35,797 nt of DNA, taken from the NCBI GenBank assembly GCA_905233845.1, contig CAJOFH010000029.1, forward strand, positions 1-35,797, in the 5' to 3' direction. Position 1 is the first letter of the stretch. Each line of letters starts with the position of its first letter. The position numbers and the translations under genes were made by a program. Below the pieces are notes generated by a model. The model ran no database searches and had not been told where the DNA came from. It saw only the letters and a program-made list of their open reading frames with translations. This document shows, in pieces, positions 1-35,797 of this stretch. Source of the DNA: an uncultured Muribaculaceae bacterium (GTDB lineage: Bacteria; Bacteroidota; Bacteroidia; Bacteroidales; Muribaculaceae).

Positions 1-677
1 GTGTCGCCCTCACCGATGCGCTTGTAGTCTTTGGCCTCGGGCAGAATCTTGTAGTGCTCACCGTCGGTCAGCACGAACACCGAACACTCAATGCCGCTCA
101 GGAACTCCTCGATGACCACACGCGACGAGGCATTGCCAAACAGGCCGCCGAGCATTTCCTTTAGCTCTTTCCGGGCTTCGTCAAGGGTTGGCAGAATGAG
201 TACGCCCTTACCGGCGCACAGGCCGTCGGCCTTCAGCACATAAGGAGGCTCCAACGTTCCGAGGAAGTCAAGTCCTTCCTGCAGGTGCTCGCCGTCGAAA
301 GTCTGATACTTTGCCGTAGGAATGCCATGCCGCTGCATGCAGGCTTTGGCGAAATCCTTCGAGCCTTCCAGCACGGCCCCCTGCTTCGACGGGCCAATGA
401 CGGGCACCGACTTGGTGCGTTCGTCGGCCTTCAGGTTGTCGTAGATGCCTTTTACCAACGGATCTTCGGGGCCAACGACCACCATGTCGACGGCCTTTTC
501 AACGACAAACTGCTTCACAGCCTCGAAATCGTCGGCCTTCATGGCTACGTTTTCGCCACAGTTCTGCGTACCGGCATTGCCTGGTGCAATGAAAAGTTTC
601 TCACATTTGGGGCTTTGGGCTATCTTCCAAGCAAGGGCGTGCTCACGGCCACCGCTTCCTAACAGTAATATCTTCAT
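1..677 (-). CDS. purD: Phosphoribosylamine-glycine ligase, N-terminal part (cut by window edge)
   Basis: GAR synthetase, the second step of de novo purine synthesis: ATP-dependent ligation of glycine to phosphoribosylamine in the cytoplasm. About 225 N-terminal residues are visible. The protein opens with the family's nucleotide-fold motif MKILLLGSGGREHALAWK, then GPEDPLVKG, and the ATP-grasp portion with VLKADGLCAGKGV. There is no stop before position 1, so the C-terminal half lies outside the window. The ATG at 677-675 starts exactly at the family N terminus. The gene begins 27 bp after the stop of the broken S9B peptidase on the same strand, with no obvious promoter between, so it is probably the distal gene of a minus-strand operon with the peptidase and the ABC exporter. 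Identification is by recognised motifs and is secure. Confidence 0.95.
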   Translation of the reverse strand, partial: MKILLLGSGGREHALAWKIAQSPKCEKLFIAPGNAGTQNCGENVAMKADDFEAVKQFVVEKAVDMVVVGPEDPLVKGIYDNLKADERTKSVPVIGPSKQGAVLEGSKDFAKACMQRHGIPTAKYQTFDGEHLQEGLDFLGTLEPPYVLKADGLCAGKGVLILPTLDEARKELKEMLGGLFGNASSRVVIEEFLSGIECSVFVLTDGEHYKILPEAKDYKRIGEGD

Positions 678-704
678 GTTCTTAGCTCTGTTTTTTACGT
701 ATAC

Positions 705-2850
705 TTATTTTAAATAATCTTCAAAATACTGGGTAATGCGCTCGTGCAGGTGAACGCTGTTGTGGCCACGCATGTTGTGACCCTCGCCCGGATAGGCAAA
801 GAAGTCGGGCTGGGTGCCAGCCTCGGCGCATGCTTTCAGGAACGAAAGCGCGTGCTGCGGTACGACGGTGGGGTCGTTATAGCCGATGATGACCTGCAGC
901 TTGCCTTTCAGATTCTTGGCCATAGGAATCAAGCTCGTCTTGGCATAGCCCTCGGGATTGGTTTCCGGCGTGTCCATATAACGCTCGCCATACATGACTT
1001 CATACCACTTCCAGTCGATGACGGGCCCGCCAGCCACGCCCACCTTGAACACATCAGGATAGTTAACCATGAGCGAGATGGTCATGAAGCCGCCAAAGCT
1101 CCAGCCGTGAACGCCCAGTCGCTGCATGTCGACGTAGGGCAGCGTGCGCAGGAAGTCGACACCGGCCATCTGGTCTTGCATCTCCACCTGTCCCAGCTGG
1201 CGGAAGGTGGCCTGCTCGAAGTCGCGTCCGCGGTTCTCGCTGCCGCGGTTGTCGAGAATGAAGAGGAGATATCCTTTCTGCGCCATATAGGTCTCCCAGC
1301 TGCGGCTGCAATAGTGCCAACGTGCGTCAACGTTGTGGGCGTGCGGTCCGCCGTAAACGTAAACAACAGTCGGGTATTTCTTGGTTGGGTCGAAATCGAT
1401 GGGCATCACCATGCGGTAGTAGAGGTCGGTGACTCCGTCGTCGGCTTTGATCGAGCCACAGGAATATTCGGGCACGTTGTAGCCCTGCCAGGGGTCAGAG
1501 GCAGTGTAGTAGCGCATGGCGTTGCCTGTAGCGGTGTTGACGATGGCGATGTTGCGGGGCACGTCGGGCTCCTGATAATAGTCAACAAGCCAAGTGCCGT
1601 TATGGTTGATGACGCCGCCATGCCATCCCTTGCCGCCCTCGTCAACTCGTGTGCGCTTGCCAGTGGCCACGTCCACGCTGAAGAGGTTTTGTTGGATGGG
1701 GCTTATCTCATTGCTGGCAATGATGATAGCTTTATGCTCGGTGTCAAAGCCTAACGTTTCCATCACTACCCATTTGCCGCTGGTGAGCTGCTTGATGAGC
1801 GAGCCGTCGGCGTTGTGGAGGTAGAGGTGGTTGTAGCCGTCCTTTTGGCTCTGCATGACAAATTTTGTTGGGTCCCAAGGTAGGAAGGTGATGGGATGCT
1901 GTGGCTCTACATATTTGTCGCTTGTCTCGCGGTAGATTTCGGCGATTTTGTCGCCCGTTGTAGCGTCGTAGCTCACGAGGCGACAGTCGTTCTGGTCACG
2001 GTTCAGCTCAAACATATAGACGAGCTTGTCATCAGGACTCCAGGCGATATTGGTGAAATAGCGGTCGGTGGGGTCGCCAGTGTCGAGGTAGGTGATCTTG
2101 CCGGTGGCTATGTCGAGGATGCCAACCTGCACTTTGTGTGATGTGCGGCCTGCCATGGGGTATTTCTCGGGAGCCGGCGTGGCTTCGACATGAATGGTGT
2201 CGTTGAGCTCAGGCACGGTGATGAGTGGATAGTCGGTGGTCCATGCGGTAGAAGGCGAGTTTGTCGCCCTTGTTGGCCCAGAAGGTGCCCTTCTCGATGC
2301 CGAACTCGTTGCGGTGCACGCTCTGAGCGTAGACTATGTCGCGTGAGCCGTCGGTGGTGATTTGAGTGGTCTTGCCGTCGGCAGTAGTGATATAGAGGTT
2401 GTCGTCCTTGACAAACGCCACATTTCGGCTTGCCTTGTTCCAATCCTCGTTGGTCTCGCCCTTTGTGCTCTGGCTCCATTCGAGTTTGTGTTTCTTGACA
2501 TCAACGAGCATACGCTTGTCGGGAGTGTTGATGAGCATCAGAGACTTGTCGGGGTAGGGGAAAGATGCCCACTTGAGGTTGGGGCTTTTCTCAAGACCTG
2601 CCCATTCCTGGACTTGCTGAGCGGTGAACGCCAGTTTCTCCTTGCCGTTCTTGGTGTCGACGGTCCAAATTGAGTCTTTCTCGGTGTGCATCAGCTGGTT
2701 CCCGCACCACATGAGAGTTTTGTTCTTAGGAACCATGTTTGAATAGTTCTTTCCGCCGAAGTTCAAGTCTTCAAGCGTGAACTGCTTTTGTGCGTGAACA
2801 GCAACTGTACCTACAAGCATCACAGCCACGCAATAAATAAAACGTTTCAT
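705..2850 (-). pseudogene. S9B dipeptidyl-peptidase IV-type serine peptidase, frame-disrupted
   Basis: DPP IV-like exopeptidase of the secreted/periplasmic S9B family, which removes N-terminal dipeptides. It is split into two reading frames. The 5' part (2850-2209, 213 aa) has a signal peptide (MKRFIYCVAVMLVGTVAVHAQ) and the start of the beta-propeller, ending out of frame after FYRMD. The 3' part (2216-705) continues in another frame as TDYPLITVPELND, with the rest of the propeller and the alpha/beta-hydrolase domain. The catalytic triad is intact there: Ser in GWSFGG, Asp in GYNDPTVVP, His in GEGHN. The joined length of about 716 aa matches the family. Homologues usually read FYRMDQSMVTDYPL or similar, so about four residues are missing at ~2238, as expected from an 11-nt deletion. 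The 3' frame opens only with GTG and has no signal peptide. It could be a real pseudogene, a strain variant or an assembly error. Confidence 0.85.
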
Positions 2851-2904
2851 TGTTATCTTAGTTTTTAGTTATTAGTCTTTTGGGTTAGCTCTTCCCTCTC
2901 AACT

Positions 2905-4665
2905 CTACTTCGGTTTATCAAAGTCGCCAGAGTCTTGGGTTTGGATGGTGTAAATCTCGCGGTAGATGTCGTTGGTCTTGAGGAGGTTGTCGCGGTTGGC
3001 ATGCATCACGCTGTGGACTCGCTGGGCGACAATCACCTTGGTCACCTCGGGCATATAGTCGCGCAGAGCTTTGTTGATGCGGGCGTCGGTGGCGGTGTCG
3101 CACGCGCTGGTCGAGTCGTCGAGTACGAGCACCTTAGGGCTCTTGAGCAACGCGCGGGCAATGCACAGTCGCTGCTTTTGACCGCCCGACACGTTGGTGC
3201 CGCCCTGCTCGATGACAGAGTCATAGCCGTCGGGCATCTCCTCGATAAACTCGTCGGCGCATGCCAGCTTGCACGCGTGTTTGCACTCTTCGAGCGTGGC
3301 GTCGTTCTTGCCCCAGCGCAGGTTGTCGAGCACGGTGCCGCTGAAGAGCACGTTCTGCTGCAGCACCATCGACACGTTGTTGCGCAGCGCCTCGAGGTCG
3401 TAGTCGCGCACGTCGACTCCTCCCACCTTGATTGAGCCGTGGGTCACGTCATACATGCGGCTGATGAGCATCGCGAGCGTTGACTTACCGCAGCCAGTGC
3501 CACCAATGATGCCAATGGTCTCGCCGCTATTGATGTGCAGGTTGATGCCGCTTACAGCATAATCTCCGTCATTCTTGTCGGTTTTGGGCAGACCTGCCAT
3601 TAAACTTGAAGGGAGAGGGAGGTCTTTGGCACTGACTTTTTTGTAGGTGAAGTCCACATTGTCGAAGTCGATGCTGCCGTCGGCAACGGTCATGACGGGA
3701 TTCTCAGGGTTCACTATATCGGCTTTCTCATTGATGACCTCGGCCACGCGTTTGCCGCTGGCGGCGCTCATGGTGAGCTGCACGAAGATCATCGAGAGCA
3801 TCATCAGAGCCGAGAGGATGGTCATCACGTAGGTGAAGAGCGAGGTGAGCTGGCCAGTGGTGAGGTCGCCAGCTACTATGTTCTTGGCTCCGAACCACGA
3901 CAGCGAGATGATGCAGCCGTACACCACTATCATCATCACAGGGTGATTGAGCGCCATCAGGCTCTCGGTCTTCACAAATAGGCTGTAGAGGGCGCGGGCT
4001 GCCTTGCTGAACTTCTTGTTCTCGTAGTCCTCACGCACGAAGGCTTTCACCACGCGTATCGCCGACACGTTCTCCTGCACCACGTTGTTGAGGTCGTCAT
4101 ATTTCTTGAACACCTGCGTGAAGAGTTTGACGGTGCGGCTGACGATAAGGTAGAGAACGGTGCCCAGAATGACGAGGGCGATGATGAAGATGGAGCTCAT
4201 CTTGGTGTTGATGAACACGCACATTAAGATGCTGAAAACCAGGTTTAACGGTGCTCGCACCGAGATGCGCAGCAGCATCTGGAAGGCGTTCTGCAGGTTG
4301 TTCACGTCGGTGGTCATGCGAGTCACAAGGCCCGACGAACTGAACTTGTCGATATTGGAGAACGAGAACGTCTGGATGTTGCGGAACATCGCGTCGCGAA
4401 GGTTGCGGGCGAAGCCCGACGACGCCATCGCCGAGAAGCGTCCGGCAAGGATGCCGAAAATCATACTCATCGCAGCAAGCACAAGCATTATGGCGCCATA
4501 TTTATACACGTTGCCCAAGTTGCTCTTGGCAATGCCCTCATCGATAATCCATGATGTGACGTAAGGTATCAACACTCCCATCACCACCTCCAGAGAGATG
4601 AAGATTGGAGTAAGTATCGAGGCCGTCTTAAACGAACCAATCTGTTTTATTAATGTCTTAAGCAA
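2905..4665 (-). CDS. ABC exporter half-transporter (TMD-NBD) with a degenerate ATP site
   Basis: Inner-membrane ABC exporter subunit with an N-terminal transmembrane domain (about residues 1-310) and a C-terminal ATPase. Numbering here is from an upstream in-frame TTG at 4692. Walker A GGTGCGKST is at ~397, signature VSGGQKQR at ~501 and Walker B KVLVLDD at ~520. The usual catalytic Glu after Walker B is Asp (LDDSTSACD), and the H-loop His is Gln (IVAQRV). Both are typical of the weak site in heterodimeric exporters, but no partner gene is adjacent. After VMHAN the usual segment (about 20 residues, IIVLD.G.I..GTHEE) is absent and the chain resumes at RDNLLKTNDIY. I place the start at TTG 4665 (MLKTLIKQIG), because the upstream TTG overlaps a -7 promoter element and homologues begin near this point. 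Substrate unknown. It lies 54 bp upstream of the S9B peptidase, probably in one operon. Confidence 0.85.
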   Translation of the reverse strand: MLKTLIKQIGSFKTASILTPIFISLEVVMGVLIPYVTSWIIDEGIAKSNLGNVYKYGAIMLVLAAMSMIFGILAGRFSAMASSGFARNLRDAMFRNIQTFSFSNIDKFSSSGLVTRMTTDVNNLQNAFQMLLRISVRAPLNLVFSILMCVFINTKMSSIFIIALVILGTVLYLIVSRTVKLFTQVFKKYDDLNNVVQENVSAIRVVKAFVREDYENKKFSKAARALYSLFVKTESLMALNHPVMMIVVYGCIISLSWFGAKNIVAGDLTTGQLTSLFTYVMTILSALMMLSMIFVQLTMSAASGKRVAEVINEKADIVNPENPVMTVADGSIDFDNVDFTYKKVSAKDLPLPSSLMAGLPKTDKNDGDYAVSGINLHINSGETIGIIGGTGCGKSTLAMLISRMYDVTHGSIKVGGVDVRDYDLEALRNNVSMVLQQNVLFSGTVLDNLRWGKNDATLEECKHACKLACADEFIEEMPDGYDSVIEQGGTNVSGGQKQRLCIARALLKSPKVLVLDDSTSACDTATDARINKALRDYMPEVTKVIVAQRVHSVMHANRDNLLKTNDIYREIYTIQTQDSGDFDKPK

Positions 4666-4689
4666 AATAGTGTGTTTTTTATTTTGTGG

Positions 4690-4697
4690 CAAAGATA
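4690..4697 (-). promoter_or_regulatory. Bacteroidetes -7 promoter element of the ABC exporter operon
   Basis: On the minus strand this reads TATCTTTG, a perfect match to TAnnTTTG. Transcription would begin near 4684, about 20 nt before the proposed TTG start at 4665. No clear TTTG -33 box is present at the right distance; a CAGTTATCAGT repeat array occupies that place. Confidence 0.5.
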
Positions 4698-4703
4698 ATA
4701 AAT

Positions 4704-4739
4704 AGTTTTCAGTAATCAGTTATCAGTAGTCAGTTTTTT
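4704..4739. repeat. CAGTTATCAGT-type short repeat array
   Basis: Degenerate tandem copies of a 7-bp unit (cagttat / cagtaat / cagtagt) directly upstream of the ABC exporter promoter. Near-identical sequence, including the flanking TAAATAGTTTTCAG, lies upstream of glnS at 35749-35785. A shorter relative occurs in the opposite orientation before the sugar transferase at 20276-20300. Confidence 0.75.
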
Positions 4740-4869
4740 GTTTTTCAAACAACCAAAACAACTTAAAAACAATAGCTATAAGCAACCATCAATGCTCAAT
4801 AACCCCCAAATCACTACCCCAAATCACAACAAATTGCCCAAGAATTTCCCATTTAATATATGATTCTCC

Positions 4870-4899
4870 TTGAAATTTGAAAAATAATACCTAAATTTG
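4870..4899 (+). promoter_or_regulatory. Putative promoter of the secreted-protein operon
   Basis: TAAATTTG at 4892-4899 matches the Bacteroidetes -7 consensus, and TTGA at 4870-4873 sits about 19 bp upstream as a weak -33 box. It would leave a leader of roughly 200 nt before the ATG at 5114. The rest of 4740-5113 holds nothing else I can support. Confidence 0.45.
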
Positions 4900-5113
4900 C
4901 AGTGCATACTGCAATCTGCGGTGTGCGAGATGATTTTCGGGAAGTGTTTGGCTTCTTTTCCATTGTGATGATTAAGAAAGAATAAAATAAGAGCATATTT
5001 TTTATGATTAATCACTCATGATGCAGGATGGAATTATTGCCAAGTGGCTCACGCTCTCCTTATTTCTTTATCTCCTGTTGAGGGCCACACGGGACAATCT
5101 TTCAAGAATTAGT

Positions 5114-6097
5114 ATGAAAAGACAAGTCATTACCCTGCTGCTGGCTATATTGGCTCTCACAGCAACACAAGCACAACAAATCTCAGTAGTAACATCTAGC
5201 GGAGCAACCAACCTCTACAGTACCCTCCAAGAAGCTATCGAGGGGGCAGCAGCAGGCAGTGTTATCTACCTTCCGGGCGGAGGATTCCCCATTGCAGATG
5301 AAGTGAAAATCACCAAAAAAGTAACCATTATTGGTATTGGTCACAAAACTCGCAATGAGAACGTGGACGGCAACACTATCATCGGCGGTAACCTGTGGTT
5401 CAATCAAGGCAGCAGCGGCAGCGCAGTAATGGGATGCTATATCTCAGGCAACGTAAATATTGGCGAAGATGAAAAGGTGGACAATATTCTTGTGAAATTA
5501 TGCAACCTCAATGGAATTCAAGTACATAATTCTGAATGTAAAGGGTTGGTTGTCAATCAAAATTATATTAGAGGTGACAATAATTATGGAAATGCGACTG
5601 ATGTCACTATCTCCAACAACATTACTTCTCAAATCTTTCAAGTAGCTTCAGGTACAATAAAAAATAATATAATTTGCTATGGAGGTAATGGAAACTATCA
5701 TCGGCTACTTTATGTTAATCGTTCAATAATTAATAATAATATAATTAATAATGAGGGTATTAGTTATGATTATATTCATTATGGTTCTGATTGTCAAACT
5801 AGCCATAACTATCTCGTTAATGGTGGTTCATGGGGTGATGACCCTGTTATTATTGAAGGGGCGACTGTAAATAATCTTTTTGAAAATCTGAATGGTTGGG
5901 CAGTCAATCCTATGTCTAATTTCCATTTTACAGATGACTATGAACAATACGAGACTCAAGTTGGAATTTATGCCGGCACTGGATTTGATGACAAACAATT
6001 GCCCCCCACTCCCTATATCGTAGCTAAGGTCATTCCAGAGAATACTGATGCTGAAGGCAAACTTAACATTAAGGTGCGCGTGAAAGCTGCCGAGTAA
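5114..6097 (+). CDS. Secreted right-handed beta-helix protein
   Basis: A 327-residue exported protein of unknown function. It begins with a clear signal peptide (MKRQVITLLLAILALTATQAQ). Next comes a region resembling the entry of pectate-lyase-like folds (TLQEAIEGAAAGSVIYLPGG), then short Asn/Ile/Gly-rich strands typical of right-handed parallel beta-helices (VTISNNI, GTIKNNIICYGG, IINNNIINNEG). The C terminus (GIYAGTGFDDKQLPPTPYIVAK onward) is a pattern I recognise from other Bacteroidales surface proteins; it is not a T9SS domain. An in-frame ATG at 5018 would add 32 residues, but these would bury the signal peptide, so 5114 is preferred. From about 5500 the gene is strikingly AT- and Asn-rich compared with its first third. 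The next gene follows at once. A role in surface adhesion or glycan binding is inference only. Confidence 0.75.
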   Translation: MKRQVITLLLAILALTATQAQQISVVTSSGATNLYSTLQEAIEGAAAGSVIYLPGGGFPIADEVKITKKVTIIGIGHKTRNENVDGNTIIGGNLWFNQGSSGSAVMGCYISGNVNIGEDEKVDNILVKLCNLNGIQVHNSECKGLVVNQNYIRGDNNYGNATDVTISNNITSQIFQVASGTIKNNIICYGGNGNYHRLLYVNRSIINNNIINNEGISYDYIHYGSDCQTSHNYLVNGGSWGDDPVIIEGATVNNLFENLNGWAVNPMSNFHFTDDYEQYETQVGIYAGTGFDDKQLPPTPYIVAKVIPENTDAEGKLNIKVRVKAAE

Positions 6098-6150
6098 TGC
6101 ATTTTAGCTTCTTTAAGATTAAAGTAAACAAACAAAGCATAAAACGCATT

Positions 6151-9100
6151 ATGAGCATGAAATATTTTAAAGGTGTATTTCTCCTGTTGCTTTTAGTGCT
6201 GCCCTCACAACTCTGCGCACAGACTCTCAGCCGATGTGAATACTGGTTTGACGATGATTTTGCAAACAGAAAAAACATCAGCATCAGTGGCACAGACGCA
6301 GAGTTCAGTCGGAGCATTGACACCGAAAGCTTAGACGTGGGGCTGCATCGCTTCAACATCCGTGTACGTCAATCCGATGGCAAGTATTCAGGCGTTTCCA
6401 CATCGACTTTCCAAAAAGTTGCTTCAGGTGAAGTAAAATGGTTAGAATACTGGTTTGACGGCGACAGGGATAATGTCAAGAGGATGGCTGGCAAAGAAGG
6501 CTACGACGGTGATGGCTACAAGTTTGTCGACGAAGCTGATATTAGTGGGCTCGACGTGGGGATGCACAATATGTTTTTCCGAGGTGTGAGTGACAATGGA
6601 CTTGTTGTCACAGCTGTCTCAGTCGCTCCATTCCAAAAATACACCTCTGGCGTAATTAAATGGCTGGAATACTGGATTGATGGCGACATTGAAAATAGTC
6701 AGAAGTTGGACGCTGTTGCTGCCAACGGAGGAAAAGAATACCGCATTGTGACCGATATCGATTTCTCTACTTTGCCTGTGGGACAGCATCGACTGTCGAT
6801 GCGTGCCGTGAACGAAGACGGACTAGTGGCAACGGCAGTAACAACTACTCCTTTTATAAAACAAGGTTCTGGAGAAGTGCAGTGGCTTGAATACTGGATT
6901 GATGGAGATAAAGCACATAGCAAAAAGGTTAAAGGCTCTCCAGCCAGCGACGGCAATGGCTACACCTTTGTCAAAAACTTGGATCTGTCAACTGTTTCAC
7001 CAGGGCATCATCGCTTCTATTTCCGTTCTATGGGTGCGAATGCCTCTCTCTCAACCTCAGTCACTTCGGCACCAATAATAGTAAAATCCCGCTACGACAA
7101 CCCCGAGGGGGTCACTGTGGACTCCTATAGCTTTACTGTTGACGACAAAGAGCCGATTGAGAGACCTGTTGTTAACAAGAAAGATATTGTCAATATTCCT
7201 TTCTCTCTCAGAACTCAAGGCTTAAGCATGGGAGAGCACACTTTAAAGGCAAAATTCACTAATTCTCTTGGCCTGAGCACAAGTTTTGAGCAAGCTTTCA
7301 CAGTTGTTCCACCTGATAATCCAAGCATAAACTTGGAGTGTTGGAGCTATAACACTTATGTTTGGGTTAAATACAACTCCATTCCCAACGACAAGCAATA
7401 TGAAATTATAGAAAGAGGGTCCGACGGGGTGGAAAGAGTAATAGGTTCATGGACTGCCAACAGATGGATTACTACTCTTTATCCCGACATTATCGAAAAT
7501 TATTGTTACCCAAAAGCCGAGGGAGTTGCAACTTATTATATAAAAGCAAGGTATGTCGATCGAAATGGATTTGAGGACTTTGTCACATCCAACGAGGTAA
7601 CTATTAATAATATCAGCCCATCTAATGAAGACATATATGGAGGCATTGTTGGACAAGTAAAATTTAATGACAATAACAACAACTCATTACTTTCGCCACA
7701 CAAGAGGCTTAAAGTAAAATTCTCCGATAATGGAGAAGAGGTTTCTGTGCAACCAAATGGCACGTTTCATAGAGATAATATTCCATTAGGAACCACCGTC
7801 ACCATGTCAATTGATGATGATGACTATTACACCTACGAAAGCCTTACTGTCGTTGTCGATAAAAAAACTCGCAACAATCTGCTTATTATTAATGCCACAG
7901 TTCATGATGATGTCGCCGTCAGTGTTGACAATGAGGATTATGACCTTACTGCTAATAATTTCACAATTGATGGTAGAGTATTTGATATGGACGTGAAAAA
8001 CTTGACAGATGATGTTTGGACGGGTATTGTTGACGTAATTGCCATTAAAAAGAAAGATTTCAGAGGTAATATTGAGGATTTGTTTAACTCTGCCAGGCCT
8101 TATTATAATGTGGGATACTCCTATATTGAGAATCTTCAACGAAATAATTATAAGCATATTACAATTGAAGTTGGAGCTTTGCCCATAGGAAAGAATGATG
8201 AAGAATTCATATTCTTTTTCATGACACAAAAAGATGACCAAAGCAATACTAAACAATACAAACAATTAGTGTTTGAAAGTAGTTACATTCACAACCCTAT
8301 GGCTTTGTTCATGTCTCCAGACCCAGAAATAGATGATGTTGAATATCCAAGTTTAAACGATTTTATTTATGGGATTTATAAAATAATGAAAGAACTTGAC
8401 ACGTGGCAAGGTCCCTTCTGTAAAGCAATAAAGAAAATAAATGATAAATGGGAAAAATTCATGGAAGATGGTGATTTAGAGCAATTTGAAAGTTTTATCC
8501 CCGAGATTTTCATTATTTTCAATAAGGATATAAAAAATATCTATAAAGACTTGAGCAAAGACACTAAGAGTGTTAGGGAGTTCTATGGTAGAATAAAAGA
8601 TATTTCTGACATGCATCACAATAAACCTTTCGACAACTTTTTATTGGTATGTAAGAATATCTTTAAGGACTTTGGTAAGTATGGACCATTAAAAGACAAT
8701 CCTTTTGCTCAAATTTATCTTTTATATCTTGATGCCGCCGAAGAGGCTGTTAATAAAATTAATGCTTATCAAAGTACTTGGACTGACATTCAGTTAGGTG
8801 ATATCTTCAGCAATGACAATATCACTTTTAAGATAGAAGCTATTCGTAATTATGGGTGGTTTAACCTATATTCTGAGTCTGTCAGTGGAGCTGAAATTGT
8901 AGAAAGAATTGATGATATTCAAATCTTTTTGGAAAATACTAAGGACCAACAATTAGTTGCCTCTTACACAGCTCGTGTCAATGAAGAAAACAGCAATGAA
9001 GTTGTATTGAGAAGGGAGCGGCTTCTTCCTTCTACCTACGACATAGGATATCCTTCTAATCGTTTCTGGATGGAAATCACATGGAACAGTGGTAGAGTAT

Positions 9101-9234
9101 CAAGATTCCCATTATACGATAATTACACGAAATGGGATAGAAACGGACAAGATGTTAATGCAATCACTCTAAAACTGAAAACTACTACCTATCCTTTGGA
9201 TCATAAAATTGAAATAATAGAGTATTATGAATAA
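6151..9234 (+). CDS. Large secreted protein with YWxDGD repeats
   Basis: About 1,027 residues, exported, function unknown. The signal peptide is MSMKYFKGVFLLLLLVLPSQLCAQ; start ATG 6151 (6157 equally possible). An upstream in-frame ATG at 6097 overlaps the previous stop and only adds a basic leader. The N-terminal third holds four repeats of about 70-74 residues, each opening with EYWF/IDGD (codons for EYW at 6238, 6444, 6667, 6889) and closing with GxHRxxxR, then S/T-rich F-x-K. Next come Ig/fibronectin-like stretches and a segment like a collagen-binding B or carboxypeptidase-regulatory domain (GGIVGQVKFNDNNNN...GTFHRDNIPLG). The final ~450 residues are Lys/Asn/Ile-rich without recognised motifs. 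There is no C-terminal sorting domain. The last 8 nt overlap the next gene, suggesting translational coupling. Such proteins commonly sit beside beta-helix and LRR proteins in Bacteroidales. Confidence 0.75.
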   Translation: MSMKYFKGVFLLLLLVLPSQLCAQTLSRCEYWFDDDFANRKNISISGTDAEFSRSIDTESLDVGLHRFNIRVRQSDGKYSGVSTSTFQKVASGEVKWLEYWFDGDRDNVKRMAGKEGYDGDGYKFVDEADISGLDVGMHNMFFRGVSDNGLVVTAVSVAPFQKYTSGVIKWLEYWIDGDIENSQKLDAVAANGGKEYRIVTDIDFSTLPVGQHRLSMRAVNEDGLVATAVTTTPFIKQGSGEVQWLEYWIDGDKAHSKKVKGSPASDGNGYTFVKNLDLSTVSPGHHRFYFRSMGANASLSTSVTSAPIIVKSRYDNPEGVTVDSYSFTVDDKEPIERPVVNKKDIVNIPFSLRTQGLSMGEHTLKAKFTNSLGLSTSFEQAFTVVPPDNPSINLECWSYNTYVWVKYNSIPNDKQYEIIERGSDGVERVIGSWTANRWITTLYPDIIENYCYPKAEGVATYYIKARYVDRNGFEDFVTSNEVTINNISPSNEDIYGGIVGQVKFNDNNNNSLLSPHKRLKVKFSDNGEEVSVQPNGTFHRDNIPLGTTVTMSIDDDDYYTYESLTVVVDKKTRNNLLIINATVHDDVAVSVDNEDYDLTANNFTIDGRVFDMDVKNLTDDVWTGIVDVIAIKKKDFRGNIEDLFNSARPYYNVGYSYIENLQRNNYKHITIEVGALPIGKNDEEFIFFFMTQKDDQSNTKQYKQLVFESSYIHNPMALFMSPDPEIDDVEYPSLNDFIYGIYKIMKELDTWQGPFCKAIKKINDKWEKFMEDGDLEQFESFIPEIFIIFNKDIKNIYKDLSKDTKSVREFYGRIKDISDMHHNKPFDNFLLVCKNIFKDFGKYGPLKDNPFAQIYLLYLDAAEEAVNKINAYQSTWTDIQLGDIFSNDNITFKIEAIRNYGWFNLYSESVSGAEIVERIDDIQIFLENTKDQQLVASYTARVNEENSNEVVLRRERLLPSTYDIGYPSNRFWMEITWNSGRVSRFPLYDNYTKWDRNGQDVNAITLKLKTTTYPLDHKIEIIEYYE
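6232..7020 (+). repeat. Four coding repeats of about 206-223 bp (EYWxDGD units)
   Basis: The codons for EYW recur at 6238, 6444, 6667 and 6889, followed each time by F/I-D-G/D-D. Spacing is 206, 223 and 222 bp. Each unit ends with a motif such as VGLHRFNIR, VGMHNMFFR, VGQHRLSMR or PGHHRFYFR. They are diverged at DNA level, so the duplication is old. Confidence 0.85.
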
Positions 9235-10438
9235 AATAATATTTTTAGGATTATTGGTCTTTATATTCAACGTTTCTCTCGAAGCACAGACTGTACATTT
9301 CAGGTCGGCTGATTTCGAGAAAGGTGTGAAATATAATCTTGGATTGACCGAGAATGATGAGATAATGACGGCTCACATCGACACTATAACGAAACTCGAT
9401 ATGTCAAGCTTAGGACTAATCGACATTCGCGATGTGGGAATGTTCTGCAAATTGCGTTCTATCAATCTTAGTTACAATAAGATTGAAGACGCAAGTCCGC
9501 TGGCTTTACTCGACTCGTTGAGGGTGGTAGATTTGAGTTTTAATAAACTGGAGAACATTAATATGCTGGCGTTCTCTAATGCGGATGAGATGGAAGTTGA
9601 CATAACAGCAAACTATATTCATGACTTGTCAATTTTCAAAACTCTCACGCAATGTCAATTCTCAATCGACGGGGCTGGATTGCAAAAGAATATTGACGCT
9701 CCAATATTCAACGTGCGATACCTTTATGCCGACGCGACAAGTGAAAATCCCTCGATTTATTATCGTGTGGAGGCTTCTCCTAATAGCAACGTCCAAATGC
9801 TTGTGCAGAATGCTGTTGTTCCTATCACAACCGATGACCAACCGCATGTTTATCATCTGGGAAACGCTGTAACAGGAATAAAACCTGTGTTTATCACTGG
9901 CGAGAACCAAGCCGACAGCACCTATTTGACTGCGATTCAAACGATTGAGGTCGATTCTCTGTCTACTGTTACTGTTGAAACTGGATTGCCTGATGAATTT
10001 GACGTGCTTTATTCCGCCACACAACATGGCACGTTGACCAATGATGGTGTTAACCTAACCTTTACTGCTGGAGCTGGTTTCAACTACGAAGAGGTGATTT
10101 ACACTTTCTTCTGTGGTGGTGTGTTTAAAGGGGCAGGAAAGATTGTGTTCATCAACAATGAATCGGGCATCTCAACAGTATTGGCAGATGTGACTAATAA
10201 ATTGAACGTTTCTTTGAATGGAAACACTCTCATAGTGAAATGTGACTCGTCTGCATTATCTGCATGGTCAACAATTGAGGTTTATGATGTCGCAGGGCGA
10301 TTGATGGCATCTCACGGTGTTGACAGCACTTGTGGGATTGACGTGGAAATTCCTCTTGACTATATTCCCAAAGGGGTTATCATAGTGCAACTTACGAGTG
10401 GTAATAATCGCTTCGCAAACAAGGTGTTTGTAAAATAA
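9227..10438 (+). CDS. Secreted leucine-rich-repeat protein with T9SS sorting domain
   Basis: A 403-residue exported protein. The signal peptide is MNKIIFLGLLVFIFNVSLEAQ. Residues ~45-135 form SDS22-like leucine-rich repeats (ITKLDMSSLGLIDI, LRSINLSYNKIEDAS, LRVVDLSFNKLENI, EVDITANYIHDLS), a protein-binding fold. The last ~80 residues match the type A T9SS C-terminal domain: LNVSLNGNTLIVKC, then IEVYDVAGRLMAS, a beta-strand ladder, and the final VIIVQLTSGNNRFANKVFVK. This predicts passage of the outer membrane through the type IX system, with cleavage and anchoring at the cell surface or release. The start overlaps the previous gene by 8 nt and a terminator follows the stop, so it is the last gene of a three-gene operon. 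It is the only one of the three with a recognisable sorting domain. Confidence 0.85.
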   Translation: MNKIIFLGLLVFIFNVSLEAQTVHFRSADFEKGVKYNLGLTENDEIMTAHIDTITKLDMSSLGLIDIRDVGMFCKLRSINLSYNKIEDASPLALLDSLRVVDLSFNKLENINMLAFSNADEMEVDITANYIHDLSIFKTLTQCQFSIDGAGLQKNIDAPIFNVRYLYADATSENPSIYYRVEASPNSNVQMLVQNAVVPITTDDQPHVYHLGNAVTGIKPVFITGENQADSTYLTAIQTIEVDSLSTVTVETGLPDEFDVLYSATQHGTLTNDGVNLTFTAGAGFNYEEVIYTFFCGGVFKGAGKIVFINNESGISTVLADVTNKLNVSLNGNTLIVKCDSSALSAWSTIEVYDVAGRLMASHGVDSTCGIDVEIPLDYIPKGVIIVQLTSGNNRFANKVFVK

Positions 10439-10473
10439 CAATTCTCACAAACAAATATGTGACTTTATGGAAT

Positions 10474-10509
10474 GAGACTCGGGACGACAATCCTGGGTCT
10501 CACTCTTTT
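10474..10509 (+). terminator. Rho-independent terminator of the secreted-protein operon
   Basis: An 11-bp stem, GAGACTCGGGA (10474-10484) with TCCTGGGTCTC (10491-10501), containing two G-U pairs and a 6-nt loop, followed by ACTCTTTT. It lies 35 bp after the stop codon of the LRR protein. Confidence 0.8.
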
Positions 10510-10720
10510 GAATAAACCTTGGCATATTTGGCGTTCATGTATTGCAAACTAAGTGGCTTGTACGATTTGTTGTGTCGGTTGCTTAGTCGTTGTTTCCGTT
10601 GTTTGATATAATTCCAAGCGCCATTCTGCATTTTGAACCGAAATAACCGAGCTCCCCTCTACACAATTTTTTAACGTTGTTTTCTCTTCCTCGTCCCCTT
10701 ATCTTTGCGCGCACGCCCGT

Positions 10721-10902
10721 ATGGTGGGTTCTAAAAATTGCTTGAGGCAGTTTTGGGATGATTGCTGAGTAGATTTTGGCTCAAAATTGCAGACATAGTA
10801 GTGGGCTACAGGTCAAAAAATTGAGCCAAAAGATGCCAGCAAGCAACCAAAAATAACCAAAACCTAAAAAAGAACATATCCGGAATTTTTAGAACCCACC
10901 AT
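10721..10902. mobile_element. MITE-like element with 19-bp perfect terminal inverted repeats
   Basis: ATGGTGGGTTCTAAAAATT at 10721-10739 is repeated perfectly in reverse complement at 10884-10902, bounding a 182-bp non-coding element. Inside is a second inverted repeat, TTTTGGCTCAA (10774-10784) with TTGAGCCAAAA (10821-10831). No longer target-site duplication is visible; the outermost AT could be part of the repeat or a 2-bp duplication. There is no room for a transposase, so mobilisation in trans is inferred. Confidence 0.75.
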
Positions 10903-10906
10903 GATT

Positions 10907-11203
10907 AATATATACCACTATGAAGATAATAGATTTTAGTTTAAAATTTCTACGAGCTTGCGAGCCTTTGCGACCACGAAGTGGCAACTTTTCAAGATTA
11001 TTCCCTGTATCTAACGCACTTCATTTCCGGCGTAAGCCGGCTTTTCGACACAGTCAGGTGCAGCTTTTCGAGATTATTCGGCATCCAACGCGATTATACA
11101 TTCTGCATTGTGAATTGTGCATTGATAAACCCTCTTCCCTATAGATTTGTTTCCTTTGTTTCCTTTGTTTCCTTTGTTTCCCAATAATATATACCACTAT
11201 GAA
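10907..11203. repeat. 18-bp direct repeat pair flanking a repeat-rich spacer
   Basis: AATATATACCACTATGAA occurs at 10907-10924 and again at 11186-11203, 279 bp apart. The first copy abuts the right end of the MITE-like element. Between them are two imperfect copies of a ~34-bp unit (CTTTTC-AGATTATTC...AACGC at about 10985-11018 and 11060-11093) and a small CCGGC-GTAA-GCCGG hairpin with following Ts at 11027-11045. Confidence 0.65.
11146..11181. repeat. Four perfect tandem copies of a 9-bp unit
   Basis: TTTGTTTCC is repeated four times without change from 11146 to 11181. It is a simple-sequence tract that could vary in copy number between strains. Confidence 0.9.
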
Positions 11204-11366
11204 ACATTCATTCTCAGTTTTATCCCAAATCTGTCAACGTACTACAAGACGACAGTCTTTTACAAAAAACCTGAAAAAAGTTGACACAACTTTGTCCCAT
11301 TTGTCCCACATGTCCCAAAATCGTCACCCGTCCCCAAAATCCCCCAAGTCCCATAAAACTCAAAAA

Positions 11367-11553
11367 TTTTTTTTCAAAAAGTGTCCCACACACTCCTGGG
11401 AGTTGTCAATGTATTGCACCGCCGGCGCGGTGTTCAAAAGTTTTTTTTCAAAAACTGTCCCACACCACTTCCGTTTTCAACCAAAAAACCTCATTTTTTT
11501 GGTCCAAAACTCCAAAATCATCAAATATTTTTTTTCAAAAAGTGTCCCACACA
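11367..11553. repeat. Three spaced copies of a T8-CAAAAA-GTGTCCCACAC repeat
   Basis: Copies lie at 11367-11392, 11441-11466 and 11528-11553, with repeat-to-repeat spacing of 74 and 87 bp. They share a run of eight T, CAAAAA, then G/CTGTCCCACAC. Further TGTCCCA fragments occur at 11293-11320. A CACCGC-CGGC-GCGGTG hairpin (11417-11432) sits between copies 1 and 2. The frames here encode only repetitive low-complexity peptide and I do not regard any as a gene. From 10439 to 11671 I see no coding sequence. Confidence 0.75.
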
Positions 11554-11671
11554 ACCCACATTTGTTGTTCAAGTTGTATACAAGTTGTTCTTGTTGTTTG
11601 ATTTCGCTAAGATTCCAGTATCAAACGAACTTGTTATTAATTGTACTTAATTGTTTGAAAAATGAAGCTAT

Positions 11672-12076
11672 TCAATATTCGTAGCCGTCTTCCCAGCCTT
11701 CGTCGTAGTCTTCGTTGTCGCCGTCGTTGTCACCGTAGTCGTCGGCGTGGTGTCCTGGGTGACCGTTGAGTCGGTCTTCTTCGGCGAGTGCTTCGGCCTC
11801 GGCGAGTCCGTCTTCATAGCTGTCCTCAATCACTGTTTGCGACTGACGTTTTGTGGTCTTGTCGGTTTGCTGAGCGGTTGTGGTGTCGGTATCAGCAGGT
11901 TGTGCCGTGGGATAATCGAGAGGAAAAGTGGTGTGGCTTGTTGATGACGATTGCTCGCTGCCACCCTCTCCACTCTTTCCCCCACATCCCCAAAGACAGA
12001 TGGTTAAGAGTGTGATAAATGCAAATCGCAACACAAACCAAGTAATGTGTTTATCGTGTATTATAGTCCGCTCCAT
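11672..12076 (-). CDS. Small acidic lipoprotein, function unknown
   Basis: A hypothetical lipoprotein of about 134 residues. The N terminus has a positively charged start, a hydrophobic stretch (FVLRFAFITLLTICLWGC) and a lipobox-like LWGC; the Cys is followed by GGKSGEGG. The middle is Ser/Thr/Gln-rich linker. The C terminus is very acidic with Tyr/Gly/Asp patterns (YEDGLAEAEALAEEDRL, then DYGDNDGDNEDYDEGWEDGYEY), which could bind divalent cations or act as an extended surface tail. I chose ATG 12076: the upstream in-frame ATG at 12088 falls inside an ATTGTGCATTATG repeat array, so the residues it adds (MHNF) come from the repeat. It lies on the same strand as queA, whose stop is 68 bp upstream on the other side of that array. 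No known family recognised. Confidence 0.6.
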   Translation of the reverse strand: MERTIIHDKHITWFVLRFAFITLLTICLWGCGGKSGEGGSEQSSSTSHTTFPLDYPTAQPADTDTTTAQQTDKTTKRQSQTVIEDSYEDGLAEAEALAEEDRLNGHPGHHADDYGDNDGDNEDYDEGWEDGYEY

Positions 12077-12146
12077 GAAATTGTGCATTATGCATTATGA
12101 ATTGTGCATTATGAATTGTGCATTATGAATTGTGCATTGTGCATTA
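12077..12146. repeat. ATTGTGCATTATGA repeat array
   Basis: Five to six tandem, slightly varied copies of attgtgcattatga between the lipoprotein start and the queA stop codon. The same family recurs at 11104-11126, 17457-17490, 17563-17583 and 32003-32030. Confidence 0.85.
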
Positions 12147-13370
12147 GATAAAAAGGCATGCGTCGCCGTAGCTCAGGAATCGGAAGTCGTGGTCGAGGGC
12201 GTAGTCATAGATGCGTCGCCAGTTTTCGTCGCCCACGAAGGCCGCCACGAGCAGCAGCAGCGTGCTCTGGGGCTGGTGGAAGTTTGTAATCATGCCACTG
12301 ACTATGCGGTAGGTGAAGCTTGGAGCTATCATCAGCTGGGTGGAGCCAAGATATTCGTTGGCGCCATGTCGGTCGAGGTAGTCGACGATGTTCTGCAAAG
12401 CCTTTTGCTGGGTGATGGCGCAAGGAGTGGTGTAGGGCATCCACTGCTTTACGCGCAGCTCCTCCTCGGAGGCATCGGGGGCTGTCTCGAGGATTTGTCC
12501 AATGTAATAGAGACTCTCGAGAGTCCTTACACTCGTAGTTCCCACTGCCATTACTGGGCGTGAGGTGGTGGCAAGCTCGGCGAGCAGGTCGCGTGGCACG
12601 CTGATGACCTCGGTGTGCATATCGTGACCACCAATGTCCTCGCTCTTCACGGGCTGGAAGGTGCCAGCTCCCACATGCAGAGTGAGTTCGCGTCGCGCTA
12701 TTCCTCGACTGTCACACTCAGCAAGCACTTCGTCGGTGAAATGCAGTCCTGCCGTTGGTGCTGCCACGCTGCCGTCGATGTGGCTGTAGACCGTCTGATA
12801 GTCGGTGAGGTCGCTCTTCTCTGTGCTGCGGTTGAGGTAGGGTGGGATAGGTATTTCGCCAAGAGCTTCGAGCACCGAGGCAAAGGTCACATCGTTGCCG
12901 TCCCAAGAGAAAGTTATCTCAAAGGCGTTGCCTCGTCGCTCCCCTCGCGTGGCGCTCACGGTAACGGTTTCGCCATCGACTATGACTTGCTGCTGCAGGT
13001 CTCCGCTCTTCCATCGCTTGCTGTTGCCCACCAGGCACAGCCAGGTGCATTGGCTGGTAGTCTGGAATATAAGCTGATAGTCACGTGGCGTGATAGGCTC
13101 AAGGCAGAAAATCTCGATTTGGCTGCCGGTGGCCTTGCGGAAACGCAGACGGGCATTAATCACACGTGTGTTGTTATAGATGAGCATGGCGTCCTGAGGC
13201 AAGAGCGCAGGGACTTCATGGAAGAGGTGCTCCTCAATGCTGTTGTCCTTGTACATGAGTACTTTGCACTGCTCTCGCTGGGCGAGAGGATGCTTGGCGA
13301 TGCGCTCATCGGGGAGCGGGTAGTTATAATTCTCGATGCGCAATGAGCGCACTTTGTCAAGTGTAGTCAT
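12144..13370 (-). CDS. queA: S-adenosylmethionine:tRNA ribosyltransferase-isomerase
   Basis: QueA transfers and isomerises the ribosyl part of SAM onto 7-aminomethyl-7-deazaguanine at the wobble base of GUN-anticodon tRNAs, giving epoxyqueuosine. Recognisable family blocks are the N-terminal YNYPLPDERIAKHPLAQRE, LIYNNTRVINARL, PTAGLHFTDEVL, HVGAGTFQPV, then MITNFHQPQSTLLLLVAAFVG and the terminal YGDACLFI. At 408 aa it is longer than the roughly 350-aa enterobacterial enzyme; the added length appears spread through the middle, as in other Bacteroidetes. The ATG at 13370 lies just downstream of a -7 element (TATTTTTG on the minus strand, 13401-13394). The stop codon abuts the ATTGTGCATTATGA array. 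The other queuosine genes are not in the window. Confidence 0.95.
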   Translation of the reverse strand: MTTLDKVRSLRIENYNYPLPDERIAKHPLAQREQCKVLMYKDNSIEEHLFHEVPALLPQDAMLIYNNTRVINARLRFRKATGSQIEIFCLEPITPRDYQLIFQTTSQCTWLCLVGNSKRWKSGDLQQQVIVDGETVTVSATRGERRGNAFEITFSWDGNDVTFASVLEALGEIPIPPYLNRSTEKSDLTDYQTVYSHIDGSVAAPTAGLHFTDEVLAECDSRGIARRELTLHVGAGTFQPVKSEDIGGHDMHTEVISVPRDLLAELATTSRPVMAVGTTSVRTLESLYYIGQILETAPDASEEELRVKQWMPYTTPCAITQQKALQNIVDYLDRHGANEYLGSTQLMIAPSFTYRIVSGMITNFHQPQSTLLLLVAAFVGDENWRRIYDYALDHDFRFLSYGDACLFI

Positions 13371-13393
13371 AGTTTGGCATATTTTTTGCGCTG

Positions 13394-13401
13394 CAAAAAT
13401 A
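13394..13401 (-). promoter_or_regulatory. -7 promoter element of queA
   Basis: On the minus strand this reads TATTTTTG (TAnnTTTG). It predicts a start near 13388, leaving a leader of about 18 nt before the queA ATG. No convincing -33 box. Confidence 0.45.
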
Positions 13402-13420
13402 CAACATTTATTTCACAAAT

Positions 13421-13451
13421 TTTGCTGTTATCGGAAAATGTATTAACTTTG
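13421..13451 (+). promoter_or_regulatory. Promoter of the tRNA-Arg gene
   Basis: TTTG at 13421-13424, then 19 bp, then TAACTTTG at 13444-13451: an exact Bacteroidetes sigma-type promoter. Transcription should begin near 13457, about 95 nt before the mature tRNA. It is divergent from queA. Confidence 0.75.
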
Positions 13452-13552
13452 CACCGCTTTTTGAATAAATAAGTCTGCGCCATGGCAATACTCATGCATG
13501 CATGGTACTGCTGGTTGGCGGTAATTTGAGACAATGATAATTCAAAAAAGCT

Positions 13553-13626
13553 GGATCGGTAGCTCAGCTGGATAGAGCAACAGCCTTCTAAGCTGTGGGT
13601 CCTGGGTTCGAATCCCAGCCGATTCA
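13553..13626 (+). tRNA. tRNA-Arg (anticodon UCU)
   Basis: A 74-nt cloverleaf reading AGA/AGG codons. The acceptor stem is GGATCGG (13553-13559) with CCGATTC (13619-13625), one G-U pair, discriminator A. The D arm is GCTC-AGCTGGATA-GAGC. The anticodon stem ACAGC/GCTGT encloses loop CTTCTAA with TCT at 13587-13589. The T arm is CTGGG-TTCGAAT-CCCAG. The 3' CCA is not encoded. Confidence 0.97.
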
Positions 13627-13635
13627 CAAACAATT

Positions 13636-13676
13636 TTGCCAATCGTTTGATTTTCAAATGGTTGGCAATGTTTTAT
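13636..13676 (+). terminator. Terminator of the tRNA-Arg transcript
   Basis: A 15-bp stem from TTGCCAATCGTTTGA (13636-13650) and TCAAATGGTTGGCAA (13654-13668) with two G-U pairs and a 3-nt loop, followed by TGTTTTATTT, starting 10 nt after the tRNA. Confidence 0.85.
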
Positions 13677-13866
13677 TTAAAAAATTCCCCACATTTTCCC
13701 CATTTACGATTTTTCAACCCCATTTTCGGGGTATTTTTACCGATTTTTGATGTTGGGGTTGTGAGTTGTAGGTTGTAGCAAAAAAGACGTTGCCAGACAT
13801 CATGCCCGACAACGCCAAATCACATTAGAAATATTGCCATGTGGCAACAATTCACTGCAACCCATA

Positions 13867-14089
13867 AAAGCACAACATTAGTGTCCATTAAAAAATCGTC
13901 AAAATAGTGTCAAATTACTGATTTATAGTTTATTACATAGATTTTTAGAGTCATTGGATTTGAAATCGCAATTGAACTGACTATTAGAAGCTTGGCAAAA
14001 AACATGATTGATTTTAAGCCTTTTATAGTATCAACTAATCAGCATTTTGCTTGTTCTATATTTTTAGTGGACATCAATGAAAGCACAAC
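13867..14089. mobile_element. 203-bp IS-remnant or MITE-like element with 10-bp target duplication
   Basis: AAAGCACAAC occurs at 13867-13876 and again at 14080-14089, directly repeated. Just inside both are imperfect inverted ends with a common core: TGTCCATTAAAAA (13882-13894) and, reverse-complemented, TGTCCACTAAAAA (14073-14061), 12 of 13 matching. The element proper is 13877-14079. It contains no open frame of note and no transposase. A duplication of about 10 bp would suit an IS4-type element, but the family is inference. The rest of 13677-14307 holds only the two hairpins listed separately. Confidence 0.65.
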
Positions 14090-14120
14090 TAAAATTAATG
14101 ATAATAAATGGTCTTGAATG

Positions 14121-14148
14121 CCCCCACCGGCTCATTGGTGGGGGTGTT
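14121..14148 (+). terminator. GC-rich terminator-like hairpin
   Basis: CCCCCACC (14121-14128), an 8-nt loop, GGTGGGGG (14137-14144), then TGTTTA. A perfect 8-bp stem with no gene immediately upstream on the plus strand. It is one of a pair with 14257-14281. Confidence 0.5.
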
Positions 14149-14256
14149 TAATGAGGTAACAAAAACTGGCAAATGATAACTGAATTCTGGAAACTTTTTT
14201 CCACCTTTGCACTGACCTCGTAGTATGGAGCGTGCAAAGAATACGTGTAACAAAAT

Positions 14257-14291
14257 GAACCCCGTCATTGTGGCGGGGTTCTGTTTCTTTA
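14257..14291. terminator. Hairpin 3' of the secreted zinc-motif protein gene
   Basis: GAACCCCG (14257-14264), loop TCATTGTGG, CGGGGTTC (14274-14281). On the plus strand TGTTTCTTT follows; on the minus strand ATTTTGTT follows. It lies 27 bp beyond the stop of the minus-strand gene ending at 14308 and may terminate in both directions. Confidence 0.65.
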
Positions 14292-14307
14292 GTATGTTGA
14301 ATCTCAA

Positions 14308-15087
14308 TTATACGTATGAACCTTTTTTGCCCTTACATGTGCCACACTTGCCAGATCCAACTGGGCGACATTCATGACATTTGCCGTCTTTGGTATAACT
14401 GTACTTGCCTGAGCCATTGCAGTTACGACATACTCCAGTTCCATTACAGGTGTTACAACTGACCCATGTCTTTCCGGACTTCTTTGGGCTTCCCTGTTGG
14501 TCTTGGCTACCGTCTATCTCAGTGCCTGTTGCAGGTGCATCATTTGATGAATTAGTGATATTCTGTACATTCGTTGCAATCTCAGAAGTGCCAATAAGTA
14601 TTGCTTCTCCAATCTCTTTCCACATTTGAGCCTTGATGTTCATGACTTTATCGCAAGCATCAATCATCAGGTTTAGACCTTCAAGATATTGCTCTTTTGT
14701 GATATTTACTGCCGCTGGATTTCGATAAGCTACAGGTAATTCAGCATTTTCATCTAATGTGAAAAGTTGATGGGCAGTAATACAATCTTTTTCTGCTTCT
14801 TTATATTTTTCACCCATCATATATGCGCTTCCACGGTAATAATAATACCTGTGGTCCTTTGGATGCCTGGAAACAAGTTCGTCATAAACCTGCACTATCG
14901 GTTTCCAGTTTTTGTAGGGGAACAAATTGGCGAGCTTTAGAAGGTCGTCATCCTGGATTGACTGTAATTCCTCAGTCTTGAATTTCTTTTTCTTGCTTAA
15001 CTTGGTTAGCTCATCATTCGTCAGCTGCTGGCCATAAACCATTGAACAGAATGAGACCAAACAAAATAATAATAGAAATCTTTTCAT
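14308..15087 (-). CDS. Secreted protein with DnaJ-type CxxCxGxG zinc motifs
   Basis: 259 residues, exported, function unknown. The signal peptide is MKRFLLLFCLVSFCSMVYGQ. The central region (residues ~30-160) is helical and TPR-like (IVQVYDELVSRHPKDHRYYYYRGSAYMMGEKYKEAEKDC is characteristic, with small-aromatic TPR spacing). After a Ser/Gly/Asp linker, the last ~50 residues carry four CxxC pairs: CNTCNGTG, CRNCNGSG, CHEC and CGTCKGKKG. This is the arrangement of the DnaJ zinc-finger region, which usually binds two zinc ions. A zinc-ribbon domain on an exported protein is unusual, because DnaJ itself is cytoplasmic. A -7-like element (TAATTTTG, minus strand 15219-15212) precedes it by ~125 bp, and a hairpin follows the stop. 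Neighbours are unrelated, so the role is unknown. Confidence 0.7.
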   Translation of the reverse strand: MKRFLLLFCLVSFCSMVYGQQLTNDELTKLSKKKKFKTEELQSIQDDDLLKLANLFPYKNWKPIVQVYDELVSRHPKDHRYYYYRGSAYMMGEKYKEAEKDCITAHQLFTLDENAELPVAYRNPAAVNITKEQYLEGLNLMIDACDKVMNIKAQMWKEIGEAILIGTSEIATNVQNITNSSNDAPATGTEIDGSQDQQGSPKKSGKTWVSCNTCNGTGVCRNCNGSGKYSYTKDGKCHECRPVGSGKCGTCKGKKGSYV

Positions 15088-15355
15088 ATTGATAATTTTT
15101 GGAAAATGCTGATTGACAGCACTTCAAGTTAATAATAGATTGTATTTAAGTTTAGTTGGTGTTGCTGTGAGAAGGGCAAATCCTGCACCATTCTTTCAGT
15201 ATTTATGGATGCAAAATTAATACTTTTTGGTAGGATATAGACTCCATTTTCCCTTTTTAACACTTATTGGCTGTTGCAATCTAAACACTGTGAGTAATTG
15301 TGTGCTGGATATTAAGGCTTTAAATATGATTTCGGCAAAACTAGGTGGGGCTGTT

Positions 15356-15386
15356 TTTGTCTGTTCAGAAATCTTTACTATCTTTG
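15356..15386 (+). promoter_or_regulatory. Promoter of the secreted basic protein gene
   Basis: TTTG (15356-15359), 19 bp, TATCTTTG (15379-15386): a consensus Bacteroidetes promoter with a predicted leader of about 70 nt. Confidence 0.75.
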
Positions 15387-15462
15387 CACACCATGAACTA
15401 ATAGAGTTGTCTTATTTGTGTATTTCAACAAATAGAATATTAATTTTTAAAAATATAAGATT

Positions 15463-16131
15463 ATGGCTAAAATGATTAAATTATTACTGATTATTGCAAT
15501 CTTGGGGTTTATGCCTGTAGAAGCAAAAGTGAAGAAGAATAAGAACAAAAAAAAGGCTAAAACAGAAAAAAGTGTTCATTTAAATTCGTCAAATTATCAA
15601 AATCCGACACTTAAGGTTGTATCAGAAATAAATCCTGCCGACAACAATAATTTAACAAAACAGATAGCAAACGGCTATAAGAATATTTATAGAATCGATA
15701 TTTCGCAATTTGGAAAGCCTTTGTTGGATCCTATTGAACGGCAAAAAATAATCGATGAATATTTAAAAGAATATCGTCTTCCTAATGAAGTTGAACAATC
15801 AGGATTTGTCCCTTTGGCAGAAATAAATAAAGAAGAATCTTTAATGGATCTTGTTTCTTTGTTTTTAGATTCCTCAATATTGAAAAGTAAAGATATAGAT
15901 GGGGGTGTGCGAATGAATCTTGTTGTTGAACCTGGACAGAGATTGGGACGCTTGGTTATCGTTCAAGAAGATAATATAATTTGGGAAGGCTCCGCATACG
16001 ACGCTTTGACAATAAAGATTCCACGGAAAGAGATTCCTGAGGTTAATGAAACTATAATCATTAGTAAATATATAGATTTAAATAATAATTTGAGCATTCC
16101 AGCTCAAATTGAGAAAAAGATAAAAAAATAA
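15463..16131 (+). CDS. Exported hypothetical protein with Lys-rich N terminus
   Basis: 222 residues, family not recognised. The signal peptide is MAKMIKLLLIIAILGFMPVEA (start 15463; ATG 15472 would also serve). It is followed at once by a very basic segment (KVKKNKNKKKAKTEK), then a mixed alpha/beta body: a region with LLDPIERQKIIDEYLKEYRLP, and a C-terminal beta-rich part (VRMNLVVEPGQRLGRLVIVQEDNIIWEGSAYDALTIKIPRKEIPEVNETIIISKYID). The signal-plus-basic-linker layout resembles the exported protein at 29987-30910, although the bodies do not obviously match. The gene has its own consensus promoter and is strongly AT-rich relative to the porin gene next door. It is a single transcription unit or cotranscribed onward; no terminator is evident after it. 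Confidence 0.65.
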   Translation: MAKMIKLLLIIAILGFMPVEAKVKKNKNKKKAKTEKSVHLNSSNYQNPTLKVVSEINPADNNNLTKQIANGYKNIYRIDISQFGKPLLDPIERQKIIDEYLKEYRLPNEVEQSGFVPLAEINKEESLMDLVSLFLDSSILKSKDIDGGVRMNLVVEPGQRLGRLVIVQEDNIIWEGSAYDALTIKIPRKEIPEVNETIIISKYIDLNNNLSIPAQIEKKIKK

Positions 16132-16217
16132 CTATTCTGATTTTGTGCTAATCACTTAATAATGCTAGTGGTTTTCGTGATGAATAGTTGTCACTCGTGA
16201 TGAGTGCCCTCTTGATA

Positions 16218-16248
16218 TTTGTTGTGCGCAGAAAAAGTGTTACCTTTG
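16218..16248 (+). promoter_or_regulatory. Promoter of the porin gene
   Basis: TTTG (16218-16221), 19 bp, TACCTTTG (16241-16248): full consensus. The predicted start near 16255 gives a very short leader (13-28 nt, depending on the start codon). A small CACTC-GTGAT-GAGTG palindrome lies just upstream at 16192-16206. Confidence 0.75.
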
Positions 16249-16267
16249 CAGTGACAATTATCTGCAA

Positions 16268-17455
16268 ATGTATATGAAAATTATGAATAAACTGATTGTG
16301 TCGTTGCTTGCATTGATGCCTGTGATAGCTGTCGCCGAGGAAGTTGCGCCTGTCGAGACCGAGAAGAAGAGTCTGAGTGTCAGCGTGTCCACTCTCAACA
16401 CAAGCGACAGCGCTGTAATGGCAACGAAACCGCAGGATGGCGAGAAACCCGTTCAGCCTCTTAACATCCACATTGGACCGAGCAAGCTCACCTTGTTTGG
16501 CTATGCCCAAACTCAGTTTGACATGACGAAGACGGGTCCCGAGACCAAAAATTCGTTCAGCATGACGCGTGTGATTTTGATGGCTAATGCCGAGTTGATG
16601 CGCAAGCTGAGCTTCTTCCTGATGATAGATGCGGCGAGCACTCAGGCGGCGAAGCATCTGCATGAATACTATGCCCAATATGCATTTATGCCTGAGCTCA
16701 AGGTGCGCGTGGGCCAGTTCAAGACTCCTTACACGCTTGAGAATATAATCTCGCCAACTCTGCTTGGAACGGTTAACCTTAACGAGGGCACGCGATATAT
16801 GGCAGGCGTTGCTGGCGACCCACTCTACGGCAACTACGTGGGACGTGACTTGGGCGTGATGGTCACTGGCGACGCAATCAAGGCCCGCGATGGCCATTAC
16901 TACTTGAATTACAGTCTGGGCGTCTTTAACGGTGCTGGAATGAATCTGCGCGACAACAACAAGCATAAGGACGTTGCTGCGATGCTCAACGTGTTGCCCA
17001 CGAAAGATATAACCCTCTCGGGGTCGTTTATCATTGGCAAAGGTAATGCTCAGACCGACGACATGTTTGGCACTATTGCCCAAGGTGCCGACTACACCCG
17101 CAACCGCTGGTCGGTGGGCGCCGAGGCGAAATGGAAGCCGTTGAGGCTGCGCACCGAATATATGGGTGGTAAGAATGGCGACATTGGCAACCGCGCTTTC
17201 TATGCCGAGCTGTGGTGCCGCTTGTTCCGAAACTTTGACATTGTGCTTGACTATGACTACCTCGACAAGAACACCGCTTTGAGCAAAGAGGCGCGTGATG
17301 CTATGCCAGCGTGGACTCGCACCAACAATTATCTGGTGGGCTTGCAGTATTGGGTCTACAAGGCGTGTCGCATAAGCACGCAATACATCTTCAGTGACCG
17401 CAACACTGGTCCCGACACTAAGATGTGGCTCACTCAGTTCCAGATAGCGTTTTAA
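16268..17455 (+). CDS. OprO/OprP-type outer-membrane porin
   Basis: 395 residues (390 if ATG 16283, MNKLIVSLLALMPVIAVAEE, is used; this fits the signal peptide better). A 16- or 18-strand outer-membrane barrel of the phosphate-selective porin O/P family is expected. Visible features are a signal peptide, a ~50-residue charged linker, a first strand (LTLFGYAQTQFDMT), VRVGQFKTPYTLENI (the FK.P pattern common to this family), alternating aromatic/polar strands throughout, and a C-terminal aromatic (WLTQFQIAF) as in beta-barrel signals. Phosphate selectivity cannot be read from the sequence, and the Bacteroidetes members are of unknown substrate. It has its own consensus promoter. Its stop codon runs straight into a TAATGCACAATG repeat array. 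Confidence 0.85.
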   Translation: MYMKIMNKLIVSLLALMPVIAVAEEVAPVETEKKSLSVSVSTLNTSDSAVMATKPQDGEKPVQPLNIHIGPSKLTLFGYAQTQFDMTKTGPETKNSFSMTRVILMANAELMRKLSFFLMIDAASTQAAKHLHEYYAQYAFMPELKVRVGQFKTPYTLENIISPTLLGTVNLNEGTRYMAGVAGDPLYGNYVGRDLGVMVTGDAIKARDGHYYLNYSLGVFNGAGMNLRDNNKHKDVAAMLNVLPTKDITLSGSFIIGKGNAQTDDMFGTIAQGADYTRNRWSVGAEAKWKPLRLRTEYMGGKNGDIGNRAFYAELWCRLFRNFDIVLDYDYLDKNTALSKEARDAMPAWTRTNNYLVGLQYWVYKACRISTQYIFSDRNTGPDTKMWLTQFQIAF

Positions 17456-17456
17456 A

Positions 17457-17583
17457 TAATGCTCAATGCACAATGCATAATGCATAATGTTTTGTCAAAC
17501 AATTACTAACAATTAAAAACAATTTCATTAGCTACTATACTAAGCCATTCGGCTATCTAATAATGCATAATTTACAATGCATA
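17457..17583. repeat. TAATGCACAATGCATAATG repeats between porin and transporter
   Basis: Two clusters (17457-17490 and 17563-17583) of the dispersed family seen after queA and thiL. The first begins right at the porin stop codon. A second short motif, ACGACAAACGATAAACGA (17601-17618), follows before the transporter ATG. Confidence 0.7.
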
Positions 17584-17621
17584 ATAACAATTGATGACAA
17601 ACGACAAACGATAAACGAATA

Positions 17622-18467
17622 ATGAACACAATTTGGATAGTATTGCCCATTCTTACGATTCTCATGTTTGAGTTGGGCCTGAACCTGGAATTTGAAGATT
17701 TTAAGTTATTCAAGTATCGCCCCAAACCAGTGATTGCTGGTCTGGTGGGACAGATAATAGTGCTGCCAGCACTTGCTTGGCTCATTGGTTGGGCTTTTGG
17801 ACTTGAGCCTATTTTCCTGATAGGATTTGTGCTCATAGCTTGCTGTCCGGGCGGGAGCTCGTCAAACGTGTTCTCGATGCTCGCGCGTGGCGATGTGGCG
17901 CTCTCGGTGTCGCTCACGGCTTGCAGCAGCATTATCACAATGTTTACTGTGCCGCTAATTATGGAATGGGTGACGTCAAGCGCTGGGGCGGCGGTAAATG
18001 TGCATCTGCCAGTTGGCAAACTGTTTATGCAGAACATCGTGCTCATGTTCGTGCCAATATTAGCGGGTATTGTCGTGCGCAAGAAGTGGGCGCAAGCGTC
18101 AAAAAAGATTCATAAAATTCTTTCAAAGATTGCCTTCCCTGCCCTGATTTTCCTTGCTACCGTCTTCTTCATCCAGAACCGTGAGGCGATAATTGACAAG
18201 TTTGGCCAATTAGGTCTCTCAATCACAGTGCTTGTCCTGCTCGCTATGGCAAGTGGAGTGGCGTTGGCATGGGCAATGCGCGTCAACACCCGCGAGCGCC
18301 GCACCATCGTCATCGAGATAGGCATGCAGAATGCTGCTCAGGCCATCGCCATCGCCAGCAGCCCCCTGGTGTTTAACAACGACACCATCGCCATCCCCGC
18401 CATCATCTACGCCCTGATGATGAACATCATCCTCATCATCTACGTCGCCGTAGTGAAAGATAGGTGA
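17622..18467 (+). CDS. BASS-family (bile acid:sodium symporter-like) transporter
   Basis: 281 residues, inner-membrane secondary transporter of the SBF/BASS superfamily, whose members move bile acids, pantoate, pyruvate or other organic anions with sodium. About nine hydrophobic segments are visible. The hallmark motifs are the first helix MFELGLNLEFEDF, CCPGGSSSNVFSMLARGDVALSVSLTA, and the crossover region EIGMQNAAQAIAIASSPLVF. Length is slightly short of the usual 300-330 residues but complete at both ends. Substrate is not predictable from sequence; for a gut bacterium bile acids are possible but unproven. It lies 166 bp after the porin on the same strand, separated by repeats. Confidence 0.88.
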   Translation: MNTIWIVLPILTILMFELGLNLEFEDFKLFKYRPKPVIAGLVGQIIVLPALAWLIGWAFGLEPIFLIGFVLIACCPGGSSSNVFSMLARGDVALSVSLTACSSIITMFTVPLIMEWVTSSAGAAVNVHLPVGKLFMQNIVLMFVPILAGIVVRKKWAQASKKIHKILSKIAFPALIFLATVFFIQNREAIIDKFGQLGLSITVLVLLAMASGVALAWAMRVNTRERRTIVIEIGMQNAAQAIAIASSPLVFNNDTIAIPAIIYALMMNIILIIYVAVVKDR

Positions 18468-18583
18468 GTCAATTATGTTTTGTGGATATTTTTTCCTGTT
18501 GTTTCTTTTGAAAATGGGAGGTTATTTTATTTGCATGTTGAAAAACAGAGCGGATAGGTTCCTAAGAAACGAATATCATTCAC

Positions 18584-18620
18584 AAAGTGCCTGGTGTAAC
18601 TACGTCAGGCACTTTTTATA
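18584..18620 (+). terminator. Terminator after the BASS transporter
   Basis: A 10-bp perfect stem, AAAGTGCCTG (18584-18593) with CAGGCACTTT (18605-18614), 11-nt loop, followed by TTATATTATT. It is 116 bp after the transporter stop. The rest of 18468-18751 contains only the promoter noted next. Confidence 0.8.
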
Positions 18621-18675
18621 TTATTATGTATAGAATGAATGAGACTTGCTTTGTGATATTTTGAGTTTGCAGTGC

Positions 18676-18706
18676 TTGATTTTTGCCCAAGCTGGTTGTT
18701 ACTTTG
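18676..18706 (+). promoter_or_regulatory. Putative promoter of the 48-residue membrane peptide
   Basis: TTACTTTG (18699-18706) matches seven of eight bases of the -7 consensus, with TTGA at 18676-18679, 19 bp upstream. Confidence 0.4.
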
Positions 18707-18751
18707 CATCGTGAACGCAAAACTATATTACAAATCAAAAAATATATTGCT

Positions 18752-18898
18752 ATGAACGATATCGACGCTATCAATCCATGTGCACTTGCCGACGATGAAA
18801 TTGCTTGCGCAAGCTCTCGCTTAAACCATGCCTGCAACATTTTGGGTATAATGTTTATAGTGAGCTGCCTCGGTTATGTTGCTCTACATTGTATATAA
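18752..18898 (+). CDS. Small single-pass membrane protein (48 aa), unknown
   Basis: A 48-residue peptide starting at ATG 18752: a short acidic cytoplasmic-type head (MNDIDAINPCALADDEIACA), an amphipathic link (SSRLNHACN) and one transmembrane segment to the end (ILGIMFIVSCLGYVALHCI). It contains five Cys. I prefer this start to the longer in-frame one at 18683, which would overlap the promoter. Support comes from a promoter-like element at the right distance, independence from any overlapping gene, and sensible protein composition. A 15-bp hairpin follows 28 bp after its stop. No family recognised. It could be a chance frame, so confidence is moderate. Confidence 0.5.
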   Translation: MNDIDAINPCALADDEIACASSRLNHACNILGIMFIVSCLGYVALHCI

Positions 18899-18926
18899 TT
18901 ATTTACGCAGCAACTGAAGGGAAAAT

Positions 18927-18965
18927 CAAGGAGCAAGATCCTGTGAAAATGGGTCTTGCTCCTTG
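18927..18965 (-). terminator. Strong hairpin between converging genes
   Basis: A 15-bp stem starting CAAGGAGCAAGA (18927 on) and ending TCTTGCTCCTTG (18954-18965), with one G-U pair. On the minus strand ATTTTCCC follows, which suits termination of the FMN-binding gene. The plus-strand side lacks a T tract. Confidence 0.7.
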
Positions 18966-18989
18966 TGATTAATGTGTGATAAGAAACTC

Positions 18990-19460
18990 TTATCGTGTCA
19001 TGCGTTTTTTGCCTTTTTTAGTCTTAGTGGACTTTTTAGAGGAAGTTTTCTTGTTGTCGGCAGATGAGGAGCTGCCTTTGGCTTGTTGGAGTCCCATCTT
19101 GATGTTCTTGATGAGAGACTCGCTTGAATAGGTGGCACCAGTAGCCACGTCGGCGTCGAGTTTCAGAGCCTCGTCAACGGTCTTGCCAACGAATTGTTTG
19201 AAGACTTTTTCCTTTGCCTTGTTGAAGTAGGCAGGAGTCTCCTGGTTGTCAAGAGCCGTGATGTTAGTGATTTTGCCATTATTGATGCTGATGCTCACAG
19301 GCGTAGCTCCTTGGTATCCAACAACTTTTTTTGCAATCTCGCCAGTGAGAATCACTTGCGATGCGCCGCTCTTCTGGGTCTTGGCATTGATGGTAAACGA
19401 AAACAACGCTGCCACCAGAGCCATAAGAATACTAATAACTGTAAAACTTATCTGTTTCAT
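18990..19460 (-). CDS. Exported FMN-binding domain protein
   Basis: 156 residues. A signal peptide or N-terminal anchor (MKQISFTVISILMALVAALFSFTINA) precedes a compact FMN-bind domain: VVGYQGATPVSISINNGKITNITALDNQETPAYFNKA, then LDADVATGATYSSESL. In this family (RnfG, NqrC and related extracytoplasmic flavoproteins) the Thr of the D..(S/T)GAT motif carries FMN covalently, added by ApbE; here it is Thr110. The last ~35 residues are a Ser/Lys-rich basic tail (SSSSADNKKTSSKKSTKTKKGKK). A role in extracytoplasmic electron transfer is inferred from the family. A perfect -7 element (TAAGTTTG, minus strand 19499-19492) lies 32 bp upstream and a strong hairpin follows. No apbE or rnf genes are nearby. 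Confidence 0.85.
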   Translation of the reverse strand: MKQISFTVISILMALVAALFSFTINAKTQKSGASQVILTGEIAKKVVGYQGATPVSISINNGKITNITALDNQETPAYFNKAKEKVFKQFVGKTVDEALKLDADVATGATYSSESLIKNIKMGLQQAKGSSSSADNKKTSSKKSTKTKKGKKRMTR

Positions 19461-19491
19461 ATTTTCTTAATTTGGTTTCAAATTTTGACTG

Positions 19492-19499
19492 CAAACTTA
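19492..19499 (-). promoter_or_regulatory. -7 promoter element of the FMN-binding protein gene
   Basis: Reads TAAGTTTG on the minus strand, matching TAnnTTTG, 32 bp before the ATG. No -33 box at 19-21 bp. Confidence 0.5.
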
Positions 19500-19606
19500 A
19501 TGAAAAATTTAACGTCATATACCTTGCAAACTGAGTTTTTTAACATTTTTATCAAAAAATATTGTGGAAAAACCGATTTTTACTTTTTTTATCGCTGAGA
19601 TTGTCT

Positions 19607-19614
19607 TACCTTTG
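19607..19614 (+). promoter_or_regulatory. -7 promoter element of the Sua5/TsaC gene
   Basis: TACCTTTG, matching TAnnTTTG, about 57 bp before the ATG. The -33 position is occupied by a T run rather than TTTG. Confidence 0.5.
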
Positions 19615-19670
19615 TTATTTGATTTGAAAAAGTTGCTCCGTGCGGGCGGCAGAGTAAAGAAGTTAATTGC

Positions 19671-20237
19671 ATGACAATAGATGAAGACATAAGAGCTTGC
19701 ATCGAGGTGTTGAACCGGGGAGGGCTTATATTGTATCCCACCGATACCATTTGGGGTATTGGGTGCGATGCAACCAACGCCGAGGCGGTGAAGAAGGTGT
19801 ATGAACTCAAGCAACGCGACGACAACAAGGCGTTGATTGTCCTCCTTGACCATGTTGACCACCTTGATCACTATGTGGTTAATGTTCCTGAGATGGCTCG
19901 GGAACTGCTCGACGTGGCAGTGAAACCCCTGACGATAATCTATGAGGGAGCATTTAATGTGGCGCGCAATTTGCTGGGCGAGAATGACTCGCTTGGCATA
20001 CGTGTGCCTCATGAGGCGTTCTCTCAGCGTCTGTGCGCCGAGTTTGGCAAGCCAATAGTGTCGACCTCGGCCAATGTGAGCGGAGAGCCCAGTGCGGCAT
20101 CTTTCCACGAAATCAGCGAGGACATAAAGCACAATGTCGACTATGTAGTCCAATATCGTCAGGACGACAACAAGCCTCATGCGGCTTCCAATGTCATCTT
20201 GCTCCGCAACGACGGCACCTTCAAAATAATTAGATAG
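19671..20237 (+). CDS. L-threonylcarbamoyladenylate synthase (Sua5/YciO/YrdC family)
   Basis: Makes threonylcarbamoyl-AMP from threonine, bicarbonate and ATP, the first step of the universal t6A37 modification of ANN-decoding tRNAs (cytoplasmic). The 188-residue protein is a single YrdC domain. Family blocks visible are GGLILYPTDTIWGIGCDA, VYELKQRDDNKALIVLL (the KxR...K nucleotide-binding region), LGIRVPHEAF and PIVSTSANVSGEPSA. It lacks the extra C-terminal Sua5 domain and is therefore of TsaC/YwlC size. I leave the symbol open because TsaC and the YciO paralogue are hard to separate by eye. The downstream sugar-transferase gene starts 70 bp later, after a short repeat. Confidence 0.88.
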   Translation: MTIDEDIRACIEVLNRGGLILYPTDTIWGIGCDATNAEAVKKVYELKQRDDNKALIVLLDHVDHLDHYVVNVPEMARELLDVAVKPLTIIYEGAFNVARNLLGENDSLGIRVPHEAFSQRLCAEFGKPIVSTSANVSGEPSAASFHEISEDIKHNVDYVVQYRQDDNKPHAASNVILLRNDGTFKIIR

Positions 20238-20275
20238 CAAGTAATAAGAAACAAGTGGTTGCGAATTAAAGGTGT

Positions 20276-20300
20276 TGATAACTGATAACTGAAAACTAAG
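20276..20300. repeat. TAACTGATAACTGAAAACT repeat before the sugar transferase
   Basis: GATAACTGATAACTGAAAACT immediately upstream of the ATG at 20308 (given here in two overlapping 7-bp-period parts). It belongs to the family at 4704-4739 and 35749-35785, in the same orientation relative to the downstream gene. Confidence 0.7.
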
Positions 20301-20307
20301 ATTTATA

Positions 20308-21723
20308 ATGACTGGCGAACAGCGGCAACGGCTAAGATATATGATTGGCGACTTCTTGTCGTCGAACGTGGCTTGGTTCCTTTTCAACTTGGTGCGATAT
20401 CATTTGGGGTTTGTTAAGGGACACTTGTCGCTAATGTCGTTCTTGACCTCCTATCATGTCATTGTGGGGCAGATTGTTTTCCCGCTATTCATGATGTTTG
20501 TCTACTATCTATCGGGATATTACAATGTGCCTTATCGCAAGTCACGTCTCCAGGAGTTTCTCATCACGTTGCTCAGCGCAGTGTGCAACAGCGTGATGAT
20601 AGTGGTTTTTGCGCTTCTTAATGATATGGTTGAGAGCCAAACTGAGAACTTCGAGGTGATATTTGTGCTCATTGGTATGCTCTTTGTGGTGGTTTACATC
20701 GTGCGCTTGCTTATAACTAACGCCTGCACTCGCAAAATTAGGAGCGGCAAGTTGCAGTTCAACGCGTTGATTGTGGGTAGCGGAGCTTCGGGCTTTGCGT
20801 TTTATCAGCGTCTCCACAATACTATCAACACGTTTGGCTATAACGTGGTGGGCTTTGTTGACTTGCCTGGCGAGAATCGAGTTAAAGATATTGCTCTGCC
20901 GGTATTTGACCTCAACGATATAGTCAAGGTGTGCAATGAGAATGATGTCAAAGAGGTGATTGTTGTGCCCACTAAGCAGAGCATGGAGCAAATGCTCTCG
21001 GTCATCGACCGCCTCTATGCTCTGAACGTGCCAATCAAGATGACACCCGACAAGAACAACGCTTTTATGTCGCGTGCACGCTTCAGCAACCTCTATGGCG
21101 ACCCATTGGTCGACGTGAGCGGCAACACCATGAGCGAGGGCGGCAAGAACATCAAGCGCGTGCTTGACATAGTGGTGTCGCTCATTATGCTTGTCGTTTT
21201 GTCTCCAGTATATCTTATTGTGGCGATAATGATAAAACTTGACTCAAAGGGTCCCGTGGTTTTCCGTCAAGAGCGTGTGGGATATCACAACAAACGCTTC
21301 GAGATTCTCAAGTTCCGTTCAATGGTTGTCGATGCCGAGAAGGAAAACTGTCCACAACTCTCGAGTGACGACGATCCGCGCATCACCAAGGTGGGGCATT
21401 TCCTGCGAAAGTACCGTATAGATGAGTTGCTGCAGTTCTGGAACGTGCTCAAGGGTGATATGTCGCTGGTGGGACCACGTCCTGAGCGTCAATACTACAT
21501 CGACCAGATTGTGGCACGCAAACCCGCCTATCTGCTTGTGCACCAGGTGCGGCCAGGTATCACTTCGATGGGGCAGGTGAAGTTTGGTTATGCTAAGAAT
21601 GTTGACGAGATGCTCGAACGCCTCGATTACGACTTGCTCTATATCGAGAATATGTCACTGCTTAATGACGTCAAGATATTGGCCTACACCATTAAAATTG
21701 TTGTAACGGGAAAAGGGGTGTGA
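20308..21723 (+). CDS. Undecaprenyl-phosphate sugar phosphotransferase (polyisoprenyl-phosphate hexose-1-P transferase)
   Basis: Starts surface polysaccharide repeat units by moving a sugar-1-phosphate from a nucleotide sugar to undecaprenyl phosphate. It has 471 residues in the WcaJ/WbaP-type layout: four N-terminal transmembrane helices (residues ~10-140), a nucleotide-binding-like domain (FNALIVGSGASGFAFYQ to ~260), one more membrane segment (VLDIVVSLIMLVVLSPVYLIVAIMI) and the catalytic C terminus. There the motifs are GPVVFRQERVG, FEILKFRSMVVDAE, RKYRIDELLQFWNVLKGDMSLVGPRPE and PGITSMGQVKFGY. The catalytic Asp-Glu pair of the family corresponds to the D-E in RIDELLQ or nearby. No glycosyltransferases or flippase are adjacent, so it stands apart from any capsule locus here. 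The next gene overlaps by 1 nt (TGATG). Confidence 0.92.
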   Translation: MTGEQRQRLRYMIGDFLSSNVAWFLFNLVRYHLGFVKGHLSLMSFLTSYHVIVGQIVFPLFMMFVYYLSGYYNVPYRKSRLQEFLITLLSAVCNSVMIVVFALLNDMVESQTENFEVIFVLIGMLFVVVYIVRLLITNACTRKIRSGKLQFNALIVGSGASGFAFYQRLHNTINTFGYNVVGFVDLPGENRVKDIALPVFDLNDIVKVCNENDVKEVIVVPTKQSMEQMLSVIDRLYALNVPIKMTPDKNNAFMSRARFSNLYGDPLVDVSGNTMSEGGKNIKRVLDIVVSLIMLVVLSPVYLIVAIMIKLDSKGPVVFRQERVGYHNKRFEILKFRSMVVDAEKENCPQLSSDDDPRITKVGHFLRKYRIDELLQFWNVLKGDMSLVGPRPERQYYIDQIVARKPAYLLVHQVRPGITSMGQVKFGYAKNVDEMLERLDYDLLYIENMSLLNDVKILAYTIKIVVTGKGV

Positions 21724-23558
21724 TGAACAGCTACAGCAAGGTGAATAAAACCGACGAGGAGCCTCAGGAGTCGCGATTTCAGCAGTGGCTCTCAAGGGTA
21801 AGGCACTGGCGCGAGACGCACATCAAGGAGAAGACCTTTGTGGTGGTGCTTGCTCTGGTGGTGGGTGCTGTTTCGGGACTCGCTGCGGTGCTTCTCAAGT
21901 ATCTCATCGGGCTGATTGCTGGTTTGCTCACCAAGCATGTTCACATTGCAGGCGGTAACTACGTGTATCTTGTGTTGCCTGTTGTTGGAATCCTGCTGGC
22001 GGGCCTTTATGTGCGCCACATAATCAAGGATAACATTTACCATGGTGTGACTCGTGTTCTCTACGCCATTGCACAGCGCAAGAGCCGACTTAAGCGTCAC
22101 AATATGTATGCATCGCTGGTAGCATCATCGGTGACCATTGGCTTCGGCGGATCGGTGGGAGCCGAGGGACCAATCGTGTTTACTGGTGCGGCGATAGGCT
22201 CCAATCTGGGACAGTTCTTCCGACTCACCCCCCAAACTCTCATGCTCCTCGTGGGTTGTGGTGCTGCGGCAGGTATTGCTGGCATCTTCAAGGCTCCCAT
22301 TGCTGGAGTGCTGTTCACTATCGAGGTTCTGCTCATCGACCTCAATTCACGGTCGGTGGTGCCGCTCATAATCTCGTCAGTGACAGGTGCTACGGTTGCT
22401 TACGCTTTCACGGGCTATAATGTGGAGTTCTTCTTCTCGCAGAGTGAACCGTTCTTCACCTCGCGCATTCCGTTCGTGATTCTGCTCGGCTTGTTCTGTG
22501 GCTTTGTTTCGCTTTATTTCAACAAGGCGATAGAGATGATGGAGGACATGTTTGCTCGCATTTCAAACCATTGGGTGCGTTTCGCTATTGGTGCCTCTAT
22601 ATTGAGTTTGCTCATCTTCCTGTTCCCTGCCCTCTACGGTGAGGGATATGGTGCCATCAATAGTCTGCTCAATGGCGATGTTAAACCTTTGTTTGACAAT
22701 AGCTTATTCTATGACCATCATAACAGCGTGTGGTGGGCGGTGGCGCTTGTGGGGTGTTTGTGCTTTACTAAGGTGTTTGCTACCAGTGCCACCAACGGCG
22801 GTGGTGGTGTGGGTGGAACATTTGCACCCTCTCTTTATGTGGGGTGCATGGCGGGATTTTTCTTTGCGTTCTTGCTAAACTCGCTTGGTGTGGTGGACCA
22901 AAGTCTTCCTCTGTCGCACAAGAACTTTGCCCTGCTGGGTATGGCAGGAGTGATGGCTGGCGTGATGCACGCGCCGCTTATGGCAATCTTCTTGACTGCT
23001 GAGATGACTGGTGGCTACGAACTCTTCCTGCCACTGCTCATTGTTGCGGTGGTGTCTTATCTCACATCACGCATACTCTTGCCCTACGGCATCTATTCGC
23101 GACGCTTGGCAAAGCAGGGGCAGCTACTCACTCACCATAAGGACCAATCGGTGCTCACCCTACTAAAAATTGACAGTGTTATCGAGACCGATTTCATTCC
23201 TGTTCATCCTGAGATGAGTCTCAAGGAGATGGTCGACGTGATAGCGCAGAGTTCTCGCAATCTCTTCCCCGTCACCGATGGCGAGGGACGCTTGCTTGGC
23301 GTGGTGCTGCTCGACGACATCCGCAACATCATGTTCCGACCTGACCTGTATCGCCGTATATATGTGGAGCGCTTCATGTCGGCACCGCCAGCGATGGTTG
23401 AGGTGGGCACGCCCATGGAGCAGGTTATGAAGACCTTCGACGAGACCAAGGCGTGGAACCTCCCTGTGGTGGAGCACGGCAAATATGTGGGTTTTGTTTC
23501 AAAGTCCAAGATTTTCAATTCCTATCGTCAGCTTCTCAAGCACTATAGCTATGATTAG
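21723..23558 (+). CDS. CLC-type chloride channel or H+/Cl- antiporter with C-terminal CBS domains
   Basis: A 611-residue inner-membrane CLC protein that moves chloride (or fluoride), either as a channel or as a proton exchanger. Selectivity-filter motifs are GSVGAEGPIV (with the gating Glu at residue 148), GIFKAPIAGVLFTIEVL and GGGGVGGTFAPSLYVG. About 10-12 membrane segments span residues 35-450. The C-terminal ~150 residues form two CBS domains (VHPEMSLKEMVDVIAQSSRNLFPVTD; VEVGTPMEQVMKTF...NLPVVEHGKYVGFVSKSKIF), which often sense adenine nucleotides. I use ATG 21723, which overlaps the preceding stop by 1 nt; a GTG one codon upstream is possible. Coupled translation with the sugar transferase is likely. 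Two closely spaced tandem AGGAAGT repeats follow the stop. Confidence 0.93.
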   Translation: MNSYSKVNKTDEEPQESRFQQWLSRVRHWRETHIKEKTFVVVLALVVGAVSGLAAVLLKYLIGLIAGLLTKHVHIAGGNYVYLVLPVVGILLAGLYVRHIIKDNIYHGVTRVLYAIAQRKSRLKRHNMYASLVASSVTIGFGGSVGAEGPIVFTGAAIGSNLGQFFRLTPQTLMLLVGCGAAAGIAGIFKAPIAGVLFTIEVLLIDLNSRSVVPLIISSVTGATVAYAFTGYNVEFFFSQSEPFFTSRIPFVILLGLFCGFVSLYFNKAIEMMEDMFARISNHWVRFAIGASILSLLIFLFPALYGEGYGAINSLLNGDVKPLFDNSLFYDHHNSVWWAVALVGCLCFTKVFATSATNGGGGVGGTFAPSLYVGCMAGFFFAFLLNSLGVVDQSLPLSHKNFALLGMAGVMAGVMHAPLMAIFLTAEMTGGYELFLPLLIVAVVSYLTSRILLPYGIYSRRLAKQGQLLTHHKDQSVLTLLKIDSVIETDFIPVHPEMSLKEMVDVIAQSSRNLFPVTDGEGRLLGVVLLDDIRNIMFRPDLYRRIYVERFMSAPPAMVEVGTPMEQVMKTFDETKAWNLPVVEHGKYVGFVSKSKIFNSYRQLLKHYSYD

Positions 23559-23559
23559 T

Positions 23560-23589
23560 AAAGTAGGAAGTAGGAAGTAGGAAGTGGCT
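23560..23589. repeat. Tandem 7-bp GTAGGAA repeat
   Basis: AAGTAGGAAGTAGGAAGTAG then GAAGTGG: about three and a half copies of a 7-bp unit directly after the CLC stop codon. It is a local simple-sequence array in the 101-bp gap before fmt. Confidence 0.8.
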
Positions 23590-23659
23590 GCGCCTGAATG
23601 CACATCATAATGATATTAAAAGGTCTATAAAATCTTAGAAATTAGAAAAGAAAGAATAA

Positions 23660-24625
23660 ATGACTAAAGACGAGCTGAGAATAGTATTTTTTGGTACACC
23701 CGATTTCGCTGTCGAGAGTTTGCGACGGCTTGTGGAGGGTGGTTACAACATAGTGGGTGTGGTGACTATGCCCGATAAGATTGCTGGACGTGGTCATCGC
23801 TTGTTTCAGTCGGCTGTCAAGCAGTATGCCGTGGAGCAAGGTCTGCATCTCATGCAACCCGAGCGGCTAAAGGATGAGGCGTTTGTCGAGGAGTTGCGCT
23901 CGCTCAACGCCCAGCTTCACATCGTCATTGCATTCCGCATGCTCCCCGAGGTGGTGTGGGCGATGCCACCGCTGGGCACCTTCAATCTGCACGCCTCGTT
24001 GCTGCCTAAGTATAGAGGTGCGGCTCCTATCAACTGGGCAGTGATGAACGGCGACACTGTCACGGGCGTCACCACGTTCTTCCTCAAGCACGAGATTGAT
24101 ACTGGCGATGTGATTCAGCAGCAGTCCATAGAGATAGGGCGTTCCGACAACGTGGAAACGGTTTACGACCGACTGATGGTTCTTGGAGCTGACATGGTGA
24201 TTGACACAGTAGACGCTATAATCGCTGGCTCCGTAAAACCCATTCCGCAAGATGAAATGCTCACTGCCGGTGAAGAAGCTACTCCTGCGCCCAAAATTTT
24301 CACAGAGACGTGCCGCATCGATTGGAACCGCCCAGCTGAGCAACTTTACAACCACATCCGTGGTCTCTCGCCTTACCCAGCCGCATGGAGTGAATTAGTT
24401 GATGCCCAAGGCAATGTGCATCACGTCAAAATCTTCGCCACCAGCGAACCTTTACCAAAGGGTGGGGCAGTGCCAGGCACTATCACCGTCGATGGCAAAC
24501 ACCTTATGGTAGGCTGCGCCGATGGAGCGCTTGAAATCCTCTCTTTGCAGCTATCGGGCAAGCGGCGCATGCCGGCCGATGACTTCATGCGTGGTTTCAA
24601 CCTTAACAGCTGTCGTTTCCAATAA
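23660..24625 (+). CDS. fmt: Methionyl-tRNA formyltransferase
   Basis: Formylates the initiator Met-tRNA using 10-formyltetrahydrofolate, in the cytoplasm. 321 residues, full family length. The N-terminal Rossmann-like formyltransferase domain has LRIVFFGTPDFAVESL, then FNLHASLLPKYRGAAPINWAVMNGD and HEIDTGDVI. These supply the catalytic Asn109, His111 and Asp147. The C-terminal tRNA-binding barrel contains TCRIDWNRPAEQLYNHIRGLSPYPAAW, and the protein ends in the usual MPADDFMRGF. The start ATG fits the family N terminus. A perfect 14-bp hairpin follows the stop. No def gene is adjacent. Confidence 0.96.
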   Translation: MTKDELRIVFFGTPDFAVESLRRLVEGGYNIVGVVTMPDKIAGRGHRLFQSAVKQYAVEQGLHLMQPERLKDEAFVEELRSLNAQLHIVIAFRMLPEVVWAMPPLGTFNLHASLLPKYRGAAPINWAVMNGDTVTGVTTFFLKHEIDTGDVIQQQSIEIGRSDNVETVYDRLMVLGADMVIDTVDAIIAGSVKPIPQDEMLTAGEEATPAPKIFTETCRIDWNRPAEQLYNHIRGLSPYPAAWSELVDAQGNVHHVKIFATSEPLPKGGAVPGTITVDGKHLMVGCADGALEILSLQLSGKRRMPADDFMRGFNLNSCRFQ

Positions 24626-24660
24626 AATTTAGAATTTCCAAGAAATAAGTAAAACTTCTC

Positions 24661-24712
24661 AAATCAAGTGCCGTGATTGATTACCTCATGATACGGCACT
24701 TGATTTGTGTAT
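24661..24712 (+). terminator. Terminator of fmt
   Basis: A perfect 14-bp stem, AAATCAAGTGCCGT (24661-24674) with ACGGCACTTGATTT (24693-24706), 18-nt loop. GTGTATATTTG follows, so the T tract is weak. The remainder of 24713-24913 is AT-rich leader of sppA. Confidence 0.75.
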
Positions 24713-24792
24713 ATTTGTCTGAGTTCGTTTTTTCTGAATTAGAAAAAAAACAAAAAAAATGATTTTTATCACTGCTATTGGGAAAATTATTG

Positions 24793-24800
24793 TATCTTTG
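24793..24800 (+). promoter_or_regulatory. -7 promoter element of sppA
   Basis: TATCTTTG, exact TAnnTTTG, about 114 bp before the sppA ATG. No TTTG at the -33 position. Confidence 0.5.
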
Positions 24801-24913
24801 TAGATTGCATAGGATGGAAACATGCTTTGCGATTAATACGAGATTGTAATTAACAGAAAAAAAGCTCATGTCGCAATGGGTTTAAACGATTAAAAATAAA
24901 ACGATTAAGAGAT

Positions 24914-26722
24914 ATGTTGAAGAAGTTTTTCCTTGTAGTGTGTGGCTCTTTTGTGGGCGTTTTCTTGGCGTTATTATTCTTCACACTTACTGCCGTTATA
25001 GCCAGTTTTGTGATTTTTGGCTCGATGTCGAGCAAAATGAGTCCCAAGATAGAGAAAAACTCTATCATGTATGTCAAACTTGAAGGCACCCTCAATGAGC
25101 GAGACGGTGTCGGTAACACTTCGATGCTGTCTTTGATGTCAAATAAAGGTGTTTCGCAAAGTCTGTCGACATTGCTTAAGAGTCTCAAGATTGCTAAGGA
25201 AGAAGACAAGATTAAAGGCATCTATCTTGATTGCCGTGGTATGGCAAGTGGGATGTCATCGCTCTATGAGCTGCGCGAGGCTTTAAAGGATTTCAAAAAG
25301 AGCAAAAAGTTTGTCTATGCCTATGGTGACGAGAGCATCATGCAGAGCGACTACTATCTTGCATCGGTTGCCGATTCTATCTTCCTCAACCCTGAGGGTC
25401 TGGTCGATGTGCATGGACTTGCAGCGGCAACGCCATATATGAAAAAGCTTCTTGATAAAGTGGGAGTGAATATGCAAGTAGTTAGAGTGGGTACATTCAA
25501 GAGCGCAGTAGAGCCTTATATGCTTGAATCGATGAGTGATGCCAACCGTGAGCAGCAGGAGCACTACTTGGGTAGCCTGTGGAGCGTAATCTCGAGCGAC
25601 ATTGCAAAGTCGCGTGACATCGATGCAAATAGGTTTGCGGCTCTAACCGATAGTGTGATGATAACGATGAGCTCAAAGGAGCTGAAAGCCAATAAACTTG
25701 TTGACCGCATCTGCTACCGTTCAGAGTTTGAGGACAAGCTTCGAGAACTGACCGATGTGGAAAAGAAAGACGACCTCAATCTGGTGTCGCCAGGTGATCT
25801 TGTATCATCGAACGACGACCCATTAGGAACCGGTGGTGACATCGTTGCCGTGCTATATGCCGACGGAGAAATTTACAGCGGCACCAATAAAGGTGGAGGC
25901 ATGACGAGCGTGAATAATGATGGCATCTACAGTGAGGATTTTGCCAACCTGATTCGTGAGCTACAGTATAATGATGATGTGAAAGGATTGGTGCTCAGGG
26001 TGAACTCGCCAGGTGGCAGCGCCTTTGGTAGTGAGGAGATTTGGAAGGCTCTAGAGGACTTCAAGGCTGCGGGCAAGCCATTTGCTGTGTCGATGAGTGA
26101 TTATGCCGCATCGGGTGGATACTATATCTCGTCGGGAGCACAACGCATCTTTGCCGAACCACTTACCATTACTGGAAGCATTGGCATCTTTGGCATGATT
26201 CCCAATGCCAGCAACTTGTTTGAGAACACGCTGGGAGTGAAATTTGAGGAAGTGAGCACTAATACTAATGCCATTGCAGGAACTTACTACAAACCTCTCA
26301 CAGAACAGCAGACAAATGCTTTGCAGCAAATGGTGAATCGTGGATATGAGACGTTCACAGGACGTTGCGCTAAGGGGCGCAATGTGTCGCAAGACTCTAT
26401 CAAGACCATTGGCGAGGGTCGTGTATGGGATGCAGTTACTGCCAAGCAAATTGGGCTCGTCGATGAGTTTGGTGGCTTGGAGGCTGCTGTCAAGTGGGTG
26501 GCTAAGCAAGCCAAACTCAGTGACGGTGATTACTCTGTTAACAATTATCCTAACCTTGAGATGTCGTTCTTAGATTTGCTCAACTCGATGCAAGGCAAGA
26601 AGCTTGAGGCCGAGATGCAACAACGAATGGGCTTGTTCTACAACAGCTATGAGCAGCTCCAGTTCGTCATGCGACGAGACCGCATGCTTTGCCTGATGGA
26701 GCCGTTAGAGATTAATTTTTAA
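24914..26722 (+). CDS. sppA: Signal peptide peptidase SppA, 67-kDa type
   Basis: Membrane-bound serine/lysine protease that degrades cleaved signal peptides at the periplasmic face. 602 residues, with an N-terminal anchor (FFLVVCGSFVGVFLALLFFTLTAVIASFVIF) and the duplicated S49 fold of the long form. The catalytic Lys lies in the N-terminal half (VGTFKSAVEP, Lys196) and the nucleophile Ser in the C-terminal half (SMSDYAASGGYYIS, Ser400). This is the same split dyad as in E. coli SppA. VNSPGGSAFGSEEIW marks the C-terminal substrate groove. The ATG fits the anchor. lpxK follows after 76 bp and punA after that, all plus strand with no terminator between, so cotranscription is possible. Confidence 0.95.
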   Translation: MLKKFFLVVCGSFVGVFLALLFFTLTAVIASFVIFGSMSSKMSPKIEKNSIMYVKLEGTLNERDGVGNTSMLSLMSNKGVSQSLSTLLKSLKIAKEEDKIKGIYLDCRGMASGMSSLYELREALKDFKKSKKFVYAYGDESIMQSDYYLASVADSIFLNPEGLVDVHGLAAATPYMKKLLDKVGVNMQVVRVGTFKSAVEPYMLESMSDANREQQEHYLGSLWSVISSDIAKSRDIDANRFAALTDSVMITMSSKELKANKLVDRICYRSEFEDKLRELTDVEKKDDLNLVSPGDLVSSNDDPLGTGGDIVAVLYADGEIYSGTNKGGGMTSVNNDGIYSEDFANLIRELQYNDDVKGLVLRVNSPGGSAFGSEEIWKALEDFKAAGKPFAVSMSDYAASGGYYISSGAQRIFAEPLTITGSIGIFGMIPNASNLFENTLGVKFEEVSTNTNAIAGTYYKPLTEQQTNALQQMVNRGYETFTGRCAKGRNVSQDSIKTIGEGRVWDAVTAKQIGLVDEFGGLEAAVKWVAKQAKLSDGDYSVNNYPNLEMSFLDLLNSMQGKKLEAEMQQRMGLFYNSYEQLQFVMRRDRMLCLMEPLEINF

Positions 26723-26798
26723 TAACACGATTGACAACAAAATACTATTGCCTTGTCTACTTGTTTCTCGTCGTACTTGTATACTTAGAAACTAACTG

Positions 26799-27920
26799 AT
26801 GGATTTAGACAATATAATAAGAATAAGCCGAAAGGTGTTGACTGTATCGGAGAAAATTCTCCTCACACCATTGTCATGGGGATATGGCATTGGTGTGTGG
26901 GCGCGACAACAGGCTTTTAACACAGGATTGCTAAAGCAGGAGGAGTTTGACGTTCCAGTAATTTCGGTGGGTAATGTCACCGTGGGAGGCACTGGAAAGA
27001 CACCTCATGTGGAGTATATTGTGTCCAGGCTCTGCCGCAAGTATGACATCGCCGTTCTCAGCCGCGGATACAAGCGTCGCACCAAAGGATTTGTTATGGC
27101 GAACGATAATCTATCACCCACCGACCTGGGCGATGAGCCTTATCAGATTTATCGCAAATTCCGCTCGATGGTCACAGTGGCAGTGTGTGAAGACCGGCGC
27201 TTGGGCATTAAGAAGTTGTTGCGTATCAATCCAGACATAAATCTCATCATTCTTGACGATGCCATGCAGCATCGCTATGTAAAGCCCAAGATTAGCGTGG
27301 TGATGATTGACTACAGCAGGCCGCCTTATGAGGACAAACTGCTGCCCCTCGGCACGTTGCGAGAGCCTGCCGACCGCATTCTCAAGTGCGACATGGTTGT
27401 GGTGACTAAGTGTCCCGATGACGTCAAGCCTGTGGATTTGCGCATGATAAAGGAGCATATGGACTTGTTCAAGTATCAGCAGCTATACTTCTCGAAGGTG
27501 CGATATGGTGCCCCCGAGCCAGTGTTTCCAATTGGCGACCCCGACCTCACATCGCTCAATTGGCTTGATAAGGATGACCTCATCCTGGGTATCGCCGGTA
27601 TTGCTAATCCTCGCCCCTTTACCAAGTACTTAAAGCAGTTTGGCACTCGTCTAAAGGTGATTCATTATGATGACCACCACACCTACAGCCGTGAGGACTT
27701 CCGCTACATATTTAAGCTCTTCAAAGAGCTGGAGGGTAGTCGCAAGTACATCGTCACTACCGAGAAAGATGCGGTGCGCATTCTCAACAGTCCCTACTTC
27801 CCTCCCAGAAGGCAGCACAACATCTATTTCATTCCCATCCAAGCCGATTTCCTAAACTATGAGGACCGAGACTTCATCTACGAGCTCCAGAAGAAGATTG
27901 AAGGCATCGACGATCTGTAG
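26799..27920 (+). CDS. lpxK: Tetraacyldisaccharide 4'-kinase
   Basis: Phosphorylates the 4' position of the lipid A disaccharide precursor using ATP, at the inner face of the cytoplasmic membrane. 373 residues. It has an N-terminal membrane-associating helix region (LLTPLSWGYGIGVWARQQAF), then VISVGNVTVGGTGKTPHVEYI with the P-loop GGTGKT at 63-68, LSRGYKRRTKGF, ILDDAMQHRYVKP (family D/H of the DDGfQH motif, here DDAMQH) and the C-terminal TTEKDAVRI. The variant DDAMQH is common in Bacteroidetes. It is in a plus-strand run with sppA and punA, without other lpx genes nearby. Confidence 0.95.
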   Translation: MDLDNIIRISRKVLTVSEKILLTPLSWGYGIGVWARQQAFNTGLLKQEEFDVPVISVGNVTVGGTGKTPHVEYIVSRLCRKYDIAVLSRGYKRRTKGFVMANDNLSPTDLGDEPYQIYRKFRSMVTVAVCEDRRLGIKKLLRINPDINLIILDDAMQHRYVKPKISVVMIDYSRPPYEDKLLPLGTLREPADRILKCDMVVVTKCPDDVKPVDLRMIKEHMDLFKYQQLYFSKVRYGAPEPVFPIGDPDLTSLNWLDKDDLILGIAGIANPRPFTKYLKQFGTRLKVIHYDDHHTYSREDFRYIFKLFKELEGSRKYIVTTEKDAVRILNSPYFPPRRQHNIYFIPIQADFLNYEDRDFIYELQKKIEGIDDL

Positions 27921-28027
27921 TTTTCAGGGAAATTGGTTGCATGATAGCGAATAGGTGCTGTCATCGTGAACGGATTGATTACTTAAAACAAGAAACTTAC
28001 AATATTAACTCTAATACATAAACTATT

Positions 28028-28870
28028 ATGGCAAAAGAAATTAACTGGCTTGATAAGATTAAAGAAACCGCAGCTTTTATCAAGGAGAAAGTGGGCGGTG
28101 AGATGCCTAAAGCTGCTATCGTCTTAGGCTCAGGACTTGGAAACCTTGCCGATAAAATTGACATTAAGGTTGCCATCCCTTATGGCGAAATTCCCAATTT
28201 CCCCATCTCGACGGTTGAGGGTCACAAGGGACAGCTAATCTTTGGTATGCTCGGTAAGAAATACGTAATGGCTATGCAAGGACGATTCCACTACTATGAG
28301 GGATATTCGATGAAGGAAGCCACCTTCCCTATTCGTGTCATGAAAGCCATTGGCGTTAAAGTGCTGTGCGTGAGCAACGCAGCTGGAGGTATGAACCCCG
28401 AATTCCGTGTGGGCGACGTGATGCTTATCACCGACCACATCAATCTCTTCCCCGATCACCCATTGCGAGGTAAGAACTATAACGAGCTGGGCCCACGATT
28501 CCCAGCGATGAATGAGGCTTATAGTCACCGCATTATCGACTTGGCGCGTAAAATCGCCAAGGAGAACAAAATCCGCTTAATGGAAGGTGTTTATGTTGGC
28601 ACCCAAGGCCCCACTTTTGAGACTCCATCGGAGTATCGCTATTTCTATCGCATTGGCGGTGATGCAGTGGGCATGAGCACAGTGCCCGAGGTGATTGTGG
28701 CTCGTCATGCTGGAATGGATGTGTTTGGCTTGAGCGTCATCACCGACCTGGGCGGTGAGGGCATCTATGTTGATGTGTCACACGAGGAGGTGCAACAAGC
28801 TGCAACTAAGGCTGAGCCCATCATGACCCTCATGGTTCAAGAGGTGATTAATCGCCTCGACGAGGTGTAA
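28028..28870 (+). CDS. punA: Purine nucleoside phosphorylase, trimeric PNP type
   Basis: Phosphorolysis of inosine and guanosine to base plus ribose-1-phosphate, in cytoplasmic purine salvage. 280 residues, the size of the homotrimeric PNP class. Motifs are IVLGSGLGNLADKI (phosphate loop), MQGRFHYYEGYSM, VSNAAGGMNPEFRVGDVMLITDHINLF, GPTFETPSEYRYFYRIGGDAVGMSTVPEVIVARHAGM and GLSVITDLGG. The Glu-Tyr-Met-Asn elements of the purine site are present in these blocks. The ATG is preceded by 107 bp after lpxK. A 21-bp near-perfect inverted repeat follows the stop. Confidence 0.94.
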   Translation: MAKEINWLDKIKETAAFIKEKVGGEMPKAAIVLGSGLGNLADKIDIKVAIPYGEIPNFPISTVEGHKGQLIFGMLGKKYVMAMQGRFHYYEGYSMKEATFPIRVMKAIGVKVLCVSNAAGGMNPEFRVGDVMLITDHINLFPDHPLRGKNYNELGPRFPAMNEAYSHRIIDLARKIAKENKIRLMEGVYVGTQGPTFETPSEYRYFYRIGGDAVGMSTVPEVIVARHAGMDVFGLSVITDLGGEGIYVDVSHEEVQQAATKAEPIMTLMVQEVINRLDEV

Positions 28871-28909
28871 CCGCCTTGACGTGGTATACTTCCTTGAGCA
28901 ATAGCTGAA

Positions 28910-28983
28910 ATAAACTACAGATTATTCTGATTGTTCTGATTTTTCCTATTTTTTCAGACTCCTCAGAGTAATCTGTAGTTTAT
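28910..28983. repeat. 21-bp inverted repeat after punA
   Basis: The left arm 28910-28930 starts ATAAACTACAGATTA and ends TTCTGA. The right arm 28963-28983 is its reverse complement except for one position that can pair as G-U. The 32-nt loop is T-rich with repeated CTGATT. It may end the punA transcript, though no T run follows directly, or be a small mobile or regulatory hairpin just before the next gene. Confidence 0.75.
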
Positions 28984-29005
28984 AGTTGATTAATGAGTTG
29001 TTTTT

Positions 29006-29968
29006 ATGGATTATCAAACGCTAATAGTTCTTGACAGCGAGGAAGAGGCTAACGAAATCATCAGTCTTTTAAAGATGAATAGCATTGATTCCTATGTTGA
29101 AGAGTCTACTCAATATGACAAGCGACCTCTTAAATTTCAGTGGGATGTCATGGTGGATAAAGACAAGGCTGGTCATGCATTGTTATGTCTATCACTATCT
29201 AAGAAATTTAAGACTCACTCAAACGACTCCTCTGCTGATGACACTCAAGATGTCGATGATGTCATTTCTTTTAGTGATATATTGACAAACTCTTCTTCCT
29301 CCTCCTATGATTTTGTCGAAAAATTAGGTGGTAAATCATTGAGAAAAGAGTCGAAAGGCTGCTCTTCATGGAGCGGTTGGGCTGTTATTGGGTTGATTGC
29401 CGTTATTCTATGGGTCGGAAATTTTAATCGTTCAAAATATTATGAATACAAGCAGCAGGCAAGTATCGATTCTATGATGAAAAGCATTGATAGAATGCAC
29501 AAGCTGCAAGATAGGTTAAAGGACCGACATTTAAGGCTTTATACCGATAAGGAAGGAAATATAAAATCCTTTGTGACACAAGACTTGACTTTAGATAGGT
29601 TGAAAGAAACAGTAGAGCGTTATGATAAGTCTAATCCTCAACCTTTTGGTGAGGGTTTTATCGTCAATAAAACAAAACTGAAGGGTAAGGTCATATATTA
29701 TGACATCCAGAGCACTCCAGACGTTTATAATAATGGGAAAAACGAAAAGTCACTAAAAAAGATATTGGCAAAAAATCTAAATGATAATTTGGGATTTGAA
29801 AAGTTTGTCTTTGGAAATAATCTTTATGAAAAAATGGATGAGATGGGAGTGTCTTTTATAATACGACTTTTTGATGATAAAGCCAATTCTGAATTCCAAA
29901 ACATAGCAATATCGCCTGTCTATCTTAAAAGAATCGATGACAAAGAGAAAGCAGGTGTTAAAAAGTGA
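29006..29968 (+). CDS. Membrane protein with DUF2007-like N terminus and a domain shared with the next gene
   Basis: 320 residues, function unknown. Residues 1-65 resemble the DUF2007 fold of putative signal-transducing proteins (TLIVLDSEEEANEIISLLKMNSIDSYVEE...WDVMVDKDKAGHALLCL). A Ser/Asp-rich linker follows, then one transmembrane segment (WSGWAVIGLIAVILWVGNF, about 120-140), a short coiled-coil-like stretch (SIDSMMKSIDRMHKLQDRLKDRH) and a C-terminal domain from residue ~215. That domain (GEGFIVNK...KGKVIYYD...LYEKMDEMGVSFIIRLFDD) aligns with the C terminus of the next protein, indicating paralogy. Topology would put the DUF2007-like part in the cytoplasm and the shared domain outside. The two genes are 18 bp apart. 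The region is AT-rich compared with the flanking housekeeping genes. Confidence 0.7.
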   Translation: MDYQTLIVLDSEEEANEIISLLKMNSIDSYVEESTQYDKRPLKFQWDVMVDKDKAGHALLCLSLSKKFKTHSNDSSADDTQDVDDVISFSDILTNSSSSSYDFVEKLGGKSLRKESKGCSSWSGWAVIGLIAVILWVGNFNRSKYYEYKQQASIDSMMKSIDRMHKLQDRLKDRHLRLYTDKEGNIKSFVTQDLTLDRLKETVERYDKSNPQPFGEGFIVNKTKLKGKVIYYDIQSTPDVYNNGKNEKSLKKILAKNLNDNLGFEKFVFGNNLYEKMDEMGVSFIIRLFDDKANSEFQNIAISPVYLKRIDDKEKAGVKK

Positions 29969-29986
29969 TTTTATAATAAGTGGTTT

Positions 29987-30910
29987 ATGAAATATATAGT
30001 ACGCACACTTTCAATCGTCCTTGTCGCATTGTTGATTGCCGGAAATGTCAATGTCGATGCTAAAACACGACGCACTAAAAAACACCACAAAACACAGACA
30101 AAGACTCAGATTTCGGACAAGGATTTTATAGCTAAACTGTCGGAACAAGAACTGATAGAGCTGTATGCCCTATCTAATGAATATCTTTCGAAGCAATGTC
30201 CCTTCAAATGTGCCGATGGAGTGATGCTCCAGTCGGTGAGCTTCAAGGACAAGTGCGTCAAGATTGTCATGGCTTATACCGAAGACTATATGAGAGAAAA
30301 CGGCAAGTACGTGGTGAACTCCGACTTGAGCAACATGGCTTATAGTATAATGAAAACCTATGCTGTGAATGTTATTTTAGAATTGGGAGTTTCAATAAAA
30401 ACTTTTGCCAAAACAGGTATCTATTATGACTTCACGATAAAAGATGACAAAGGCAATGTGTTGGGGACTAAAAAGGTGACAAACAATGAAATTGTTAGCG
30501 CCTATAACGATCCGTCATTTAGAAATGACGCTTCGGCAGGGAATTATTGTAACTTGGAACTAATTCAGGAGATTATAAAAGCTGCTAATAAGAATACTCC
30601 AGTCGACACGGGCGAGGGTGTTATCACTACTAGAATCACAATGGATGGGACCGTAATTTATTACGATGGATTGGTTGTCGACGAGTTTATTAGTAGTTCG
30701 TTTATTGCTGCTCCAAAGGAGAACCAACGCATTTTGAAAGACATAATGGCAAGGAATCTCTACACTACTTTTTCCCAAAGTGGGTTGTTTGAAGACATGG
30801 TGTCGCTGGGAATCTCGTTTGTTGTCCGTTTCTATAAGCAAGATGAGATTGAGCCTATTCTCACCATAAATCTCTCGGCCGCCGAAATAAAGCAACAAAG
30901 CGAATTGTAA
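29987..30910 (+). CDS. Exported protein with two copies of the shared domain
   Basis: 307 residues, function unknown. The signal peptide is MKYIVRTLSIVLVALLIAGNVNVDA, followed by a basic linker (KTRRTKKHHKTQTKTQ). The last ~99 residues (from GEGVITTRITMDGTVIYYD to the end, including LFEDMVSLGISFVVRFYK) are colinear with the C-terminal domain of the preceding protein. The middle (SVSFKDKCVKIVMAYTEDYM ... LGVSIKTFAKTGIYYDFTIKDDKGN) looks like a more diverged second copy of the same fold. The pair is probably cotranscribed. Both would display this domain on the outer side of the inner membrane, one anchored and one free. thiL follows with its own promoter. Confidence 0.7.
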   Translation: MKYIVRTLSIVLVALLIAGNVNVDAKTRRTKKHHKTQTKTQISDKDFIAKLSEQELIELYALSNEYLSKQCPFKCADGVMLQSVSFKDKCVKIVMAYTEDYMRENGKYVVNSDLSNMAYSIMKTYAVNVILELGVSIKTFAKTGIYYDFTIKDDKGNVLGTKKVTNNEIVSAYNDPSFRNDASAGNYCNLELIQEIIKAANKNTPVDTGEGVITTRITMDGTVIYYDGLVVDEFISSSFIAAPKENQRILKDIMARNLYTTFSQSGLFEDMVSLGISFVVRFYKQDEIEPILTINLSAAEIKQQSEL

Positions 30911-30915
30911 ATGTT

Positions 30916-30947
30916 TTTGCTGTAGTTCTATTTTTTTACTACTTTTG
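30916..30947 (+). promoter_or_regulatory. Promoter of thiL
   Basis: TTTG (30916-30919), 20 bp, TACTTTTG (30940-30947). The predicted start near 30954 leaves a leader of about 19 nt. Confidence 0.7.
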
Positions 30948-30972
30948 TGAACTAAAACAATATTGATAAATT

Positions 30973-32007
30973 ATGAGTGAAACTGAGATATCTACATTAG
31001 GAGAGTTTGGGTTGATTGATGCCTTGACACGTGATTTTAAGGTAAAAAATGCATCGACATTGAAAGGCGTGGGTGACGACTGCGCAGTGATTGACTATGG
31101 TGACAAGAAAACCCTAGTAACAACCGACTTGCTGCTCGAAGGTATTCACTTCGATCTTACTTACACACCTCTCAAGCACTTGGGCTACAAGGCCGTGGCG
31201 GTGAATCTGAGTGACATCTACGCCATGAACGGCACGCCCAAGCAGATTACTGTGTCGTTGGGTATCTCCAAACGTTTCACTGTGGAGCATATCAATGAGC
31301 TTTACTCAGGCATTTATGCCGCTTGCGAGCGCTATGGAGTGGACCTCGTCGGTGGAGACACTTCGGCATCGGTAACAGGTTTGCTCATTAGTATCACATG
31401 CATTGGCGAGGCTGCCGAGGAGGAGATAGTCTACCGCAGCGGTGCCCGTGACACCGATTTGATATGCGTCAGTGGCGACTTAGGAGCGGCATATATGGGG
31501 CTGCAATTGCTTGAGCGCGAACGTGTGGCAAGTGCTGGACTGGATAAGGACTTCCAACCCGACTTTGCAGGACGTGAATACCTGTTGGAGCGACAACTCA
31601 AGCCTGAACCTCGTGCTGATGTGATTGCCGAGTTGCGTGAGTTGGGCATTCGTCCCACTGCAATGATGGATGTGAGCGACGGCCTGTCGAGCGAGCTGCT
31701 ACACATCTGCAAGCAGAGTGGGGTAGGGTGCCGTGTGTATGAGAACCGCATTCCCATCGACTACCAGACAGCCGTGATGGCCGAGGAGTTGAACATGAAT
31801 CTCGTCACTGCTGCTATGAACGGCGGCGAGGACTACGAACTACTGTTCACTGTGCCGCTAACCGACCACGAGAAAGTTGAGCAGATGAAAACGGCGCGAC
31901 TCATTGGTCGCATAACTAAGTCCGAACTGGGTGCCTACATGGTAACCCGTGACGACGCCGAGCTCGAAATCCGCGCTCAAGGTTGGAACGCCTTTGGGAA
32001 TTCATAA
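30973..32007 (+). CDS. thiL: Thiamine-monophosphate kinase
   Basis: Phosphorylates thiamine monophosphate to thiamine diphosphate with ATP, the last step of cofactor synthesis. 344 residues, normal length. It has the PurM-like fold with the characteristic N-terminal GEFGLIDAL, GVGDDCAVI, the metal-binding TTDLLLEGIHFDL, AVNLSDIYAMNGTPKQ, DLVGGDTSAS, and the C-terminal TAMMDVSDGLSSELLHIC and MNGGEDYELLFT. It is alone, with no other thi genes, and has its own consensus promoter with a very short leader, too short for a TPP riboswitch. The stop codon TAA lies within the first unit of a TAATGCACAATTCA repeat. Confidence 0.95.
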   Translation: MSETEISTLGEFGLIDALTRDFKVKNASTLKGVGDDCAVIDYGDKKTLVTTDLLLEGIHFDLTYTPLKHLGYKAVAVNLSDIYAMNGTPKQITVSLGISKRFTVEHINELYSGIYAACERYGVDLVGGDTSASVTGLLISITCIGEAAEEEIVYRSGARDTDLICVSGDLGAAYMGLQLLERERVASAGLDKDFQPDFAGREYLLERQLKPEPRADVIAELRELGIRPTAMMDVSDGLSSELLHICKQSGVGCRVYENRIPIDYQTAVMAEELNMNLVTAAMNGGEDYELLFTVPLTDHEKVEQMKTARLIGRITKSELGAYMVTRDDAELEIRAQGWNAFGNS

Positions 32008-32030
32008 TGCACAATTCATAATGCACAATT
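32003..32030. repeat. TAATGCACAATTCA repeat overlapping the thiL stop
   Basis: Two tandem copies of CATAATGCACAATT. The TAA of the first copy is the thiL stop codon. Same family and same orientation to the gene as after queA and the porin. Confidence 0.8.
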
Positions 32031-32078
32031 GTATTCATTCCCGCGGGAGTTCACCTTTTGTGTGTTAAGACAATCAGG

Positions 32079-32450
32079 CTATATCTTTATCAGCGCTATG
32101 ATGAGGGCGACATAGATTATGAGGGGGACAAACACGCATATTATTACTGAGCTGACGATGTAGTTCCAGCCAATGCGTTTGAACCATAGCAAGAAGTCAA
32201 CCGATTTTTTGAAGGCCCAGTCGCACCAATGTCTGAAATCGTTGTGGTGAAGGATGAAAATAGTAACCCATGCAAGTATCAGTAGAGTAGTGGTGATGGG
32301 TTTCTTGATAAGAAAGTCAATCATCACTGTCCAAGTGAGAGGTACGATGAGATAGTATACAATTATGTTTATCTCATTGTAGGTCCTGCCAGTAGCTTCG
32401 GCAATTTTGTACAAGATATCGGCAACAAATTTAAAACATTTATCAATCAT
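32079..32450 (-). CDS. Small integral membrane protein, unknown
   Basis: 123 residues with three hydrophobic segments: INIIVYYLIVPLTWTVMIDFLI, TTTLLILAWVTIFIL and YIVSSVIICVFVPLIIYVALIIALI. Between them is a charged, aromatic stretch (HHNDFRHWCDWAFKKSVDFLLWFKRIGWN). The N-terminal helix (MIDKCFKFVADILYKIAEATGRTYNEIN) is amphipathic. No recognised family; proteins like this appear as hypotheticals in Bacteroidales. It ends the minus-strand run, 11 bp after the stop of the HU-TM-LysM gene, so it is probably the third gene of that operon and could act with it at the membrane. Confidence 0.65.
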   Translation of the reverse strand: MIDKCFKFVADILYKIAEATGRTYNEINIIVYYLIVPLTWTVMIDFLIKKPITTTLLILAWVTIFILHHNDFRHWCDWAFKKSVDFLLWFKRIGWNYIVSSVIICVFVPLIIYVALIIALIKI

Positions 32451-32461
32451 AATAAAGCGAT

Positions 32462-33601
32462 TTAGTGGTGGCGGAGGTGATGATGTTTTTTGCTGTGTCG
32501 ACCAGTAGTTGCTGTGCTGTCATTGTCATCGGTTTGATCCTCGGTCTCTTGTGACAATAACTTCTTTTTTAGCTCTTTTTTGTCAACTTTCTCCTCTTTT
32601 TTCTTGTCTTCTTTTCCGATTTCTTTCTCGTCGTCATTCTTGCCATCTTTTTTGTCAACTTTCTCGTCAACTTTCTTGTCAACTTTTTCGTCAACGACTT
32701 CCTCGATTATTTCAACTTTAGGTCTTGTTGCCTTTTTGAGTTTTGAAGAGGCCTGCGATGCATTTTTCAAGCTTTGCTTGCTGTCGCTGTTGATACCGTA
32801 TTTTTCGGCAGGTGGAATGATGAGTGCTGTCCCTTTAGGTATTTCGTGATAGTCTGGGAATTGCTGCTGGTTCTCCAGTGCGATATATACCCAGAAGGCA
32901 CGGTCGCCATAGTGCTTTTGCGCCATGTCGTGCAAACTGTTGTCTCTGCGCAGGGTATCTATTACAATCTTAGTGGGCTGAGATGCAATGGTGTCGTTTT
33001 GAGCAAGTTTCTCATTCTCTTGCCCTGAATTCTTGTGAAGGACTAGACCTGTGATGAGGGCTATGGCTGCTATGACAGCGGCAAGGGCAATCCACAAGCG
33101 CTTGCGACTTCTCTCAGGCGGTTGAGTGGTAGCCTCAACAATCTCGGCAACGGGAGCGACAGGCTCTTCGTCCTCAGTCTCGGTTTGTGGCTCGGGTGCT
33201 GGTTGTGGTTCGGAAACTGGTTGTTTCTCGAGATTATGCTGCAAAGAAGCATCATCATTTTGTTCTAGCTTCTCGGTTTTAGGTTGCATGGTTGCGTCAA
33301 TCTCGTCAAGTTGCTCTTGTGAAATCTCATCGCATAGTTCCACAGGTTTAAACTGTGCAAAAGGTGCATTGACAGTCTCGGCAAGATCTATGTCGGGAGT
33401 GAAGACAATGTCTTTTCCTGTGTTGTCCTTTGCAAGCTTAAATGACCCTAATCCTTTTATTTTTACGCTTTGTCCACAGCTTAGTGCTTGCGTGATGTTG
33501 GCAAAGAGTTCTTGAAGGAACAGTTCGCTCATGCGATTTGTAGTGCTGGCTTTCTCTGCAACCAACTCAACCAGTTGTGGAAATGCTATCTTCTCTTTCA
33601 T
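32462..33601 (-). CDS. HU-like DNA-binding domain fused through a transmembrane helix to LysM
   Basis: 379 residues. Residues 1-~90 are an HU/IHF-superfamily domain (FPQLVELVAEKA...VKIKGLGSFKLAKD...TVNAPFAQFKPVEL). A Glu/Pro/Gln-rich linker (~91-163) leads to RSRKR and one transmembrane helix (LWIALAAVIAAIALITGLVL, 169-188). Residues ~212-264 resemble LysM (RRDNSLHDMAQKHYGDRAFWVYIALENQQ...IPKGTALIIPP), a peptidoglycan-binding fold. The tail is highly charged with VDKK/DEKVD repeats and ends His-rich (KKHHHLRHH). By the positive-inside rule the HU part is cytoplasmic and LysM periplasmic, so the chain could join DNA to the cell wall. Bacteroidetes HU-superfamily proteins fused to SPOR are known, so this LysM version would be a relative. 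It overlaps the small HU gene upstream by 4 nt (ATGA). Confidence 0.82.
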   Translation of the reverse strand: MKEKIAFPQLVELVAEKASTTNRMSELFLQELFANITQALSCGQSVKIKGLGSFKLAKDNTGKDIVFTPDIDLAETVNAPFAQFKPVELCDEISQEQLDEIDATMQPKTEKLEQNDDASLQHNLEKQPVSEPQPAPEPQTETEDEEPVAPVAEIVEATTQPPERSRKRLWIALAAVIAAIALITGLVLHKNSGQENEKLAQNDTIASQPTKIVIDTLRRDNSLHDMAQKHYGDRAFWVYIALENQQQFPDYHEIPKGTALIIPPAEKYGINSDSKQSLKNASQASSKLKKATRPKVEIIEEVVDEKVDKKVDEKVDKKDGKNDDEKEIGKEDKKKEEKVDKKELKKKLLSQETEDQTDDNDSTATTGRHSKKHHHLRHH

Positions 33602-33876
33602 GGCTGGTTGAGTTTTTTCTTGAGAATATTGCTGGCGCAGAACTGTACTTCCACCCGTGGAGGAACGAGGGTGCGCTTGCCAGTCTCATTGTCGACCTCG
33701 ACGCTCTCATTGTGCTTCACAGCCTCAAAGGTTCCGAATCGTGGCACACTAATGCTGTCAAGCTCCGAGCAACGTTCAATCACAACGTTGCTCAGAGCCT
33801 CCAGTAGTTTATTGATATCACTCTTGCTGCGCCCGAGTGATTTGGATAGCGTGTCGACTAATTCCTTGTGTTGCAT
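33598..33876 (-). CDS. HU/IHF-family DNA-binding protein
   Basis: A 92-residue single-domain histone-like protein. The N-terminal helices are MQHKELVDTLSKSLGRSKSDINKLLEALSNVVIERC. The beta-arm region follows: ISVPRFGTFEAVKHNESVEVDNETGKRTLVPPRVEVQFCASNILKKKLN. The arm tip has NETGKRTLVPP in place of the usual NP(x)TG...I.IP, consistent with a HU-family arm whose intercalating proline may be shifted. It is the promoter-proximal gene of a run HU, HU-TM-LysM, membrane protein, with a 4-nt overlap to the second gene. That coupling suggests the two HU domains are made together and could heterodimerise, which is inference. Five TCTAGA repeats at 9-bp period lie immediately upstream of the ATG. Confidence 0.88.
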   Translation of the reverse strand: MQHKELVDTLSKSLGRSKSDINKLLEALSNVVIERCSELDSISVPRFGTFEAVKHNESVEVDNETGKRTLVPPRVEVQFCASNILKKKLNQP

Positions 33877-33879
33877 GTT

Positions 33880-33924
33880 TCTAGATTTTCTAGATGTTCT
33901 AGAAAGTCTAGATTTTCTAGAACT
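33880..33924. repeat. Five tandem 9-bp TCTAGAnnn repeats
   Basis: TCTAGA starts at 33880, 33889, 33898, 33907 and 33916, exactly every 9 bp, each followed by three variable bases. It occupies the gap between the glnS stop and the HU ATG. A TAACTGAAAACTGA-type fragment follows at 33921-33934. Confidence 0.9.
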
Positions 33925-33947
33925 GAAAACTGACTACTAATCACTGA

Positions 33948-35663
33948 TTACTTCTTTTGTGCCTTGGCCCAGCTGTCTTTCAGAGTGATGGTACGATTGA
34001 ATACCAAGTGGTCGGGAGTACTGTCGGGATCTACGCAGAAGTAACCAATGCGTTGGAACTGGAACTTATCCTCAGGCTTAGCTATTTCGGCCAAGTAAGG
34101 TTCAATCTTGGCATTTGTTATCACTTTGAGTGAGTCAGGATTTAGCAGATCACGGAAATCCTTATCGGCCTCGGCAGAAGGGTTCTCGACAGCAAAAAGA
34201 CGATCGTAAAGTCTCACCTCTACCTCTTTGCAGTGGCGAGCCGAAACCCAGTGAAGTGTGCCCTTCACCTTGCGCATACTGCCTGGTGTCCCGCTCAGAG
34301 TATCGGGGTCGTAGGTGCAATGAATCTCGGTTATGTTGCCATCGGCATCTTTTACCACGTCGTTGCACATGATGATGTAACCACCTTTGAGTCGCACTTC
34401 CTTGCCGGGAGTCATACGGAAGAATTTCTTGGGGGGATCTTCCATGAAGTCATCGCGCTCGATGTAAATCTCGCGGCAGAAAGGCATCTCATGAGTGCCA
34501 GCATTCTCCTGCTCAGGGTTGTTGTCCATTGCGAGCATCTCAATCTTGTCTTCGGGATAGTTGGTGATAACTACCTTTACGGGGTTGAGGACTGCGCACA
34601 CACGGTTGGCGTTCTTGTTAAGATCTTCGCGGATGTTGTGCTCCAGCAAATCAATGTCATTAAGTGCTTCATACTTGGTGTAACCAATGTCATCGAGGAA
34701 GTTCTTGATGGATTGTGGGGTATAGCCACGGCGACGAAGACCGCAAATAGTTGGCATGCGTGGGTCGTCCCAACCAGCTACAAGTCCTTCTTTCACCAGT
34801 TGCAGGAGTTTGCGCTTACTCATCACGGTGTAAGTGAGGTTCAAGCGGTTGAACTCTATCTGGCGTGGGCAGTACTGGTCAACGGTGTCGCCAGCAAGCA
34901 GGTGAGCGAAATAATCGTAAAGTGGACGGTGAGGAACAAACTCCAGAGTGCATATTGAATGGGTTACCCCCTCGAAATAGTCGCTCTGACCATGGGCGAA
35001 GTCATACATTGGATATACTTTCCACTTAGTGCCAGTGCGCCAATGTGGAGTCTTGATGATGCGGTACATGATGGGGTCGCGGAAGTGCATGTTGCTCGAC
35101 GCCATGTCAATTTTAGCACGAAGTACTCGGGCTCCCTCGTCAAACTCCCCAGCATTCATGCGCTCAAAAAGGTCGAGGTTTTCCTCTACCGAGCGGTTGC
35201 GGTAAGGACTCTCGGTCCCAGCTTGAGTGGGAGTGCCCTTTTGCTGGGCAATCTCCTCGCTGGTCTGGTCATCGACGTAGGCGAGTCCACGCTTGATAAG
35301 GTCAATGGCAAAGTCATAAAGTTTCTCGAAATAATCACTGGCGTAGTACAGACGGTCGCCCCAGTCATAGCCCAACCAGTGGATGTCGCGCATAATAGAC
35401 TCTACATACTCGGTATCTTCCTTTTGGGGGTTGGTATCGTCGAAGCGAAGGTTACAGGTGCCACCAAACATCTCGGCAACGCCAAAGTCCATGCATATCG
35501 CCTTGGCGTGACCAATGTGGAGATAGCCGTTTGGCTCAGGTGGGAATCGGGTGTTAAGGCGTCCACCGTTCTTTCCTGCTGCCAAGTCATCGGCAACGAT
35601 TTGCTGTACAAAGTTGAGGACTTTCTTTTCCTCAGCGGGTTTTATTTCGTTATTCTCTGCCAT
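33948..35663 (-). CDS. glnS: Glutaminyl-tRNA synthetase
   Basis: Charges tRNA-Gln with glutamine, a class I synthetase. 571 residues, similar to the E. coli enzyme (~554). The HIGH signature is in [28 protein letters not shown] follows, and the KMSKS-equivalent loop is VMSKRKL. The C-terminal anticodon-binding beta-barrels contain [27 protein letters not shown] and TLHWVSARH, typical of GlnS rather than GltX. Direct glutaminylation is therefore expected. The ATG at 35663 lies about 70 bp downstream of a -7 element (TAACTTTG, minus strand 35742-35735). The HU gene follows 71 bp after its stop, so cotranscription is possible. Confidence 0.96.
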
Positions 35664-35734
35664 AATAGTTTGAGATTTAATTATTATTCAATGATTTAGA
35701 TTTTTTATGTCCTCATTGGGCTCATTTCAAACTG

Positions 35735-35742
35735 CAAAGTTA
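35735..35742 (-). promoter_or_regulatory. -7 promoter element of glnS
   Basis: Reads TAACTTTG on the minus strand, exact TAnnTTTG. As with the ABC exporter, the -33 position is taken by the CAGTTATCAGT repeat instead of TTTG. Confidence 0.5.
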
Positions 35743-35748
35743 GTAAAT

Positions 35749-35785
35749 AGTTTTCAGTTATCAGTTATCAGTTATCAGTTTTTTT
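35749..35785. repeat. CAGTTATCAGT repeat array upstream of glnS
   Basis: Three to four tandem copies of CAGTTAT, flanked by TAAATAGTTTTCAG, nearly the same as 4704-4739. Both arrays stand directly upstream of a -7 element on the minus strand. Confidence 0.85.
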
Positions 35786-35797
35786 GAAATCACATCT

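Follow-up and report, generated by a model that had tools for sequence, protein, structure and literature searches.

How might a bacterium couple the position of its nucleoid to its cell wall? To our knowledge, the placement and segregation of the Bacteroidota chromosome relative to the growing wall have been little studied. The question is raised by two overlapping genes on the reverse strand of the window, the whole 35,797-nucleotide stretch of Muribaculaceae DNA analysed here. They encode a pair of HU-like proteins: HUP (33598..33876), a stand-alone HU-family subunit of 92 residues that matches the HU profile PF00216 above its curated cut-off (E 2.4e-16), and HUL (32462..33601), an HU-TM-LysM protein of 379 residues whose segments are all given below on the same strand. 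A sequence-only reading had proposed that HUL may tether the nucleoid to peptidoglycan across the inner membrane. It had also described a 4-nt ATGA overlap of the HUP stop and HUL start (33598..33601), which we confirmed; the two genes are presumably coupled in translation. Neither HU protein has an NCBIfam match above cut-off.

Structure prediction and comparison bear out both domains that had been suspected in HUL. Residues 1-105 (33287..33601) form an HU domain, with the HU fold itself at residues 1-82; strands 52-59 and 62-69 make up its shortened arm, and a helix follows at 95-105. An acidic linker with 5 Lys/Arg and 15 Asp/Glu follows (residues 106-166, 33104..33286); it is predicted to be cytoplasmic and mostly disordered, with pLDDT below 50 over most of its length. 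A single transmembrane helix, beginning inside an RSRKR run (residues 167-190, 33032..33103), leads to a beta-alpha-alpha-beta LysM domain predicted to be periplasmic (residues 212-266, 32804..32968), with the LysM fold proper at residues 213-262; the domain is also found in relatives. Behind it lie a conserved KYGIxSDSxxS segment with a helix (residues 267-292, 32726..32803) and a Lys/Asp/Glu repeat tail with a His/Arg-rich end (residues 293-379, 32465..32725). This tail is absent in at least 27 of 30 aligned proteins from other genera or families, and part of it is encoded by 12/24/36-bp tandem repeats at 32574-32695.

We surveyed 218 loci. Most were selected because they resemble HU-LysM and a few because they resemble its domains, so all pairing counts are conditional on that choice. 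Collapsing identical proteins reduced 198 HUL proteins to 160 distinct ones. Four loci were left out: three in which the HUL reading frame had no LysM found (L060, L063 and L064), and one genome (L028) in which HUL is split, its HU and LysM parts occupying neighbouring reading frames 20 nt apart. In 156 of the 160, a HUP gene of the same strand lies no more than 200 nt upstream, overlapping HUL in 104 pairs, separated from it by 0-30 nt in 49 and by more in 3. Three others are natural fusions of HUP and HUL into one chain, two of which match named Porphyromonas proteins, and the last is cut at the end of its locus. The proposed coupling to a second HU is thus a general feature of the surveyed loci. 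The linker is acidic, with a median of 114 residues (159 measured). A hydropathy cut-off of 1.6 is passed by 156 of 160 HUL proteins, and the other four score 1.53-1.58. Lys and Arg are more abundant on the HU side of the helix in 130 of 160, equal in 17 and fewer in 13, a bias that agrees with the suggestion of one membrane helix with its ends on opposite sides.

The two subunits are also distinct from each other. In a tree of 31 of 32 chosen pairs, including that of the window (L099 was a duplicate), the HU domains split into a HUP clade and a HUL clade, each holding all 31 of its type, and the window HUP groups with its 30 counterparts. Homologues of HUL number 918 at E<=0.001; among the best 120 of these, a simple hydropathy rule finds a membrane segment in 118, the exceptions being one protein marginally under the cut-off (P0055) and one without a segment (P0099).

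Matches occur in 58 of 59 genomes drawn from the family, with both halves of HUL in 54, the HU half only in 4 and none in 1, as read by eye from the rows. The best 80 of 433 named loci include Muribaculaceae, Barnesiella, Coprobacter, Dysgonomonas, Bacteroidaceae MAGs and Candidatus Symbiothrix. Among 198 genomes drawn from the order, also read by eye, HU-LysM is present in at least 35, perhaps 36. In the phylum draw, family f131, which belongs to another class, has both halves in at least 28 of 35 genomes (27 as loci and one in the rows); among the matches listed, two of the remainder have the HU half only, in a long frame, and five have neither. Elsewhere in that draw, the matches listed place HU-LysM in the window genome and in a pair of genomes from f53, with a weak match in an f121 genome (G311) and none in same-class families outside the order. 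Raw tallies of 196/198 (order draw) and 295/296 (phylum draw) were rejected as measures of presence because the HU half also picks up ordinary HU proteins, and a third, 36/148, contains linker artefacts. HUP and HUL are a real, widespread two-gene system, conserved in part of Bacteroidales.

The sequence-only reading had compared HUL with HU-SPOR fusions, and the relation proved closer than stated. HU-CCDC81 proteins (PF18174-PF18175, some with SPOR, PF05036) carry two HU domains followed mostly by a membrane segment: a segment with hydropathy of at least 1.6 is present in 8 of 12 that we looked at, and SPOR in 1 of 2 scanned. In profile comparisons, HUP matches CCDC81 HU domain 1 with a probability of 95.8 and HUL matches domain 2 with 95.5, whereas the crossed pairs score lower (76.3 and 74.1); HUP and HUL are each other's best match, at 99.2. 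Both remain far below the cut-offs of the Pfam families themselves (HUP 13.5 of 26 bits for PF18174, HUL 14.6 of 35 for PF18175), each as a separate chain. Unlike HU-CCDC81, the HUP-HUL system distributes its HU domains over two genes, with 3 fusions among 160; helix 1 and an arm of full length are retained in HUP, and HUL ends in LysM where some HU-CCDC81 proteins have SPOR. The window HUL has no SPOR match, and the LysM fold occupies that position.

We rejected the idea that HU-LysM replaces the CCDC81 type. PF18174 is found in 179 of 198 order-draw genomes, including 30 of the 35 with HU-LysM, so the two systems coexist. The window genome has its own HU-CCDC81 protein (contig C35, L231 1357-2289) with both HU domains and no SPOR match in its C-terminal part. 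A further comparison, with HU-HIG (PF18291; 4fmr from Bacteroides vulgatus), left HUP and HUL below cut-off in hmmscan; one six-frame match, counted together with its neighbours, reached 27.1 bits against a cut-off of 26.2. The novelty of HUP-HUL is that of a LysM-bearing, two-gene variant next to the HU-CCDC81 proteins already known. A search of literature listings, which covered few subscription journals, found no experiment on any member and no paper on the system, and an earlier mention is possible.

What do the HU heads do? A model of a fused HUP-HUL chain superposes on single-chain IHF, and we therefore read the two proteins as an obligate heterodimer of the HU/IHF type that would also form in vivo. 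The HU pairing across the chain rests on this model, whose mean pLDDT is 64. Rows for HUP were dropped as support for it because MAFFT had aligned HUP to the second HU domain. The pair shares the fold of HU/IHF (PF00216) and, by prediction, its arrangement in two subunits; it differs in having one subunit anchored in the membrane, an acidic net charge and, in the window lineage, an eroded arm. In the predicted structure and alignment, the DNA arm of the window HUL is truncated to a short hairpin. The HUP arm is NESVEVDNETGKR, acidic and of the form DNETGKR, and neither protein of the window has a DNA-wrapping beta-arm with a tip proline, a residue also absent in all 13 close relatives counted. 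Net charges are +1 for HUP and -7 for the HUL domain, a sum of -6, compared with +8 and +5 for the two canonical HUs of the same genome. Given the cut arm, the acidic HUP arm and the summed charge, DNA binding by the pair is doubtful in the window lineage.

Across the family, DNA binding appears plausible from sequence. A simple pattern, blind to the NPHY form, finds the HUP tip proline in 88 of 156, and outside the window lineage the tip is often NPxTGKR. Against it stand the net charges: medians over the 156 pairs are +4 for HUP and -5 for HUL, and 18 of 27 HUPs from f131 have a negative net charge. The fused model also fits chains of doublet microtubules and of a gliding motor at least as well as it fits IHF, so DNA binding is not a necessary property of the HU pair. 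In a first alternative, a heterodimer that has lost DNA binding would dock a partner protein in the cytoplasm (cytoskeletal, MoxR or of the division machinery) and link that complex to the wall. We regard this as rather unlikely: against it stand the many Bacteroidales HUPs with an NPxTGKR-like arm and basic positions, and the NPQTG-like arm tips kept in f131 HULs.

The gene neighbourhood bears on a second alternative, a one-component envelope sensor in which LysM would read the state of the wall and the HU pair would act on local DNA or on a MoxR-DUF58 (Bat-type) module. A moxR gene lies directly downstream of the pair in 19 of 30 order-draw loci, covering 12 of 16 sampled Bacteroidales families, and DUF58 follows in 17 of 30; rimO precedes the pair in 10. 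These are lower bounds, since the order-draw flanks extend only 1,500 bases, and the Pfam identities come from one MoxR and one DUF58 example. Among the best 80 of 433 named loci, moxR is directly downstream in 23, within 500 nt in 22. According to one paper (PMC5700661), R. leguminosarum mutants of such genes have envelope integrity defects, and such genes are also connected with B. fragilis aerotolerance. However, moxR follows the pair in none of 28 phylum-draw loci (27 from f131 and the window's own), where the HU pair is intact, and we consider the sensor improbable.

The glnS-thiL setting of the window is local. Eleven bp downstream of HUL lies a small membrane protein of 123 residues (32079..32450, reverse strand) with no Pfam or NCBIfam match. 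It had been put forward as a third component, a role we rejected because, of 15 distinct loci that share the glnS-HUP-HUL order, 4 carry it; it probably lies outside the conserved system. Between glnS and HUP, a 9-bp unit resembling TTTCTAGAT occurs roughly five times (33878-33921) and builds a 15-pair inverted repeat, a possible operator or terminator. A promoter and terminator scan gave results at chance level, and Rfam gave no match. Further along the window, two adjacent proteins of 320 and 307 residues (29006-30910), of no confident family, have C-terminal ends that look similar by eye.

At the other end of the chain, the LysM domain of the window HUL superposes on known LysM folds at 1.0-1.9 Å over 55-63 residues. 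It shares this fold with Kbp/YgaU and phage-baseplate LysM domains (PF01476) and differs from them in a conserved FWVYIxxEN segment and in its fusion to HU and a membrane helix. By analogy, it would bind peptidoglycan. In a third alternative, which we think quite improbable, the domain would instead bind a protein or, like Kbp, sense a ligand or ion, leaving no peptidoglycan tether. In favor of this alternative are its nearest solved folds, which belong to sensors based on Kbp and to baseplates of phages or injection systems, and the lack of a Pfam LysM match in the window HUL, with PF01476 matched at E<=0.01 in 3 of 30 relatives (best 1e-4).

We return to a membrane-anchored HU/IHF-type heterodimer that ancestrally linked nucleoid and wall through LysM, a reading we place not far below an even chance as a whole. 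HUP and HUL would be translated from a single message in which their reading frames overlap, and the soluble and the anchored subunit would form one heterodimer. Its HU heads would sit in the cytoplasm on the end of the acidic, disordered linker, the single helix of HUL would cross the inner membrane, and LysM would lie in the periplasm. In its ancestral task, the heterodimer would grip DNA or a DNA-bound protein while LysM grips peptidoglycan, giving an elastic link, next to the HU1-HU2-TM (SPOR) relative that these bacteria also carry. In the window lineage the DNA-contacting parts are reduced, and the cytoplasmic ligand may therefore be a protein, or DNA that is held weakly. The tether first proposed for HUL thus stands in part: its folds, predicted membrane topology and second HU hold, the third gene falls away, and in the window lineage the two arms speak against it. 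For the family, we judge the tether role slightly less probable than its absence, and for the window lineage lower still.

CCDC81-type HU proteins of bacteria have reportedly been predicted to act in chromosome partition. A broader and more speculative reading, which we consider unlikely, is that Bacteroidota have two related trans-envelope HU-heterodimer systems, with SPOR directed to bare septal glycan and LysM to the general wall, that tie the chromosome to two peptidoglycan zones; HUP would then be the detachable on/off subunit of the LysM link. If true, this arrangement would be a bacterial counterpart of a nucleus-to-surface linker. The known HU-CCDC81 proteins gain a LysM-bearing, two-gene parallel, and because the pair is predicted to span from cytoplasm to wall, a nucleoid-wall link in these bacteria becomes open to deletion, localisation and binding assays.
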